The position numbers were made by a program, and so were the translations under genes. 64,000 nt of DNA, from contig NZ_NEJP01000001.1 in assembly GCF_002113125.1 (NCBI RefSeq), positions 124,001 through 188,000 on the forward strand, read 5' to 3'. Source of the stretch: Pseudomonas sp. B20(2017). Lineage in GTDB: Bacteria > Pseudomonadota > Gammaproteobacteria > Pseudomonadales > Pseudomonadaceae. This document shows, piece by piece, positions 1-64,000 of this stretch (within the stretch, counting starts at the first letter, position 1; each line of letters begins with the position of its first letter). A model generated the notes under the pieces. It saw only the letters and a program-made list of their open reading frames with translations, searched no databases and had not been told where the DNA came from.

Positions 1-357
1 ATCAAACCCACACCCAACCCACCCGAAACCGACCCCGCCTCGCCCTACGAATCCGCCGATTCCAGAAAGCTTCACGAAGCCGCCGACCGCGCCCTCGATC
101 ACTATCTCTGCCCGCCCGGCTCCACGCCACCACCGCGCAAAAACCGCAGAATGTATGCCGTCACCGCAGACTTCAAAAACGAAGAGCTGCTGGTCGATGC
201 CTGCGAAACCCTGGCCTCAGCCAGAACCATCGTCAATGACTTCACCCAACTCATGCCCGCCTCGCAGCGCAGAACGCTGGTGGGTATTGCGCAATTGATC
301 ATGCTCGGCGAGCTGGCAGTGAATCGGGTGCTGGATAATCTGGAATTGCCGAATTAA
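1..357 (+). CDS. DUF6124-type protein, copy 1 (5' end cut by window)
   Basis: The reading frame is open from base 1 and lacks only its start codon. Base 1 (ATC) aligns with codon 2 of the complete copy at 3384. 118 residues are visible. The N-terminal half is Pro-rich and polar; the C-terminal half is predicted helical, with the shared block NEELL-DACETLASARTIVND and a hydrophobic helix around LVGIAQLIMLGEL. I recognise it as the Pseudomonas family annotated DUF6124; no function is known to me. It has no signal peptide and no membrane segment. It is nearly identical to the copies at 3384 and 5102, differing mainly at residues 51-54 and the C-terminus. A REP element and a terminator follow. 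Confidence 0.85.
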   Translation: MKPTPNPPETDPASPYESADSRKLHEAADRALDHYLCPPGSTPPPRKNRRMYAVTADFKNEELLVDACETLASARTIVNDFTQLMPASQRRTLVGIAQLIMLGELAVNRVLDNLELPN

Positions 358-379
358 AGCGTCGCCACTGATGCCCTCC

Positions 380-406
380 TGTGGGAGTGAGCTTGCTCAC
401 GAAGGC
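380..406. repeat. REP element (diverged single copy)
   Basis: This is a GTGGGAGTGAGCTTGCTCAC-type palindrome, the Pseudomonas REP core with two symmetric substitutions (GTGAGC/GCTCAC instead of GCGAGC/GCTCGC) that keep the hairpin. It lies just after DUF6124 copy 1. Confidence 0.8.
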
Positions 407-441
407 TGACTTACAGGCAACACATCTTTCCAGACAAAAAG

Positions 442-478
442 AACCGCCGTTCCGAATCAACCGGGACGGCGGTTTTTT
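442..478. terminator. Rho-independent terminator after DUF6124 copy 1
   Basis: The stem AACCGCCGT / ACGGCGGTT is followed by TTTTTT and preceded by an A-rich stretch, so it could work in both directions. A closely similar terminator follows copy 3 at 5608-5648. Confidence 0.85.
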
Positions 479-514
479 CATACAGTACACGACCACTCGT
501 CGCAAAACCGCCGT

Positions 515-536
515 CACCTGTCAGATCTGACAGGTG
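515..536. promoter_or_regulatory. Perfect 22-bp palindrome, probable operator
   Basis: The core CCTGTCAGATCTGACAGG extends by CA/TG to a perfect 22-bp inverted repeat. It ends 63 bases before the GTG start at 600. An imperfect copy (CTGTCAGAACTAACAG) lies at 4691-4706, upstream of the divergent unknown gene at 3909-4577. No repressor is identified. Confidence 0.65.
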
Positions 537-599
537 CGAAATTCATCGTTTAGCACTCTGATAGCTCCTGCCCGTTCCCACCGCGCAGGAGCCTTATCC

Positions 600-2906
600 G
601 TGACCACTTCAACCCCACCGGACAACACCGTTTTCGTTCTCTATCCGCCAATCGTCAATGGCCAGACCACGCCCGTGGAAGGTGCACATATCGGAGTGCC
701 CTTGGTCGCCTATGATCTGGTCACCGATGGTGAAGGTGCAGTCGTTCTCGTCGATCCGCCGTCGACGGGCACCATGGATCCCGGAGACGTCATGGAGCTT
801 TGGCTTGAGGGGGAACCGGCAGCACTGGACAGCGAAACCATTGTCGATCCGAACGCACGCACCACGCTGCGTATTCCCAAGGGTCGACTACATCCGGACC
901 GGGTCAACAAGCTGTACTACACGATCAGGCGTGGAAGCAGCAATTTAGGGACGTCCACGCCCCCGCTCGAAATACTCTATAACCGCATCCGTCCCGGCCT
1001 GAAGGATCGCCTGACCGACCCCGGCGGCCACTCTGAACTCAAGCTCCTTCTGCCTGACGCGATCAAGAACGGCGTCGGCCCGGATTTCGTCAGCGCCGAA
1101 GTGTGTGTGGCCTATCCATATTGCCGGGCGTATGACCTCATTACCCTCAAGTGCAATGGCGAACTGCTGGAGCCCAAGCCCAAGGTCAATCCGAATCAGG
1201 CGCCGCAACCACCGAATCCCGGTGACGAAATCCCCATTACCAGTTGCTTCACCATCACCCGCGCCTTTCTGGACGAGGCGAAACGTCAGGACAAAAAACT
1301 GCATTTTTCCTACACCGTCACCGACCAGATCGGCAACGGCCCGGACACTGATGCACCGTGGTCGCCGGTACAGACGGTGGATGAGGACCTGGATGGCGTT
1401 TTACTTCCAATGCCAATTCTGCTTGAACGTAAAGAGGACTATCCCGGTGATGACGCGAGCATCATTGATCTGGAAAAACTGGCGGGTAATCCATTGCTGC
1501 TGGTCGTGATCACCAAAGACAACCGCTTTGTGGTGGGTGACGAGATTGTGGCGACCTATACCACTACAGGGCAATCCGACCCCGTGGTAGTCCGGGGCAA
1601 AGTCGAAGAGGATCCCTTCATTGGGAAACTGCCCTGTTTCCTTGAAGTGCCCAATGACAAGGTCTTCGCTGGCAGCAAGGTGACTGCGAATTATAAATTG
1701 CACAGGCCCACAGTTGGTTTGGTGGGGATTTCCAACACAGCTACCGCAACGGTGACAGAAACCGCCCCGGTCGATTTGGAGCCGCCAACACTGGTGGCAC
1801 CGGCCGTTGATCCGATTGATGTGCTGGCCTATCCCGACGGGGTGACAGTGCGCATCGAGTATCTTGGCGCACTGGAAGGAGACCGCGCACGACTGGTGGA
1901 AGTCAATCCGCCAGCAGGTTCGCCACAGTTTCCGCTGGTGGAGTTCAACAGCAATAAGCGGGTGAACACGGTGTTGAGCCCGGCGTTTCTCTCCGCGCGG
2001 CATGGAAAAGTGATCGAGTTTCGCTGGAATTTGAATCGCAATGGTGGACAAGCGGGTAAGTCAGATGCGACCAAGGTGACATTGTTGAAGATCGCGGATG
2101 GAGATGCGCGGCTACCCTCGCCAAAAATTCCACAGGCACCGGATGACAAAGTGCTGGATTTGAATTCTTTTCAAGGAAACGCTGAGGTTACCGTGCGGGC
2201 GTGGACAGGCATCAGCACGGATAACATTGTGCAACTAAAACTTTCGGGAAAAGACAATAACAATAACGACCACACAATCCCGATATTGACCAACCACAAA
2301 ATAACCGATCCAGAAATAACCTCTGGAATAAAGGAAACGCTAACTAGAGAACAACTATCATCCCTGAAGCATGACACTGAATTCACAGTATCCTTTGAAG
2401 TATTGCCAGGCGCCACCGACAATTCGACGCCCGTTATTTTTCCGAATTTGACTTTAAAGCTATTGAAAAACACTTTAATGACTTCAGAGGATTTTGAGAC
2501 AGCTAGAGAACAATACATGCAGCCTGGCGATGAAGAGAAGCTCCCCAGCATGACCGTTAAGGTAGTAGCAGGACTTTTACACATCTCTCATCTCTCCACT
2601 CGTTATACCCCTCATATAAGCGGAGTGCATTTATTCACGTACCCCGACACCACTATAAGAATCACACTAAGCCACCCAGCAAAAAGCATTAGATTCGGCA
2701 CTGCCACAAACTTTAACACCCCGTCATCATACAAATGCTATGACGAAAACCTACAACCAATTAAAACTCAGTCCACCCCACCATATGATGAACAAAGACG
2801 AGCATGGGTTAACATTACAGAAACACCAAATAAAGAAATTAAATTTATAGATATAACCATTGGAGCATCCGCCTCGTACTTGGATAACTTCACAATGTTC
2901 CATTGA
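600..2906 (+). CDS. Large protein of unknown function with AT-rich C-terminal module
   Basis: 768 residues from GTG at 600, chosen because GCAGGAG sits 8-9 bases upstream. The longer reading frame from 534 would begin inside the palindrome. There is no signal peptide or membrane segment. Residues 1 to ~540 look like repeated beta-sandwich (Ig-like) modules: each has a polar linker and phrases such as VGDEIVATYTTTG and VFAGSKVTANYKL. The last ~120 residues resemble a jelly-roll module ending in FIDITIG and YLDNFTMF, as in some carbohydrate-binding domains; this is inference. From about 2220 base composition drops sharply in GC while the frame stays open, suggesting a recently acquired 3' segment. 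Function unknown. Confidence 0.75.
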   Translation: MTTSTPPDNTVFVLYPPIVNGQTTPVEGAHIGVPLVAYDLVTDGEGAVVLVDPPSTGTMDPGDVMELWLEGEPAALDSETIVDPNARTTLRIPKGRLHPDRVNKLYYTIRRGSSNLGTSTPPLEILYNRIRPGLKDRLTDPGGHSELKLLLPDAIKNGVGPDFVSAEVCVAYPYCRAYDLITLKCNGELLEPKPKVNPNQAPQPPNPGDEIPITSCFTITRAFLDEAKRQDKKLHFSYTVTDQIGNGPDTDAPWSPVQTVDEDLDGVLLPMPILLERKEDYPGDDASIIDLEKLAGNPLLLVVITKDNRFVVGDEIVATYTTTGQSDPVVVRGKVEEDPFIGKLPCFLEVPNDKVFAGSKVTANYKLHRPTVGLVGISNTATATVTETAPVDLEPPTLVAPAVDPIDVLAYPDGVTVRIEYLGALEGDRARLVEVNPPAGSPQFPLVEFNSNKRVNTVLSPAFLSARHGKVIEFRWNLNRNGGQAGKSDATKVTLLKIADGDARLPSPKIPQAPDDKVLDLNSFQGNAEVTVRAWTGISTDNIVQLKLSGKDNNNNDHTIPILTNHKITDPEITSGIKETLTREQLSSLKHDTEFTVSFEVLPGATDNSTPVIFPNLTLKLLKNTLMTSEDFETAREQYMQPGDEEKLPSMTVKVVAGLLHISHLSTRYTPHISGVHLFTYPDTTIRITLSHPAKSIRFGTATNFNTPSSYKCYDENLQPIKTQSTPPYDEQRRAWVNITETPNKEIKFIDITIGASASYLDNFTMFH

Positions 2907-3383
2907 GCGGCTTCTCCTTTGCAGTCATATCGCTGAGCATTGCGCATGTCGCCATGCTCGGCGTAACGACGAATCCCTAAGGGTCTGATGGGATAGCTCT
3001 CAGAGAGAGTCACGCTATCTTTCACCTATTAAACTCCGGCGTTTAAAAGACACCTCCAGACACGCCTTACAGGCCACGAATCCTTGCGCCATTGCCTACA
3101 GCTACGCCAGAATCCGCCGGCTTGTGCGCCTTGGGGGCGGGTTCTATTGTGGATCGGTCGCTGACGAATCAGCGATCGGGTTTAGCGACTCGAATCATAA
3201 ATAGGTGCACCAGCGCTCGATGCCTTGTCGCAGATTCAATGTCTGCAACTCCGCTATGGTGGCTGTATGCGGGAGACCCTCGGGTCTGCCGGGTGCCTAT
3301 AACCGGTTCGCTAACCCGCGTACAGCCGCCACCTTACTGTTTAGCGACAGTTCCGGGCGGCTCCACTTTATAGGAGCTTCACC
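2907..3383. other. 477-base gene-free region before DUF6124 copy 2
   Basis: The first ~115 bases show nothing I can name. The remainder (from about 3035) is the repeated structured leader described separately. No convincing coding frame was seen in either strand. Confidence 0.6.
3035..3383 (+). ncRNA. Repeated structured leader, copy A
   Basis: Starting at GGCGTTTAAAAGACACCTC the region matches 4752-5101 closely. Visible structures: a 10-bp stem with CGAA loop (CGGTCGCTGA / TCAGCGATCG, 3155-3178); a long stem (arms 3258-3273 and 3315-3333) enclosing AGACC-CTCG-GGTCT (3274-3287); and ACTGT-ttagcg-ACAGT (about 3337-3351). TTTAGCGAC at 3181-3189 could pair with the first stem's left arm instead, so alternative folds are possible. 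A ribosome site GGAGCTTCACC follows, then the ATG of copy 2. Differences from copy B tend to preserve pairing. I do not know an Rfam name for it. Confidence 0.6.
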
Positions 3384-3758
3384 ATGATCAAACCAACACC
3401 CAACCCGCCCGAAACCGATCCCGCCTCGCCCTACGAATCCGCCGATTCCAGAAAGCTTCACGAAGCCGCCGACCGCGCCCTCGATCACTATCTCTGCCCG
3501 CCCGGCTCCACGCCACCACCGCGCAAGGCCCGCAAAATATACGCCGTCACCGCAGACTTCAAAAACGAAGAGCTGCTGGCCGATGCCTGCGAAACCCTGG
3601 CTTCAGCCAGAACCATCGTCAATGACTTCACCCACCTCATGCCCGCCTCGCAGCGCAGAACGCTGGTGGGGATTGCGCAACTGATCATGCTCGGCGAGCT
3701 GGCAGTGAATCGGGTGCTGGATAATCTGGAGATACCACCGTCGCCGAACCCCGTGTAA
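3384..3758 (+). CDS. DUF6124-type protein, copy 2 (complete)
   Basis: 124 residues from ATG at 3384, with GGAG 8 bases upstream. The N-terminal half is Pro/Asp-rich (PNPPETDPASPYESAD) and carries a short helix (KLHEAADRALDHYL). The C-terminal half carries the helical NEELLADACETLASA block and an LVGIAQLIMLGELAVNRVLDNLE helix. It is predicted cytoplasmic and soluble. It is the only copy in the window with both an intact start and a fully visible leader. It converges with the minus-strand gene ending at 3909. Family assignment DUF6124 is from recognition; molecular role unknown. Confidence 0.85.
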   Translation: MIKPTPNPPETDPASPYESADSRKLHEAADRALDHYLCPPGSTPPPRKARKIYAVTADFKNEELLADACETLASARTIVNDFTHLMPASQRRTLVGIAQLIMLGELAVNRVLDNLEIPPSPNPV

Positions 3759-3843
3759 AGGCTTGAGAGATACGGCGGCTACCGCAAGAAGCCTTCCAAC
3801 GTTTGCCAAGGCGTGAAACGGAAGCGGTGATGAATGCACAAAT

Positions 3844-3871
3844 GGGCGGCACGCACGTCGTGCGTCCGCCC
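3844..3871. terminator. GC-rich hairpin between convergent genes
   Basis: The inverted repeat GGGCGGCACGCAC / GTGCGTCCGCCC has a near-perfect 12-13-bp stem. It lies between the convergent ends of DUF6124 copy 2 and the gene at 3909. There is no T tract, so intrinsic termination is uncertain. Confidence 0.4.
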
Positions 3872-3908
3872 CTATTCAGCAATGCTCACTGAGGTGGAGC
3901 CTCGACAG

Positions 3909-4577
3909 TCAACTGGCTACCAGAATGTGCGCCGCAGTGATCGGACCGAAAGAGAGGGCTGGATTATCCAGATAGCGCGTGCCTCTGAACACGTTGTTAC
4001 CGCCGACATCGACAAAGTCCTCCTGCGTATACATCAGCACCACCATGGTGACAGGCGCGACGCCAGCGGAGTCCACATGACCTTCCATCAGATTCAGAGC
4101 CCATTCGAAACTTATGAATGGCAGGTCGCCGATTTCGATCGGAGGAGCCCCCGCATCCAGCCGAAAGTATTGCCGTATCGTGATGCGCAATTGGTTGCCA
4201 ACCACCGTGAACGAGGGTTTTCCATATCGCCGCTCTATGGGCCCGCCATCACTCGCCCACTGGTCCATGTAATAACCAGGGTCGGAGAATAGAGCGAACA
4301 ACGACGGGTTATTGCTGATATTACCGGCCGCATCAAAGAAGTAGTTGTAGGAGTAGTGATACGCAAGCCCGGTCAGTTCAGGCCGGATCGCATTGATGGG
4401 ATTATCCAGATAATTGGCAATGAACTGATTGGCCATGACCCGAAAGTTGAGAAAGTCCAGCTTCAGGTCGAACGTCACCTCATAGAAGATGGCCCGCTCT
4501 CCTGCGTCCCTTTCCAGCTTCCCTGAAACGAACTCCATCTCCATGCCCGGCAGTTTTCGGTAAACGCGCCTTGTCAT
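3909..4577 (-). CDS. Unknown 222-residue protein
   Basis: It starts at ATG 4577 and ends at TGA 3909. No signal peptide or membrane helix. It is rich in aromatic residues (YHYSYNYFFD, RYGKPSF, IRQYFRLDAG), with alternating hydrophobic strands suggesting a beta-rich soluble fold. I do not recognise the family. The gene runs opposite to its neighbours and sits alone between two DUF6124 copies. An imperfect copy of the 515-536 palindrome lies ~114 bases upstream of its start (4691-4706), which suggests co-regulation with the large gene at 600. The sequence is an intact open frame with normal Pseudomonas codon use. Confidence 0.7.
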   Translation of the reverse strand: MTRRVYRKLPGMEMEFVSGKLERDAGERAIFYEVTFDLKLDFLNFRVMANQFIANYLDNPINAIRPELTGLAYHYSYNYFFDAAGNISNNPSLFALFSDPGYYMDQWASDGGPIERRYGKPSFTVVGNQLRITIRQYFRLDAGAPPIEIGDLPFISFEWALNLMEGHVDSAGVAPVTMVVLMYTQEDFVDVGGNNVFRGTRYLDNPALSFGPITAAHILVAS

Positions 4578-4690
4578 GATCTACCCCGGATTTCCAATGA
4601 GTGAGTTATCAGCCGCTGCGTTCGCAGAGTGCGAAGAGGCAGCGGCGCGAATTCCGGGTTTATAGGGCGCCTGGGAACAACACGCGTCTA

Positions 4691-4706
4691 CTGTCAGAAC
4701 TAACAG
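4691..4706. promoter_or_regulatory. Imperfect copy of the CTGTCAG palindrome
   Basis: CTGTCAGAACTAACAG differs at two positions from the perfect 16-bp core of the palindrome at 515-536. It lies ~114 bases upstream of the ATG at 4577. Confidence 0.5.
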
Positions 4707-4751
4707 GTCGCGGGACATTTCAGACCGACGGCACCCGTGACTTTTAAATTC

Positions 4752-5101
4752 TGGCGTTTAAAAGACACCTCAAGACACGCCTTCGAGGCTACGAATTCTT
4801 GCGCCGTTACCTACAGCTACGCCAGAATCCGCCGGCTTGTGCGCTTTGGGGTCGGGTTTTATTGTGGATCGGTCGCTGACGAATCAGCGATCGGGTTTAG
4901 CGACTCGGACTTTCTCAGCGCATCAGCGTTCATGGCTTCGTTGTGGGAATCTTCGTCCGCAATTACGTTATGGCGGCTGTATGCGGGAGACCTTCGGGTC
5001 TACCGGGGTGCCTGAGACCGGTTCGCTAACCTGCGTACAGCTGCCACCTTCACCTGTTTAGCGACAGGGAAAGAGTGGCTCCATAACTCAGGAGCTTCAC
5101 C
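4752..5101 (+). ncRNA. Repeated structured leader, copy B
   Basis: Second copy of the leader at 3035-3383. The same elements are present: CGGTCGCTGA-CGAA-TCAGCGATCG (4870-4893); a long stem (arms 4971-4987 and 5030-5046) enclosing AGACC-TTCG-GGTCT (4988-5001), a UUCG-type tetraloop; and CCTGT-ttagcg-ACAGG (5053-5068). The outer pair of the last stem is A-T in copy A and C-G here, a compensatory change. The region between 4905 and 4965 is unlike copy A. The ribosome site GGAGCTTCACC is conserved although the next codon is ATA. Confidence 0.6.
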
Positions 5102-5476
5102 ATAATCAAACCCACACACAATCCACCCGAAACCGACCCCGCCTCGCCCTACGAATCCGCCGATTCCAGAAAGCTTCACGAAGCCGCCGACCGCACCCTC
5201 GATCACTATCTCTGCCCGCCCGGCTCCACGCCACCACCGCGCAGAGGCCGCAAAATGTACGCCGTCACCGCGGACTTCAAAAACGAAGAGCTGCTGGCTG
5301 ATGCCTGCGAAACCCTGGCATCAGCCAGAACCATCGTCAATGACTTCACCCACCTCATGCCCGCCTCGCAGCGCAGGACGCTGGTGGGTATTGCGCAACT
5401 GATCATGCTCGGGGAGCTGGCACTGAATCGGGTGCTGGATAATCTGGAAATACCGTCGTCGCAGACTTCAGCGTAA
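5102..5476 (+). pseudogene. DUF6124-type protein, copy 3, start codon ATA
   Basis: The frame is open for 124 codons and aligns end to end with copy 2, but the codon after the ribosome site is ATA, not ATG. The next ATG (5255) is 51 codons in, has no ribosome site and would remove the Pro-rich half. Either ATA is used inefficiently, or a 74-residue fragment is made, or the copy is silent. The coding sequence shows no stop or frameshift and almost no other decay, so loss of the start is recent if real. A REP pair and a terminator follow. Confidence 0.7.
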
Positions 5477-5507
5477 AGGCTTGAGAGATGTGTCGTGGCC
5501 GCTGACT

Positions 5508-5577
5508 CCTTCGCGAGCAAGCTCGCTCCCACAGTTGACCGCATTCCATTGTGGGAGCGAGCTTGCTCGCGAAGGCG
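5508..5577. repeat. Inverted pair of REP elements (REPIN)
   Basis: CCTTCGCGAGCAAGCTCGC (5508-5534) and GTGGGAGCGAGCTTGCTCGC (5550-5577) are the two halves of a REP doublet, head to head with a 15-base spacer. Confidence 0.9.
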
Positions 5578-5607
5578 GCCTCACAGCCAACACAGTTCAT
5601 CGGGTAT

Positions 5608-5648
5608 GAAAAAACCGCCATCAGGTTCAACCGGAAGGCGGTTTTTTC
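5608..5648. terminator. Bidirectional terminator between DUF6124 copy 3 and flhB
   Basis: GAAAAAACCGCC ... GGCGGTTTTTTC gives T tracts on both strands. It can end the plus-strand DUF6124 transcript and the minus-strand flhB operon, whose stop is at 5661. Confidence 0.9.
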
Positions 5649-5660
5649 ATCACCACAAAG

Positions 5661-6800
5661 TCAAGAATCGCGCCGCAGATCCGGCGGGATCGGCAAGTCA
5701 TCACTGAGCGGATCGGGGCGCTTGCCCTTGCCGGCCTGATGTTGGCGGATCTGGTAGACGTAGGCCAATACCTGAGCGACCGCCAGGTACAGGCCGCCGG
5801 GGATTTCTTCTTCCAGCTCCGTGGAGTAATAGATCGAACGCGCCAGCGCTGGCGACTCGAGGAGCATGACGTTGTTGGCCACGGCGATTTCGCGGATCTT
5901 CAGCGCCAGGAAGTCGCTACCCTTGGCCAGCAGCATCGGCGCCCCGCCCTTCTCGGCGTCGTACTTGAGTGCCACGGCGTAGTGGGTCGGGTTGGTGATG
6001 ACCACGTCGGCATCCGGGATCGCCGCCATCATCCGCCGCTGCGACATCTCGCGCTGGACCTGGCGAATCCGTTGCTTGACCTCCGGCCGACCTTCCTGGT
6101 CCTTGTGCTCGTCGCGCACTTCCTGCTTGGTCATCTTGAGCTTCTTGATGCTCTCCCAGATCTGCACGGGCACGTCGACGGCGGCGATGATGATCAAACC
6201 GCACGCCAGCCACAGAGAGCTCCAGCCCACCAGTTGCAAGCTGTGAATGATCGCCCGGTCCAGCGGCTCGTGGGCGATGCGCAGCAGGTCGTCGATGTCC
6301 GAATTGAGCACCACCAGCGCCACACCCAGCGTGATGAGAAACTTGGCCAGCGCCTTGAGCAGCTCGACCACGGCCTTCATCGAAAACATCCGCTTGAGGC
6401 CCGCCGCCGGGTTCATCCGGCTGAACTTGGGTGCCAGCGAACCGGCGGCGAACAGCCAGCCACCCAGCGCAATCGGCCCGAGGAAAGCGGCCAGCAACAG
6501 GGTGATCATGATCGGCTGAATCGCCAGCAATGCCTGCAATCCGGAACTCATCAGGAACGTCGCCATGGAGCGCTCGTCCATGATCACCTCCCGCGACAGC
6601 GTGAAGTTCTGGCGCATCAGATCCATCAGTTCTTCTGCGAGCATGCCGCCAAAAATCAGCAGCGCGGCAGAGCCGGCGAGCATGATTGCCAGCGTGTTGA
6701 GCTCCTTGGAGCGCGCAATCTCACCCTTTTCCCGGGAGTCCTTCTTGCGTTTCTCCGTGGGGTCTTCTGTTTTGTCCTGACCACTTTCGCTCTCAGCCAT
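5661..6800 (-). CDS. flhB: Flagellar export switch protein FlhB
   Basis: 379 residues. Inner-membrane component of the flagellar type III export gate that switches export specificity from rod/hook to filament substrates. The polar N-terminus (TEDPTEKRKKDSREKGEIARS) is typical. Four membrane segments lie roughly at residues 37-57, 90-115, 145-170 and 190-215. The cytoplasmic domain contains the autocleavage motif NPTH at 270-273. It is the last gene of the fliLMNOPQR-flhB run, 3 bases after fliR. Length fits the family. Confidence 0.98.
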   Translation of the reverse strand: MAESESGQDKTEDPTEKRKKDSREKGEIARSKELNTLAIMLAGSAALLIFGGMLAEELMDLMRQNFTLSREVIMDERSMATFLMSSGLQALLAIQPIMITLLLAAFLGPIALGGWLFAAGSLAPKFSRMNPAAGLKRMFSMKAVVELLKALAKFLITLGVALVVLNSDIDDLLRIAHEPLDRAIIHSLQLVGWSSLWLACGLIIIAAVDVPVQIWESIKKLKMTKQEVRDEHKDQEGRPEVKQRIRQVQREMSQRRMMAAIPDADVVITNPTHYAVALKYDAEKGGAPMLLAKGSDFLALKIREIAVANNVMLLESPALARSIYYSTELEEEIPGGLYLAVAQVLAYVYQIRQHQAGKGKRPDPLSDDLPIPPDLRRDS

Positions 6801-6803
6801 GAC

Positions 6804-7589
6804 TCAGCGCGCCTTTGCCAGTTCGCGTAAAAACTGCAAGGCCTCGGTGGCCAGCGGTTGATACTGATTGAGAATGTCCGCCAGCCCGACCCAGACAATG
6901 AACAGGCCGAGCACCAGGGTCAGCGGAAAGCCGATGGAGAAAATGTTGAGCTGTGGCGCAGCGCGGGTCATCACGCCAAAAGCGATGTTGACCACCAGCA
7001 GCGCGGTGACTGCCGGCAGCACCAGCAACAACGCGGCGCCCAGCACCCAGCCGAGTTTGCCGGCCAGCTCCCAGTAATGTGTGGTCATCAGTCCGCCGCC
7101 AACCGGCAGTGTGGTGAAGCTTTCCGTGAGCACTTCGAAAACCACGAGGTGCCCGTTCATCGACAGGAACAGCAAGGTCACCAGCATCGTGAAGAACTGC
7201 CCGATCACCGCCACCGACACGCCGTTGGTAGGGTCGATCATCGACGCGAAGCCCATGCCCATCTGGATCGCGACGATCTGCCCCGCCACCACAAAGGCCT
7301 GAAAGAACAACTGCAGAGAGAAACCCAGCACCGCACCCACGAGGATCTGCTCGGCAATCAGCAGCAACCCACTGAGGTCCAGAGGACTGACCGCCGGCAT
7401 AGGCGGCAGGTTGGGGGTGATCACCACGGTGATCGCGAAGGCGAAGTACAGACGAATCCGCCGGGGCACCAGCGTGGTTCCGAAGACCGGCATCACCATC
7501 AACATCGAGGCGACGCGAAACAGCGGCAGCATGAACGTCGCTACCCAGGTACTGATCTGGGTGTCGGTCAGCTGAAGCAGCGACTGCAT
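6804..7589 (-). CDS. fliR: Flagellar export gate protein FliR
   Basis: 261 residues, about six hydrophobic membrane segments, usual family length. FliR assembles with FliP and FliQ into the export gate inside the MS ring. The N-terminus (LLQLTDTQISTWVATFMLPLFRVA) and the segment around FALMGMGFASMIDPTNG-like residues fit FliR; MGFASMIDPTNGVSV is seen directly. It starts 3 bases after fliQ ends and 3 bases before flhB, so all are co-transcribed. Confidence 0.97.
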   Translation of the reverse strand: MQSLLQLTDTQISTWVATFMLPLFRVASMLMVMPVFGTTLVPRRIRLYFAFAITVVITPNLPPMPAVSPLDLSGLLLIAEQILVGAVLGFSLQLFFQAFVVAGQIVAIQMGMGFASMIDPTNGVSVAVIGQFFTMLVTLLFLSMNGHLVVFEVLTESFTTLPVGGGLMTTHYWELAGKLGWVLGAALLLVLPAVTALLVVNIAFGVMTRAAPQLNIFSIGFPLTLVLGLFIVWVGLADILNQYQPLATEALQFLRELAKAR

Positions 7590-7592
7590 GGC

Positions 7593-7862
7593 TTAGCCGA
7601 TGACCATCGGAATGTTTTTGTACAACTGCGTGATGTATTCCATGAACGTCTGCACCAGCCACGGGCCGGCGACGATCAGCGTTACCAGCATCACCAGCAG
7701 ACGCGGCAGGAAGCTCAGGGTCTGTTCGTTGATCTGGGTGGCGGCCTGGAACATCGACACCAGCAGGCCCACCAGCAGACTCGGCACCACCAGGATCGCA
7801 ACCATCATCGTGGTCAGCCACAGGGCTTCGCGAAAGATGTCGACCGCTACTTCTGGCGTCAT
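7593..7862 (-). CDS. fliQ: Flagellar export gate protein FliQ
   Basis: 89 residues with two membrane helices (about 15-40 and 50-75), standard for Fli[21 protein letters not shown] and the central [21 protein letters not shown] are highly characteristic. Its ATG overlaps the fliP stop by four bases (ATGA), indicating translational coupling. Confidence 0.97.
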
Positions 7863-8617
7863 GGCGATACACCTCCGAAACTGCTGGCCAAGGTGCCGAT
7901 GATCAGCGCCCAGCCATCCACCAGCACGAACAGCATGATTTTGAACGGCAGGGAAATGATCAGCGGCGACAGCATCATCATACCCATCGCCATCAGCACG
8001 CTCGCGACCACCAGGTCGATGATCAGGAACGGGATGAAGATCATGAAGCCTATCTGGAACGCGGTTTTCAGCTCAGACGTCACGAACGCCGGCACCAGAA
8101 TCGTCAGCGGCGCAGCATCCGGAGTGGCGATGTCGGTACGTTTGGACAGGCGCATGAACAGCTCCAGATCGCTGGAGCGGGTCTGGGCGAGCATGAAGTC
8201 CTTGATCGGCACCTGAGCCTTTTCCACTGCCTGCTGCGCGGTCAGCGTTTCCTTGAGGTACGGCTGCAACGCATCGTTGTTCACCCGATCGAATACCGGC
8301 GCCATGATGAACAGCGTCAGGAACAGTGCCATGCCGGTGAGGATCTGGTTCGACGGAGTCTGTTGCAGGCCCAGGGCCTGACGCAGGATCGAGAAGACGA
8401 TGATGATCCGGGTGAAACTGGTCATCAGGATGACGGCGGCCGGAATGAAGCTCAGCGCCGTCATGATCAGCAGGATCTGCAGGCTGACCGAATACTCCTG
8501 CGCACCCTCGGCGTTGGTGCCCAGGGTGATCGCCGGGATCGACAACGGATCGGCGGCGAATGCCAGCGGCGCGGCCAACATCAGGGCCAGGGTCAAGACG
8601 ATGCGCAACGCACCCAT
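7859..8617 (-). CDS. fliP: Flagellar export gate protein FliP
   Basis: 252 residues. A cleavable signal peptide (residues 1-22, ending AFA) is followed by four membrane helices. Family phrases seen: [40 protein letters not shown] and [16 protein letters not shown]. Core of the export gate with FliQ and FliR. The start overlaps the fliO stop by one base. Confidence 0.98.
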
Positions 8618-9075
8618 TACTTCTTATCCTTCTGATCCTTGCCGAGGATCTTCAACAGATGCTGGGCAAATTCCGGAGTCGCTTTGTCGGCGGTGTTCGG
8701 CACCTCGACCGGCTCTTTGAGCACGTGCAACGCAGTGATGGTTCCGGGGCTGAGACCCAGCAGAATCTGCTCGTTGCCGACCTGCACCAGCATCAGACGG
8801 TCACGCGGCCCGAGCGCGCGGGAACCGATCAACTCGATCACCTGGCCCTTGCCGGCGGGACCTGCCTGCTGCACCCGGCGCAACAGCCAGGCGAGGAAGA
8901 AGATCAACCCCAGCACCAGCAGCAACCCCAGCACCAGCTGCGTCAGCTGACCCGCCACGCCGCTGTTGACGGCCGGCGCAGCCGCCGCTGCCGTGGTCGC
9001 CACCGGCTCGGCCGCCAGCACGCTGAACGGCAACGCCAGCGCCAGGCCGGACAAAGCACCCAGAACCTTTTTCAC
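8617..9075 (-). CDS. fliO: Flagellar biosynthesis protein FliO
   Basis: 152 residues from a GTG start directly after the fliN TGA. N-terminal hydrophobic segment (possible signal/anchor, 1-22), an Ala-rich linker, a single membrane helix (about 45-68) and a small cytoplasmic domain with the FliO pattern [26 protein letters not shown]. FliO helps assemble FliP. Poorly conserved in general, but position and pattern are decisive. Confidence 0.95.
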
Positions 9076-9537
9076 TCAGCGCAGCTTCTTGATGCGTTCG
9101 CTCGGGCTGATCACGTCAGTCAGACGGATGCCGAACTTTTCGTTGACCACCACCACTTCGCCGTGGGCGATCAGGGTGCCGTTGACCAACACGTCCAGCG
9201 GCTCACCGGCCAGACGATCAAGCTCGATCACCGAACCCTGGTTGAGTTGCAGCAGGTTGCGGATGTTGATGTCGGTGCTGCCCACTTCCATTGAGATCGA
9301 CACCGGGATGTCGAGAATCACATCCAGATTCGGGCCATCCAGCGACACCGGCTCGTTGCTTTTCGGCACGCTGCCGAACTCTTCCATCGGCAGACGGTTG
9401 GAGTTCGAAACGCCAGCGTCGGCGGCCAGCAGCGCGTCGATGTCGGCCTGCCCGGCTTCACCGGTCTCTTCCAGGGCGGCAGCCCATTCATCGGCCAGTG
9501 CCTGATCGTCCTGGGTGTTCATATCGTCGTTCATCAT
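9076..9537 (-). CDS. fliN: Flagellar motor switch protein FliN
   Basis: 153 residues. The N-terminal acidic region (DDQALADEWAAALEE) is followed by the C-terminal SpoA domain with VSISMEVGSTDINIRNLLQLNQGSVIELDRL and VVVVNEKFGIRLTDV, forming the C-ring base together with FliM. It lies between fliM (53 bases upstream) and fliO. Confidence 0.97.
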   Translation of the reverse strand: MMNDDMNTQDDQALADEWAAALEETGEAGQADIDALLAADAGVSNSNRLPMEEFGSVPKSNEPVSLDGPNLDVILDIPVSISMEVGSTDINIRNLLQLNQGSVIELDRLAGEPLDVLVNGTLIAHGEVVVVNEKFGIRLTDVISPSERIKKLR

Positions 9538-9590
9538 TTGTCCTCGGCGGGCAAAAAACCGGTAAAAGAATCAGGGAGTGAGGGCGCCGC

Positions 9591-10559
9591 TTAGCGGCGC
9601 TCGATCGGCTCGATCACTTGCAACGCAAGGTTGCCTTTGTGCGAGCCCATCTTGACCTTGAAGGCCGGCACGCCGTTGGCGCGCATGATCATGTCTTCCG
9701 GCATTTCGACCGGGATCACGTCACCCGGCTGCATGTGCAGGATGTCGCGCAGCTTCAACTGGCGGCGGGCCACGGTGGCACCGATCGGCACGTCGACATC
9801 CAGCACGTCCTGGCGCAGGGCGTTGACCCAGCGTTCGTCCTGATCGTCGAGGTCCGACTGGAAACCGGCGTCGAGCATTTCGCGCACCGGCTCGATCATC
9901 GAGTACGGCATGGTCACGTGCAGATCGCCGCCACCGCCGTCGAGTTCAATGTGGAACGTGGAAACCACGATCGCTTCGCTCGGGCCGACGATGTTGGCCA
10001 TGGCCGGGTTCACTTCCGAGTTGATGTACTCGAAGTTGACTTCCATGATCGCCTGCCAGGCTTCTTTCAGGTCGACGAACGCCTGCTCCAGCACCATGCG
10101 CACCACACGCAGTTCGGTCGGGGTGAATTCACGCCCTTCGATCTTGGCGTGACGACCGTCGCCGCCGAAGAAATTGTCCACCAGTTTGAACACCAGTTTG
10201 GCGTCGAGGATGAACAGCGCGGTGCCGCGCAGGGGTTTGATCTTGACCAGGTTGAGGCTGGTCGGCACGTACAGCGAGTGCACGTATTCGCCGAACTTCA
10301 TCACCTGTACGCCACCGACGGCAACGTCCGCCGAGCGGCGCAGCATGTTGAACATGCTGATGCGGGTGTAGCGGGCAAAACGCTCGTTGATCATTTCCAG
10401 AGTCGGCATGCGTCCACGGACGATGCGATCCTGGCTGGTCAGGTCGTAGCTTTTGACACTGCCGGGTTCGGCAGCGTTATCGGTCTGTACCAGACCATCG
10501 TCGACGCCATGCAACAGCGCGTCGATTTCATCCTGGGACAGCAGATCCTGCACGGCCAT
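9591..10559 (-). CDS. fliM: Flagellar motor switch protein FliM
   Basis: 322 residues. The N-terminal CheY-P binding peptide LLSQDEIDALL (residues 5-15) is intact. A middle CheC-like domain (about 45-240) and a C-terminal SpoA domain that pairs with FliN follow. AGGA precedes the ATG. Located 9 bases after fliL. Confidence 0.98.
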   Translation of the reverse strand: MAVQDLLSQDEIDALLHGVDDGLVQTDNAAEPGSVKSYDLTSQDRIVRGRMPTLEMINERFARYTRISMFNMLRRSADVAVGGVQVMKFGEYVHSLYVPTSLNLVKIKPLRGTALFILDAKLVFKLVDNFFGGDGRHAKIEGREFTPTELRVVRMVLEQAFVDLKEAWQAIMEVNFEYINSEVNPAMANIVGPSEAIVVSTFHIELDGGGGDLHVTMPYSMIEPVREMLDAGFQSDLDDQDERWVNALRQDVLDVDVPIGATVARRQLKLRDILHMQPGDVIPVEMPEDMIMRANGVPAFKVKMGSHKGNLALQVIEPIERR

Positions 10560-10568
10560 GTCGTGTTC

Positions 10569-11072
10569 CTACTGCAGTACGAAATTAGTGAAAAGCAACT
10601 GTTCGATCACCACTTTGCCCAGCTCTTTCTGCGCCACTTCCTGGACGCTGGCTGTGGCCTTCTGGCGCAACATCTCTTGACCGACCGGGGTCGCCAGCGT
10701 GGCGAAATCCTGACCGGAGAAGAGCATCACCAGGTTGTTGCGGATCACCGGCATGTGCACTTTGAGCGCTTCCAGATCCGCCTGATTGCGCGCCAGCATG
10801 GTGATGCTCACCTGCATGTAGCGCTGACGGCCGTTCTGGTTGTAGTTGGCCACGAATGCCGGTGCCATCGGCTCGAAAATCGCCGGTTGCTTGCCGACCG
10901 GAGCCGCTTCGGCGGCCGCCTCGGGCTTGCTCTGGGCACTGTGCATGAAGAACCAGGTCGCCCCCACAGATGCGCCGATGGCCAGCAGCAACCCGAGCAC
11001 GATCGCAATGATCATCTTGAGTCTGCCTTTGGTTGCGGGGTCTTTTACTGCTGCAGCTTCGCTCTTCGCCAT
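10569..11072 (-). CDS. fliL: Flagellar basal body-associated protein FliL
   Basis: 167 residues: short cytoplasmic tail, one membrane helix (about 19-42), then a periplasmic stomatin-like domain ending in the usual FTNFVLQ. FliL supports stator function. First gene of fliLMNOPQR-flhB, with a sigma-54 promoter at 11121-11140. Confidence 0.97.
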   Translation of the reverse strand: MAKSEAAAVKDPATKGRLKMIIAIVLGLLLAIGASVGATWFFMHSAQSKPEAAAEAAPVGKQPAIFEPMAPAFVANYNQNGRQRYMQVSITMLARNQADLEALKVHMPVIRNNLVMLFSGQDFATLATPVGQEMLRQKATASVQEVAQKELGKVVIEQLLFTNFVLQ

Positions 11073-11120
11073 GCCAATAATCCGTCACTAATCGGGTTTT
11101 CACAGTCGCACGGCAAGGCA

Positions 11121-11140
11121 AGAGCAAGTGTTATGCCAGA
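11121..11140 (-). promoter_or_regulatory. Sigma-54 promoter of the fliL operon
   Basis: On the minus strand TGGCATAACACTTGCT gives GG-N10-GC with good -24 (TGGCA) and -12 (TTGCT) elements, about 50 bases before fliL. Activation by FleQ/FleR is expected from Pseudomonas flagellar regulation. Confidence 0.75.
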
Positions 11141-11175
11141 AGTGTCGGAGGGGTAGGCAGGGGCAGCGCAAACAA

Positions 11176-11267
11176 CTGTGGGAGCGAGCTTGCTCGCGAA
11201 AGCGGTTTAACATTCAACACAGGTGTTGTTCGTCAAAAAGCCTTCGCGAGCAAGCTCGCTCCCACAG
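11176..11267. repeat. Inverted pair of REP elements (REPIN)
   Basis: GTGGGAGCGAGCTTGCTCGC at 11176-11202 and its inverse at 11241-11267, separated by ~38 bases. Lies between fliK and fliL. Confidence 0.9.
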
Positions 11268-11284
11268 TCAATTTGCCTTGAATA

Positions 11285-12646
11285 TCAGGCGTAGTAGTCG
11301 ACGGCGCTGGAACCGATCACGTGAGTGGCCGTAGCCGCCGCTTCAGCCACGGCTGCCGGCGTCAACTCTTCTTCGGCCGAGTCCAGGCGACCGCCGGCAG
11401 CGCTGGTACGACCGCTCTGCCCCTGTTGCGCCTGTTCCTGACCCTGGCCCTGCCAGCCACGGTTCTGGTCGGAAACGTTGACGTCGACCTGCCCCATGCC
11501 TTGCTGGTTGAACATGTCACGCAGGCGGTGCATCTGGCCGTCGAGAGCTTCACGCACACTCGGATGCGCGCTCATGAAGGTCACCTGAGTCTGCTGGTCC
11601 GGAACCATGTTCACCCGGATATCCAGACGCCCCAGTTCCGCTGGCTGCAACTGGATGTCCGCCGCCTTCAGGTTGTTGCTCGACAGGTACATCACCCGGT
11701 TGACCACTTCTTCGGTCCAGCCGTTCTGGTGCATGGCAATCGGCTGGTTCACCGGCACCGCGTTGGCGGTTTTCGGTGTGGCAGCCTGGGTCAGCGCCGC
11801 CAGACGGTTGGCGAAATCATCGACACGGGTGTCGCTGGTTGCGGTCTTCAGGTCCTTCAGGCCGTCATCGATCAGACCGCTGAATGCCTTTTCGCCGCCC
11901 TGGCTGGTGCTGTCCTTGTCAGCCTGCACATCGAGCATGCTGGCCATGCCGGCAGCGAAGTTCTGCGCCGAGGTTAATTCGCCGTCAGCCTGAGCCTGGG
12001 CCGGGGTGGACTTGGGCTGGGACTGGCTGGAAGCGGAAATGTGACCACTCTGCTCCATGGCCATGCGCACGGCGGGGAGCGAATCCAGCGGATCCGCTTC
12101 GGGGTCGAAAGCCGGATCCGTGGCTGGCGTCGGATCCTTGACCATACCCGGCAATGCCGCCACGACTGGCTTGTCGGTTTCAGGCTTCGCGGCGGTATCG
12201 ATGACGGGCGTAGCCGCTACCGGCGCAGCGACGACAGGTTCTACCGCTGCCACCAGTGCTGGATCCACCGGTGCCGTGTCGACAACAGGGGTCGGTGGGG
12301 TATCGGCAGTTTCGTCATCAGTAGCGGTCTTGTCGTCCGTTGCCGCCGTCGCCGGTTTGTCGGCGGGCAAGGCTTTGCCGCTATCGGCAACCGCCGGCTC
12401 GGGGGCGGCAGACTGATCCTTGCCCACGTCTTTCTTGCCGCCATTATCGGCAACCTTGTCACGGGCAGGTTTTGCCGAATTGTCGACGGTCACCGAAGGC
12501 TTGTTCGGGCCCTGATCGGCGAACACCTGAGCGAAGCTGGAGGCCTTGTCCCCGGGCTCTGCGGCCACTGCCGATGATTTGGCCGAGGCAGCTTGCGCCT
12601 TGGCCTGGGCGGCGGTCTGAAGAAGAATGTTGGGGCTTGCAGGCAT
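11285..12646 (-). CDS. fliK: Flagellar hook-length control protein FliK
   Basis: 453 residues. Long low-complexity Ala/Pro/Asp/Lys-rich N-terminal region (1 to ~290), as expected of a molecular ruler. A folded C-terminal Flg_hook domain (about 310-400) contains LQLNPAELG-like LQPAELGRLDIRVNM and AHPSVREALDGQMHRLRDM. Gln/Gly-rich tail. Secreted substrate that triggers the FlhB switch. Own sigma-54 promoter at 12695-12713. Confidence 0.95.
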   Translation of the reverse strand: MPASPNILLQTAAQAKAQAASAKSSAVAAEPGDKASSFAQVFADQGPNKPSVTVDNSAKPARDKVADNGGKKDVGKDQSAAPEPAVADSGKALPADKPATAATDDKTATDDETADTPPTPVVDTAPVDPALVAAVEPVVAAPVAATPVIDTAAKPETDKPVVAALPGMVKDPTPATDPAFDPEADPLDSLPAVRMAMEQSGHISASSQSQPKSTPAQAQADGELTSAQNFAAGMASMLDVQADKDSTSQGGEKAFSGLIDDGLKDLKTATSDTRVDDFANRLAALTQAATPKTANAVPVNQPIAMHQNGWTEEVVNRVMYLSSNNLKAADIQLQPAELGRLDIRVNMVPDQQTQVTFMSAHPSVREALDGQMHRLRDMFNQQGMGQVDVNVSDQNRGWQGQGQEQAQQGQSGRTSAAGGRLDSAEEELTPAAVAEAAATATHVIGSSAVDYYA

Positions 12647-12694
12647 GGCACGGTCTCCGCTGCACTGGGATCGTAGGTACAGTTGGGATAGATG

Positions 12695-12713
12695 ACTGCA
12701 AGTGCTGGGCCAG
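12695..12713 (-). promoter_or_regulatory. Sigma-54 promoter of fliK
   Basis: On the minus strand TGGCCCAGCACTTGCA matches GG-N10-GC, about 50 bases before the fliK ATG. Confidence 0.65.
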
Positions 12714-12751
12714 TTTCGTCAGAATTCCGACAAAACCGCCCGGCGGCAGGA

Positions 12752-13099
12752 TCAGTGCGTCAGCGAACGCTGTCGTTCGGCGACATAAACGGGCCGCACA
12801 TCGGCGAATTCGCTATGGATATCGGCGACCAGTTTGATGATCTCAGAAGGGCTTTTGTCTTTGGCATGCTGTTCCAGCTCCTGGCACAGCACTGCAAGAC
12901 GGGTCGCGCCCATGTTGCTGCTGCTGCCCTTGAAGCTGTGCGCAACGGAAGACAACGCGTCAGCATCGGCAGTCTGCTGCAACTCGCGCAGGCGATTTTC
13001 GGAATCGGCGAGGAAGGTATCCAGCAGTTCCGGATAGCTGTCTTCCATCACTTCCCGCAGCGCGCTCAGCGCCTCGTGGTCCACATGTGTATCAGCCAC
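12752..13099 (-). CDS. hptB: Histidine phosphotransfer protein HptB
   Basis: 115 residues, a single Hpt four-helix domain with the phosphorylatable His in AHSFKGSSSNMGA (about residue 59). In P. aeruginosa HptB receives phosphate from hybrid kinases and passes it to HsbR. Here it follows hsbR by 30 bases and ends the module. Assigned from the domain and from its hsbR-hsbA neighbours. Confidence 0.88.
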   Translation of the reverse strand: MADTHVDHEALSALREVMEDSYPELLDTFLADSENRLRELQQTADADALSSVAHSFKGSSSNMGATRLAVLCQELEQHAKDKSPSEIIKLVADIHSEFADVRPVYVAERQRSLTH

Positions 13100-13129
13100 T
13101 TGTTCACTCCTTGATCAAGAATGCGCGGA

Positions 13130-14842
13130 TTATGCCAGAGCCTCCCAGAAAAACTCCACGCAGGCACTGCGACCATCGTCTGACCAGCTGGCATTACGCG
13201 CCAATTGGCGGATCAGACTGACCCCGCGCCCCGACAGACGGACACCGTCGAGCGGCCGCTCCATCACGCGCGCGACGTCAAATCCCTGGCCGCTGTCTTC
13301 GACCCGCACCACCAGACAACCGCCCTCGCCTTCCGGCCGCACCTGTAAATGCACGCGCACGTAACCGTCCCGCAAGGCCTCGAGACGCGCATTGCGCTGC
13401 TCATAATAACGGGCGAAACCCGACGCATCGCGCTTGAGGCTCGAATCCAGACCCAGCACGCCATGCTCCAGCGCGTTGGAGTAAAGCTCGGCCAGCACGC
13501 TGTACAGCGCGCCACTCTGCGCCCGCAATCCATGCACTTCCAGCAACAACTGCAACAGGTAAGGCAGAGGATTGAAGCGCTTGAGCGTGGCGCCGCGAAA
13601 TTCGAAGCTCACCGACCAGTCCAGAGGGCAGGATTGACCACTGTCGGAATACACCGGCGCCGACGCATGAACCTGGTCAGCCTCCAGCAGGCTGACCTCG
13701 ACCATGCTCACGTCGTCGCGGGCCTCACCGCGAAAGTCCTGCAAGGCGCGCTCGATTTCCTCGAACAGCCGGTCCGGCTGGCGGTTGGCGGCAAACACCC
13801 GCTGCAAGCGTTCAACGCCAAACAGCTGATCGCTCGCATCACAGGTGTCGATGACCCCATCCGAGAGCACAAACACGCGATCCCCCACCGCCATCGAGTG
13901 CACCTCGGTACGGTCGTCGAAAGCCTGCGGGCTCAGCACCCCCAACGGCAAGTGCCGCGCCGCCAGCGGCGTGCGCTCCCCCGTGGCAATGCAATGCAGA
14001 TAGCCGTCCGGCATGCCGCCATTCCAGACTTCGACCGAACGCCGCTGAGAACTCAGGCAAAGCAGCGTTGCACAGCAGAACATGTCCACCGGCAGAATGC
14101 GTTTGAGCTTGGCATTCATTTCCCGCAGGGTCTCGGCCAGGCCGTACCCCTTGGCGGTCATGCCGTAGAAGACCTCGGCGAGTGGCATGGCGCCGACGGC
14201 GGCCGGCAAGCCATGACCGGTGAAGTCACCGAGCAGCACATGCATGTCCCCGGCCGGCGTATAGGCCGCCAACAGCAAATCACCGTTGAACAGCGCATAG
14301 GGCGATTGCAGGTAGCGGATGTTCGGTGCACTCAGGCAGCCGGAATGCGCGACCTTGTCGAATACCGCCTTGGCGACCCGCTGCTCGTTGAGCAGATAAT
14401 CATGATGTTTGGCGATCAGGTCGCGCTGCTGCAACACCGTCGCCTGCAAACGTCGCAAGCGATCCATCGCCTTGATTTTGGCGGCGAGGATCACCTGGTT
14501 GTACGGCTTCGCCAGAAAGTCGTCGCCTCCGGCCTCCAGACATCGGGCCAGCGCCTCACTTTCCGTCAGCGATGTCAGAAAGATGATCGGCACCAGACTT
14601 TCACCGGCCAGCGCCTTGATCCGCCGCGCCGCTTCGAATCCGTCCATTACCGGCATCATGGCGTCCATCAATACCAGGTGCGGCTTCTGTCGAGTAAACG
14701 CTTCGACCGCTTCCGCACCGTTGGTGGCCGTCAAGACCTCATGCCCCTGGCGACGGACGATGGTCGACAACAGCAGCCGGTCAGCGGCGCTGTCTTCGGC
14801 GATCAGGATCGTCAGCGGCTCTTGCGGCTGCATGGCCGTCAA
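13130..14842 (-). CDS. hsbR: Response regulator / PP2C phosphatase / anti-sigma kinase HsbR
   Basis: 570 residues. Domain order: receiver (about 10-125; acceptor Asp in LVLMDAMMPVMDG), coiled linker, PP2C/SpoIIE-type phosphatase (about 180-390; LLGDFTGHGLPAAVGA, DRVFVLSDGVID), and a C-terminal GHKL ATPase of RsbW type (about 430-570; ELYSNALEHGVLG, VEDSGQGFD). It acts on the HsbA antagonist. Its start overlaps hsbA by four bases. Confidence 0.9.
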   Translation of the reverse strand: MTAMQPQEPLTILIAEDSAADRLLLSTIVRRQGHEVLTATNGAEAVEAFTRQKPHLVLMDAMMPVMDGFEAARRIKALAGESLVPIIFLTSLTESEALARCLEAGGDDFLAKPYNQVILAAKIKAMDRLRRLQATVLQQRDLIAKHHDYLLNEQRVAKAVFDKVAHSGCLSAPNIRYLQSPYALFNGDLLLAAYTPAGDMHVLLGDFTGHGLPAAVGAMPLAEVFYGMTAKGYGLAETLREMNAKLKRILPVDMFCCATLLCLSSQRRSVEVWNGGMPDGYLHCIATGERTPLAARHLPLGVLSPQAFDDRTEVHSMAVGDRVFVLSDGVIDTCDASDQLFGVERLQRVFAANRQPDRLFEEIERALQDFRGEARDDVSMVEVSLLEADQVHASAPVYSDSGQSCPLDWSVSFEFRGATLKRFNPLPYLLQLLLEVHGLRAQSGALYSVLAELYSNALEHGVLGLDSSLKRDASGFARYYEQRNARLEALRDGYVRVHLQVRPEGEGGCLVVRVEDSGQGFDVARVMERPLDGVRLSGRGVSLIRQLARNASWSDDGRSACVEFFWEALA

Positions 14843-15144
14843 CTGATGTCGAACAGTTTGTCGAAGTTGGAGATGGCGAGGATCTTGCGCACATCCGAAT
14901 TGCTGTTGACCACCCGCACGTCCGAGTCGTCGCCACCGGCGTGATCACGCAACAGAAGCAGCATGCCCAGTGCCGAACTGTCGAGATAGGTGGCCTCCTT
15001 GAGATCCACCACGATGGAGTCGGGCTTTTTATTGAGTCGCTCATAGGACTCGCGAAACTCCTGATGGCGACCGAAATCGAACCGACCCTTGATCGAAATC
15101 GTCAGCTTTTGACCATCGGGAGAGACTTCTGTAACGACTGACAT
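14839..15144 (-). CDS. hsbA: Anti-sigma factor antagonist HsbA (STAS domain)
   Basis: 101 residues, one STAS domain. The phosphorylatable Ser lies in ATYLDSSALGML (about 55-60). In P. aeruginosa HsbA switches between FlgM (releasing FliA) and the diguanylate cyclase HsbD, linking swimming to biofilm. First gene of hsbA-hsbR-hptB, 101 bases after fliJ. Confidence 0.9.
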   Translation of the reverse strand: MSVVTEVSPDGQKLTISIKGRFDFGRHQEFRESYERLNKKPDSIVVDLKEATYLDSSALGMLLLLRDHAGGDDSDVRVVNSNSDVRKILAISNFDKLFDIS

Positions 15145-15245
15145 GTGCTGGCTTCCTTGTCATTGACGAACGTGTACAAGGTTTAGCAGCTGGAGGGGAT
15201 GGGGGCAAGGCGCGATAGCGTCGGACTCTGTCAGAGATCTGCCCG

Positions 15246-15698
15246 TCAGAACACCTGATGACGCGGCAAACGCTGGGACAACTCGTCCAGCAGCTTTTGT
15301 TCGCGCTTGTCTTCAAGGCGTTGCGCCTCTTCGCGATAACGCTGCACCAGTTTGCGCAGGCCTTCGACCTTGGCGAACGCCTGTTGCCATTCCTCACGCG
15401 CCTTGTCGAGCTTGTTCTGGTGCCATTGCAAGCTCTGGCGCTGCTGATCGACTGCGGTATCGAGTTGCGCCAGAAAGCCCTGAAAACCCAGCAGCCATTG
15501 CCCGGTCACACCGGTGCTGCCGCGCACGATCCACTGCTGAGAGTAATCCAGACGAAAGGCATTGAGGTCGGCCAGTTTGCTTTCAGCAACCTTCACCTGT
15601 CCCTGAAAGTAGCCCAGGCGCTGCACGGCGGTTTTTTCGGCCTTCTCGGCCATATCCACCACCGGCGCCAGACGCGCGGCTCGACTGACAGCGGCCAT
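15246..15698 (-). CDS. fliJ: Flagellar export chaperone FliJ
   Basis: 150 residues, almost entirely a long antiparallel coiled coil rich in Gln/Lys/Glu (RLGYFQGQVKVAESKLADL ... LVQRYREEAQRLEDKREQK). It is the stalk-like partner of the FliI hexamer. Lies 6 bases after fliI. Confidence 0.95.
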   Translation of the reverse strand: MAAVSRAARLAPVVDMAEKAEKTAVQRLGYFQGQVKVAESKLADLNAFRLDYSQQWIVRGSTGVTGQWLLGFQGFLAQLDTAVDQQRQSLQWHQNKLDKAREEWQQAFAKVEGLRKLVQRYREEAQRLEDKREQKLLDELSQRLPRHQVF

Positions 15699-15704
15699 GA
15701 GCGG

Positions 15705-17063
15705 TTAGCCGCCCGCCGCCGGGGCGAACAGGGTTTCGAGATAAGCCTGGCTTTCGCCCATGTTGATTTTGTCGTTCAGCCCCTGCCGCTGGTATCTGAC
15801 CAACTGCGGCTGCAGGGAAATTGCCAGGTCGGTCTCACGATCACCACCGGCCACATAGGCACCGACGCTGATCAGATCGCGACTCTGCTGATACCGCGAC
15901 CACAGCTGTTTGAAGTATTGCGCGCGCTGCATGTGTTCCGGCGACACCACCGCCGGCATCACCCGGCTGATCGAGGCTTCGATATCAATGGCCGGGTAAT
16001 GACCTTCCTCGGCCAGACGCCGCGACAGCACGATGTGCCCGTCGAGCACACCCCGCGCCGAATCGGCAATCGGGTCCTGCTGATCATCGCCTTCGGACAG
16101 AACGGTGTAGAAAGCGGTGATCGAACCCCCGCCCTTCTCCGCATTACCGGCGCGCTCCACCAGTTTCGGCAACTTGGCGAATACCGACGGCGGATAACCC
16201 TTGGTCGCCGGCGGCTCGCCGATGGCCAGGGCGATTTCCCGTTGTGCCTGGGCGAAACGGGTCAGGGAATCCATCAGCAACAGGACGTTCTTGCCCTTGT
16301 CGCGGAAATACTCGGCGATCCGCGTGCAGTACATCGCAGCGCGCAAACGCATCAGCGGCGCATCGTCCGCAGGCGACGCCACTACCACCGAACGCTTGAG
16401 GCCTTCTTCACCGAGAATGTGCTCGATGAATTCTTTAACTTCACGACCCCGCTCGCCGATCAGGCCGACGACGATGATGTCCGCCTCGGTGAAGCGAGTC
16501 ATCATGCCCAGCAACACCGATTTACCGACACCGGTACCGGCGAACAGGCCCAGACGCTGACCGCGACCGACCGTCAACAAACCGTTGATACAACGAATGC
16601 CGACGTCCAGCGGCACGCTGATCGGGTCACGGTTGAGCGGGTTGATGGTCGGGCCGTCCATCGGCACCCAGTCTTCGGCCTTCATGCCGCCCTTGCCGTC
16701 CAGCGCGCGTCCGGCGCCGTCGAGCACGCGACCGAGCATGCTCATGCCCATCGGCAAACGACCGGTGTCGGCCAGCGGCACGACGCGGGCGCCCGGGGCA
16801 ATGCCGGCCACGCTGCCGACCGGCATCAGGAACACCTTGCTGCCGGAGAAGCCCATGACTTCGGCTTCAACCTGGGACGGGTGATAGGTGTCGTCGTTGA
16901 TCACCATGCAGCGCGTGCCCATGGCGGCGCGCAGGCCTTCGGCTTCAAGCGTCAGACCGACCATGCGCAGCAGGCGCCCTTCGAGAATCGGCGCACCGGC
17001 GATTTCGATGGCCTCGGCGTAGGTGCTCAGGCGCTTGGCGAAGCTGGTGCGTTCAAGGCGCAT
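15705..17063 (-). CDS. fliI: Flagellum-specific export ATPase FliI
   Basis: 452 residues from ATG 17063 ([12 protein letters not shown]), preferred over a start 30 bases upstream because it fits the family N-terminus. Walker [12 protein letters not shown] (about 165-175), Walker [19 protein letters not shown], and the F1-beta-like [14 protein letters not shown] loop. Energises unfolding/entry of export substrates. Overlaps fliH by 11 bases. Confidence 0.97.
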
Positions 17064-17859
17064 CGGGGGCGTCCGCGAGCGGCTCTTCTGCAACCGGTGC
17101 CGGCTTCGGTGTTTCCGGCAAGTCGAGGCTCAGGTCCGAGGCGGCCGGATGCAGGGCCTGTTCGTGCAACTGGTCGAACAGCTTGGCCATGACCTGGCTG
17201 ACGCGGGTTTCGATGCTGGCGTCGATCCGGCTGTGGTCGGTCTCGACCCGGCAACCGCCCGGCAACAGGGATTCGTCTTCGACGATGCGCCAGGTTTCCT
17301 CATGACGTTCGCGCAGGGCTTTGACCTGTTCGAAATCTTGCGGATTGACGTACAGCCGCACATTGCCCACGCCCAGCGGCAACAGCTTGAGCGCGTCGCG
17401 CATGACGTGTTCGATCTGCGTCGAGTCGATGGCCAGTTCGCGTTGGATCACCTGACGGGCGATGTGCTGCACGAGGTCGACCAGCGACTTTTCGATCTGG
17501 GTGTCTTGTTCGGCGATGGGCTCGAAGAGGTGGCCCATCAGTTGCTCAAGGTTGTTGACCTTGGCCGCCAGGACCACTTCGGCTTCCTGGCGCACCTTGA
17601 GGGTGGCGCTGTGGAAGCCTTCCTTTTCGCCGATGGCGAAGCCCTCGTTGTAGGCCTCCTGACGGATGCTTTCGAGTTCTTCCAGAGTCAGTGGCTGGAC
17701 TTCTTCCAGCGGCACCTCTTCCATTTCCGGCGGTTCAGGCTCCGGTTCCGGCTCGGGCTCGGGTTTCGGCGGGTCGAAGCTGGGCAAGGCCCAGGTATCG
17801 AAACCGCGGACGTCCCGGGCACGGATCAGGTCCGTCACATCGTCGTCGTGCTTTTCCAT
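17053..17859 (-). CDS. fliH: Flagellar assembly protein FliH
   Basis: 268 residues. N-terminal region contains a Pro-Glu repeat ([14 protein letters not shown], about 50-65), then a helical stalk and a C-terminal VATPase-E-like domain ([27 protein letters not shown]). Peripheral-stalk-like regulator of FliI. Begins 4 bases after fliG. Confidence 0.95.
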
Positions 17860-17863
17860 GGGC

Positions 17864-18883
17864 TTAGATCATTTCCTCGCCGCCCTTGCCACCGAGCACG
17901 ATTTCTCCGGCTTCGGCCATACGGCGGGCGATGGTGAGGATTTCCTTCTGCGCCGTTTCCACGTCGCTGACGCGCACCGGGCCTTTGGCCTCGAGGTCGT
18001 CGCGCAACAGTTCGGCAGCACGCTTGGACATGTTCTTGAAGATCTTCTCTTTGACGCCTTCGTCCGAACCCTTGAGGGCCAGCACCAGCACATCGGAGGA
18101 CACTTCGCGCAACAGCGCCTGGATACCGCGGTCGTCGACATCGGCCAGGTTGTTGAACACGAACATGAGGTCTTCGATCTGACCGGACAGGTCTTCGTCG
18201 ACTTCGCGGATCGAGTCCATAAGCTGGCCTTCGATCGAGCTGTCGAGGAAGTTCATGATGTCCGCCGCCCGCTTGATGCCACCCAGGGTGGTACGAGAGG
18301 CGTTCGAGTTGCCGGAGAACTGCTTCTCGAGGATCTGGTTCAATTCTTTCAGCGCGGCCGGTTGCACGGTGTTCAGCGACGAGACGCGCAGGATGATGTC
18401 CAGACGCACTTTGTGGTCGAAGTTGCCCAGCACTTCACCGGCCTGATCCGGATCGAGGTACGCGACCACGATCGCCTGGATCTGCGGGTGCTCGTAACGG
18501 ATCACGTCGGCAACGGCGCGCGGCTCCATCCATTTCAGGCTGTCGAGGCCGCTGGTGTTGCCGCCCAGCAGAATGCGGTCGATCAGGCCGTTGGCCTTGT
18601 CTTCACCCAGGGCCTGGGTGAGCATTTTGCGCACGTAGTCGTCGGAGCCGACGCCCAGGCTGGTCTGATCGCCGACGATGTCGACGAACTCGCTCATGAC
18701 CTGCTCGACCTGCTCACGGTGGACGTTGCCCATCTGGGCCATGGCCACGCCGACACGCTGAACCTCTTTCGGGCCCATGTGGCGCAGCACTTGTGCGGCA
18801 TCGGTCGAACCCAGGGACAGCAGCAGAATCGCGGCTTTATCGACCCGGGACAGTTTGGCGACGGCGGCTCGGTTATCACTCAT
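17864..18883 (-). CDS. fliG: Flagellar motor switch protein FliG
   Basis: 339 residues with N (FliF binding), middle (EHPQ motif: RYEHPQIQAIVVAYLDP) and C domains. The torque helix shows the charged residues DIEDLMFVFNNLADVDDRGIQALLREV; K and D/R residues that face MotA are present. Overlaps fliF by 8 bases. Confidence 0.98.
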   Translation of the reverse strand: MSDNRAAVAKLSRVDKAAILLLSLGSTDAAQVLRHMGPKEVQRVGVAMAQMGNVHREQVEQVMSEFVDIVGDQTSLGVGSDDYVRKMLTQALGEDKANGLIDRILLGGNTSGLDSLKWMEPRAVADVIRYEHPQIQAIVVAYLDPDQAGEVLGNFDHKVRLDIILRVSSLNTVQPAALKELNQILEKQFSGNSNASRTTLGGIKRAADIMNFLDSSIEGQLMDSIREVDEDLSGQIEDLMFVFNNLADVDDRGIQALLREVSSDVLVLALKGSDEGVKEKIFKNMSKRAAELLRDDLEAKGPVRVSDVETAQKEILTIARRMAEAGEIVLGGKGGEEMI

Positions 18884-20663
18884 CTGCGTTAATCCACTCT
18901 TTCACGACCTGGGCCACACGGCCCGGGTCTTCTGCCACCAGACTCTTGATTGCGTTCAACTGAGCGTCATAGCCTTCGCTCGGGCTCGGCAGCAGGATGC
19001 TGGTCGGGCCGCCGAGGCTGACGCGATCGTTGGACAGTTCACCGTCCAGACCGCCCATGCCACCCAATTCCACGTCACCGCCCAGACCGGCCAGTTCCTT
19101 GCCTTTGCCGCCGCCGGTGATGTTGTTGAGCACCGGACGCAGCACGCCGAACACCAGCACCAGGATGAACAACACACCCAGCACTTGTTTAACGATGTCC
19201 CAGAACCATGGCTGGGAGTAGAACGGAATATCGGCGATCACTTCGCCGCGCTCGGCGGAGAACGGCATGTTGATCACGCTGACGCTGTCGCCACGGCTGG
19301 CGTCGAAGCCGACCGCGTCCTGCACCAGACGGGTGAAGCGCGCCAATTCGTCGGCGCTCCACGGCGCGCGGGTGGTTTCGCCGTTGGCCGGATTGATCTT
19401 GACCTGATCGTCCACAACGACCGACACCGACAGGCGATTCAGGCGACCCTGCTGCTGTTTGGTGTGGCTGATGGAACGGTCGAGTTCGAAGTTCTTGGTG
19501 GATTGTTGACGCTTGTCCGCCGGATACGGTGCGAGCATCGGCTGGCCGGTGGCCGGGTCCATGATCTGCTGACCGTTGGCGTCAACCAGTGGCTGGCCTG
19601 GTTGCACCATGCCCGCCGGGGCAGCAGCGCCACCAGTGGTTTGCGGTGCGGAGGCCGGCGACGGCGGCTGGTTGCTCAGGGCACCCGGTACGCCTTGCGG
19701 GCCATTGCTGGCGGTGCGTTGTTCGTTGACCGACTGTTCGCTGCGCAGGGCCGGTTGATCCGGGTTGAACTGCTCGGCGGTCGATTCGACGGCACTGAAA
19801 TCGACGTCGGCCGAGACTTCAGCCTTGTAGCGATCGTTGCCCAGTACCGGTTGCAGAATGTTGTGCACACGCTGGGTGAGCATGCTTTCCATGCGACGGC
19901 TGTAATCGAACTGCTTGCCGGCCATGGTCATTTCGGAGTTTTCCGCCTGGTCCGACAGCAGATTGCCCTTCTGGTCGACGACGGTGATCTGCGATTTGCT
20001 CAGCTCGGGAACGGAGGTGGCCACCAGGTTGATAATGGCGACGACCTGGCCCGGCTCCAGCGAACGACCGGAGTACAACTCGACCAGTACCGAAGCGCTT
20101 GGCTTGCGCTCGTCACGCACGAACACCGAACTTTTCGGAATCGCCAGGTGAACGCGTGCGCCCTTGACGTTGTTCAGGCTGGAAATGGTGCGGGCCAGTT
20201 CGCCTTCGAGGCCGCGACGATAACGGGTCGCTTCCATGAACTGGCTGGTGCCCAGACCCTGTTCCTTGTCGAGGATTTCAAAACCGATGTTGCCATCGCT
20301 GGGAGTGACACCAGCGGCCGCGAGCTTGAGCCGCGCACGGGACAGGTCATCGGCCTTGACCAGCAAGGCGCCGGAATTCGGTTCGACGGTGTAGGGAATG
20401 TCGGCGGAGGCCAGGGTGTCCATGACCTGCTTGGCGTCCATGCCGGCAAGGCTGCCGTACAGAGGCCGGTAGTCCGGTTGCTGCGACCACAGCACCACGG
20501 CAAAGCCAATCGCCACGCTTGCAGCCAGGCCAACCAACAGGCCCACCTGACGCAGCACGGTCATCTCGGAGAGGTTTTCCAGGAAGGACAGGCCGAACAA
20601 CGGCGGTTTGCCGTCTATCGGGGTGGCCTTGGCCGGAACGTTATCGGCGACTGCTTCTGCCAT
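18876..20663 (-). CDS. fliF: Flagellar MS-ring protein FliF
   Basis: 595 residues. Two membrane helices (about 36-56 and 455-475) flank a periplasmic part with two ring-building motifs (YRPLYGSLAGMDAKQVMDTL near the start). Pro/Gly/Ala-rich middle (about 300-350). The C-terminal tail (VAEDPGRVAQVVKEWINADE) binds FliG. Second gene of the fliE operon. Confidence 0.98.
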   Translation of the reverse strand: MAEAVADNVPAKATPIDGKPPLFGLSFLENLSEMTVLRQVGLLVGLAASVAIGFAVVLWSQQPDYRPLYGSLAGMDAKQVMDTLASADIPYTVEPNSGALLVKADDLSRARLKLAAAGVTPSDGNIGFEILDKEQGLGTSQFMEATRYRRGLEGELARTISSLNNVKGARVHLAIPKSSVFVRDERKPSASVLVELYSGRSLEPGQVVAIINLVATSVPELSKSQITVVDQKGNLLSDQAENSEMTMAGKQFDYSRRMESMLTQRVHNILQPVLGNDRYKAEVSADVDFSAVESTAEQFNPDQPALRSEQSVNEQRTASNGPQGVPGALSNQPPSPASAPQTTGGAAAPAGMVQPGQPLVDANGQQIMDPATGQPMLAPYPADKRQQSTKNFELDRSISHTKQQQGRLNRLSVSVVVDDQVKINPANGETTRAPWSADELARFTRLVQDAVGFDASRGDSVSVINMPFSAERGEVIADIPFYSQPWFWDIVKQVLGVLFILVLVFGVLRPVLNNITGGGKGKELAGLGGDVELGGMGGLDGELSNDRVSLGGPTSILLPSPSEGYDAQLNAIKSLVAEDPGRVAQVVKEWINADE

Positions 20664-20678
20664 GACTCAATCTCGTCC

Positions 20679-21008
20679 TTAAACCGGCATCTGCATGATG
20701 TCTTGATAAGCCTGAACCAGCTTGTTGCGCACCTGGGTCAGGGCCTGGAACGACACGCTGGCTTTTTGCGAGGCAATCATCACGTCCGTCAGATCGACGC
20801 CGCTCTTGCCGATTTCGAACGCGTTGGCCAATTGACTCGAAGCCTGTTGGGTATCGTTCACTTTGTTGATGGCCTGACCGAGCATGTCGGAAAAGTTGCT
20901 GCCTGCCACTTCCGGGACAGCGGAAGTCGATTTCGGCTTCGACATGGCGTCCATTTGCATGGCCTTCATGTCCATCATCAACCGATTAAATTCAATACCT
21001 TGGCTCAT
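20679..21008 (-). CDS. fliE: Flagellar hook-basal body adaptor FliE
   Basis: 109 residues, small helical protein joining the MS ring to the rod. C-terminal pattern [28 protein letters not shown] is diagnostic. First gene of fliEFGHIJ, with a sigma-54 promoter at 21068-21086. Confidence 0.97.
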
Positions 21009-21067
21009 GGTCTACTCTCTTGGGCGGCCCGCAATTTTTTGACACTCACTCGGCGGGTACTCAGGTG

Positions 21068-21086
21068 TTAGCAACAACGGTGCCAG
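21068..21086 (-). promoter_or_regulatory. Sigma-54 promoter of fliEFGHIJ
   Basis: On the minus strand CTGGCACCGTTGTTGCTAA is a near-consensus -24 TGGCAC / -12 TTGCT pair with GG-N10-GC spacing, ~60 bases before fliE. Confidence 0.85.
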
Positions 21087-21135
21087 CTCATGGCACCGCT
21101 TTCAGAAAAGCCGTTTCAAACGTTTGCGCAACCGG

Positions 21136-22536
21136 TCAGGTGGCGAACAGGTAGCCTTCGACATCCATGCCTGCATCGCGCATTTGCGCCAGTTTGTAAC
21201 GCAGGGTGCGCGGGCTGATGCCGAGTTTTTCCGCGGCTTCCTTGCGTCGACCGCGCTCGGTACGCAGGGTGTCGATGATCATCTGAAACTCGCGGCGACG
21301 CAGGTCATCGCCCAGCGCACCGGCCGAATCCGCCTCGATCTCGACTTCACGAACGACCGGCGCGACCGGCACCACCGCCGGCAATGGAGCAAACAGCGCA
21401 GGCCCGGAGAGACAGAAATCCTGCGGCTGGATCAAACCGCCCTGCTGCAGGATCAAGGCCCGCTGGACGGCGTTATCCAGCTCGCGCACGTTGCCCGGCC
21501 ATGGGTAACCGATCAGGCATGCTTGCGCCTCGGGCGAGAACTTCGCCATCGCATGCTTCATTTTATTGACGTGTTTGGCCAGCAGACGCTCGGCCAGCGG
21601 CAGGATATCGGCGGTGCGCTCACGCAACGGACGCCAGGCCAGGGGAAATACCGACAGTCGATAATAGAGGTCTTCACGGAACCGCCCCGCCGCTACTTCA
21701 CCGGCCAGGTCGCGGTTGGTGGTCGCCACCACGCGAATATCGAGAGTGATCGGCTTGCGTGCGCCGACCCGCTCCACTTCCCGCTCCTGCAACACCCGCA
21801 GCAGCTTGGCTTGCAGGCCGAGGGGCATTTCGGAAATTTCATCGAGCAGAATGGTGCCGCCGTCAGCCTGTTCGAACTTGCCCGCCTGGGCCGCGATGGC
21901 GCCGGTGAACGAGCCCTTTTCGTGACCGAACAGGGTGGCTTCAAGCATGTTGTCTGGGATCGCCGCACAGTTGATCGCGATGAACGGCTGACTGGCGCGA
22001 CAGGATTGCTGGTGGATGTAGCGCGCCAGTACCTCCTTGCCGGTGCCGGACTCGCCGGAGATCAGCACGGTGGAATCACTGCGCGCGACTCGCGCTGCCA
22101 GATCCAGCAACTGAGCACTGGCAGGTTCGACCGCGACCGGACCTTCTGCATCGCTCGCACCAAGACTGCCCAAGGCGTGGCGCGCCACCAAATCCAGCAA
22201 AGCCTTGGGCTCGAACGGCTTGACCAGATAATCCGCCGCGCCCTGGCGCATCGCATCGACCGCGCGCTCGACCGCGCCATGGGCGGTCATCAGCAGCACC
22301 GGCAATTGCGGCTGCCGCATGCGCAGCAAGCCGAGCAATTGATGACCGTCCATTCCCGGCATGTTGACGTCGCTGACCACCAGACTGAACGCTTCGCGAT
22401 CGACGGCGTTCAGCGCCTCTTCGGCCGAACCCACCGCGTGATAATCGTGACCGGCCAACAACAGCGTATCGGCCAGCGCTTCGCGCAACGAGCGGTCATC
22501 CTCGACCAGCAGAACCTTGATGCCCATGACCTTCAC
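21136..22536 (-). CDS. fleR: Two-component response regulator FleR
   Basis: 466 residues from GTG 22536, whose GTGA overlaps the fleS stop and which has GGGAG upstream; ATG 22527 is an alternative. Receiver domain (Asp in [13 protein letters not shown]), sigma-54 AAA+ domain (Walker A GESGTGKE, intact GAFTGA, Walker [10 protein letters not shown]) and a Fis-type helix-turn-helix. Activates class III flagellar genes with sigma-54. Confidence 0.96.
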
Positions 22537-23744
22537 TCAGCTCCCTGTACAGCAGAAAACAACGGCAGAATGACCTGCGCGCACGTACCGCGCCCGACCC
22601 GCGAACGCAGCTGCAATTCTCCCTGATGCGCACGCGCCACAGCCTTGACCACGGTCAGGCCGAGGCCGGTCCCGGTGACTTTGGTGGTGAAAAACGGCTC
22701 GCCCAGCCGCGCCAGCACTGCCGCATCGATACCGCTGCCGCTGTCACTGACACACAAACGCAGGGTGTTGTCGCGGGTATAGCAATGCACCTTCAGACGC
22801 ACCTCACCGGCACTCGCCTGAATGGCGTTTTCAATCAGATTGAGCAGCGCCCCGACCAGCGTGTCGCGATTGCACAGCAACTCGCCGACATGGCTGTCGC
22901 ACTGCCAGCGGATCGGCAGATCCTGCACATGGGTCAACGCGGCAGCCTGCAACGACTGCATCAAGGCATTCGGCGTGACACGGTCGGTCAGTGGCAGCTC
23001 GCCACGCGCAAAGACCAGCATGTCGCGCACCTGATGCTCGAGTTCATGCAGGCGCTCCTTGAGGCGACCGGCAAAACGCTGCTGGGTGGCGACCGGCAAT
23101 TCCTGCTCGGTCAAATGACTGGCGTACAGCAGCGCGGCGGACAACGGCGTACGAATCTGATGCGCAAGCGACGCGACCATCCGCCCCAGAGATGACAGGC
23201 GCTCGTGACGAGCCAGTTGATCCTGCAAGTGACGGGTTTCAGTCAGGTCGTTGAGCAGCACCAACTGCCCCGGCTCGGCATCCAGCGAGCGGGTGGCAAT
23301 CGACAGGCGTCGACCGTTCTTCAAGGAAATTTCGTGGCCGTCGTCTTCACGGGGTGCGAAGCAGCGGGCAATGACGTGACGCCACAGCTCGCCTTCCAGC
23401 GGCAGGCCAAGCAATTCGATGGCGGCAGGGTTGGCCTCGCACACGATGCCATGCCCATCAATGACGATAACGCCACCGGGCAACAGATCAAGGAGGTTTT
23501 GCAGACGGTTGGCCAGGCGTTCTTTTTCCGCCAGTTCCTGCATGCGCTGGGCGCTGACCACGGCCAGCTCGCCCTTGAGCTCGGTGACCCGGGCTTCGAG
23601 CATGCTGTAGGAGTCGGTCAACTGGCTGGACATCTGGTTGAACAGGGCGAATGCCTGCTCAAGCCCCTGGCGGCTCGCCTGCTCTACGGACGGCAGTTGC
23701 CCCGAGGACTCGGGAACAGAAGACATCTGGGAGGCTTGGGGCAT
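22533..23744 (-). CDS. fleS: Sensor histidine kinase FleS
   Basis: 403 residues, no membrane segment, so a cytoplasmic kinase. N-terminal coiled coil, PAS domain (about 70-170; LLPGGVIVIDGHGIVCEANPA), H-box SLAHQIRTPLSAALL, N-box NLIENAIQAS, and G-boxes DSGSGID and GTGLGLTVVKAV. Partner of FleR. Sigma-54 promoter at 23796-23814. Confidence 0.96.
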   Translation of the reverse strand: MPQASQMSSVPESSGQLPSVEQASRQGLEQAFALFNQMSSQLTDSYSMLEARVTELKGELAVVSAQRMQELAEKERLANRLQNLLDLLPGGVIVIDGHGIVCEANPAAIELLGLPLEGELWRHVIARCFAPREDDGHEISLKNGRRLSIATRSLDAEPGQLVLLNDLTETRHLQDQLARHERLSSLGRMVASLAHQIRTPLSAALLYASHLTEQELPVATQQRFAGRLKERLHELEHQVRDMLVFARGELPLTDRVTPNALMQSLQAAALTHVQDLPIRWQCDSHVGELLCNRDTLVGALLNLIENAIQASAGEVRLKVHCYTRDNTLRLCVSDSGSGIDAAVLARLGEPFFTTKVTGTGLGLTVVKAVARAHQGELQLRSRVGRGTCAQVILPLFSAVQGAE

Positions 23745-23795
23745 TGTGCTCTCTCGCTTGGCTGACCGTCAGTTAAACGGAACGTTGCGAGGGAC

Positions 23796-23814
23796 GTAGC
23801 AATACCCGTGCCTA
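23796..23814 (-). promoter_or_regulatory. Sigma-54 promoter of fleSR
   Basis: On the minus strand AGGCACGGGTATTGCTA gives GG-N10-GC about 55 bases before fleS. Consistent with FleQ control of fleSR. Confidence 0.75.
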
Positions 23815-23854
23815 AAAAAAACCGCTTATAAATGAAACAGTTGAAAAACAGGCG

Positions 23855-25330
<1,476 letters not shown>

Positions 25331-25502
25331 GCAATAGCAACTTCCCTAGTCAACTCAATGCCCAAAATGAGGGGCAAGCGAGACGCTTGCAGGACACCTT
25401 GTGCCTGTAGACGCCTGAAATCTGAAAACAGCCACTAGTTAAGTCAAAAAACCGTGCACAGTCAAATTTATGGCGCACATGTCTGGATTAACTGAGGGTT
25501 AA

Positions 25503-25799
25503 TTAACCAAACAGATGGTAAACCTTTGCCGCGTTCTGCGCTTGGGTGATCTGCGACATCTCGTCGACTATCGCCTGACGCTCACCCATGGCGACTTCAA
25601 GCAGCTGCTTGTACACGTGCAGCAACTCCTCAAGATTGTCCCGCAGCGCTACTTCATCCAGAGACGCCTCACTCATGACATCTTCCATGCAGGAACGGCA
25701 ATCGAGATCCAGTTGACCGATCGCCTCCCAGTTGCGCTCGGCCAGGGCGCCGACCAAGGCTACTCGGGTTTCTTCAATTCGCTGCAAAACAAGACTCAT
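25503..25799 (-). CDS. fliT: Flagellar protein FliT-like chaperone
   Basis: 98 residues, all helical (VLQRIEETRVALVGALAERNWEAIGQLDLDCR ...). GAGGAGATCACC precedes the ATG. Located directly downstream of fliS as in other Pseudomonas, where it is taken as FliT, the FliD chaperone; sequence conservation in this family is low, so the assignment rests mainly on position and size. Confidence 0.8.
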   Translation of the reverse strand: MSLVLQRIEETRVALVGALAERNWEAIGQLDLDCRSCMEDVMSEASLDEVALRDNLEELLHVYKQLLEVAMGERQAIVDEMSQITQAQNAAKVYHLFG

Positions 25800-25809
25800 G
25801 GTGATCTCC

Positions 25810-26208
25810 TCAGAACTGCGGAGCGGGCGCAGGCGCGATCGCGTCCCAGCCTTCCTTGACGGTGCTCAGCAAGCCGGCAACCTCATCAAGAATGCGCGGG
25901 TCGCTGCTGATGTTCGCCTCGGCGAGACGTTTCATCATGTAGATGTAAAGACCGTCCAGATCAGCCAGCGTATCGGCAGACTTTTCCAGATCCAGACCTT
26001 CACGCAAGCCGCTGACGATGCCGATGGCCTTGCTGATCGCCGTGCACTTGGCGGCAATGTCCTTGCGCTCGATGGCGCCCTTTGCCTGAGCGATACGGTC
26101 CAGACCACCTTCCATCAGCATTTGCACCAGACGGTGGGGACTCGCTTCGGACGTCTGGGCCTGAGCGCCGACTTTCTGGTATTGCCGAAGGGCCAACATC
26201 GGATTCAT
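25810..26208 (-). CDS. fliS: Flagellin export chaperone FliS
   Basis: 132 residues, helical bundle with the family phrases MALRQYQKVGAQ-like NPMLALRQYQKVG, SPHRLVQMLMEGGLDRIAQAKGAIE and LDGLYIYMMKRLAEANI. Binds the flagellin C-terminus. Lies after fliD and 10 bases before fliT. Confidence 0.96.
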   Translation of the reverse strand: MNPMLALRQYQKVGAQAQTSEASPHRLVQMLMEGGLDRIAQAKGAIERKDIAAKCTAISKAIGIVSGLREGLDLEKSADTLADLDGLYIYMMKRLAEANISSDPRILDEVAGLLSTVKEGWDAIAPAPAPQF

Positions 26209-26283
26209 GTTCTACCTCATTTGCCACTATGACTCGTATGAACAGTGTATCGCCAGCGAGTCGAAAAACTTTAGACCATAAGA

Positions 26284-26324
26284 CAAAAACCCGGCGCACG
26301 CTCGAAAGCGTAGCCGGGTTTTTG
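26284..26324. terminator. Terminator after fliD
   Basis: CAAAAACCCGGC ... GCCGGGTTTTTG with an inner hairpin CGCTCGAAAGCG. It lies between fliD (stop 26338) and fliS, so it should partly separate the two transcripts. Confidence 0.85.
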
Positions 26325-26337
26325 TCGCTCTTGCATA

Positions 26338-27801
26338 TTACTTCGCGGATTGCTGAGCATTCAGCGAGCTGAAGAACGACGTGATGTTGCTCGCCGTAGC
26401 CTTCATTTGCCCTACCAGCAAGTCCATGGCGTTGTACTTGGCAGTCAACGTCTTGGTCAGGTTGGCCACACGCAGATCCAGCGCCAGTTGCTGGGAAGTG
26501 AGGTTACGTGTGTTGTTGTTCAGGATAGTCAGGCGCTGATCCAGCAGGCCGGTGGTGGTCTTGCCATCGGCCGAAGCCTTGAGGTAAGGATCCACGGCCT
26601 TGCTCATGCGCGCCAACAGACCATTGGTGTCGTTGGTGCCAGTGAACATCTCCTGGACCTTGCCGCTCATGCCCGGCGTAGACATGGCCTTGTTGAACGC
26701 AGTCGTGTCGAACGTCAGGTTACCGGTATTGCGGTCGGTCATGACCCCCAACTGCGACAGATAGGCTATCGGGCTGCCAGCGGTTGCACTCGGGGCGGTA
26801 ATTTGCCCACGGATATCGGCAACCAGCGAGCGCGCCAGGGAGTCACCGGTGAACGCCGCCTGAACAGTCAGCTTGCCATCTTCGTCCGGGGTCGCCTTGG
26901 ACAAGGTGTCGATGGTGTTTTTCAAGGTGTTGTAGGCATCGACGAACGCCTGAACCGACGTCTGCAAACCTTTGGTATTACCGTCGACAGTCACCGTGAC
27001 AGGTGTCGGTGGCGTACCCGGGCTGGCCGTTACCAGGTTCATCGTCAGACCGCTGATAGCACCGGTAACCGTGTTGCTCTTGCTGGTCACCGCCAAACCA
27101 TCAATGGTCAGCGACGCATCCTTGGCGAGGCCATTGACCGCGCCGGAGTCACCGGCGGCCGGGTTGGAGCCCATCAGCTGGGTACCGTCGATTTCCAGGC
27201 CGGCAATGCCGCTGACTTTCATGTCGGAGCCGGCGCCAGTCTTGCTCGAACTGATCACCAGGCGCGAAGCACCCGAGCTGTCGGTCACAATGTTGGCGGA
27301 AATACCGTTGACGGCCTGAGCCGAGTTAATCGCATCCCGGGTACTCTGCAAGGTGGCATTGGCCGGGATCGTGACATTGTAATCAGTGCCATTCTGAGTG
27401 ATTTTCAGGGTACCACTCGGAATGGCACTGGCAGCACCGCCGGCAAAGGATGCACTGGCTATTTTCGAGCCGGTAGCCAGATTATTCACAACAACACTGT
27501 AAGTACCCGAGACGGCGGTGTTATCCGCAGAAACCCCCAGAACGGCCGGAGTGCCCGAAGTTGCCGTGTAACCGGCAAACGCTGGATTGGTCTTGCTGCC
27601 CAGATTGGTCATCGCGGTCTGGAATGCGGTCAGCGCACTCTTCAACGTGCCGATACCGGAAATCTTCAGCGTGTTGGTTTTAGTCGCATTATCGATCTGC
27701 GTCTGCTTCGGCGACTTGTCGGCATTGACCAGCGCAGTAACGATTGCACCGATGTCCAGGCCGGAGCCCAGGCCCGAACCCGGTAAAATTGGACTTGCCA
27801 T
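26338..27801 (-). CDS. fliD: Flagellar filament cap protein FliD
   Basis: 487 residues from ATG 27801 (MASPILPGSGLGSGLDI). The ATG six bases upstream sits directly on the AAGGGAG ribosome site, so the inner one is correct. Contains conserved N- and C-terminal coiled regions and a variable middle. The N-terminus with LDIGAIVTALVNADKSPK is typical. Hook-associated protein 2, export substrate of FliT. Confidence 0.96.
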   Translation of the reverse strand: MASPILPGSGLGSGLDIGAIVTALVNADKSPKQTQIDNATKTNTLKISGIGTLKSALTAFQTAMTNLGSKTNPAFAGYTATSGTPAVLGVSADNTAVSGTYSVVVNNLATGSKIASASFAGGAASAIPSGTLKITQNGTDYNVTIPANATLQSTRDAINSAQAVNGISANIVTDSSGASRLVISSSKTGAGSDMKVSGIAGLEIDGTQLMGSNPAAGDSGAVNGLAKDASLTIDGLAVTSKSNTVTGAISGLTMNLVTASPGTPPTPVTVTVDGNTKGLQTSVQAFVDAYNTLKNTIDTLSKATPDEDGKLTVQAAFTGDSLARSLVADIRGQITAPSATAGSPIAYLSQLGVMTDRNTGNLTFDTTAFNKAMSTPGMSGKVQEMFTGTNDTNGLLARMSKAVDPYLKASADGKTTTGLLDQRLTILNNNTRNLTSQQLALDLRVANLTKTLTAKYNAMDLLVGQMKATASNITSFFSSLNAQQSAK

Positions 27802-27882
27802 GTGCATCTCCCTTGGGGTTGTTGCCAGTCTTTTGACCCTTGCCGGCGCCTAAAGAACTTCAAACACTATTCATGCCAGTTA

Positions 27883-28239
27883 TCAGACTTTGGCGTCGAA
27901 CAACACGTGACTTGCGTTGGCGAGGCTGTCTGCCAGCTTCAGGGCTTCTGCGGAAGGGATCTGTCGTACGACTTCGCCCGTCTCGCTTGCGATCACCTTG
28001 ACGATGACCTTCCCGGAATGCTCATCGATCGAGAACTCCAGATTGCGCTTGATCGACTGAACGAACTTCTCGATCTCCTGCACCGCCAGCTTCAGCTTGT
28101 TTTCATCGGCTTCCTGGCTCTTTTTCGAGGCAGGAACCGCTTCAACGGTCTGAGGCTTCGTTTCCACCGGCTTGTCAGCAACGGTATTGGCTGGCTTGGG
28201 AGCCGGATAAGACACGTTAAGCTTGACGCTCATGTCCAT
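27883..28239 (-). CDS. flaG: Flagellar protein FlaG
   Basis: 118 residues from ATG 28239 (MDMSVKLNVSYP), which has GAGGTG at good spacing; earlier ATG codons overlap that site. Polar linker, then the FlaG domain: KLKLAVQEIEKFVQS, LEFSIDEHSGKVIVKVIASETGEVVRQIPSAEAL. Influences filament length in Pseudomonas. Between fliC and fliD. Confidence 0.93.
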   Translation of the reverse strand: MDMSVKLNVSYPAPKPANTVADKPVETKPQTVEAVPASKKSQEADENKLKLAVQEIEKFVQSIKRNLEFSIDEHSGKVIVKVIASETGEVVRQIPSAEALKLADSLANASHVLFDAKV

Positions 28240-28310
28240 GCTCATCACCTCATAACGTAAAAAGCGAGAGAGCACGCAAGCGCACTCCCCCGCTAAAACT
28301 CATTCCGAAA

Positions 28311-29171
28311 TTACTGAAGCAGCTTCAGTACAGCGGAAGGCAGTTGGTTGGCTTGGGCCAGAACAGAGGTCGAAGCCTGTTGCAGGGTTTGCTGCTTGGT
28401 CAGGTTAGCAGTCTCTGCGGCGAAGTCGGTATCTTGTACGCGACCCTGTGCAGCAGTGGTGTTCTCGGTGATGTTCTGCAAGTTCTGGATGGTGCTGGTC
28501 AGACGGTTTTGCGAAGCACCCAGGCTGGCACGAGTTGCACCGATTGCAGCGATAGCGGCGTCGATTGCAGTGATCGCGTTGTCGATGTTCTGCGAAGCAG
28601 AACCAGCGCCAGTACCGGTAGTACCGGTCAGAACTACAGTACCGCTACCTACGGACAGGCTGACGGCGTCGAACTTGGAGCTCAGTACCAGGTCGATGTG
28701 GTTAGCCGAACCGGTGTTTGCGCCAACTTGCAGAGTCACAGTACCAGCCGAACCGTCCAGCAGGTTTTTGCCGTTCAGGTTGGTAGCAGCCGAGATACGG
28801 GTGATCTCGTCGGACATCTGAGCGAATTCAGCGTTGGTAGCGGTCTGGTCAGCAGTGCCGTTGGTACCGTTACGTGCTTTAACAGCCAGTTCACGCATAC
28901 GCTGCAGAATGTCGGTCGAAGCTTGCAGAGCGCCTTCAGCGGTCTGGGCAACGGAGATACCGTCGTTGGCGTTCTGGATTGCCTGGGTGTTACCGCGGAT
29001 CTGGGAAGACATACGGTTGGAGATCTGCAGGCCAGCGGCGTCGTCTTTAGCGCTGTTGATTTTCAGGCCGGAAGACAGGCGCTGCATCGAAGTCGACAGA
29101 GCGTCGGAAGCGCGGTTCAGGTTTTTCTGAACGTTCAACGACGTGGTGTTGGTGTTTACTGTTAAAGCCAT
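28311..29171 (-). CDS. fliC: Flagellin FliC (short type)
   Basis: 286 residues. Conserved D0/D1 ends (SLNVQKNLNRASDALSTSMQ; QQASTSVLAQANQLPSAVLKLL) enclose only ~55 variable residues (about 140-195). That core is rich in Ser, Thr and Gly (VGSGTVVLTGTTGTGAGSAS), giving many possible O-glycosylation sites, which fits the adjacent glycosylation island. Secreted by the flagellar export system, chaperoned by FliS. Driven by a FliA promoter at 29252-29279. Confidence 0.97.
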   Translation of the reverse strand: MALTVNTNTTSLNVQKNLNRASDALSTSMQRLSSGLKINSAKDDAAGLQISNRMSSQIRGNTQAIQNANDGISVAQTAEGALQASTDILQRMRELAVKARNGTNGTADQTATNAEFAQMSDEITRISAATNLNGKNLLDGSAGTVTLQVGANTGSANHIDLVLSSKFDAVSLSVGSGTVVLTGTTGTGAGSASQNIDNAITAIDAAIAAIGATRASLGASQNRLTSTIQNLQNITENTTAAQGRVQDTDFAAETANLTKQQTLQQASTSVLAQANQLPSAVLKLLQ

Positions 29172-29251
29172 GACGAATTCCTCGTTGGTTGGGTACTGCG
29201 GCTTCCGGCCCTGGCAACCGCCGGGTATGGCCTAGAGAACCTTCGTAATAG

Positions 29252-29279
29252 TTATCGTCGGGTTTGCAGGTTGCTTGAG
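29252..29279 (-). promoter_or_regulatory. FliA (sigma-28) promoter of fliC
   Basis: On the minus strand CTCAAG (-35) is followed after ~13 bases by CCGACGATAA (-10), close to the Pseudomonas FliA consensus TCAAG ... GCCGATA. About 80 bases before the fliC ATG, leaving a leader with GAGGAATT. Confidence 0.75.
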
Positions 29280-29414
29280 GGCTTTTTTGAAAAAATTTGC
29301 CATCAACCTGCCACCCCCAAGAAAACAAAGACTTAGCAGCACTTTACCTTCGAAAAAATGACGTCATAAAACCGTCCGTGGCGCAAACCTGCGGGCCAGC
29401 GCCTTCGTCCCTCT

Positions 29415-29681
29415 TCAAGCAGACGGTTCTTCCAGCAATTGAATCAGCTCGTACTCCATGAAATCGGCAAGGCCCAACCAATCCTGACGCTCCTGACACT
29501 CGAGCATTTGAGTGAGCAACTGCGCCCAGGCCAACTGTGTCGGCGCGCCGGCCGACACCAACGACTGCTGGGCGCCCTCGAACACATCGACCATGGCCAA
29601 CGCAGCCTCGACATCACGCCCCAACCGAAACAGGCCGGCGCATTGGCGGCATTCCTCTACCCATTTTTTCAGCGCAGTCAT
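29415..29681 (-). CDS. Small helical protein coupled to Maf
   Basis: 88 residues from ATG 29681; this ATG overlaps the stop of the Maf gene by four bases, so translation is coupled. Composition is helical and Gln/Leu/Glu-rich (LGRDVEAALAMVDVFEGAQQSLV ... AWAQLLTQMLE). No membrane segment. Function not recognised; its coupling to the Maf glycosyltransferase and its place next to fliC suggest a helper for flagellin glycosylation or secretion, which is inference. Confidence 0.8.
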   Translation of the reverse strand: MTALKKWVEECRQCAGLFRLGRDVEAALAMVDVFEGAQQSLVSAGAPTQLAWAQLLTQMLECQERQDWLGLADFMEYELIQLLEEPSA

Positions 29682-30970
29682 TGCACGAACTCCTGATTGA
29701 ACGTGGTCCCGGCAATGTGCGCCCCTGCGCGGCTGCTGTTGAAAAAAGCCACCTGCGGCTGTCCGGCGATGTATCGCTCCAGCACGCACAGATAGCCGCG
29801 AAAATTGAGCTGGGTACTGACGCGCTGGCCATACCCGTCACGCACCCAGTGCCGCGCCTGATTCACCGACGGCCCAAGGTCCCCGTCGTTCCAGCCGGCA
29901 TGGGTCTTGTTCATCGGGAAGGCAAAATCGGCGCCGAACAGCGTGATGCGCGCAGCGCCCATCTTCACCGCCAGGTCCACGGCCGGATGAATCACACTGC
30001 CGCCCACATGCAACAGCGCCCTCGGATGCTGCTCACGCAATGCCGCATAGACCGGACTTGCCGAGTAACCGCCATAACGCTTGCCCTTCCAGGCTCTCAG
30101 CACCTCGGGATCACTCATTGGCAGATACACCAGCGGGATGCCGGCGGACTCCTCGAATGGCAAATGCCGAAAGCTGATGCGCTGATCGATGCTCACCACA
30201 TAGTCGGGCACGATCCCATGCTCGCGCAGCGGCCGGTACGCGGTATCGACACAAATAAACAACGGACGCTCGGCCCGCTCGCGAATCGCCGCCAGACGTT
30301 CGAAATGCTGCTCGAGTGTCGGCCCGGTGCCGATCACATAAATCTCCCGACCGGCACAGGTTCCGAACAGCGTCGCCACATCGTCGTCAGCGAGCAATAC
30401 CGGCAAGCAATCCTGCAGACGCTGCTGAATGAACGGTGACTGCGGATCGAACTCACGGTTGTTGAAGCTCAGGTGCACCTCGCTGACCAGCCGATCACGG
30501 ATCTTTGCGTTGAAGTCATCGGCCAATAGCATCTCGGCAGGCAATGCGAAGAACGGCGTGCAGATGTCGGGCAGGTCGCCGGCGTAGAGCAATTCAACTC
30601 GCGGATCCTGCAGCCACTCCCGCTGATCGAGCAGTTGCAGCACCAGAGCGAACAGCGCGCCGTTGAGGATGTGTACATACAAGCGCTCAAGCCCGGCGCG
30701 CTCCAGCAACACCGTGGGCAAATCCCCGAGGCCGGTGCCGTAGACATGCAGCTGCGGCTTGTCCGTTGGCAGGCTGGCAGCCTGTATCTGCGCTTCGCGG
30801 ACACGGTCATGCCGGCTGGTAAGCTGAATGCCGCCGATGCTCAGGGTCGAGCCCAACCCTTGCGTAAGCTCGGCCTCGATCGCCGAACTGTCTTCGTTCA
30901 GCAATCGTGCGAACAGCGCCGGCCAGCGTCGTCCGATGACTTCAGCGTTGGCCTGGAAAAACTCGCTCAT
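29678..30970 (-). CDS. Motility-associated (Maf/DUF115) flagellin glycosyltransferase
   Basis: 430 residues. Contains the DUF115 (MptE-like) core: EIYVIGTGPTLEQHFERL (nucleotide-binding GTGP-L) and PLFICVDTAYRPLREHGIVPDYVVSIDQ, then FGADFAFPMNKTHAG. Maf proteins transfer pseudaminic or legionaminic acid to flagellin Ser/Thr in the cytoplasm. The pse genes upstream provide the likely donor, CMP-pseudaminic acid. Followed by the coupled small gene. Confidence 0.88.
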   Translation of the reverse strand: MSEFFQANAEVIGRRWPALFARLLNEDSSAIEAELTQGLGSTLSIGGIQLTSRHDRVREAQIQAASLPTDKPQLHVYGTGLGDLPTVLLERAGLERLYVHILNGALFALVLQLLDQREWLQDPRVELLYAGDLPDICTPFFALPAEMLLADDFNAKIRDRLVSEVHLSFNNREFDPQSPFIQQRLQDCLPVLLADDDVATLFGTCAGREIYVIGTGPTLEQHFERLAAIRERAERPLFICVDTAYRPLREHGIVPDYVVSIDQRISFRHLPFEESAGIPLVYLPMSDPEVLRAWKGKRYGGYSASPVYAALREQHPRALLHVGGSVIHPAVDLAVKMGAARITLFGADFAFPMNKTHAGWNDGDLGPSVNQARHWVRDGYGQRVSTQLNFRGYLCVLERYIAGQPQVAFFNSSRAGAHIAGTTFNQEFVQ

Positions 30971-30993
30971 GGCGCCTCGCGCTCCCTTCAGGC

Positions 30994-31034
30994 AAAAAAA
31001 TAGCGTTCAAGGTTAACCCTTGAACGCTATTTTT
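30994..31034. terminator. Terminator between the KAS III-like gene and maf
   Basis: AAAAATAGCGTTCAAGG / CCTTGAACGCTATTTTT is a 17-bp near-perfect stem with A/T tracts on both sides. It separates the gene ending at 31057 from maf, which therefore needs its own promoter or read-through. Confidence 0.9.
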
Positions 31035-31056
31035 GTATTCGTCGTTTTTAGCGGAT

Positions 31057-31983
31057 TCAAGGACGATAAATAATCGCCGAACCCCACGACAGACCAACAC
31101 CGAAACCGCTCAGTGCCACACGATTCCAGGTGGAATCCAGCGCGTGCTTCTCCAGCAACAGCGGGATACTCGAGGAAACAGTGTTACCGGTCTCGACCAT
31201 GTCCTTGATGAACTTCTCCGGCTCGCCTTCGAAGCGTCGGGCCACGGCGTCGACAATCGCCGCGCTGCCCTGGTGGATGCAGAAGGCGTCGATGTCATCG
31301 GCCTTCAGGCCAGAATCATCGAGCAATTCATGCAAGTGCGCCGGCACTTTGAGCAGCGCAAAGTTGAACACCTGACGGCCATTCATGAAGAACACGCCAT
31401 CGGTCACTTTCAGGTGCGGTGCGCCGGAACCGTCGGTGCCGAACTTGGCCTTGCCCAGCGCCCAGACCGGGTCTTCACCCATCCAGGTCGCGGTGGCGGC
31501 GTCGCCGAACAGCATGGTGGTGTTGCGATCTTCCGGATCAACGATCTTCGAATACGGGTCAGCGGTGATCAGCAGACCGTTCTTCAGGCCGGCGGCTTCC
31601 ATGAAACCCTTGATCGCGTAGATGCCGTAGACATAGCCGGAACAGCCCAGGGAAATGTCGAACGCCGCGACATTGGTCGGCAGGCCGAGCTTGTCCTGGA
31701 CGATGGCCGCGGTGTGCGGCAGGCCTTCTTCGTCACCGTTCTGGGTGACGACGATCAGCGCATCGATGGATTCACGTTTCAGATCCGGATTGCTGGCAAA
31801 CAGCGCATTGGCCGCTTCAACGCACAAATCGGAGGTTTCCTGTTCCGCGTCTTTACGTGGCAGGAAGGCCGAACCGATCTTGCCGAGGATGAATTCTTCA
31901 TCCTTCTCGAATTTTGCACCTTGTGCGTAATTGTCCACGCCGGCTACAGGAACGTAGCTCGCAATGCTTTTTATGCCAATCAT
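31057..31983 (-). CDS. 3-oxoacyl-ACP synthase III-like protein of flagellin glycosylation locus
   Basis: 308 residues from ATG 31983, with GGGAAG upstream. Thiolase-fold KAS III with the catalytic triad intact: Cys114 in ISLGCSGYVYG, His in CIHQGS and Asn in ETGNTVSSSIP. A similar gene (orf3) accompanies fgt1 and fgt2 between flgL and fliC in P. syringae, where the flagellin sugar carries a 3-hydroxybutanoyl-type group. Here it may likewise supply an acyl group for the glycan; this is inference. Confidence 0.88.
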   Translation of the reverse strand: MIGIKSIASYVPVAGVDNYAQGAKFEKDEEFILGKIGSAFLPRKDAEQETSDLCVEAANALFASNPDLKRESIDALIVVTQNGDEEGLPHTAAIVQDKLGLPTNVAAFDISLGCSGYVYGIYAIKGFMEAAGLKNGLLITADPYSKIVDPEDRNTTMLFGDAATATWMGEDPVWALGKAKFGTDGSGAPHLKVTDGVFFMNGRQVFNFALLKVPAHLHELLDDSGLKADDIDAFCIHQGSAAIVDAVARRFEGEPEKFIKDMVETGNTVSSSIPLLLEKHALDSTWNRVALSGFGVGLSWGSAIIYRP

Positions 31984-32209
31984 TACGGCTTCCCAATAAT
32001 AAACAGCCCAATACCACCGCTCGCAAGGATTCGAGGGGCGCCGACAAACAGAAAACGGCCGCCACAACGGGCAGCCACGGGGAGCGCGAAGGGCTATCAC
32101 TGGAACCGAAAACGGGCCAGGCGCCATCTCCCCGGTCATTACAATACAGTGAAGATGCGCGTTATGACTCGCAGGTCACGCTATTTTGCCGAATCGGCGA
32201 CAGATCGGG

Positions 32210-33262
32210 TCATTCGATCAAAGACCAGTCCAGCGGCGTACCGCGTTTGATCGACTGGCGCGCACGGCGCCCGAGGACGGCATCGGTGTGCTTGGGCGGC
32301 AGACCGAGACCGGGACGAATGGCGCGCAGGTTGGCCGCCGTGAAGGGTTCACCAGCCGCCATATCGGCCGTGACGTACAGCGACCGGCGGTAAACCAGCG
32401 ACTTTTCCTCAGCCTCGGTCACGCCGTAATGCACCAGGCCCATCGCCTGCCAGGCGCGCTCGGTCTCGACCACCAGGCTGGCCAGTTCCGCCGGTTCCAG
32501 CGAGAAACTGGCGTCCACCCCACCGGCTGAACGGTCGAGGGTGAAGTGTTTTTCCACTACCGTCGCGCCCAGCGCCACCGCCGCCACCGACACGCCGACG
32601 CCCATCGAATGGTCTGACAGCCCCACCTCACAACCGAACAGATCACGCAGATGCGGGATCGTGCGCACGTTGCTGTTGATCGGGGTCGCCGGGTAGGTGC
32701 TGGTGCATTTGAGCAGCACCAGATCCTTGCACCCGGCCTCGCGGGCAGCGTGCACGGTTTCGTCGAGTTCGGCGATGCTGGCCATGCCGGTGGAAATGAT
32801 CAGCGGCTTGCCGGTCGCGGCCACGCGGCGAATCAGCGGCAGGTCGGTGTTCTCGAAACTGGCGATCTTGTACGCCGGCACTTCAAGGCTTTCGAGAAAG
32901 TCCACGGCGCTGTCATCGAACGGCGTCGAAAACGCGAGCATGCCCAACTCCCTGGCCCGGGCGAAGATCGGCGCATGCCATTCCCAGGGCGTGTGGGCCT
33001 TTTCATACAGGTCGTAGAGCGAAGTACCGGCCCACAGACTGTTCGGATCCTTGATGAAGAACTCGCCTTCCGCCAGATCCAGGGTCATGGTTTGGGCAGT
33101 GTAGGTTTGCAGTTTCAAGGCATGCGCACCGGCCTTTGCCGCCGCTTCGACAATCTGCAAGGCGACGTCCAGCGACTGGTTATGGTTGCCGCTCATTTCA
33201 GCGATGATGAACGGCGGCGCATCGGCACCGATCTGGCGGTTGCCGATCTTGAAACTGCTCAT
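32210..33262 (-). CDS. pseI: Pseudaminic acid synthase PseI
   Basis: 350 residues. NeuB-type TIM barrel (IAEMSGNHNQSLDVALQIVEAAAKAGA; YKIASFE; ISTGMA; LSDHSMG; EKHFTLDRS) followed by a C-terminal SAF domain (about 290-350). Condenses the PseG product with phosphoenolpyruvate to give pseudaminic acid. Overlaps pseG by four bases; last gene of the long glycan operon. Confidence 0.95.
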   Translation of the reverse strand: MSSFKIGNRQIGADAPPFIIAEMSGNHNQSLDVALQIVEAAAKAGAHALKLQTYTAQTMTLDLAEGEFFIKDPNSLWAGTSLYDLYEKAHTPWEWHAPIFARARELGMLAFSTPFDDSAVDFLESLEVPAYKIASFENTDLPLIRRVAATGKPLIISTGMASIAELDETVHAAREAGCKDLVLLKCTSTYPATPINSNVRTIPHLRDLFGCEVGLSDHSMGVGVSVAAVALGATVVEKHFTLDRSAGGVDASFSLEPAELASLVVETERAWQAMGLVHYGVTEAEEKSLVYRRSLYVTADMAAGEPFTAANLRAIRPGLGLPPKHTDAVLGRRARQSIKRGTPLDWSLIE

Positions 33263-34761
33263 TGACTGGATTCCTTCAAAACCTTGCTGAACGCGCAGGC
33301 ACTCTGGGTGAACCCGGCGTCACGAAAAACATTCATCGAGGGCCGATTGGCCGGCAACACCTGGGCGGTGATGGCGGTCATCTGCGGCCAGTGCGCGGAT
33401 ACAAAAGCTTCACCCTGCGCCAGCAGCGCCCTGCCCCAACCCAGACCGAAACGCCCCTCGAGCAGATACAGCGAAACCTCTGCCTCAAAGCCGCGCAGAT
33501 CGTAGCGCAGGACGCCGACCGGGCCGTCATCCGCCTCGGCCACCAGCAGCAACCGCTGAGGATTGCGCAGGCTCGCGCCCAGCCAGTTCACATGTTGCGT
33601 CCAGTCAATCGCCCCGCTGTCCAGTGACCAGCGGCGCACCGCCTCTGCATTGCGCCCCTCGAACAGCAACTGCGCGTCATCCGGCGTCGCCAGACGCAAC
33701 TTGAGCACCGCACCGGCCAGTGCCGCCGCCACCCGCAGCGCACCGCGCCCGTCGACCAGTTGCCGCGAACGCTCAGCCAGGCTCTGTCGCAGATAAAAGT
33801 TGCCCACGACAAAGCCGATGGCATCGCGCAGTTGCTCGACACTGACCTGCTCCCGCGCGCCCATGAACACATGCGCCCCGGCCGCCGCCATCACTTCGCC
33901 GTTGGCCTGTTGGTTGTTCGACACCGCAATGCAGATCGTCGGCAGGCCCAGGGCCGCGCGTTCCCAACTGGTGCCGCCGCCGGCGCCGATAAACAGGTCG
34001 GCCTCGGTCATGCGTCGATGAAAATCGCTGACGAAACTGTGCAGGCGCCAGTGTGGCCGCGTTTCGGCCAGCGCCTGCATCTTTGCCCAGGCCGGGTTGT
34101 CGGCACCGGCGACGAAATCCACTTCAAGCCCGGAAAAATCCGCCAGCGCCAGCATCGCGTGATGAGTCTGGCGCGCCGCATCAAAGCCGCCGAAATTCAC
34201 CAGCACCCGACGCGCCACAGACTTGATCTCGATGACCGGACCACAGAACTCTTCGCGCAACATGGCAAAGCGCGGACCGAGCAGCGTTCGGCATCCGGCC
34301 GGCAGCAGCGGCTGATAGTTTTCGCTGAGCCCGGAGAGGTTCTGATTGAGCAACAGGTCCACGCTGTAGCATCGGGTCGCCAAATCGTCGACGGCGGCGA
34401 TCCGTGGTGCGAAGCGACGAGCTGCGGTCTGCCAGTGATGGTCGAGGCCGTAGTGATCGGCGATGACCCAGTCAAACTCAGGCTGCCCTTCCAGCTGCGT
34501 CGCCAGTGCATCGATATCCGCCTGCCACGGCAGCATCGATTCGATGGCCTGCTCCGGGTCTTCACCGACATAGCGATCCGGCAACGCGAAGGTCTCGAAG
34601 CCTTCGCTCTGCAACGCATCAAGCCGATGCCCCGGCAAACGACGACAGGCGAACGCGACATGACTGCCTTGCGTGCGCAGCACTCGCGCCAGTGTCAGGC
34701 ATCGCGCGATGTGGCCGCTGCCGATGGTCGGCGAGGCGTCGGCGCGGATCAGCACTCTCAT
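33259..34761 (-). CDS. pseG: PseG UDP-sugar hydrolase fused to PseH-type N-acetyltransferase
   Basis: 500 residues. Residues 1 to ~345 are PseG: RADASPTIGSGHIARCLTLA, ADHYGLD, the GGFDAARQT-type motif and FIGAGGGTSWERAALGLPTI; it removes UDP from the diacetamido sugar. Residues ~350-500 are a GNAT domain (LRLATPDDAQLLFEGRN, GVLRYDL, ANRPSMNVFRDAGF), matching PseH, which acetylates the 4-amino group before hydrolysis. No separate pseH is present, so the fusion completes the pathway. Confidence 0.93.
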   Translation of the reverse strand: MRVLIRADASPTIGSGHIARCLTLARVLRTQGSHVAFACRRLPGHRLDALQSEGFETFALPDRYVGEDPEQAIESMLPWQADIDALATQLEGQPEFDWVIADHYGLDHHWQTAARRFAPRIAAVDDLATRCYSVDLLLNQNLSGLSENYQPLLPAGCRTLLGPRFAMLREEFCGPVIEIKSVARRVLVNFGGFDAARQTHHAMLALADFSGLEVDFVAGADNPAWAKMQALAETRPHWRLHSFVSDFHRRMTEADLFIGAGGGTSWERAALGLPTICIAVSNNQQANGEVMAAAGAHVFMGAREQVSVEQLRDAIGFVVGNFYLRQSLAERSRQLVDGRGALRVAAALAGAVLKLRLATPDDAQLLFEGRNAEAVRRWSLDSGAIDWTQHVNWLGASLRNPQRLLLVAEADDGPVGVLRYDLRGFEAEVSLYLLEGRFGLGWGRALLAQGEAFVSAHWPQMTAITAQVLPANRPSMNVFRDAGFTQSACAFSKVLKESSQ

Positions 34762-35453
34762 TGCAGCTCTCCACCAGCCTTGAGGGCGGCGTAAAGGTAT
34801 TCGGCACGCTTCCAGTCTTCGACGGTATCGATGTCCTGCACCAGATGCCGGGGCAGGATCACCGGCAGACTGGCCGACGAATACAGCACCTCGCCACCCA
34901 GCCAGGCCTCGCTACGGCCCCAATAGAACTGGCCGGCATCCTGAAAGGCAGCCGGCAGATCCTGCGAACGGGTATTGCGAAATTCGGGATACATCGCTGT
35001 CAGCGCGCCCTGCCCGTCGAGGGTCAGGGCGCGCTGCACCGGAAAGCCGAAATCGGTAACCGAAAAAGCGAAGGACTTGTCCGGATGCTGCGCCAGCAAC
35101 TCAAAGCCCTGACGCAGAAACCGCGCCTGCAATAGCGGCGCCGTGGCGTACACACAGCAGGCGTAATCGAAAGCCGGCAGTTGTTGCAACGCATGCACGA
35201 TCACTGCCGCAGTGCCGGTGAAATCATCGGCCAGTTCCGCCGGACGCATGAACGGCACTTGAGCACCGCTGGCCCGCGCCACGTCCGCGATTTCTTCGTC
35301 ATCGGTGCTGACCACCACTTGCTCGAACAACCCTGAATCGAGGGCCGTGCGGATCGAACGGACAATCATCGGCACACCGTCGAACGGCTTGAGATTCTTG
35401 CGCGGAATGCGTTTGCTGCCCCCGCGGGCCGGGATGATTGCGACGTTGTTCAA
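34758..35453 (-). CDS. pseF: Pseudaminic acid cytidylyltransferase PseF
   Basis: 231 residues. Nucleotidyltransferase with N-terminal IIPARGGSKRIPRKNLKPFDG and VSTDDEEIADVA. Activates pseudaminic acid with CTP, giving the CMP donor. Four-base overlaps with genes on both sides. Confidence 0.95.
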   Translation of the reverse strand: MNNVAIIPARGGSKRIPRKNLKPFDGVPMIVRSIRTALDSGLFEQVVVSTDDEEIADVARASGAQVPFMRPAELADDFTGTAAVIVHALQQLPAFDYACCVYATAPLLQARFLRQGFELLAQHPDKSFAFSVTDFGFPVQRALTLDGQGALTAMYPEFRNTRSQDLPAAFQDAGQFYWGRSEAWLGGEVLYSSASLPVILPRHLVQDIDTVEDWKRAEYLYAALKAGGELQ

Positions 35454-36070
35454 GGACGTTTTTCCAGCAGGAACCAGGTGATGTCGTCCACCGGAAATTG
35501 CGGATCGCGGTGATAACCGAAGCCGTAGTCCAGCAGTTGCAAATCCGGATAGCGATCGAGCATTTCCCCGGCGAAATCACGCTTGAACAGCTTGCCGCTG
35601 TTACCGCGATAGGACACCTCCACCGGCGAGGGGTTGTAGTACTCGGCGATCAGGATGTAGCGCGAGCTCAACTCATACAACTGCGCATACGCTGTCGCCA
35701 ACAGCTCCGGCGCCAGATGGATCAGCACGCCTTTGCTCAGGGTCAGGTCGTATTGGCGCTCACGAGGAAAGTCGAACAGCGAGCCGTGCCAGATGTTCGC
35801 AATCTCCAGCGCACGCGCCTGGGCGCAGGCACTGGCATTGATTTCGACCCCGAACAGCTCGCAGCGTGGCAGCAACTGACGCAGCGCCTGCAAGTTGTTG
35901 CCGGCGTTGGTGCCCAGTTCCATCAGGCTGTCGATCCGCCCGGCCCGTGACAGCGCCTTGGCGAACAACGCCAGATTGGCCGCCACCAGTGGCTGGCCGA
36001 CGTTGCGGTCAACGTACTGGTTGCCGAACTCGCCCTGCCAGAATTGTTCCTGCTCGCTCAGATCACGCAT
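35450..36070 (-). CDS. Pseudaminic acid biosynthesis-associated methylase
   Basis: 206 residues, class I SAM methyltransferase with the SAM loop LMELGTNAGNNLQAL and acidic residue in LFGVEINASACAQA. The N-terminus (SEQEQFWQGEFGNQYVDRN) and FKRDFAGEMLDRYPDLQLLDYGFGYHRDP match the methylase family found in many pse operons. Substrate unproven. Between pseC (31 bases) and pseF (4-base overlap). Confidence 0.9.
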   Translation of the reverse strand: MRDLSEQEQFWQGEFGNQYVDRNVGQPLVAANLALFAKALSRAGRIDSLMELGTNAGNNLQALRQLLPRCELFGVEINASACAQARALEIANIWHGSLFDFPRERQYDLTLSKGVLIHLAPELLATAYAQLYELSSRYILIAEYYNPSPVEVSYRGNSGKLFKRDFAGEMLDRYPDLQLLDYGFGYHRDPQFPVDDITWFLLEKRP

Positions 36071-36101
36071 TACCGTTTTCCATCCACCGCCGCGGCGGCA
36101 A

Positions 36102-37259
36102 TCATTCAGTCAACCGACGCAATTGCTCGACCACGTAGTCCTGCTGCTGATCGCTCAGCAACGGGAACAGCGGCAGGCTGATCGCTTCGGCGTAATAACG
36201 CTCGGCTTCGGGGAAGTCCCCCTCGGCGAAACCCAGGTCACGATAATACGGCTGCAGATGCACCGGAATGTAGTGCAGGTTCACGCCGATGCCGGCGGCA
36301 CGCAAGCCTTCGAACACCTGACGGTGGCTGAGGCTGATGCGCTCGGTCTGCAAACGCACCACGTAAAGATGCCAGGCCGATTCGGCCTCCGGCTGGAGGC
36401 TCGGCACGGTGACCGGCAAGTACGCCAGCAAGCGGTCGTATCGCGCGGCCAGCTCCCGGCGACGGGCGATGAAGTCGTCCAGTTTGCTCAGCTGCGACAG
36501 ACCCAGCGCGGCTTGCAGATCGGTGATCCGGTAATTGAATCCCAGCTCGACCTGCTGGTAATACCACGGGCCATGGCTGGGCTCGGTCATCTGCTGCGGA
36601 TCGCGGGTCATGCCGTGGCTGCGCAGGCGTTGCAGACGCTCGGCCAGTTCCGGGCGATTGGTCAGCACCATGCCGCCCTCGCCGCTGGTGATGATCTTCA
36701 CCGGGTGGAAGCTGAACACGGTCATCGCGGCAAATTCACCGCAACCCACCGGGCGCCCGGCATAGCTTGCGCCGACCGCGTGGGACGCATCTTCGATCAC
36801 GGTAAAGTTGTAGCGCTCGGCCAGTTCGGCGATTCGTCGCATGTCGCAGCTCTGCCCGGAGAACGCCACCGCCACCAGCACTTTGGGCAGCGTACCGTCG
36901 CGTTCGGCAGCATCGAGTTTGTTCGCCAGAACTTCGGCATCGAGGTTCCAGGTCAGCGGATCGATGTCCACGAAATCCACGTCGGCACCGCAATAACGGC
37001 CGCAGTTGGCCGACGCGAGAAAGGTATTAGGCGTGGTCCACAAGCGGTCGCCTGCGCCGAGCCCCGCCGCCAGACAGGCAATGTGCAGCGCCGCCGTGGC
37101 GTTGCACACCGCCACGGCGAAATCGGCCTGACAACGCTCGGCCACCGCCTGCTCGAAGCGTTCGATGGTCGGGCCCTGGGTCAACCAGTCGGACTGCAAC
37201 ACCTCGACGACCGCGTCGATGTCCGTCTGGTCGAGGCTCTGCCGACCGTAGGGAATCAT
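36102..37259 (-). CDS. pseC: Pseudaminic acid pathway aminotransferase PseC
   Basis: 385 residues, DegT/DnrJ/EryC1 fold. PLP Lys lies in TVFSFHPVKIITSGEGGM; IPYGRQSLDQTDIDAVVEVLQSDWLTQGP is a typical N-terminus. Converts the PseB product to UDP-4-amino-4,6-dideoxy-beta-L-AltNAc. ATGA overlap with pseB. Confidence 0.95.
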   Translation of the reverse strand: MIPYGRQSLDQTDIDAVVEVLQSDWLTQGPTIERFEQAVAERCQADFAVAVCNATAALHIACLAAGLGAGDRLWTTPNTFLASANCGRYCGADVDFVDIDPLTWNLDAEVLANKLDAAERDGTLPKVLVAVAFSGQSCDMRRIAELAERYNFTVIEDASHAVGASYAGRPVGCGEFAAMTVFSFHPVKIITSGEGGMVLTNRPELAERLQRLRSHGMTRDPQQMTEPSHGPWYYQQVELGFNYRITDLQAALGLSQLSKLDDFIARRRELAARYDRLLAYLPVTVPSLQPEAESAWHLYVVRLQTERISLSHRQVFEGLRAAGIGVNLHYIPVHLQPYYRDLGFAEGDFPEAERYYAEAISLPLFPLLSDQQQDYVVEQLRRLTE

Positions 37260-38257
37260 ACCGACAGCTTCGCGTGCAGGTCGGCGATCTGCCCCACCGA
37301 GAGGAAGTGCGGGTTGGTGTCGGAGCGGTACTCGAAATCTTCGCCGACCGGCACGCCACGTTCACCGAGTTTGTCCTCGGCAAAATCCACGTCGACGCTG
37401 GTAAAACGAATCGACGGCTGGATCGTGTAGTGATCGGCGAACTCCAGGGTCATCCGCGCATCGTCCAGCGGCACCATCAGCTCGTGCAGTTTCTCGCCGG
37501 GACGGATGCCGACGTTCTTGTGCGGCAGGTGCTCGGCCATTCCCCGCGCGAGATCGACCACGCGGATCGACGGGATCTTCGGCACGAACACTTCACCGCC
37601 GTGCATCCGCGCAAAGCTGTCGAGCACGAATTGCACGCCGTGATCGAGGGTGATCCAGAAGCGGGTCATGCGCTCGTCGGTGATCGGCAGCTCCGTCGCG
37701 CCATCGGCGATCAGCTGGCTGAAAAACGGCACCACTGAGCCGCGCGAACCCGCCACGTTGCCGTAGCGCACCACGGCAAAACGCGTCTGCTGTTCGCCAG
37801 CGATGTTGTTGGCGGCAACGAACAACTTGTCCGACAGCAACTTGGTGGCGCCGTACAGGTTGATCGGGCTCGCGGCCTTGTCGGTGGACAGCGCGACGAC
37901 TTTCTTCACGCCGTTGTCGATGGCGGCAGCGATGATGTTTTCCGCGCCGTTGACGTTGGTGCGGATGCATTCGGTCGGGTTGTACTCCGCCGCCGGCACC
38001 TGCTTCAACGCCGCGGCATGCACCACGTAATCAATGCCGCGCATGGCCTGACGCAGACGATCGGCGTCGCGCACGTCACCGAGAAAGTAACGCATGCACG
38101 GCGCGTTGAACGTCTGCTGCATTTCGTATTGCTTGAGCTCATCCCGCGAGAAGACCACCACGCGCTTGGGCTGGTATTGCTCGAGCAGGCGCGCGATGAA
38201 CTTGCGCCCGAACGAGCCGGTGCCGCCGGAGATGAAAATCGATTTTCCGTTGAACAT
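37256..38257 (-). CDS. pseB: UDP-GlcNAc 4,6-dehydratase (inverting) PseB
   Basis: 333 residues. Short-chain dehydrogenase fold: GGTGSFGRKFIARLL (NAD loop), DVRD, AAALKQVPAAEYNP, the catalytic YGATKLLSDKL. Dehydrates and epimerises at C5, first committed step to pseudaminic acid. Starts 25 bases after the large glycosyltransferase gene. Confidence 0.96.
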   Translation of the reverse strand: MFNGKSIFISGGTGSFGRKFIARLLEQYQPKRVVVFSRDELKQYEMQQTFNAPCMRYFLGDVRDADRLRQAMRGIDYVVHAAALKQVPAAEYNPTECIRTNVNGAENIIAAAIDNGVKKVVALSTDKAASPINLYGATKLLSDKLFVAANNIAGEQQTRFAVVRYGNVAGSRGSVVPFFSQLIADGATELPITDERMTRFWITLDHGVQFVLDSFARMHGGEVFVPKIPSIRVVDLARGMAEHLPHKNVGIRPGEKLHELMVPLDDARMTLEFADHYTIQPSIRFTSVDVDFAEDKLGERGVPVGEDFEYRSDTNPHFLSVGQIADLHAKLSV

Positions 38258-38282
38258 GTCTTGAGTCCCGTTCCCTGTCGAC

Positions 38283-41198
38283 CTAGGCGATCAACTGTGC
38301 CCAGTTCAGCGAAGCACTGTCGTTCAGAACAAAGCCTTTGCCGATCAGGCTCAGGTTGGCGTTGTAGGCCTGATCCCCGGCGAAAGTCGCCGCCCATTTT
38401 TCCTGCAATGCAGCCAGTGCCTGGCTTGCCTGATCGATCTCGCCCTGATGGATGACTTGCACCGATGGCGTCCAGACGGTCAGGTAACCGGCCTGGCCGG
38501 CCTTCAGGCACAGGTCGACATCGCTGAAGCCGGCAGCGAACGTGCTGTCGTCCAGACCGCCCAGAGCCTCGAACAATTCTTTGCGCACCATCAGGCATAC
38601 GCTCGAAACCGCCGAGTAGTTCTGATCTACGGACAACCGGTACAGATAGCCTTCGGCATCGTGTTTCTCGCCGACGAATGCCGAACCGACGCCACCGTTC
38701 ATGCCCAGGATCAGGCCGGCCTGGCTGACCTTGCCGTCGCGGTCGACCAGTTTCGGGCCAACTACGCCGACTTCCGGACGCAGGGCATGGTTGAGCAGCG
38801 AGTCGAGCCAGTTCGGATTGACCACTTCGGCGTCCGCCGCCAACAGCACCAGGAACTCGCCCTGAGCTTGCTGGCTGGCCGCGTTGCACAGTGCGGGCGT
38901 GCTGAGCGATTGATCGGCACGCAGCACACTGACTTTCGGATGCTGATAAGTCCCGAGCCAGTCATTGACCTCGGCCGATTGAGAAGCCTTGGTTGCAATC
39001 AGGATTTCGTACTTGTGATAACGGGTGCGCAACAGCACACCTTCCAGGCAACGTTGCAGAGCAGGCAGATCGTCCCCGGCCGCTATAACGATCGACACCA
39101 GAGGACGATCGCTGTGGTGATAATCGATCTGGTAAACACCCGGCAGCGCCGACGTGACCTTGGCTTTGTAACCGCGGTTGCCTAGATGACGCAGCAATGC
39201 CAGACGCTCATGGGCGTTCTCTTCCAGCTGCGGTGCCTGAGTGATCAGCAGCGGTTCATCGAGGTGCGCCAGGCAGTTCAGGCCACCTTGCTCAATGATG
39301 CGCAGTAGCAGGTCGAACTCCAGCGCCTTGCTGAAATCGGCGCGGTAGCCGTCGACTTCCAGCAGCACTTCACGCCGGACCAGCCAGTGCCGCGCCATCA
39401 GGCCCGGCAGGCTCAGCAACAGGTCGAGATTGAAGCCCGGACGGAACACGTCCATCAGCGCACCGTTTTCCCGTCGCTGGATCTCGTCCGTGGAAACGGC
39501 ATTGATGCCGTCGGCATTCATCAACTCCAGGCTGGCGCGCAAGAGGCCGCCGGCGGTGAACTCATCCCCCGCTTCGGCCAGAAGCAACCAGTCGCAAGGC
39601 GACTGACGAGCGCTCTGGTTAAGCTTGTCGACAAGGTTGTCCGGCGTAACACGGACAAAGTGCAGGGTGTTCTGCGCAGTGGTCGCTGCCGGGGCTTCAC
39701 CAGTGGTGAACACGACAATGCGGAACGCCTTGGATTGACCTTCGAGCAGGCTGTCGAGGCTGACCTGCAACTTGTCGATATCGTTATCCATGTCCACCAG
39801 GAAGATGCCGAACTGCGGGCCACCACCGTTGGCGGCCAGGTGTTCGGTAATCGACGCGATCTGCCCGGCATCCGCCTGACGCGACGCCAGCCATTTGAGC
39901 AGACGCCCGGACTGCATCTTGTCAAACACCTGCTGATGGTCGGCGACGGTCAACGCTTCCATGCGGGCGATCCAGTCACGCATCGTCTGCGCTTCGTCAT
40001 CCTCGCCAGACAGTTCCAGTTGCACCGCCAGGCGTTTGGCGACGGTGCGGTTGAACGCGTTGAGGTCGTGGGCCTGCCACAGACGGTCGAGCACACTTTC
40101 AGGGGTATCGTTGTTGCGCGCCTCGATCAGATGCGCCTGACGGGTCCACACCCCTTCAAGACCTTCCAGTTGAATGCGGCCGGCCGGCATCGCGTGCAGC
40201 ATGAATTCAAACTGCGCGAGGCGATCAAAGAACGCCTGGTTGTAGAACGGCATTTCGACGTACTGCAGAGGTCCGAAACGGCGATCCGGACGCTTGAGTT
40301 CCTGGTTCCAGGTGGACTGGATAATCAGCTCTGCCGTCAGGGCCCGATTGGTTTGAAGGCTGTCGACCATCGCCTCGAAACTTTTAAGGGCAAAGGCCTT
40401 GCCCTGCTCTGCATTCAGATCCTTGATACCAGTCGGCAATCCCGCCAGAAACTCGGCGAAGGCTTCGCGCTCGGCCACTGATTTAGGATCGATGTAAGTC
40501 AGCGAGTGGTACACCTCGGTGCTGTGCTCGGAGTTGCCATAGTTGATCTCCCGCACCACGTACGGTATCGGCAGGATCCGTGCCTTGGCACTGGCCAGCA
40601 GGAAGTAAACATGGCCGATTTCCTGCCACTGGAAACTGGTGCCCGGCGGCAATGCCGAATGCCAGGTTTTCATCAGGTCGGTACGGGTCACCGCATAGAA
40701 CGGCGGGATGTACTGACTCATGTAGTCCAGGACCCGATCCTGCGCCCGCTCGGACGCATAGTCCTCCTGCACTTTCTTGTCGCGACGGTAGTAGCTCACG
40801 CCACCGGCCAGTGTCAGGTACATCAGGCAGTAGCCGTGGCACATGCCGTAGTCGCGATTCGCTTCCAGGAAGCCCACCGACTCGGCGAGCGAATCGTGCA
40901 GGATGAAGTCGTCATCGGCTGCCAGCACCATGTATGGCGTGGTCAGTTGCTCCACGCCATAGGCCAGTTTGGCCTGCATGCCCCAATAGGCGAATTGCGG
41001 CACGTGGTGGTAATCGACCGAAGAAAAATCGCCTTCAGGCCGCTCGGCGGTGGAGTCCAGCACCATGATTCTGCAGGGCAGGCTGCCGTAGTACTTGACC
41101 GCCCGACGCAGGAACGCCGGACGATTGTGCGTAATCAGCACCACGGTCAACAGCTCGTTGAGCGGTAGCGTCAATTCAGAACCGAACTTGCCTTGCAT
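38283..41198 (-). CDS. Large multi-module glycosyltransferase (Fgt2-like)
   Basis: 971 residues from ATG 41198, with GGAGAGAAG upstream. N-terminal GT domain (about 10-230) has the acidic motifs VLDSTAE and MVLAADDDFILHD. A helical middle follows (250-460). A C-terminal pair of GT2-like modules runs from about 470; the last one has VDRDGKVSQAGLILGMNGGVG. In that module the usual DxD is LAADAEV. It shares this C-terminal architecture with the gene at 49988. Likely cytoplasmic transferase extending the flagellin glycan; sits between the CDP-sugar and pse genes. Confidence 0.82.
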   Translation of the reverse strand: MQGKFGSELTLPLNELLTVVLITHNRPAFLRRAVKYYGSLPCRIMVLDSTAERPEGDFSSVDYHHVPQFAYWGMQAKLAYGVEQLTTPYMVLAADDDFILHDSLAESVGFLEANRDYGMCHGYCLMYLTLAGGVSYYRRDKKVQEDYASERAQDRVLDYMSQYIPPFYAVTRTDLMKTWHSALPPGTSFQWQEIGHVYFLLASAKARILPIPYVVREINYGNSEHSTEVYHSLTYIDPKSVAEREAFAEFLAGLPTGIKDLNAEQGKAFALKSFEAMVDSLQTNRALTAELIIQSTWNQELKRPDRRFGPLQYVEMPFYNQAFFDRLAQFEFMLHAMPAGRIQLEGLEGVWTRQAHLIEARNNDTPESVLDRLWQAHDLNAFNRTVAKRLAVQLELSGEDDEAQTMRDWIARMEALTVADHQQVFDKMQSGRLLKWLASRQADAGQIASITEHLAANGGGPQFGIFLVDMDNDIDKLQVSLDSLLEGQSKAFRIVVFTTGEAPAATTAQNTLHFVRVTPDNLVDKLNQSARQSPCDWLLLAEAGDEFTAGGLLRASLELMNADGINAVSTDEIQRRENGALMDVFRPGFNLDLLLSLPGLMARHWLVRREVLLEVDGYRADFSKALEFDLLLRIIEQGGLNCLAHLDEPLLITQAPQLEENAHERLALLRHLGNRGYKAKVTSALPGVYQIDYHHSDRPLVSIVIAAGDDLPALQRCLEGVLLRTRYHKYEILIATKASQSAEVNDWLGTYQHPKVSVLRADQSLSTPALCNAASQQAQGEFLVLLAADAEVVNPNWLDSLLNHALRPEVGVVGPKLVDRDGKVSQAGLILGMNGGVGSAFVGEKHDAEGYLYRLSVDQNYSAVSSVCLMVRKELFEALGGLDDSTFAAGFSDVDLCLKAGQAGYLTVWTPSVQVIHQGEIDQASQALAALQEKWAATFAGDQAYNANLSLIGKGFVLNDSASLNWAQLIA

Positions 41199-41253
41199 AA
41201 CTTCTCTCCACAACCGGCGACTCGCCGAGACAACGCTTTTGTGATGTTGCGAA

Positions 41254-41991
41254 TTAACGAACGCGACGCAGATAGCCGTCCGGCGCCACGGTGATCAGCA
41301 GCTTGTTCTGCAACTGAACATCGATCTCGAAATCCTTGTTCTCTTCCAGGTATTTCCACACGGCGGTCTTCGGGTTGTCGCCCGGGCCCCATGGACGATC
41401 CGGGAAGAAGTCGGCCGGCATGTCTTCAACCACGGTGTCCATCACCACGCAGTAGCTGTCGACCGACACCAGTGGCGCATAGAGGCGCAGCTCTTCGAGC
41501 ACGTGGTCGTGGGTGTGGTTGGAATCGAGTACCAGAATGACTTTCTTGCCTTCGGCTGCCGCGCGTACCTGGGCAGCGATGGCCGGGTCGATGCTCGAAC
41601 CTTCGATCATCTTGATGCGCTTGCTCATCGGATGGCTTTCGATGGCTTCGCGGTTGTGCGGGCGGATGTCCAGGTCAATGCCCAGCACTTCGCCGTGACC
41701 CTGCAGCTCCAGCAACGAGGCGTAGTAGATGATCGAACCGCCGTGGGCGATGCCGCACTCGATAACCAGATCCGGCTTCACCTGCCAGATGATTTCCTGC
41801 ATCGCCATCATGTCTTGTGGCAGCTGGATGATCGGACGGCCCATCCACGAGAAGTGGTAGCTGTACTTGTGCTTGGCCGATTCGTTGAAGAAATCCCGGG
41901 CCAGGCCGGTGAGTTTCTGGTCGTCACCCTGTTGGGCGATCTGCTCGCGGCATTCGGCTTCGAAAGCTTTGTTGATGCTGTTGTCGGTCAT
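41254..41991 (-). CDS. CmcI-type (cephalosporin hydroxylase family) methyltransferase-like protein
   Basis: 245 residues from ATG 41991; an in-frame GTG at 42012 overlaps the upstream stop as GTGA and is a possible start. SAM-fold motif LVIECGIAHGGSIIYYASLLE and GKKVILVLDSNHTHDHVLEEL. Members are mostly sugar O-methyltransferases despite the family name. Could methylate a flagellin sugar; inference. Followed by a 55-base gap. Confidence 0.82.
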   Translation of the reverse strand: MTDNSINKAFEAECREQIAQQGDDQKLTGLARDFFNESAKHKYSYHFSWMGRPIIQLPQDMMAMQEIIWQVKPDLVIECGIAHGGSIIYYASLLELQGHGEVLGIDLDIRPHNREAIESHPMSKRIKMIEGSSIDPAIAAQVRAAAEGKKVILVLDSNHTHDHVLEELRLYAPLVSVDSYCVVMDTVVEDMPADFFPDRPWGPGDNPKTAVWKYLEENKDFEIDVQLQNKLLITVAPDGYLRRVR

Positions 41992-42008
41992 TTTCAAAAT
42001 CTCAAGGG

Positions 42009-43082
42009 TCACTGGAACGAAGCACTGTCGACGGCGTGATAGACGTAGCGTCCACCGGTCATCCGCTTGATCTCTTCGAGGTAATTGGAATTCATCACAA
42101 ACAGGTTGGCGCCCTCGGGCAAAGCGTCCATCGCCTCTTGCGGCGAGGACACCCGGGCGCCGCTCAGGGGCAGGTAACGCCCCTGTTTGGCCGGGTTGAT
42201 ATCGACCACCCGGTCCACCGCCACGCCGGCGCGTTGCAGGAACAGCGAATAGATCACGCCTTTGGACGAGGCGCCCCAGATCGCCGAACCTTGCTCGGGC
42301 GCGCCCAGGATGATCTGCACCGCGCGCTCGAGGCTGGCAGTGAAATCGTCCGGCAATGCCAGGCGCGGCACCGGTTGTTCGGGGGTCAGGCGCAGCGTGG
42401 CAAGGTCAGCGACGATGTACAGGTATTGGCCACCGAACAGGTGACCGGCCTCGTGCACGGTGCCGAACATCCGGCGCAGGTCGTCGAGGCGGAAGTAATT
42501 GACGTGCTCGTAGAACAGGTCGAACCAGGCGCGGTGTTCGAGGATCCAGTCGAAGCACGGCACTTCGATGTAGATCTGCCCACCGCCCTGATTGGCTTCG
42601 GCGATCACCGCCAGAAAGCTCAGCGGATCCTGGATGTGTTCCAGCACGTGACGCAGCACGATGGCGTCCGCTTCCAGGCCCAGACCACGGGTGAACGGGG
42701 CCTTGATCACGTCGGCGTTCTCGCCTTCGTAGGCCGGGTCGATGCCGGTGATGCGGTAGCCCAGGCCTTTGAGCAGCTCGAGGAAATAACCTTTGCCGCA
42801 GCCGACTTCGATCAGCTCCTGACCCTTGAAGTGCCGGGCAATGATGCCTTCGACATCGCTCAGGTGTTTCTGGAACTGGCCGGAATGGGCCTGCTCGTTC
42901 TGGTAGTCGGCGTCGTAGCTGAGTTTGTCGGCATCGAACGCTGCATTGAAGATCAGCCCGCTGCGCTCATCCTGCACCAGCAGCATGTCGGCGCTGGCCG
43001 ATGCCTTCGCCGATTCGGGATCGGCAAAGGTGCGGTTCTGCAGCACTGGCAGGTCGGTGACCCGATACAATTCGTGCCTCAT
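42009..43082 (-). CDS. Class I SAM methyltransferase with C-terminal Rossmann-like domain
   Basis: 357 residues. SAM motif QELIEVGCGKGYFLELLKGLG (about 87-107) and VLRHVLEHIQDP. C-terminal part (about 250-350) has AIWGASSKGVIYSLFLQ and VVDINPAKQGRYLPLSG, which resembles the C-terminal domain of sugar C-methyltransferases. It lacks the N-terminal Cys-rich zinc motif of the gene at 43927. Substrate unknown; operon position indicates the CDP-sugar branch. Confidence 0.82.
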   Translation of the reverse strand: MRHELYRVTDLPVLQNRTFADPESAKASASADMLLVQDERSGLIFNAAFDADKLSYDADYQNEQAHSGQFQKHLSDVEGIIARHFKGQELIEVGCGKGYFLELLKGLGYRITGIDPAYEGENADVIKAPFTRGLGLEADAIVLRHVLEHIQDPLSFLAVIAEANQGGGQIYIEVPCFDWILEHRAWFDLFYEHVNYFRLDDLRRMFGTVHEAGHLFGGQYLYIVADLATLRLTPEQPVPRLALPDDFTASLERAVQIILGAPEQGSAIWGASSKGVIYSLFLQRAGVAVDRVVDINPAKQGRYLPLSGARVSSPQEAMDALPEGANLFVMNSNYLEEIKRMTGGRYVYHAVDSASFQ

Positions 43083-43930
43083 TGCGGCTCTCCCAATAAC
43101 TGTTGCAAGCGCTCGGTCACCGCCCAGAACGCCAGCGGTTCGTGGGTCGGATACGGGTAATGGCCGAGGTTCAGACCGATGCTCGCGCCGCGCTCACGCA
43201 GGCGCTGTTCGACCAGCGCCCGCACCGAAACCGGCAGGCCGCTGGCGCAGTTGATCGTGCCGTCGAAATCGCGTTTGTGCAGGATCGCGACGAGATGACC
43301 GGCAGCGGTTTCAATCGGCAGAAAATCGCGCAACTGTTCACCGGCCGACATGTTGAACGTCGCATCGCCAGCATCGATTGCCCAGTCCAGCGCGGCCAAC
43401 AGACTGTTGGGGTTCTGCCCGGCGCCGTGCAGATAGAACAGCCGCGCCCATTGCAGGGTGAACGAATGCTCCTGCTGCAGATTTTGCAGAAACAGGTGCA
43501 GGGTGTGCTTGGCCAGACCGTAAGGATTGGCCGGCTGCGCGTCGTTCTGTTCGCTCAACGGGCCACTCTGCATGCCGTATTCGAAGCAGGTGCCGGTCAC
43601 CAGCACCTGCTGCACGCCCGCCTCTACCGCGCCTTTGATGAAGCGATAGTCGGCCATCAGGTTGTGCTCGAAATGGAACAGCGCCCGATAGTTCGGCAAC
43701 CCCGGCCAGGCCAGGTGCGCGAGCGCATCGACACCCTCGGTCAGCGCTGCGACATTCAGATCCGCCGCGTGAATATCCGTGCTCACGAACTCGACGTCCT
43801 TGATCCACGGCATGTCCGCGGCTTTCTGCGCGTCGCGTGCCACCGCCCGCACCGTGCAGCCACGGGCCAGCAACGCTGCGACCAGATGACGACCGACGAA
43901 GCCCGTGGCTCCGGTGACTAGAACTTTCAC
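43079..43930 (-). CDS. NAD(P)-dependent sugar epimerase/reductase
   Basis: 283 residues. Extended SDR with NAD loop TGATGFVGRHLVAALL, TGTCFEYG and catalytic PYGLAKH. Similar to 4-ketoreductases and epimerases of deoxysugar pathways, so it probably reduces the 4-keto group of the CDP-sugar after epimerisation and methylation. Overlaps both neighbours by four bases. Confidence 0.85.
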   Translation of the reverse strand: MKVLVTGATGFVGRHLVAALLARGCTVRAVARDAQKAADMPWIKDVEFVSTDIHAADLNVAALTEGVDALAHLAWPGLPNYRALFHFEHNLMADYRFIKGAVEAGVQQVLVTGTCFEYGMQSGPLSEQNDAQPANPYGLAKHTLHLFLQNLQQEHSFTLQWARLFYLHGAGQNPNSLLAALDWAIDAGDATFNMSAGEQLRDFLPIETAAGHLVAILHKRDFDGTINCASGLPVSVRALVEQRLRERGASIGLNLGHYPYPTHEPLAFWAVTERLQQLLGEPQ

Positions 43931-45153
43931 AGCACGCTCAACTCAGGCACGGCAATCACGAAGCGACCGTCCCACTGACGCACCTGAGCCAGTTGCTGAC
44001 TGACTTCATGCAGCAGGTTCCACGGCAGCACCAGCACGTAATCCGGCTTCTCGATATCGATCTGCGCCGGCGCGACAATCGGGATGCGGCTGCCCGGCAA
44101 AAACTTGCCCTGCTTGTGCGGGTTCGCGTCGGCGACCCAGGCCAGCAGATCCGGCTTGACCCCGGCGTAGTTGAGCAAGGTGTTGCCCTTGGCCGCAGCG
44201 CCGTAGCCGACCACACGCTTGCCATCGGCCTTGGCCTGCAACAGGAAGCGCAGCAGGTCATGCTTGATACGTTCGGCAGCCGGCGCCAGCGTCGCGTAGT
44301 ACTCGGCGGTTTTCACCCCGGCGTCGAGCTCGGCCTGCAACTGTTGTTGCACGGCCGGCTGTACGGCCCGGCGTTCGCCGTCCTTGCGCTGGACGAACAC
44401 CCGCAGCGATCCGCCATGGGTGGTCAACTGGCTGACGTCGAACACTTCCAGACCATTGCGCTCGCACAGCGTTTGTACGGAGGTCAACGACAGGTACGAA
44501 TAGTGTTCGTGATACAGCGTGTCGAACTGCGCGCCGGCCATCAGCGTCAGCAATTGCGGGAATTCGAAAGTGGCGACACCGGTCGGTTTGAGCAGCGTGG
44601 CGAAACCACCGAGGAAATCGTTGATGTCCGGCACATGGGCCAGCACGTTGTTGGCGGCCATCAGGTCGGCGCCCCAGCCTTCGCTTTTCAGCTGTGCGGC
44701 GGTATCGCGACCGAAGAACAGTTCACGGATCTCCAGGCCTTTTTCCCGTGCCGCTTGCGCGGTGCTGCGGGTCGGCTCGACACCCAGGCACTGGATGCCG
44801 CGACCGGCCACGTATTGCAGCAGGTAGCCGTCGTTGGCGGCGACTTCCACCACGCGGCTGTCGGCGGTCAGGCCGAAGCGCTCGACCATCGCGGCCACAT
44901 AACGCTCGGCGTGGGCCAGCCAGGTGCTGGAGAACGAACTGAAGTAGGCGTACTCGGCGTCGAACAGGCTGTCGGCAGAGGTGTAATCCTCGGTCTGCAC
45001 CAGCCAGCATTGCTCGCACACGGCAACCTTCAGCGGCACCCATTGTTCGGCCTGCTCCAGCCGATTGGCATGCACATAGGCGTTGGACGGTGGCGAGGTG
45101 CCGAGGTCGATCAGCGGCAGGCTCAGCGGTGCGGCGCACCCACGGCAGTTCAT
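43927..45153 (-). CDS. Sugar 3-C-methyltransferase (TylCIII/NovU type)
   Basis: 408 residues. N-terminal zinc-binding domain (CRGCAAPLSLPLIDLGTSPPSNAY ... CEQCWLVQ; four Cys), SAM domain (VVEVAANDGYLLQYV, NVLAHVPDINDFL, HEHYSYLS) and a C-terminal domain (VVGYGAAAKGNTLLNYAG ... VADANPHKQGKFLPGS). This architecture is that of enzymes that methylate C3 of 4-keto-deoxysugars. Four-base overlap with the epimerase gene. Confidence 0.9.
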   Translation of the reverse strand: MNCRGCAAPLSLPLIDLGTSPPSNAYVHANRLEQAEQWVPLKVAVCEQCWLVQTEDYTSADSLFDAEYAYFSSFSSTWLAHAERYVAAMVERFGLTADSRVVEVAANDGYLLQYVAGRGIQCLGVEPTRSTAQAAREKGLEIRELFFGRDTAAQLKSEGWGADLMAANNVLAHVPDINDFLGGFATLLKPTGVATFEFPQLLTLMAGAQFDTLYHEHYSYLSLTSVQTLCERNGLEVFDVSQLTTHGGSLRVFVQRKDGERRAVQPAVQQQLQAELDAGVKTAEYYATLAPAAERIKHDLLRFLLQAKADGKRVVGYGAAAKGNTLLNYAGVKPDLLAWVADANPHKQGKFLPGSRIPIVAPAQIDIEKPDYVLVLPWNLLHEVSQQLAQVRQWDGRFVIAVPELSVL

Positions 45154-45710
45154 AGACGCACTCCAGCAAAGTGTTGATCGAGCGCGGGATGGCTGGAATC
45201 ACGCGCTGACAAATTATTGACAGGCAACGGCCAGGCGATCGCCAGCCGTGGGTCGTTCACTGACAGTCCGCCCTCGTGCTCCGGCGCGTAATCGGCGCTG
45301 TGCAGGTAAAGCAACTCGGCATCCTCAGTGAGGGTCTGGAAACCGTGGGCGAAGCCGGCCGGAATCAGCAGGCTGCGACCGTCGCCGGCCTTCAGGTGCT
45401 CGGCGTGCCAGCGCAGGAAGGTTTCGGAATCCGGGCGCAGGTCCACCGCCACGTCCCACACTTCACCGCGCAGGCAGGTGATCAACTTGGCTTCCGGGGC
45501 GTTGGCGTTCTGGTAATGCAGACCGCGCACGCTGCCCTTCTCGCGGGTGCAGGAATGGTTGATCTGGCGGATGTGAAATTCACTGCCGAACGCCTTCAGG
45601 CTGCCCTCGCAGAACAGGCGGGCGAAGTGCCCGCGCTGATCTTCGAAGCGTTTGTGCTGAACGCTGAACAACCCTGCCAGCGGTAACTGTTTCAAGGAAA
45701 ACTCGCTCAC
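45150..45710 (-). CDS. RmlC-type sugar 3,5-epimerase
   Basis: 186 residues from GTG 45710, whose GTGA overlaps the rfbG stop. Cupin with FEDQRGHFARLFCEGSL, the catalytic His in INHSCTREKGSVRGLHYQ, and the PAGFAHGFQTL segment. Family acts on nucleotide 4-keto-6-deoxyhexoses; here the substrate is probably the CDP-sugar made by RfbF/RfbG, not dTDP. Confidence 0.88.
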   Translation of the reverse strand: MSEFSLKQLPLAGLFSVQHKRFEDQRGHFARLFCEGSLKAFGSEFHIRQINHSCTREKGSVRGLHYQNANAPEAKLITCLRGEVWDVAVDLRPDSETFLRWHAEHLKAGDGRSLLIPAGFAHGFQTLTEDAELLYLHSADYAPEHEGGLSVNDPRLAIAWPLPVNNLSARDSSHPALDQHFAGVRL

Positions 45711-46789
45711 AGCGCGCCCCGGTACAGGTTCAGTTGGCCGAGGGTCACGGTGCGCATGTCGTCGCCGTTCTGCCATGCCAGATGCCAGTCGAGGGTCTGG
45801 GTCAGGCATTGCTGCAACGACCAGCGCGGTTGCCAGCCCAGCACCTGACGGGCGCGGCTGCTGTCCAGGCGCAGCAGGCCGGCTTCGTGCAGGTCACTCT
45901 TTTCAATGCGCAGGCCACGGGCCTGAGGCCAGCGGTGGGCGAGCAGTTTGACCACTTCGCCGACGCTGCACATGTCCGCTTCACCTGGGCCGAAGTTCCA
46001 CGCCCCAGCGTATTCCGGGCCATCTTCATAGAGGCCGGCAGCCAGTTGCAGATAACCGGCCAGCGGTTCCAGCGCGTGTTGCCACGGGCGCACGGCTTGC
46101 GGGTAACGCAGGGTCACCGGTTCGTCGGCCGACCAGGCTTTCAGTACGTCGGGAATCAGGCGTTCAGGGGCGAAATCACCGCCGCCCAACACGTTGCCGG
46201 CTCGCGCAGTGGCCAGGGCCAGACCGTGCTCGGCGTACTTGTCGGCCGGGAAGAACGATGCCGCATAAGACTGCGCCAGCAACTCGCAGCAGGCCTTGCT
46301 GCTGCTGTAAGGATCGTGGCCACCGAGGGCTTCGTCCTCGCGGTACGGCCACAGCCATTCCTTGTTGGCGTAGACCTTGTCGGTGGTCACCAGCACGCAG
46401 GCCCGCACACAACCGACCTGACGAATCGCTTCGAGCAGGTTCAGAGTGCCCATGACGTTGCTGGAATAGGTGCCGAGCGGATCGCGATAGCCTTCGCGCA
46501 CCAGCGGCTGGGCTGCCAGGTGCAGGACGATCTCCGGCTCGGTGTCGGCGATGATCTCGAGCAAGGCGCCGAGGTCACGCAGGTCGCCACGCTGATCGTT
46601 GATGCCTTCGCTCACGCGCGCCAGTTCGAACAGGCTCGGCTCGGTCGACGGATCGAGGGAAAAACCGCTGACTTGCGCGCCGAGGCTTTGCAGCCACAGG
46701 GTCAGCCAGCTGCCCTTGAAACCGGTGTGACCGGTGACCAGAACCCGCTTGCCGCGCCAGAACTCCGGACTCAGACCCATTGCTTCCAT
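45707..46789 (-). CDS. rfbG: CDP-glucose 4,6-dehydratase RfbG
   Basis: 360 residues from ATG 46789, which has GGGGAGG upstream and overlaps the rfbF end by 19 bases. SDR with [23 protein letters not shown] and catalytic [27 protein letters not shown] is characteristic of the CDP-glucose enzyme. Confidence 0.94.
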
Positions 46790-47544
46790 GGGGCCTCCCC
46801 GCTCTGCCACAGCGCTTCGAGATGGTTCTTGTCGCGCAGGGTGTCCATCGGATGCCAGAAGCCTTCGTGCTCGAAGGCTTTCAGTTGTTCGTCCTGGGCC
46901 AACTGAGCCAGCGGCTCGGCTTCCCAGGTGGTTTCGTCGCCGGCGATATAAGACAGCACTTTTGGCGACAGCACGAAGAAGCCGCCATTGATCCAGCCGC
47001 CGTCGCCGCGCGGTTTTTCGGTGAAGCCGAGCACCTGATCGCCATGCCGCTCAAGGGCGCCATAGCGGCCCGGCGGCTGCACGGCGGTGACGGTTGCCAG
47101 ACGGCCATGACCTTTGTGGTAGTCGACCAGTTGAGCGATGTTGATGTCGGAGACGCCGTCGCCGTAGGTGAAGCAGAACGCCTCTTCGTCCTTGAGGTAA
47201 CGGCCGGCACGCAGCAGACGGCCACCGGTCATGGTTTCCTCGCCGGTGTCGATCAGGGTGACACTCCACGGCTCGCTGTAGTTCTGGTGCACGTCCATGC
47301 GGTTGTTGCGCATGTCGAACGTGACGTCGGAGGTGTGCAGGAAGTAGTTGGCGAAGAAGTCCTTGATCGCGTAGCCCTTGTAGCCAAGGCAGATCACGAA
47401 ATCGTGGATTCCGTGGGCGGAATACTGCTTCATGATGTGCCAGAGAATTGGCTTGCCGCCGATCTCGATCATTGGCTTGGGCTTGAGGTGCGACTCTTCA
47501 CTGATGCGCGTGCCGAGGCCACCCGCCAAAATAACTGCCTTCAT
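46771..47544 (-). CDS. rfbF: Glucose-1-phosphate cytidylyltransferase RfbF
   Basis: 257 residues. [24 protein letters not shown] (substrate loop), [20 protein letters not shown] and [12 protein letters not shown] are diagnostic. Makes CDP-glucose, first step of the second sugar pathway. First gene of a ~15-kb run of overlapping or close genes ending with pseI. Confidence 0.96.
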
Positions 47545-47724
47545 CGTCTCCCCTCTTCTGCGTCACAGGGCTCGGCCTCGCCATTGCGGGCCATTGCGGC
47601 TGAACCTTTGCCAGTCCGGGCGCAGGTCAATGACCGCGAGCGCTCGTTTTATGGCGATTTGAGGGGGACTTGCAGGAAACGCGCCAGCTCCGCCAGCCCT
47701 GCGTCGGCGGGAACTCCGGGCATG

Positions 47725-47760
47725 AAAAAGGGATGAGTCCGTTGCCGGGCTCATCCCTTT
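47725..47760. terminator. Terminator downstream of the RTX-repeat gene
   Basis: AAAGGGATGAG ... CTCATCCCTTT, an 11-bp stem with 14-base loop and A/T ends. It separates the RTX gene (stop 47790) from the rfbF operon. Confidence 0.85.
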
Positions 47761-47789
47761 CACCAAGCTGTTTCAATCAATCGGGCGGA

Positions 47790-49764
47790 TCAGCCAAACA
47801 TCGCAAATCCGTCGACCGTGGCCGGCAGGTCGTAGACCTGACCGTCAGCGGTCTGCATATGCTCGATGTTGTTGTACCCGGCGTACCAGCCCTGCAGTTT
47901 CACACCGCTGTCGGGAACGCCGGTGCTGCCGTCGTTGGCGCCATGCAGATAGGCGTCGTCACCGATGCGGGTGACGTTCAACTGACTGATATTGGCGATG
48001 GTGTTCAGGATCAGGGTGTCATTGATATCCCAGCCCTCGTCCTGAATCGATACCAGCCCGGTGGTGTTCACCACGTAGGTGTCATCACCCGTACCGCCAT
48101 AGGCACTGCCGCCAGAATGCAACTGACCGGCAAGATTGAGGATCAGCAGATCATTACCCTCATCGCCGGTCAGCAGGTAGTTGCGCTCTGCGCCCGTCAG
48201 GACATCGTTACCCGCCCCGCCGCGAGCATCCCCGCCGAACACTGTAATGGTGTCATTACCCTCGTCGCCACTGGCGAGGGTGTTCGTATCATGGGAATCG
48301 CTGATGATGACGTCGTCACCGGCGCCCCCCGACAACAAATCGGAGTTATAGCCTTGCTCATCGAGACCGGACGCCAGACCGCCATAAATGTGGTCGTTAC
48401 CATCCCCACCAAAAATGAAGTCGAAGCCAGCGCCACCCTCAAGGATGTTGTCACCCGAGTCACCGTACAGGTGATCACCAAACCGGCTGCCGCGCAGGCC
48501 TTCGATATCGATAAAGGTGTCACCGAGGGCGATGCCGGTTTGCATGCTCCAGTTCAAAACAGCGTACAACCCTTCAGTGCTGTCGTCGTAGCTGACGATG
48601 TCGATACCCGCACCACCTTCGAAGCGATCCGCACCTGCACCACCTGACAGGACGTCATTGCCGGCACCGGAGATGATGGTGTTTTCCAGGTCGTTACCAT
48701 ACCCGGTGAAGTCTGCAGTACCGGTATAAGTCATGTTCTCGACGAACGCTGCCATATGCATCGACGACACGCTGGTGTTCAGTTGATCGGTGCCGCCGGG
48801 GAAATTCTCCTCGACGATGATCACGCCCTCGCTGTTGATCGTGTAAACGTCATCGCCCGCCCCACCCACCAGGGTCAGACCGCCGACGTTGGCGGTGAGA
48901 TGGTCGCGGAACCAGGTGCCGATGACCTTCTCCACATTCAGCAGTCTGGCGTCAGTTGTTCCACCGCCATTGCCGATCTGGATGTCGACCCCGTCAAAGG
49001 CGTTGAGATAACTCACGGTGTCATAACCATCGGCGCCATCGACGATCATCGCACCATCAAACAGGTACAGGGTGTCGTCGAAGTTTGAACCCTGAATCGC
49101 TTCAATGCTGGTGAAGCTATCGCCATAGGCGATGCTCGAGCCGTCGTTGGTCCAGTCAGAAATCTTCACACCTTCAAGGCTGTCGCTATAACTGACGGTA
49201 TCGAAGCCTTCGCCACCCACGAAGTGATCAGCGCCGGCGCCGCCCCACAGCCAGTCGTTGCCGGTGCCACCGATGATCTCGTTGTCGCTGGCATTGCCGT
49301 AACCCTTGAAGTCGCCCGTGCCGGTAAAGGTCAGCTTCTCGATGAACGGGTCCATCTTGATGGTATTGAGACTGGTGCGCAGCTCGTCGTAGCCGAGATA
49401 GTTTTCCTCGATGATCGTTACACCTTCGCTGCCGACGATATACACATCGTCACCGGCACTGCCTTCCAGCGTCACGCCGGCCACATTGCTGGTGAAGGTG
49501 TCATTTTGAAAAGTGCCCCACGCCGATCAGCGTATCGACCTTGCCGTCAGCGGCAGTGACGGTCGTCGAGGTATCGTTGAACTCGACGCTCACCCCCGAG
49601 GACAAGGCGTAATAATTCGCCGTATCAAACCCTTCACCGCCATCCAGCAGATCATTGCCCGCACTTGCCAGCAACACATCGTCCGACTCCATTCCATAGA
49701 GTTCGTCATTGCCATCGGTGCCCGACAGGACATCTGCCTCACTCGTTCCATTCACTACTGACAT
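47790..49764 (-). pseudogene. RTX (calcium-binding repeat) protein, frameshifted
   Basis: The start is ATG 49764 (SVVNGTSEADVLSGTDGNDELYG) with AAGGAAG upstream. The frame breaks at about 49509-49512, where a run of four A (plus strand) replaces the three needed; the first piece then ends LIGVGHFSK-stop. The second frame resumes with VAGVTLEGSAGDDVYIVG and runs to 47790. Joined, it would have ~657 residues. It contains many GGxGxDxL-type RTX nonapeptides and at least two copies of a longer unit (GxGDFKGYGN / GTADFTGYGN). RTX proteins are usually secreted by type I systems; no such transporter is nearby. Confidence 0.8.
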
Positions 49765-49943
49765 TTGCGTCTTCCTTGCGTTGTTGTTGAATCGGGAAAC
49801 CTGCCTCACGGGCACAAGCCGATCACGCCAGCAGCAACCGTCCGAGGTCAGCGAATAGAGAAGTATCGACAGGAAAATCCCGATTCTTGAGGCTCTGCGG
49901 TGAAAAAAGTATCGATACTGATACAAACGGAATGTTGAAGACG

Positions 49944-49976
49944 CAAAAAAGGCGACTCGAAAGTCGCCTTTTTTTC
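49944..49976. terminator. Terminator after the fgtA-like gene
   Basis: AAAAAAGGCGACT-CGAA-AGTCGCCTTTTTTT, an 8-bp perfect stem with CGAA loop and long T tracts on both strands, between the gene ending at 49988 and the RTX gene. Confidence 0.92.
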
Positions 49977-49987
49977 AGCAGTGCCGG

Positions 49988-52900
49988 TCAGTCCGCCAGC
50001 CAGCCGTTTTCCCAGTACCGCAGGTTGTCGCCGCGCAGCACGTAGTCGCGCAGTACGACTTCACGCAGCTGATCACCCATGCGGTAACTGGCATCCGGAT
50101 CAGCCAGGTGCATACGGATCGCTTGCAGCCACTCCTCGGTGGAGTTGGTCTTGACCCGGGTGCACGGCAGGTAACCCTGATAGGCCTCGGTATCGGTGCA
50201 GACCACCGGGTAGCCGCACGCGCCGTACTCCAGCAGGCGCAGGTTGCTCTTGCAGTCGTTGAAGATGTGGAACTCCAGCGGTGCCAGGGCCAGGTCAAGG
50301 TTGAGGCTGGCCAGTTTCGCCGGATACACATCCAGCGGGATCACGCCGTGGAACTCGTGCATGTACGGACGCAAGTCATCCGGGCACATGCCGAAAAACA
50401 CCCAGTCGACCTCGTTTGCCAGTTCACGGACCACATCGGCAATCACCGCCAGATCACCGTGGTGGCTGGTGCCGCCGCCCCAGCCGACCCGCGGCTTTTT
50501 CGAGGTGCGACGCTGACTGCGCAAGTCGGTCCACAAGTGCCGCGACAACATGTTCGGTACGACCCGGATGTCGTGATGCATGTCCGACAGAACGTTGGCC
50601 AGCGGCTGGGTAGACACCACCACCCGATCGCACAGACCGATCGCCCGTCTCACCAGCCGCTCCATTTCCTGCTTGTTCGGCATGTTGCGAATGTGCGCGT
50701 TGCGATGAGGGACATCGATGACATAGTCATCGAGCTCGTAGATCCGCCGGGCGTTGAAAAAGTTTTTCAGCGGTGGAATTTCATCGATGGCACTTTCCGA
50801 ATAGCGCCCCTGCAATACGATCACATCGGGGGCCTGCCGCTCGATGTCGATGATCGAAGGCAAACCGTAGCAGATCCGCCCCTCGGCACGGTTGGCCGCC
50901 TCCAGTTCGATCATCGGTTGGCTGATGCGATAGTGACCAATGGCGGAAGCGTTGATGGGCACCGCCAGCACATTCGGCAACTGTTTGCGCGAAAACGGAC
51001 TCCAGCCGGTACGCAGGCCCGGCTCCAGACTGAAGCTGGTCGCACCGACACCCTGCACCGCCAGATTGACGTTGAACGCAGGATCGCGCGCAATCAGTGG
51101 CAACCAGCGCTTGTAGAATGTTTCGTGCTCCTGAATCTGCAGTTGCTCTTCTTCTGCCGTGGCCTCGGCCGTCGGCCGCGCGCCCAGGGCCAGCATGGCA
51201 TAAGGAGTCCAGACCACCAGGTAACCTTCCCGGCCGACGCGCAGACACAGATCCGCCACATTGAGGGCCTGCGCCAGATCCTGTTCGTCGAGCCCGTCGA
51301 CAGCTTCGTAGACAGCCTTGCGAATCATCAGACAATCACCGCCGACCGCACTCAGGTCATGCACCGCCTGCAAGCGGAACATGTACCCGTCCGCCTGCAG
51401 CGACTGACCATAGAAGGGCAATCCCACAGCGCCCTGCATGCCCAGAATCAGGCCGGCATGCAGCACACAACCGTCCGGATTGTACAACTTGGCGCCGACG
51501 ACCCCGACTTCCGGGCGCTGCGCATGATTGAGCAGTTCGTCCAGCCAGTCGGGCTGGGTGATCACCGCAAAGGTATTGAGCATCAGCACGTATTCGCCGC
51601 GGGCCTGACCTACCGCAAAGTTGAGCGTGGCGGCTGCGTTGCCCTGCTGCGCAAAATTCAGCACGCGAACCCGATCGCTGCCCAACTGCGCCATGCCGTC
51701 CAGCCAGGCCAGCGCTTCGGCACTGGTGCTGCCGTTATCGACCAGGAGCAGCTCGTACTCGGTGTAGGCGGTTTTTTCCAGCAGCGTCTCGACGCAACGC
51801 TGCAAGGCGGCGGTCTGGTCCCGGGTCACAATGATGACCGACACCAGCGGACGCCGGGCGTGATGATAGTCGACACGATTGAGCAGCTCGCAGCTGCCAC
51901 GGCGAATGTCATGGGCCAGACCCAGACGCTGCAGATGCGCTTCGAGCACGCGCGGATTCTGTTCGAGGACGCCCGGGGCCGCCAGCCACTTCGACAGGTC
52001 GAAAGGCGACTCCAGCATGACCTCGGCAATGTGGCCGACAACCTGTGTGCCATCGCTCTCGACCAGACGCCACAACACATCGTGCGGCGCGAGTTGAGCG
52101 AAGTCAGGTGCAAAACCACCGAGCGCCAGAAAACGCTCACGCTCGAACGCCAGTGCCCGGCCCACATAAGGGTAGCTGCGCATCAGGTCGAGGTTGAAAT
52201 CCGGCTTGAACGCAGGTTCTGCCGACTCCCCGTCACGCAAGCTGCCCTCGTCGCTGTACAGACATTTCAGTGACGGGCAATGCACGATGCGCTCGGCCAT
52301 GACCAGCAACGCCGGCGCCACCAGCCGATCACCCGCCTGCAACAGGTAGAACCAGTCGGCTCCCGCCAGTTGCGGCAGCAGCGTATTGATCTGCTCCATG
52401 CCGTCGTCTTGCAAAGGCATGCGGAACACCCGCCCGTCCAGCTCGGTTTCGGTACACGAGGCGGACAGGACAAGGATCAGCTCCGGCGGATAATCCTGAG
52501 CGGCGAGCGACGCCAGTGTGCGTTCGACACTGTCACGACTGCCCTGCCCGTCGATGACAATCGGCACGATCCGTGGTTGATGCGACCAGCCGGCCAGGGT
52601 TTCCGGCAGCAACGTGCGCTGACCTTCAGTCAGCACTCGGCAATTGAGCCACTGAGCGTAGAGCTCGGCAAAACTCCAGCTGTCGATGCCGACACTCCAC
52701 TCCTGACGGCTCTGTTTGGAGCCCAGGGTGCGACTCAGCGGCAGCTCTTCCCAGACCCGCGGAGACTCATCGGCCTTGCTCAGCGGGACATAGCGAACCC
52801 ATCCCGGCGCCGGCGCTGCTTCGCCGCTGCGCGATTTGAGCATCTGCAGCATCCACTCACGCTCGACCTCGAGCGCGTCTTTCATCGGCTGTTGCGCACT

Positions 52901-53581
52901 CAGGCGTTCCGGGTACAGCCGCTCGGCGCTGAGCACGTTGTTGGACACCGCCAGATTGCCGCGCCGCAGCAGGCAGACGTACAGGGCAAAGTCCAGCGAC
53001 GCGACGAAGCGGTGACCTTCCTGAGTCAGCGCCGGCAACAGCTCTTCAACGTCGGCACGCCGGAACAGTGCGTTGGTGAATCCACCGAGGACGTTGACCG
53101 GGAATTTCTCGAAGATGCCCAGCAGATCGTCGCCCTTGAACAGACCGCTGTGCGGCGACAACGACGTGTTTTCCAGGCGCGCGGGCAGGATGATGTCCTG
53201 CGCATCCCAGAACAGTCGCTGGGCCAGTACCAGCCTGACCTCTTCACGCATCATCTCCTGGGCCTGCTGCCGGATGCAGTCGGCATACAAGTGATCGTCG
53301 TCGCACAGGAACTTGATGAATTCGCCCTGCGCCTGACTCAGGCATGCCTTGAGGTTGCCGATCATTCCCAGGGTGCGCGGATTGCGCACGTAGCGCACCT
53401 CGACGCCGGACTCCTCGATGACCGACGCAACGATGCGTTCGATCTCGGGACCCCGACTGTCATCACAGACGATGATTTCCAGAGGGCTGTAAGTCTGGCT
53501 GACGGCACTGTTCAATGTCCGCTCGAAAAAGCGCGGATTGAAGGCAGGGATGACGAGGCTGACAAGGGGAAGTGAATTCAC
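49988..53581 (-). CDS. fgtA: Giant multi-module flagellin glycosyltransferase (FgtA/Fgt1-like)
   Basis: 1197 residues from GTG 53581 (VNSLPLVSLVIPAFN). Module 1 (about 5-230): GT2 with IIVCDDSRGPEI and FIKFLCDDDHLYAD, acidic motifs intact. Module 2 (about 345-560): GT-like, YLLQAGDRL. Module 3 (about 590-850): LVSVIIVTRDQTAALQRC and LLLVDNGST, but the DxD position reads LMLNTFAVI. C-terminal ~330 residues: GT4-like (RVGWGGGTSHHGDLAVIADV, SNLRLLEYGACGYPVVCTD). Same place as fgtA of P. aeruginosa b-type and fgt1 of P. syringae, next to flgL. Confidence 0.88.
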   Translation of the reverse strand: MNSLPLVSLVIPAFNPRFFERTLNSAVSQTYSPLEIIVCDDSRGPEIERIVASVIEESGVEVRYVRNPRTLGMIGNLKACLSQAQGEFIKFLCDDDHLYADCIRQQAQEMMREEVRLVLAQRLFWDAQDIILPARLENTSLSPHSGLFKGDDLLGIFEKFPVNVLGGFTNALFRRADVEELLPALTQEGHRFVASLDFALYVCLLRRGNLAVSNNVLSAERLYPERLSAQQPMKDALEVEREWMLQMLKSRSGEAAPAPGWVRYVPLSKADESPRVWEELPLSRTLGSKQSRQEWSVGIDSWSFAELYAQWLNCRVLTEGQRTLLPETLAGWSHQPRIVPIVIDGQGSRDSVERTLASLAAQDYPPELILVLSASCTETELDGRVFRMPLQDDGMEQINTLLPQLAGADWFYLLQAGDRLVAPALLVMAERIVHCPSLKCLYSDEGSLRDGESAEPAFKPDFNLDLMRSYPYVGRALAFERERFLALGGFAPDFAQLAPHDVLWRLVESDGTQVVGHIAEVMLESPFDLSKWLAAPGVLEQNPRVLEAHLQRLGLAHDIRRGSCELLNRVDYHHARRPLVSVIIVTRDQTAALQRCVETLLEKTAYTEYELLLVDNGSTSAEALAWLDGMAQLGSDRVRVLNFAQQGNAAATLNFAVGQARGEYVLMLNTFAVITQPDWLDELLNHAQRPEVGVVGAKLYNPDGCVLHAGLILGMQGAVGLPFYGQSLQADGYMFRLQAVHDLSAVGGDCLMIRKAVYEAVDGLDEQDLAQALNVADLCLRVGREGYLVVWTPYAMLALGARPTAEATAEEEQLQIQEHETFYKRWLPLIARDPAFNVNLAVQGVGATSFSLEPGLRTGWSPFSRKQLPNVLAVPINASAIGHYRISQPMIELEAANRAEGRICYGLPSIIDIERQAPDVIVLQGRYSESAIDEIPPLKNFFNARRIYELDDYVIDVPHRNAHIRNMPNKQEMERLVRRAIGLCDRVVVSTQPLANVLSDMHHDIRVVPNMLSRHLWTDLRSQRRTSKKPRVGWGGGTSHHGDLAVIADVVRELANEVDWVFFGMCPDDLRPYMHEFHGVIPLDVYPAKLASLNLDLALAPLEFHIFNDCKSNLRLLEYGACGYPVVCTDTEAYQGYLPCTRVKTNSTEEWLQAIRMHLADPDASYRMGDQLREVVLRDYVLRGDNLRYWENGWLAD

Positions 53582-53664
53582 GGCGGACTCGCAAGCGGCG
53601 GGAACCCGCCCGGAACAGCGAGCCCTATGAAACCGCAAAAAAAGACAAATGATACAGAGCGATC

Positions 53665-53694
53665 TGAGCAAGCGGGCGCTTGCGCGCCCGCTCA
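53665..53694. terminator. Hairpin after flgL
   Basis: TGAGC-AAGCGGGCG ... CGCCCGCT-CA, strong GC stem just past the flgL stop (53699). No T tract follows on the minus strand, so termination may be weak and read-through into the fgtA-like gene possible. Confidence 0.5.
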
Positions 53695-53698
53695 GGCA

Positions 53699-55270
53699 TC
53701 AGATCTTGTTGAACAGGCCCAACTGAGAGATTTTGCTGAACGCCAGTTGCGAGGCCTGCAGCATGGTCTGCTGCAAGGTCAGGCGGGTCATCACTTCGGC
53801 CGGATCCGAGTCACGGATCGTGCCCTGGGTGGTGGAGTTTGCCAGCTGCAGGCTCTGGTTGGTGGTGCTCTGGTCATCCAGCGATTGCCCGCGAGCACCG
53901 ATGGAGGTTACCGCGCTGCCGATCTGGTTGGCGGCGCTGTCGATGTTGCCGAGGCCGGCTTCCATCGCACCCTGGAATTTCTGCTTGGCCACCGGGTCAC
54001 CGTCGATCGGGGTGTTCAGTGCCGTGACCATCTGGCCCAGAGTGTCGAGCACGTTCTGGGTCTGGTGGTTGTTGGACTGGATCGAGAACTGGTCACCGGC
54101 CGCCGGCGTGCCACCGAGGGCGAAGGTCACACCCGCTGCCGTGGCGTTGCCGCCAGCCACGGTACCCGACGAGATCGGCTTGCTGTCAGCAGTGACAGGC
54201 GCCGCGTACAGGTCGAACGCGGTGGCGCTGGTGAACTTCAGGACTGCGCCGCCACCCGACGGGAAGGCCGCGTCGTAGGCTGCCTGGTTGGTGACGCTGG
54301 AACCGGTGATGACCGCGGTCGACGGGTTGCCCGGGCTGCGCGAAGCGGTGAACGAGTCCGGCGAAGCCGACAGCTGGAAGCTGTGACCGGCAATGACCGC
54401 GTCCGGGTTGGTATCGCCGGCCTTGAGGTTGATGTTCAGCTTCATGTCGACGCCACGGAAGCTGACCGTCTGGTTGGCGCCGTTGCTGTTGCTGATCAGA
54501 CCGTTCTGGCTGGCCTCGGAAGTCACGTCATTGCCCAGGGCATCGGTGATCTTGATTTGAGTGCTGCTGATGAAATCCACGGTGTACGGCTGGCCGGCGG
54601 TGAATTTCGCGTTGTAAGTCGCAGCGGTGCCGACGATCCCGTTGGTCAGCACCACACGACCGTCATCGACCGCCGGAGCCGTCATGGTGGTCTGGGTCCG
54701 GGCGGTATTGATCGTCTGCTGGAAAGCATCCCAACCGGTGGTGTTGGTGGCCACCGACAGGCCGTCGCCAATGCCCAGGTTGATCTGGGTCTGGTCACCG
54801 TTGTAGGTGTAGGTGCCATCGGCGTTCTGCGAGTACGGCGCGGTGTCGGTCTTCGAACCGGAGAACAGGTAGTTGCCGTTGGCATCCTTGGAGTTCATCA
54901 GGCCCAGCACTTGTTGCTGGATCTGGCTCAGTTCGGCGGCGTAAGCCTGGCGGTCCTTGTCGGTGGCAATGCCGTTGTTGGCTGCCAGTCCGATTTCCTT
55001 GGCGCGCTGCAAGGCATCGGTGATAGCCGTCAGCGTGGATTCCTGAACGGTCAGCGCGCTCTTGGTGGTATCGATGTTGCCTTTGTACTGATCGAGCATC
55101 GCGGCCTGCTGGCCGAGCTTCAGCAAGCGACCGGCGCCGATCGGATCGTCGGCGGCGGTGTTGATGCGCTGCAGGCTGCTGGCTTCGTTCGCGGTCGCGA
55201 CAGTCTTGCTGTAGTTGCGCTGATATTGAGCAGCTTGCGTCGCGTAATACTGAGCGGTGGAAATGCGCAT
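53699..55270 (-). CDS. flgL: Flagellar hook-filament junction protein FlgL
   Basis: 523 residues, at the long end of the family. Conserved N-terminus (MRISTAQYYATQAAQYQRNYS) and C-terminus (DPAEVMTRLTLQQTMLQASQLAFSKISQLGLFNKI) with a large variable middle (about 160-400). HAP3, exported after the hook is completed. 13 bases after flgK. Confidence 0.96.
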   Translation of the reverse strand: MRISTAQYYATQAAQYQRNYSKTVATANEASSLQRINTAADDPIGAGRLLKLGQQAAMLDQYKGNIDTTKSALTVQESTLTAITDALQRAKEIGLAANNGIATDKDRQAYAAELSQIQQQVLGLMNSKDANGNYLFSGSKTDTAPYSQNADGTYTYNGDQTQINLGIGDGLSVATNTTGWDAFQQTINTARTQTTMTAPAVDDGRVVLTNGIVGTAATYNAKFTAGQPYTVDFISSTQIKITDALGNDVTSEASQNGLISNSNGANQTVSFRGVDMKLNINLKAGDTNPDAVIAGHSFQLSASPDSFTASRSPGNPSTAVITGSSVTNQAAYDAAFPSGGGAVLKFTSATAFDLYAAPVTADSKPISSGTVAGGNATAAGVTFALGGTPAAGDQFSIQSNNHQTQNVLDTLGQMVTALNTPIDGDPVAKQKFQGAMEAGLGNIDSAANQIGSAVTSIGARGQSLDDQSTTNQSLQLANSTTQGTIRDSDPAEVMTRLTLQQTMLQASQLAFSKISQLGLFNKI

Positions 55271-55283
55271 GAATTACGACTCC

Positions 55284-57329
55284 TTAAAGACTGTTGATCA
55301 GCGTGGCGAAGGTTTCCTGCGCAGCCTTGATGATCTGCGAAGACGCTGTGTAGTACTGCTGATACTTGACCAGGTTGCCGGTCTCTTCGTCCAGGTTGAC
55401 CTGAGACAGCGAATCACGCGCGCCCTGCGCCTGATCCAGAATGGCTGTGGTGGCTTCGATGTCGGACTTGCTTTGCGCGGCCTTGGTACCGACGTTGGTC
55501 ACCAGTTTGTTGTAGGCGTCGGTCAGGCTGATGCCCTTGCTGCCCGAACCGGTGTCCACGGTCTGCTTGGTCTGCAGGCCGACCAGCGCCTGGGCGTTGC
55601 GGTTGTCCGAAGACGCCGCGCCGGTCAGGTTGATGGTGAAGGTTTCGCCGGCCTTCGGCGTCGCGCCCACGGTGGTCTGCACGGTGAAGGTTTTCTGCAC
55701 GTTCGGCGTGACGCTGGTGTCCATCACCGGAGCGCCGGTGGAGTCGACCATGCCGATCTTCAGGTTCAGGGTGTTGGCCTGCCCCGGCACGATGGTCCCG
55801 GTGCCGATGGTGTTGCCCTTGGCGTCGACCATGTTGTACGACTGACTACCGCTGGCGACCGCGCCGAACACCAGTTTGACCGGGGTCGAATACTTGAGCG
55901 CGTTCTGCAACTCGGCCTGGGAAGTCGGGTTGTAGATGTCGATGGTGTCGGTCAGTGTCGGCTGGGTGTAGGTGCCGGAGTTATTGGCACTGGCCACGCC
56001 GGTCAACGGTGCCGCCGCCGCGATTTTTTTCGGGTCGGTAAGCACGGTCTGGATGCTTGAGGCCGCACCACGGGTCGGGGTCACCTTGAAGGTGTCGCCG
56101 GCGCTCAGGGCACCGCCATTGAGGGCCAGGGTAAAGCCGTCGATGACCGGAGGCGGTGTGGTCGTGGTGCTGAACGAACCCATGTCGGTGCCGTCCGAGC
56201 GCTTGACCGTGTAGTTGGTCGCGCTGGTGAAAGTGACCTGGTAATCGTTGGTGGTCAGCTTGCCGGTGTCCTTGATGGTGACGTCAAGGTTGCCTGAACC
56301 CGCGCTGTTGCCCGCCTGGGCAATGCTGCGCTGACTGATCAGCGCGGCACTGTTGATGTTGTTGAAAATCGCTGCGCCGAAGTCACCGTTCTTGTCGATG
56401 CCCTGGGCTTGCTGGCGGTTGACCTGATCGGCGATCACCAGCGCCACACGACCCAGCTCATTGAGCGACGGGTCGAGCACTTCCTTGCGATAGCTCAGCA
56501 GACCGCCGATTTCGCCACCGCTGATCACCGAAGTAATGTCGATGGTGCTCGAACCGCGATCCATCTGGATGCCCATGCGCGACGGGTCATCCTTGCTCGG
56601 CACAGTGCTCAGGGTGTTGGTGGTGTTACCGACAACCAGCGGCTGACCGCTGCCGACGTAAACGTCGAAGCTGGTGCCGCGTTCGACGACCTGCGCGCCG
56701 ACCAGCTCGGAAAGCTGGCGCACGGCTTCGTTGCGGGTGTCGAGCAGATCGTTCGGCTGGCCGCCGCTGGTGGAAATCTCGCCGATCTTCTGGTTGAGAT
56801 TGGCAATCGAGGTGGCCAGTTTGTTGACCTGGGCCGCCATGTCGCCAAGGTTGCCGTTGATCGTGGTGTTCTGGTCGTTGAGCTGCTTGGCCAGTGCGTT
56901 GAAGCGGCTGGTCAGGGCTTGCGCGCCGGTCAGCACCGATTGACGCGAAGTGTCGTCGGTGGCCGAGGTCGATACGCCCTGCATCGAGGTAAAGAACTTC
57001 TGCAGCACGCCGGTCAGGCCGGTGTTGGTGTCGGACAGCGAGCCGTCCAGTGCTGTCGCCTGCGCGCCATAGGCGTCGGCTTCGCTGCTCAGCGAGGTGG
57101 CGGTGTGCAGCTGCGATTCGAGGTAGGAGTTGTACACCCGGCGCACGTCGGCAAGGGTCGTACCGGTACCAATAAACACGTTACCGTACTGAATCGAGGA
57201 CTTGGTGCCCTGCACGGTTTGCTGGCGTGAATAACCGGCGGTGTCGACGTTGGCAATGTTGTTACCTGTCACAGCCAGAGAGGATGAACTCGCGTTCAAC
57301 CCCGACATCCCGATATTGAGCAAACTCAT
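55284..57329 (-). CDS. flgK: Flagellar hook-associated protein FlgK
   Basis: 681 residues. N-terminal rod/hook motif NIGMSGLNASSSSLAVTGNNIANVDTAGYSRQ-type (NNIANVDTAGYSR seen), C-terminal VNLDEETGNLVKYQQYYTASSQIIKAAQETFATLI. HAP1, first junction protein. Confidence 0.97.
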   Translation of the reverse strand: MSLLNIGMSGLNASSSSLAVTGNNIANVDTAGYSRQQTVQGTKSSIQYGNVFIGTGTTLADVRRVYNSYLESQLHTATSLSSEADAYGAQATALDGSLSDTNTGLTGVLQKFFTSMQGVSTSATDDTSRQSVLTGAQALTSRFNALAKQLNDQNTTINGNLGDMAAQVNKLATSIANLNQKIGEISTSGGQPNDLLDTRNEAVRQLSELVGAQVVERGTSFDVYVGSGQPLVVGNTTNTLSTVPSKDDPSRMGIQMDRGSSTIDITSVISGGEIGGLLSYRKEVLDPSLNELGRVALVIADQVNRQQAQGIDKNGDFGAAIFNNINSAALISQRSIAQAGNSAGSGNLDVTIKDTGKLTTNDYQVTFTSATNYTVKRSDGTDMGSFSTTTTPPPVIDGFTLALNGGALSAGDTFKVTPTRGAASSIQTVLTDPKKIAAAAPLTGVASANNSGTYTQPTLTDTIDIYNPTSQAELQNALKYSTPVKLVFGAVASGSQSYNMVDAKGNTIGTGTIVPGQANTLNLKIGMVDSTGAPVMDTSVTPNVQKTFTVQTTVGATPKAGETFTINLTGAASSDNRNAQALVGLQTKQTVDTGSGSKGISLTDAYNKLVTNVGTKAAQSKSDIEATTAILDQAQGARDSLSQVNLDEETGNLVKYQQYYTASSQIIKAAQETFATLINSL

Positions 57330-57350
57330 GATTCAAACCTTACCTTGTGT

Positions 57351-58643
57351 TTATAAGGGCGTTGTCGAAACGCCGGCCGCAGCGTAGTTCTGATTGACCG
57401 TCATCTGCTTGGCAATCTGCGAAATCTTTGTTGCGTAGTTCGGGTCGGTCGCGTAACCGGCCTTCTGCAATTCGCGTACAAACTGTTCTGGGTTATCGGC
57501 CGACTTCAGCACATCTTGATAGCGATTATTGCTCTGCAGCAAAGTCACCAGATCGTGGAAGCTGTCCTTGTACGAGGCGTAGGAACGGAACTCGGCCGTC
57601 TCCTTGACCATCTGCCCGTTGCGGAATTCGCTGGTGATCGCCCGGGCCGAATCGCCCTTCCAGTTGCTGCTGGCCTTGATGCCGAACAGGTTGTGACTGC
57701 TGCTGCCGTCCTGGGCGCGCATGACCGATTTGCCCCAGCCGGTTTCCAGCGCAGCCTGAGCCACCAGATAACGCGGATCGACGCCAATGCGTGCGGCCGC
57801 TTCCTGCGCCATCGGCAGCATGGTGTTGACGAACTGGTCAGCGTTGCTGAACGCGCGCTTGGCCGGTGCCAGCGGGATCTGCGCCATGGCGCGGCCGTAA
57901 ATCTGCATCTGTCCGCCGGAGGCCTTGTCCGCTTCGGCGCGGGCCAGCCAGTCGCCGTTGTAGAGAGGGCCGGAACCGGTGACAGCGGCGGTCGTGGCGC
58001 GTTGCGGCAGTTGAGTGGCGGCTGCCGGCGTGGCCGACGGCACCAGACCGGCGAGCAAGCGATCCGCCAGTTTCGGCGGCAACGCCAGACGACGCTGGTT
58101 GATCATTTCCATGTCATTGCGATGGGTCAGTTCGGTGTTCGGCGCATGCACCGAACGCGACGCCCACAACGGACGCTCGCCATTGAGTCGCGACAACGGC
58201 CCATTGGTGGCCACGGTGCCGGCGGCAATCGGCGTGGCCACGGCAGCGGCCTTGGCCCTGGCTTCTTCCTGCTTGGCGGCGGACGCGGCCGCAGCCTCGC
58301 CCGGCGCCATCGGTTTGTTCTTCGACATCTGCTTGAGTAGCACGTCAGCCAGGCCGATACCACCACCCTCGCGCGACAGGGAAACTGCCAGTTGCTGGTC
58401 GTACATTTCCTGATACTGCTTGGCTGCCGGCGTGTTGAGCGGATTGTCCTGCCCCAACGCCTCGGTCGCCGAACGCATCGACTTGAGCATTTCACCGAGG
58501 AACAGCGATTCGAACTCCTGCGCCACCTTGCGCATGTTCGCATCGCTGTTCTTGTCGCCGACCTTCAGCTGACTCAAGCGATTGAGGTCGGAGTACGAAC
58601 CCGAATCGCTGCTGCTGACCAGACCGCTTTTGCGCATATCCAT
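57351..58643 (-). CDS. flgJ: Flagellar rod-cap / muramidase FlgJ
   Basis: 430 residues. N-terminal rod-binding domain (about 10-110; KVAQEFESLFLGEMLKSMR), Ala/Pro-rich linker, C-terminal glucosaminidase domain (about 255-410) with catalytic Glu in AALETGWGKS and HNLFGIKA. Digests peptidoglycan for rod passage. Confidence 0.97.
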   Translation of the reverse strand: MDMRKSGLVSSSDSGSYSDLNRLSQLKVGDKNSDANMRKVAQEFESLFLGEMLKSMRSATEALGQDNPLNTPAAKQYQEMYDQQLAVSLSREGGGIGLADVLLKQMSKNKPMAPGEAAAASAAKQEEARAKAAAVATPIAAGTVATNGPLSRLNGERPLWASRSVHAPNTELTHRNDMEMINQRRLALPPKLADRLLAGLVPSATPAAATQLPQRATTAAVTGSGPLYNGDWLARAEADKASGGQMQIYGRAMAQIPLAPAKRAFSNADQFVNTMLPMAQEAAARIGVDPRYLVAQAALETGWGKSVMRAQDGSSSHNLFGIKASSNWKGDSARAITSEFRNGQMVKETAEFRSYASYKDSFHDLVTLLQSNNRYQDVLKSADNPEQFVRELQKAGYATDPNYATKISQIAKQMTVNQNYAAAGVSTTPL

Positions 58644-58654
58644 GGTCGCCGTCC

Positions 58655-59761
58655 TCAGATCACGATCAGGTCGGCTTGCAACGCGCCGGCCTGCTTCAGT
58701 GCTTCGAGGATGGCCATCAGGTCACCCGGTGCTGCGCCGACCTGGTTCACCGCCCGGACGATCTCGTCGAGGGTGGTGCCCGGGCCGAACTTGAACATCG
58801 GCTTGGCTTCCTGTTCGGCATTCACCCGCGAGCGCGGCACCACGGCGGTCTGGCCGTTGGACAGCGGGCCCGGCTGGCTGACGATCGGGTCTTCGGTGAT
58901 GGTCACGGTCAGGCTGCCGTGGGTCACGGCGGCCGGCGACACCTTCACGTTCTGACCGATGACGATGGTGCCGGTACGCGAGTTGATGATGACTTTCGCC
59001 ACTGCCTGACCCGGGTCGACTTCGAGGTTTTCCAGGATCGACAGGTAGTCGACACGCTGGCTCGGATCGAGCGGCGCGGTGACGCGGATCGAACCGCCGT
59101 CGATGGCCTGGGCGACGCCTGGGCCGAGCATGTCGTTGATCTTGTCGACGATGCGCTTGGCGGTGGTGAAGTCGGAACGGTTGAGGTTCAGCGTCAGGCT
59201 GTTGCCCTGGTTGAAACCGCTCGGCACCGAACGCTCGACCGACGCACCGCCAGGGATACGACCGGCCGACGGAACGTTGACGGTGATCTTCGAACCGTCA
59301 CGACCTTCAGCGTCGAAACCGCCGACCACCAGGTTGCCCTGGGCGATAGCGTAGACGTTGCCGTCGATACCCTTGAGCGGGGTCAGCAACAGAGTGCCGC
59401 CGCGCAGGCTCTTGGAGTTACCGATGGACGAGACAGTGATGTCGACCTGCTGACCCGGTTTGGCGAACGCCGGCAAATCGGCACTCACCGATACCGCCGC
59501 AACGTTTTTCAGCTGCACGTTTCCCGATCCCGGCGGCACCTTGATGCCGAACTGCGAGAGCATGTTGTTGAAGGTCTGCAGGGTGAACGGGGTCTGCGTG
59601 GTCTGGTCGCCGGTGCCGTTGAGACCGACCACCAGGCCATAGCCGATCAACTGGTTGGAACGCACGCCGGAAATACTGGCGATGTCCTTCAACCGTTCGG
59701 CTTGTGCATTGAAGGCCGCCGACAACAGGAACGCGGCCACCATGAGACTTCTGAAATTCAA
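58655..59761 (-). CDS. flgI: Flagellar P-ring protein FlgI
   Basis: 368 residues if TTG 59761 is used; it has TAGGTGG at ideal spacing. GTG 59770, directly after the flgH stop, is the alternative. Signal peptide ([20 protein letters not shown]) then [31 protein letters not shown]. Periplasmic ring around the rod. Confidence 0.95.
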
Positions 59762-59770
59762 CGTAGCCAC

Positions 59771-60466
59771 CTAGAAAGGGAACAGCGGGCTGAGGAAGAA
59801 ACGGTCGAACCAGCCTGGCTGACTCGCATCGGCGAACGAACCGGTGCCCGAGTAGGTGATGCGCGCATCGGCAACCCGGGTCGAGGACACGGTGTTGTCG
59901 GTGGCGATGTCATCGGCCCGCACGAGACCGGCGATCCGCACCAGCTCGTCGCCGGTGTTGAGGGTCATCCACTTCTCGCCACGCACGGCGATGATGCCGT
60001 TGGGCAGCACGTCGGCGACGGTCACGGTGATCGAGCCGGTCAGGGTGTTGCCCTGGGCGGCCTTGCTGTCACCTTTGGTCGCGCGGTCGCCGCTGTAGCT
60101 GGCGCTCAGGCTCAGGTCGCCGTCACCGAACGGGCTGTTGGTGGTGGCGCTGCCGCCGAACAGCGACGTCAGACCGATGCCGGTCTTGCTGTTCTTGGCC
60201 ACCTGCGAGTTGGCGTTCTTGCTGGCCTGGGTTTTCTCGTTCAGGGTGATGGTGATGATGTCACCGACCCGGAACGCCTTGCGGTCGCTGTACAGGTTCT
60301 GCTCGAAACCGGCCTGATAGATCGAGCCGTTGTTGGCGGCCGACGGCAACGGTGTGCGCGGCAACACCGGGGCGTAGTAAGGATCATTGGGCTTGGGCGT
60401 CGGAGCGACGCAGCCCGCGAGCGAGACGACCCCACTCAATGCCACAACAGATACAAAGCGCTTCAT
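59771..60466 (-). CDS. flgH: Flagellar L-ring lipoprotein FlgH
   Basis: 231 residues. Lipoprotein signal with lipobox LAGC at residues 16-19. Family segments [23 protein letters not shown]-like [15 protein letters not shown] and [16 protein letters not shown] [12 protein letters not shown]. Outer-membrane ring. Confidence 0.97.
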
Positions 60467-60519
60467 GACCCTTACCTCACGGTGTTGCAGGCGACCTCAT
60501 GGCCGCCTCATAGACTTGA

Positions 60520-61305
60520 TTACAGATTCTGCGTTACGAACGAGAGCATCTGGTCGGCGGTGGAGATCACCTTGGAGTTCATCTCGTACGCGCGCTGGGT
60601 GGTGATCATGTTGACCATCTCTTCCACGGTGCTGACGTTGGAGGTTTCCAGGGTGTTCTGCAGGGTGGTACCGAAACCGTTCAGGCCCGGAGTACCGACT
60701 TGCGGTGCACCGGAAGCGGCGGTTTCCAGGAACAGGTTGTTGCCCACTGCTTGCAGACCGGCCGGGTTGATGAAGTCGGCGGTTTGCAGGTTGCCGATCA
60801 CTTGCGATGCGGCGTTGCCGGCAACGGTGATCGACACGGTGCCGTCACGACCTACGGTGAAGGTCTGGGCGTTGTTCGGGATGACAATCGCCGGCTCCAG
60901 AGCGAAACCGCTGGCGTTGACGATCTGGCCGTTGGAGTCGAGGTGGAACGTACCGTCACGGGTGTAGGACGTGGTGCCGTCCGGCTGCAGGATCTGGAAG
61001 AAACCGCGACCGTCGATGGCCATGTCCAGCGGCTGCTCGGTGGTTTGCAGGCTGCCGGCGGTGAAGTTTTTCTGGGTGCCGACAATGCGCACACCGGTAC
61101 CCACTTGCAGACCCGACGGCAGTTCGCTGTCCTGGGTCGACTGGGCGCCTGGCTGACGCTTGATCTGATACAGCAGGTCCTGGAACTCGGCGCGGTCACG
61201 TTTGAAACCCGTGGTCGACACGTTCGCCAGGTTGTTGGAAATGGTGGTCAGGTTGGTGTCCTGGGCGGACAGACCGGTTTTGGCAACCCATAGAGCCGGA
61301 AGCAT
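60520..61305 (-). CDS. flgG: Flagellar distal rod protein FlgG
   Basis: 261 residues. N-terminal LWVAKTGLSAQDTNLTTISNNLANVSTTGFKRDRAEF; C-terminal SNVSTVEEMVNMITTQRAYEMNSKVISTADQML. GAGGAGAA precedes the ATG. Family length exact. Confidence 0.98.
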   Translation of the reverse strand: MLPALWVAKTGLSAQDTNLTTISNNLANVSTTGFKRDRAEFQDLLYQIKRQPGAQSTQDSELPSGLQVGTGVRIVGTQKNFTAGSLQTTEQPLDMAIDGRGFFQILQPDGTTSYTRDGTFHLDSNGQIVNASGFALEPAIVIPNNAQTFTVGRDGTVSITVAGNAASQVIGNLQTADFINPAGLQAVGNNLFLETAASGAPQVGTPGLNGFGTTLQNTLETSNVSTVEEMVNMITTQRAYEMNSKVISTADQMLSFVTQNL

Positions 61306-61350
61306 TCGATTCTCCTCGTGCGCCTGTTTTACGGCGCGACGTTCTGATAA

Positions 61351-62091
61351 TTAGCTGATCTGCAAGACCCGAGCCATGGCCTGGTCGTCGTCTTTGGCGG
61401 TGTTCATCATCTTGACGTGCAGTTCGAACTGCTTGGCCAGGGCCAGCACCGACGTCATTTCTTCCACGGCATTGACGTTGCTCGACTCCAGGAAACCCGA
61501 CACCAGTTTGACGTTGGCATCGGCCGGCGCAGGCTGGCCGTCCTTGGTGTAAATCGAACCGTCCAGGCCCTTGTTCATGTTCTTGATGTCCGGGTTGACC
61601 AGCTTGATCCGGTCGACTTCGGCCATGACGCGCGGGCCCTCGCCCATCGCACGAATACTGATGGTGCCGTCTTCACCGACTTCCACCTGCTGCTCCGGCG
61701 GCACGGCGATCGGCCCGCCGTTGCCCATGACCGGCATGCCGTTGCCGGCACGCAACACGCCGAGGGCGTCGATATTGAGGCTGCCGGTGCGCACGTAGCT
61801 TTCACCGCCATTAGGGTTCTGCACGGCGATCCAGCCGTTGCCCGACACGGCCACGTCGAGGTCACGGCCGGTCTGCACCAGCGAGCCCGGCGTGAAGTCG
61901 GTGGCGGGCCGTTCGCTCATGGCAAACGCACGCGCCGGAAAGCTGTCACCGAACACCGGCATCGAACGCGCCTGTTCCAGGTCGCGCTGAAAACCGTTGG
62001 TGGAGATGTTCGCCAGGTTGTTGGCATGAGCCTTTTGCGCCAGTGCGTTCTGGCTGGCGCCGGTCATTGCCACATAAAGGTACTTGTCCAC
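61351..62091 (-). CDS. flgF: Flagellar proximal rod protein FlgF
   Basis: 246 residues from GTG 62091 (VDKYLYVAMTGASQNALAQKAHANNLANIST), with GAGGAAAGAG upstream; the longer frame to 62127 overlaps the leader. First gene of flgFGHIJKL, with a sigma-54-like site at 62146-62164. flgBCDE are not in the window. Confidence 0.96.
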   Translation of the reverse strand: MDKYLYVAMTGASQNALAQKAHANNLANISTNGFQRDLEQARSMPVFGDSFPARAFAMSERPATDFTPGSLVQTGRDLDVAVSGNGWIAVQNPNGGESYVRTGSLNIDALGVLRAGNGMPVMGNGGPIAVPPEQQVEVGEDGTISIRAMGEGPRVMAEVDRIKLVNPDIKNMNKGLDGSIYTKDGQPAPADANVKLVSGFLESSNVNAVEEMTSVLALAKQFELHVKMMNTAKDDDQAMARVLQIS

Positions 62092-62145
62092 ACTCTTTCC
62101 TCTGCATGCCGGACGTTTGCCGCCCACCGCTGTACTGCTGAGCCA

Positions 62146-62164
62146 TAAGCAATTTACAGACCAA
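62146..62164 (-). promoter_or_regulatory. Sigma-54-like promoter of flgFGHIJKL
   Basis: On the minus strand TTGGTCTGTAAATTGCTTA gives GG-N10-GC with a strong -12 (TTGCTT) and a weaker -24, ~55 bases before the GTG of flgF. Confidence 0.6.
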
Positions 62165-62307
62165 CTTTTTTCTGGCGGCCGAGGACCCGGTAAACAAAGG
62201 ACTTGAGGGATTTTGCGGGGAGGAGGGAAATGTATCGAAGTCGAAAAACCGGCGGTGTCATGCCGCCATGTGGCAAGGCATTACCTTTTCACTGCCTGTA
62301 GCGCCGC

Positions 62308-62385
62308 CTTCGCGAGCAAGCTCGCTCCCACAAGGTCTGCCGCCAAATGAAGCTTTACTGTGGGAGCGAGCTTGCTCGCGAAGAG
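62308..62385. repeat. Inverted pair of REP elements (REPIN)
   Basis: CCTTCGCGAGCAAGCTCGC (62308-62333) and GTGGGAGCGAGCTTGCTCGC (62360-62385) separated by ~26 bases. Confidence 0.9.
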
Positions 62386-62411
62386 GCCATAACAGACGAT
62401 GCATCTGCAGG

Positions 62412-63971
62412 CTATGACTCCGCCTTGCCGACTTCGTACTCACGCAGCTTGTTGGCAATCGTGGTGTGCGAAACCCCGAGCCGCTTGCCGAGTTGCCGAC
62501 TGCTCGGATGTTCGGAATACAAGCGCTCCAGCACCGCCTTCTCGAAGCGCCCGACAATCTCGTCGAGCCCGCCTTCGAGGGAGAAATCGCCAAGCGGCTG
62601 ACGCACACCGTAATCCGGCAGGCGAATGTGCTCGGCCTTGACCGTGCCGCCGTCGCACAGCGAAACCGCCTGGAACAACACGTTCTCCAGTTGCCGCACG
62701 TTGCCCGGCCAATGGTAGTGACTGAGTCGGTCCATCGCCGCCGGCGCCAGTTTCGGCAGTGGGCAGCCGATCTGCCGGCTGGCCTGATCGAGGAAGTGCT
62801 CCACCAGCGGCGTCAAACCGTCGAGGCATTCGCGCAGTGGCGGGATGTGCAGCGACAGCACGTTCAAGCGGTGATACAAATCCTGGCGAAACTCACCTCG
62901 TGCGCACAATTCCGACAGGTCGACCTGGGTTGCGCAGATCACCCGCACATCCAGGTAAACCTCTTCATTACTGCCCACACGCCGAAAGCAACCGTCCTGC
63001 AGGAAGCGCAGCAATTTCACCTGCAAGCGCGGGCTCATTTCGCCAACGCCATCGAGGAACAGCGTGCCGCCCGCCGTCAGCTCCAGCAGCCCGAGCTTGC
63101 CTTCGACCCGCGCGCCTTCAAAGGCGCCGGGGCCGTAGCCGAACAGTTCGGTCTCGGCCATCGACTCCGGCAGCCCCGCGCAGTTGAGCGCCATCAACGG
63201 CGATTGGCCGCGCGGGCTCGCCAAGTGACAGGCCCGCGCCAGTAATTCCTTGCCGGTGCCGGTTTCACCTTCAATCAGCAGTGGCGCATCCAGCGGCGCC
63301 ATGCGTCGTGCTTCGCGCACAACCGCCGCCATCACTTTCGAGCTCTGGAAGATGCTGTCGAAGCCACGCAACTCTTGTTTGCGCACGTTATAGATGCGCT
63401 CGCCGACGCGATCCGCGCGGTGCAAGGTCAGCACTGCACCGGCCATGGCCTCGCTGTCGTCGTGCTCCGATTGCAGCGGCGCGATGTCGGCCAGAAAGAT
63501 GTCGCCCTTGACCTTGACCCGCATGCCGTTGATTCGCGATTTGTTGGCGCGCACCAGTTCCGGCAAGTCGAAATCCTCGGCGTAACGCGACAACGGAATC
63601 CCCGGCACCTCGTCCACCCGCACTCCGAGCAACTGCGCCGCCGCACGGTTGGCGGCAACGATGGAGCCGCCCATATCGATCGACAGCACCGGAAACTCCA
63701 GCGCGCCGAGCAACGCATTCAACTCCATGTGCCGCCGCTCGCTGGGCATCAGCCCTACCCGCTTGACGCCAAACACCCCGGCAATCGCCTCGAACTTGGG
63801 GCGTAACGCCTGGAACTGAATGTTGATCAGGTTCGGGCAATGCAGATAAATCGCGTTGCCATGTTCACCGCCCACCTCGCCACGGGCGACGTTGATCCCG
63901 TACTCCACCAGCAGATTGAGAATGTCGCGCAGGATGCCGATGCGGTTCTGGCAGTGGACTTTGATACGCAT
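62412..63971 (-). CDS. phhR: TyrR/PhhR-family regulator of aromatic amino acid metabolism
   Basis: 519 residues. ACT domain (1-75; MRIKVHCQNRIGILRDIL), PAS domain (about 80-190; LEFPVLSIDMGG), AAA+ domain (about 205-440) and C-terminal TyrR helix-turn-helix (SSRQLGKRLGVSHTTIANKLREY). Walker A GETGTGKE is intact at 235-242, but the sigma-54 loop reads GAFEGA (282-287) and Walker B reads LDGVGE (306-311). It probably acts with sigma-70, as reported for PhhR/TyrR. phhABC are not in the window. Confidence 0.88.
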   Translation of the reverse strand: MRIKVHCQNRIGILRDILNLLVEYGINVARGEVGGEHGNAIYLHCPNLINIQFQALRPKFEAIAGVFGVKRVGLMPSERRHMELNALLGALEFPVLSIDMGGSIVAANRAAAQLLGVRVDEVPGIPLSRYAEDFDLPELVRANKSRINGMRVKVKGDIFLADIAPLQSEHDDSEAMAGAVLTLHRADRVGERIYNVRKQELRGFDSIFQSSKVMAAVVREARRMAPLDAPLLIEGETGTGKELLARACHLASPRGQSPLMALNCAGLPESMAETELFGYGPGAFEGARVEGKLGLLELTAGGTLFLDGVGEMSPRLQVKLLRFLQDGCFRRVGSNEEVYLDVRVICATQVDLSELCARGEFRQDLYHRLNVLSLHIPPLRECLDGLTPLVEHFLDQASRQIGCPLPKLAPAAMDRLSHYHWPGNVRQLENVLFQAVSLCDGGTVKAEHIRLPDYGVRQPLGDFSLEGGLDEIVGRFEKAVLERLYSEHPSSRQLGKRLGVSHTTIANKLREYEVGKAES

Positions 63972-64000
63972 ATAAAGGCCTGACGAAGAAAGGGTTGAAC

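Follow-up and report, generated by a model that had tools for sequence, protein, structure and literature searches.

C4 is a classic phage antisense RNA, an immunity device of phage P1 that acts on two sites of its transcript, and in P1 icd and ant are kept off by default. The CI RNA of satellite phage P4 is likewise a small immunity RNA, which acts on its own leader transcript by transcription termination. The P1 record annotates a1, b1, C4, a2, b2, and icd in the same order as the units described here; icd, the first gene under C4, starts 47 nt past it and is annotated as a cell-division inhibitor. In the accessible portions of the literature, P1 C4 is described as conferring immunity (PMC12197685, PMC5320573), cleavage of the P1 and P7 C4 by RNase P is credited to Hartmann 1995 (via PMC5320573), and C4 and c4-a1b1 are tabulated for Proteobacteria and phages (PMC2864571). 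PMC5320573 recounts that Pseudomonadales were among the groups for which the latter work predicted C4, and C4 was therefore already known from this order. In the same portions, 21 C4-derived RNAs are reported for Acinetobacter baumannii AB5075, which the authors claim as the first large group of the kind and whose read coverage begins at a GGW motif given as the phage C4 RNase P site (PMC5320573).

We describe here two leaders, copies A and B, that precede DUF6124 genes in a 64,000-nucleotide stretch of Pseudomonas DNA (the window). We propose, with a probability of roughly 0.8, that each is a C4-type antisense unit in which C4 pairs with two downstream sites, a2 and b2, and likely blocks translation of the DUF6124 gene. 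Transcription would begin at a conserved predicted promoter adjoining the a1b1 element, near position 3157 in copy A, and RNase P would excise the C4 RNA from the transcript, the cleavage reported in P1. Loops a' and b' of C4 would then pair with a2 and b2, with b2 covering the ribosome site, and translation of the gene behind C4 would be silenced, while a1 and b1 could act as a decoy, or as an early target, and so adjust the release of C4. With RNA and gene on one transcript, the unit would hold itself off and yield a pulse only when C4 is scarce, for example when the DNA has just entered another cell or when processing has failed. Sequence gives this mechanism good support; silencing in cells, processing, and biological purpose we infer.

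C4 and c4-a1b1 elements in the leaders

The original prediction described a conserved structured leader and considered a regulatory RNA likely, and the comparison with Rfam that it suggested settles the identity as C4 plus c4-a1b1. The C4 antisense RNA family (RF01695, cut-off 45) is matched in both leaders, with 80 bits in copy A and 73.4 in copy B, and c4-a1b1 (RF03163, cut-off 46.7) is matched upstream of each C4, with 49.6 and 47.1 bits respectively; these four, two per copy, are all of the above-cut-off Rfam matches in the 64-kb window. Structure and covariation are borne out, but the leader is, by these matches, a member of a known family and not a new structured-leader class. Both of the copies originally described are present, and a third C4, that of unit 1, lies just left of the window. 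The features of the three units, in window coordinates unless stated otherwise, are these:

1-357, + strand: DUF6124 gene of unit 1 (PF19619, 62.1 bits), with start codon and C4 left of the window
Contig 123864-123949 (the window begins at contig 124001): C4 of unit 1, from the genome search with the C4 model
3108-3123, + strand: conserved upstream DNA block CAGAATCCGCCGGCTT of copy A, a possible operator or promoter part
3122-3150, + strand: predicted promoter of copy A, TTGTGC-17-TATTGT, conserved in position
3144-3196, + strand: c4-a1b1 element of copy A (RF03163, 49.6 bits), the first hairpin of the original prediction
3182-3188, + strand: site a1 of copy A, TTAGCGA, a 7-nt complement of loop a'
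3201-3208, + strand: site b1 of copy A, ATAGGTGC, assigned by position and homologous to b1 of unit 1 (row L009)
3252-3336, + strand: C4 antisense RNA of copy A (RF01695, 80 bits)
3292-3302, + strand: loop b' of copy A, GGTGCCTATAA
3308-3314, + strand: loop a' of copy A, TCGCTAA
3336-3351, + strand: a2 hairpin of copy A, ACTGTTTAGCGACAGT, with site a2 TTAGCGA at 3341-3347
3368-3374, + strand: site b2 of copy A, TTATAGG, overlapping the Shine-Dalgarno AGGAG at 3372-3376
3384-3758, + strand: DUF6124 gene of copy A, 124 aa, ATG at 3384 (PF19619, 61.8 bits, cut-off 27)
4823-4838, + strand: conserved upstream DNA block of copy B
4837-4865, + strand: predicted promoter of copy B, TTGTGC-17-TATTGT, conserved in position
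4859-4911, + strand: c4-a1b1 element of copy B (RF03163, 47.1 bits)
4897-4903 and 4913-4918, + strand: site a1 and b1 core TCTCAG of copy B, the latter directly past the c4-a1b1 element
4966-5051, + strand: C4 antisense RNA of copy B (RF01695, 73.4 bits)
5007-5017 and 5023-5029, + strand: loop b' GGTGCCTGAGA and loop a' TCGCTAA of copy B
5053-5068, + strand: a2 hairpin of copy B, with site a2 at 5058-5064
5087-5092, + strand: site b2 of copy B, CTCAGG, overlapping the Shine-Dalgarno at 5090-5094
5102-5476, + strand: DUF6124 frame of copy B (PF19619, 59.7 bits for 5105-5473), with ATA at the usual start, 5102-5104

The pairing of the copy A b1 ATAGGTGC with loop b' is partly G-U, and the best-scoring run picked by the script is a different stretch, GCGCTCG. 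Copy B retains an intact leader, C4, and sites despite the ATA at its DUF6124 start, a position at which six of six relatives compared (L043-L047 and L050) have ATG, and its DUF6124 gene may be silent while C4 is still made. The frames between the tandem units, at 534-2906 (+, 790 aa) and 3909-4577 (-, 222 aa), have no match in Pfam, NCBIfam, or PADLOC, and a region at 5661-6800 is flhB-like, a name given by eye from the translation.

Copy A folds into three stems: one of 10 bp with a CGAA cap, a long one enclosing a CUCG hairpin, and a short one ahead of the ribosome site. The three stems noted at the outset are real; they are the hairpin of a1b1, the body of C4, and the hairpin of a2. Both leaders are more stable than their shuffles (z-scores of -5.19 for copy A and -5.68 for copy B, with 0 of 200 shuffles as stable in either case). 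In the minimum-energy fold of copy B the a1/b1 region is paired with the C4 loops and replaces the full C4 stem, which counts against the antisense reading. The outer pair of the last stem does change from A-T to C-G, the short stem being ACTGTTTAGCGACAGT in copy A and CCTGTTTAGCGACAGG in copy B; the changes from T-G to C-G and from G-C to G-T in the long stem are also present, but they are one-sided. Alternative folds had been anticipated, and minimum-energy folding does predict pairing between loop a' and the a1 region for 19 of 33 units, a count made without a shuffled control. The recurring TTTAGCGAC does hold the targets a1 and a2, but GTCGCTGA, proposed to pair with it, is not the conserved partner, which in every unit is loop a' of C4 (TCGCTAA in copies A and B). 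The TTTAGCGAC-GTCGCTGA contact itself was rejected, as it reaches six or more pairs in five of the 29 units where the strand was found, all of the TCGCTAA class.

A covariation test had also been suggested and, run on 33 paralogous C4 of this one genome, it was passed. In the alignment 97.1% of the cells in the C4 body are paired, and with partners slid by one to three columns 31-42% of cells pair. Both sides have changed in 16 of the 27 pairs, giving 99 such cells versus a shuffle mean of 27.6, a value that 0 of 500 shuffles reach, so the three stems carry compensatory changes. Two G residues at the foot of the C4 stem are invariant in all 33 units. This covariation, together with the stability of the leader folds, backs the view that a regulatory RNA is likely.

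The leader had been drawn from position 3035, but 3035-3156 is probably promoter or upstream DNA and the RNA likely starts near 3157. We consider that this segment probably holds DNA signals rather than RNA because the conserved promoter and upstream block are placed there: in 22 of the 33 units a TTGNNN-17-TANNNT motif stops 6-7 nt short of the hairpin strand, and CAGAATCCGCCGGCTT precedes the motif in 20 of 33, both counts being without a shuffled control. We place the promoter next to a1b1 by its conserved position. A generic promoter scan found one site versus 3.3 expected by shuffling, and the conserved promoter, being below threshold, is missing from its list, a further point against our reading. 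The CAGAATCCGCCGGCTT block (3108-3123 and 4823-4838) might be an operator through which one regulator acts on all of the units.

These structures could be viewed as a leader that acts in cis, riboswitch-like or protein-sensing, through alternative folds and with no antisense RNA released. The stable folds of both leaders would fit such a model, as would the predicted a'-a1 region pairing in 19 of 33 units and the observation that in 32 of 33 the local fold pairs half or more of the Shine-Dalgarno region (counted without a shuffled control). However, the leaders score above cut-off as C4 and c4-a1b1, and loop b' is the least conserved part of C4 (mean identity 0.31, as against 0.50 for the a' region, 0.76 for the P1 stem, and 0.86 for the P3 stem) and varies with the downstream sites, whereas a ligand pocket would be conserved. 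Because of the Rfam matches and the joint variation of loops and sites we regard a cis-acting leader as very unlikely, and it is not our main reading.

Matching of C4 loops to their own sites

In the 33 units of this genome, loop a' matches a1 and a2, and loop b' matches b1 and b2, with a1 and b1 upstream of C4, a2 and b2 downstream, and b2 at the ribosome site of the following gene in 25 of 33, both window copies included. The same script applied to P1 as a control recovers matches to loop a' of 7 nt for a1 and a2, and matches to loop b' of 7 nt for b1 and 8 nt for b2. Mean best-run scores are higher for cognate than for non-cognate combinations at a'-a1 (18.30 versus 13.67), a'-a2 (17.73 versus 11.57), b'-b1 (17.88 versus 15.08), and b'-b2 (20.36 versus 13.45), with 0 of 100,000 permutations each, the permutations preserving the column make-up but not the kinship of units. 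Runs of seven or more at a2 and b2 jointly occur in 27 of 33 cognate versus 54 of 1,056 non-cognate combinations. Single short runs say little, a run of six being present in 73% of non-cognate pairs at b2 and 90% at b1. In a first and broader test by duplex energy, b' with the upstream region was not significant (1,115 of 20,000 permutations), while the other three combinations gave 0, 0, and 1 of 20,000; the broad-window energies were diluted by stems, and the loops and sites were then defined more narrowly. We note that the weak single short matches and this first result for b' count against the proposed antisense pairing.

The geometry of the units is also regular. The start codon lies 46-56 nt past C4 in 32 of 33 units; the DUF3077 gene of the exception, L004, starts 114 nt past C4, with a short frame in between. 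A recognisable Shine-Dalgarno lies under the b2 match in 25 of 33 units (with the L004 start entered one base off in this count); no such overlap was found in the other eight, and L021 has its best b2 match within the gene itself, observations that speak against the translation block. An alternative is that C4 mainly ends transcription early by pairing with a1/b1 or a2, in the manner of P4 CI, and that the block of translation is secondary. The retention of a1 and b1 and their covariation with the loops are consistent with this, as is the predicted cis pairing in 19 of 33 units, but the overlap of b2 with the Shine-Dalgarno in 25 of 33, as in P1, points to the ribosome site, and a terminator scan of window 1-6000 lists no + strand site between C4 and the gene. 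We therefore view early termination as rather unlikely to be the principal mode of action.

The loops differ from unit to unit: all 33 b' loops are different, and the a' loops are of 19 kinds, the commonest of which occur six and five times. Twenty-one pairs of units encode proteins that are at least 85% identical; seven of these pairs have a' in common and none has b'; L002 and L008, with 99% protein identity, are alike at four of 11 b' positions, and L013 and L020, with 97%, at one of 11. At the left edge of the window, the three tandem units have the same a' and the b' cores CCTTTGA, CCTATAA, and CCTGAGA, and their ribosome sites are, in matching order, TCAAAGGAG, TTATAGGAG, and CTCAGGAG. 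The b' loop of unit 1 is unchanged in L043, L045, and L047, and that of copy B in L044 and L050, and six of nine relatives compared have a unit with an unchanged unit 1 or copy B b' within about 2.5 kb of the flhB-like region. The genome is assigned to Pseudomonas by its relatives, with 98% protein identity to a P. koreensis DUF6124 and 92% DNA identity over the flhB side. When a2 and b2 scores are summed, the own target is the best or joint-best for 30 of 33 C4 RNAs; it ranks third for L016 (copy B of the window) and second for L025 and L032, and these three weigh against the antisense reading.

Since no two of the 33 units have the same b' loop, and each loop is matched to the ribosome site of its own unit, we predict that the units are mostly insulated from each other, with some cross-talk inside the classes that share a' (such as CTACCAA and TCGCTAA). 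One interpretation, to which we give even odds, is a chromosomal lock-and-key repertoire of dozens of self-silencing C4 units per Pseudomonas genome, in which each copy has been re-keyed at b' and its own ribosome site and DUF6124 paralogues that are almost identical can be switched one by one. With a different recognition loop in each of 33 units, a phage immunity switch has probably become a large, separately keyed chromosomal set.

Genes behind C4 and distribution of the units

The genome (6.14 Mb in 33 contigs) has 34 C4 matches, 33 of them above the covariance-model cut-off; the 34th (43.5 bits, below cut-off, and with no clear gene) is excluded from all counts of 33. This match, L034, at 130588-130665 of contig C29, is degenerate and lies by a masked stretch about 1 kb from L023. 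Eight of 31 c4-a1b1 matches genome-wide are at or over the curated cut-off of 46.7. The genes behind the 33 C4 encode DUF6124 (26), DUF3077 (two), Bro-N (one), and short proteins (four: L017, L028, L032, and L033) with no Pfam match above cut-off. Viewed from the genes, 27 of the 30 DUF6124 genes have C4 less than 700 bases upstream, two of them sharing one C4, as do two of the three DUF3077 genes.

The sole over-cut-off C4 unit before Bro-N is L024 on contig C5 (3.6e-11), whose neighbors are EamA, RNase_T, and DUF2076 genes and are not prophage-like. A second Bro-N gene (7e-09; L186 761-1406, contig C8) is preceded by a divergent C4-like element that is weak, at 27.8 bits with a custom model and filters off. 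The Bro-N units may connect the ant-type target of phages with the units that carry DUF6124. L183 on contig C33 is a DUF6124 gene (start at locus 666) with an a1b1 hairpin, and no C4 was found there; silencing of this gene in trans was considered but is not supported, the best C4 of the genome scoring 29 versus 33-46 for cognates. In the protein of L185 on contig C15, which has no C4, a single stretch matches both DUF6124 (66.5 bits) and DUF3077 (26.6 bits), no more than a hint of kinship between the two families. Upstream of L185 on the opposite strand is a frame that reads, by eye, as an HTH repressor-like protein. Profile comparison of DUF6124 with the other short proteins gave no significant kinship.

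At least 4,093 relatives of DUF6124 reach an E of 0.01 or less, whereas searches of PHROGs, PADLOC, NCBIfam, and solved structures gave no match. A first structure model was poor (pLDDT 63.7); a second is mostly helical with three helices (mean pLDDT 73.8, pTM 0.47, confident for the pair 61-114 only), and in a fold search no solved or viral structure matched it at an E of 0.001 or less. A literature search on DUF6124 found no paper, and for DUF3077 the available part of one report lists a one-base insertion in a DUF3077 pseudogene among the mutations of furfural-tolerant evolved P. putida (PMC9630843). Since DUF6124 stands where icd stands in P1, a growth or prophage regulator is, by analogy, the first candidate role. 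A more specific proposal, which concerns purpose and is compatible with the antisense mechanism, is that the units are type I toxin-antitoxin-like addiction modules, with C4 as the RNA antitoxin and DUF6124 as a growth inhibitor. The high copy number with one distinct b' per copy and the annotation of icd as a cell-division inhibitor are in keeping with this, but the mostly helical prediction for DUF6124 comes with no significant match by fold or in the databases searched, and copy B is kept although it has ATA at the usual start. We regard addiction as unlikely.

Units of this kind are widespread in Pseudomonas. C4 is matched in 137 of 149 genomes sampled from the genus (none in 12, and many with 27 or more), in 66 of 99 sampled from the family, and in seven of 184 sampled from the class, where no genome outside the family has more than three. 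Eight named genomes, chosen for holding DUF6124, have 18-41 matches each at an E of 0.001 or less (Pseudomonas sp. DTU12.3, 26; P. fluorescens PfAR1, 18; P. viridiflava p11.F9, 41; P. chlororaphis EA105, 41; P. koreensis DSM 16610, 28; P. koreensis B1M1-15, 31; Pseudomonas sp. TH43, 27; and P. fluorescens 28B5, 37). In the named genomes C4 lies 35-75 nt before the gene at 79 of 79 DUF6124 loci, which were drawn from the best 80 of 566 relatives and hence are close ones, and the loop-site test on 89 distinct units is significant at all four sites (0 of 20,000 permutations each).

Among viral sequences, 34 C4 were found in 37 sources (32 DUF6124 viral contigs, four Pseudomonas phage records, and P1), and 35 in 28 viral contigs chosen by an exact C4 pattern. 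In 28 of the 32 DUF6124 viral contigs C4 is 35-75 nt before the gene, and in four it is absent there; other viral units precede a 52-aa protein (ten distinct units), DUF3077-like proteins, or short proteins, as named by eye. The 52-aa (MTALIPSKIR...-type) prophage units are L039, L158, L160, L164, L165, L168, L171, L172, L174, and L177, and the one member scanned has no PHROGs match. The chromosomal C4 set could be imagined to act in trans on incoming phages and prophages as an RNA immunity library, in line with the many different loops per genome and with the immunity attributed to P1 C4 in the accessible portions of PMC12197685 and PMC5320573. Some C4 of this genome do fit viral-contig DUF6124 and DUF3077 units as well as the contig's own C4, or nearly so (for example L008, 42 v 42; L014, 43 v 44; L004, 40 v 40), and such units may be cross-silenced. 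However, the well-matched contigs carry chromosome-type units, such that the fit may be plain homology and some may perhaps be host flanks; for the ten 52-aa prophage units the best genome C4 scores 33-39 versus 38-51 for the phage's own and is lower in each; and every unit has a target of its own in cis. A role as an immunity library is thus highly improbable, and we favor self-silencing in cis.

Relation to known C4 systems

The Pseudomonas units resemble P1 c4-icd-ant in having a three-stem RNA with loops a' and b', a1 and b1 upstream, a2 and b2 downstream, and b2 at the ribosome site. They differ in that P1 has one copy, whereas here there are tens of chromosomal copies, each differently keyed, and in that the products are icd and ant in P1 but DUF6124, DUF3077, Bro-N, and short proteins here; P1 immI-type control of icd and an antirepressor was not found in the window, where the genes are DUF6124. 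IsrK of the Salmonella prophage Gifsy-1 (RF01394) is weakly similar over the a1b1 element and may be kin to it, but the two matches, 27.6 bits at window 3157-3228 and 26.9 bits at 4872-4933, are far below the cut-off of 50, and the leaders are not members of that family.

The Acinetobacter Group 1 C4-derived sRNAs too form a large family in one genome, with variable target loops and reported processing at a GGW motif. In the accessible portions of that account their targets are unknown and no cis target gene is described (PMC5320573), whereas each Pseudomonas unit has matching sites and a gene. In the literature searched we found no account of the Pseudomonas units, of DUF6124 targets, or of loop-site covariation. 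What is new relative to known C4, as judged from these comparisons, is the scale and individual keying of a chromosomal set with defined cis targets.

If the lock-and-key reading holds, these units would rank among the largest collections of mutually insulated antisense RNA switches in a single bacterium. They offer, within one cell, 33 natural antisense switches with predicted cognates, in which orthogonality, re-keying after duplication, and cross-talk become directly measurable. They also give a first handle on the DUF6124 and DUF3077 families, whose products are likely off by default, by analogy with P1 icd and ant. The large bacterial C4 set described previously, that of Acinetobacter, has targets given as unknown in the available text (PMC5320573); in Pseudomonas the putative targets can be read beside each RNA.
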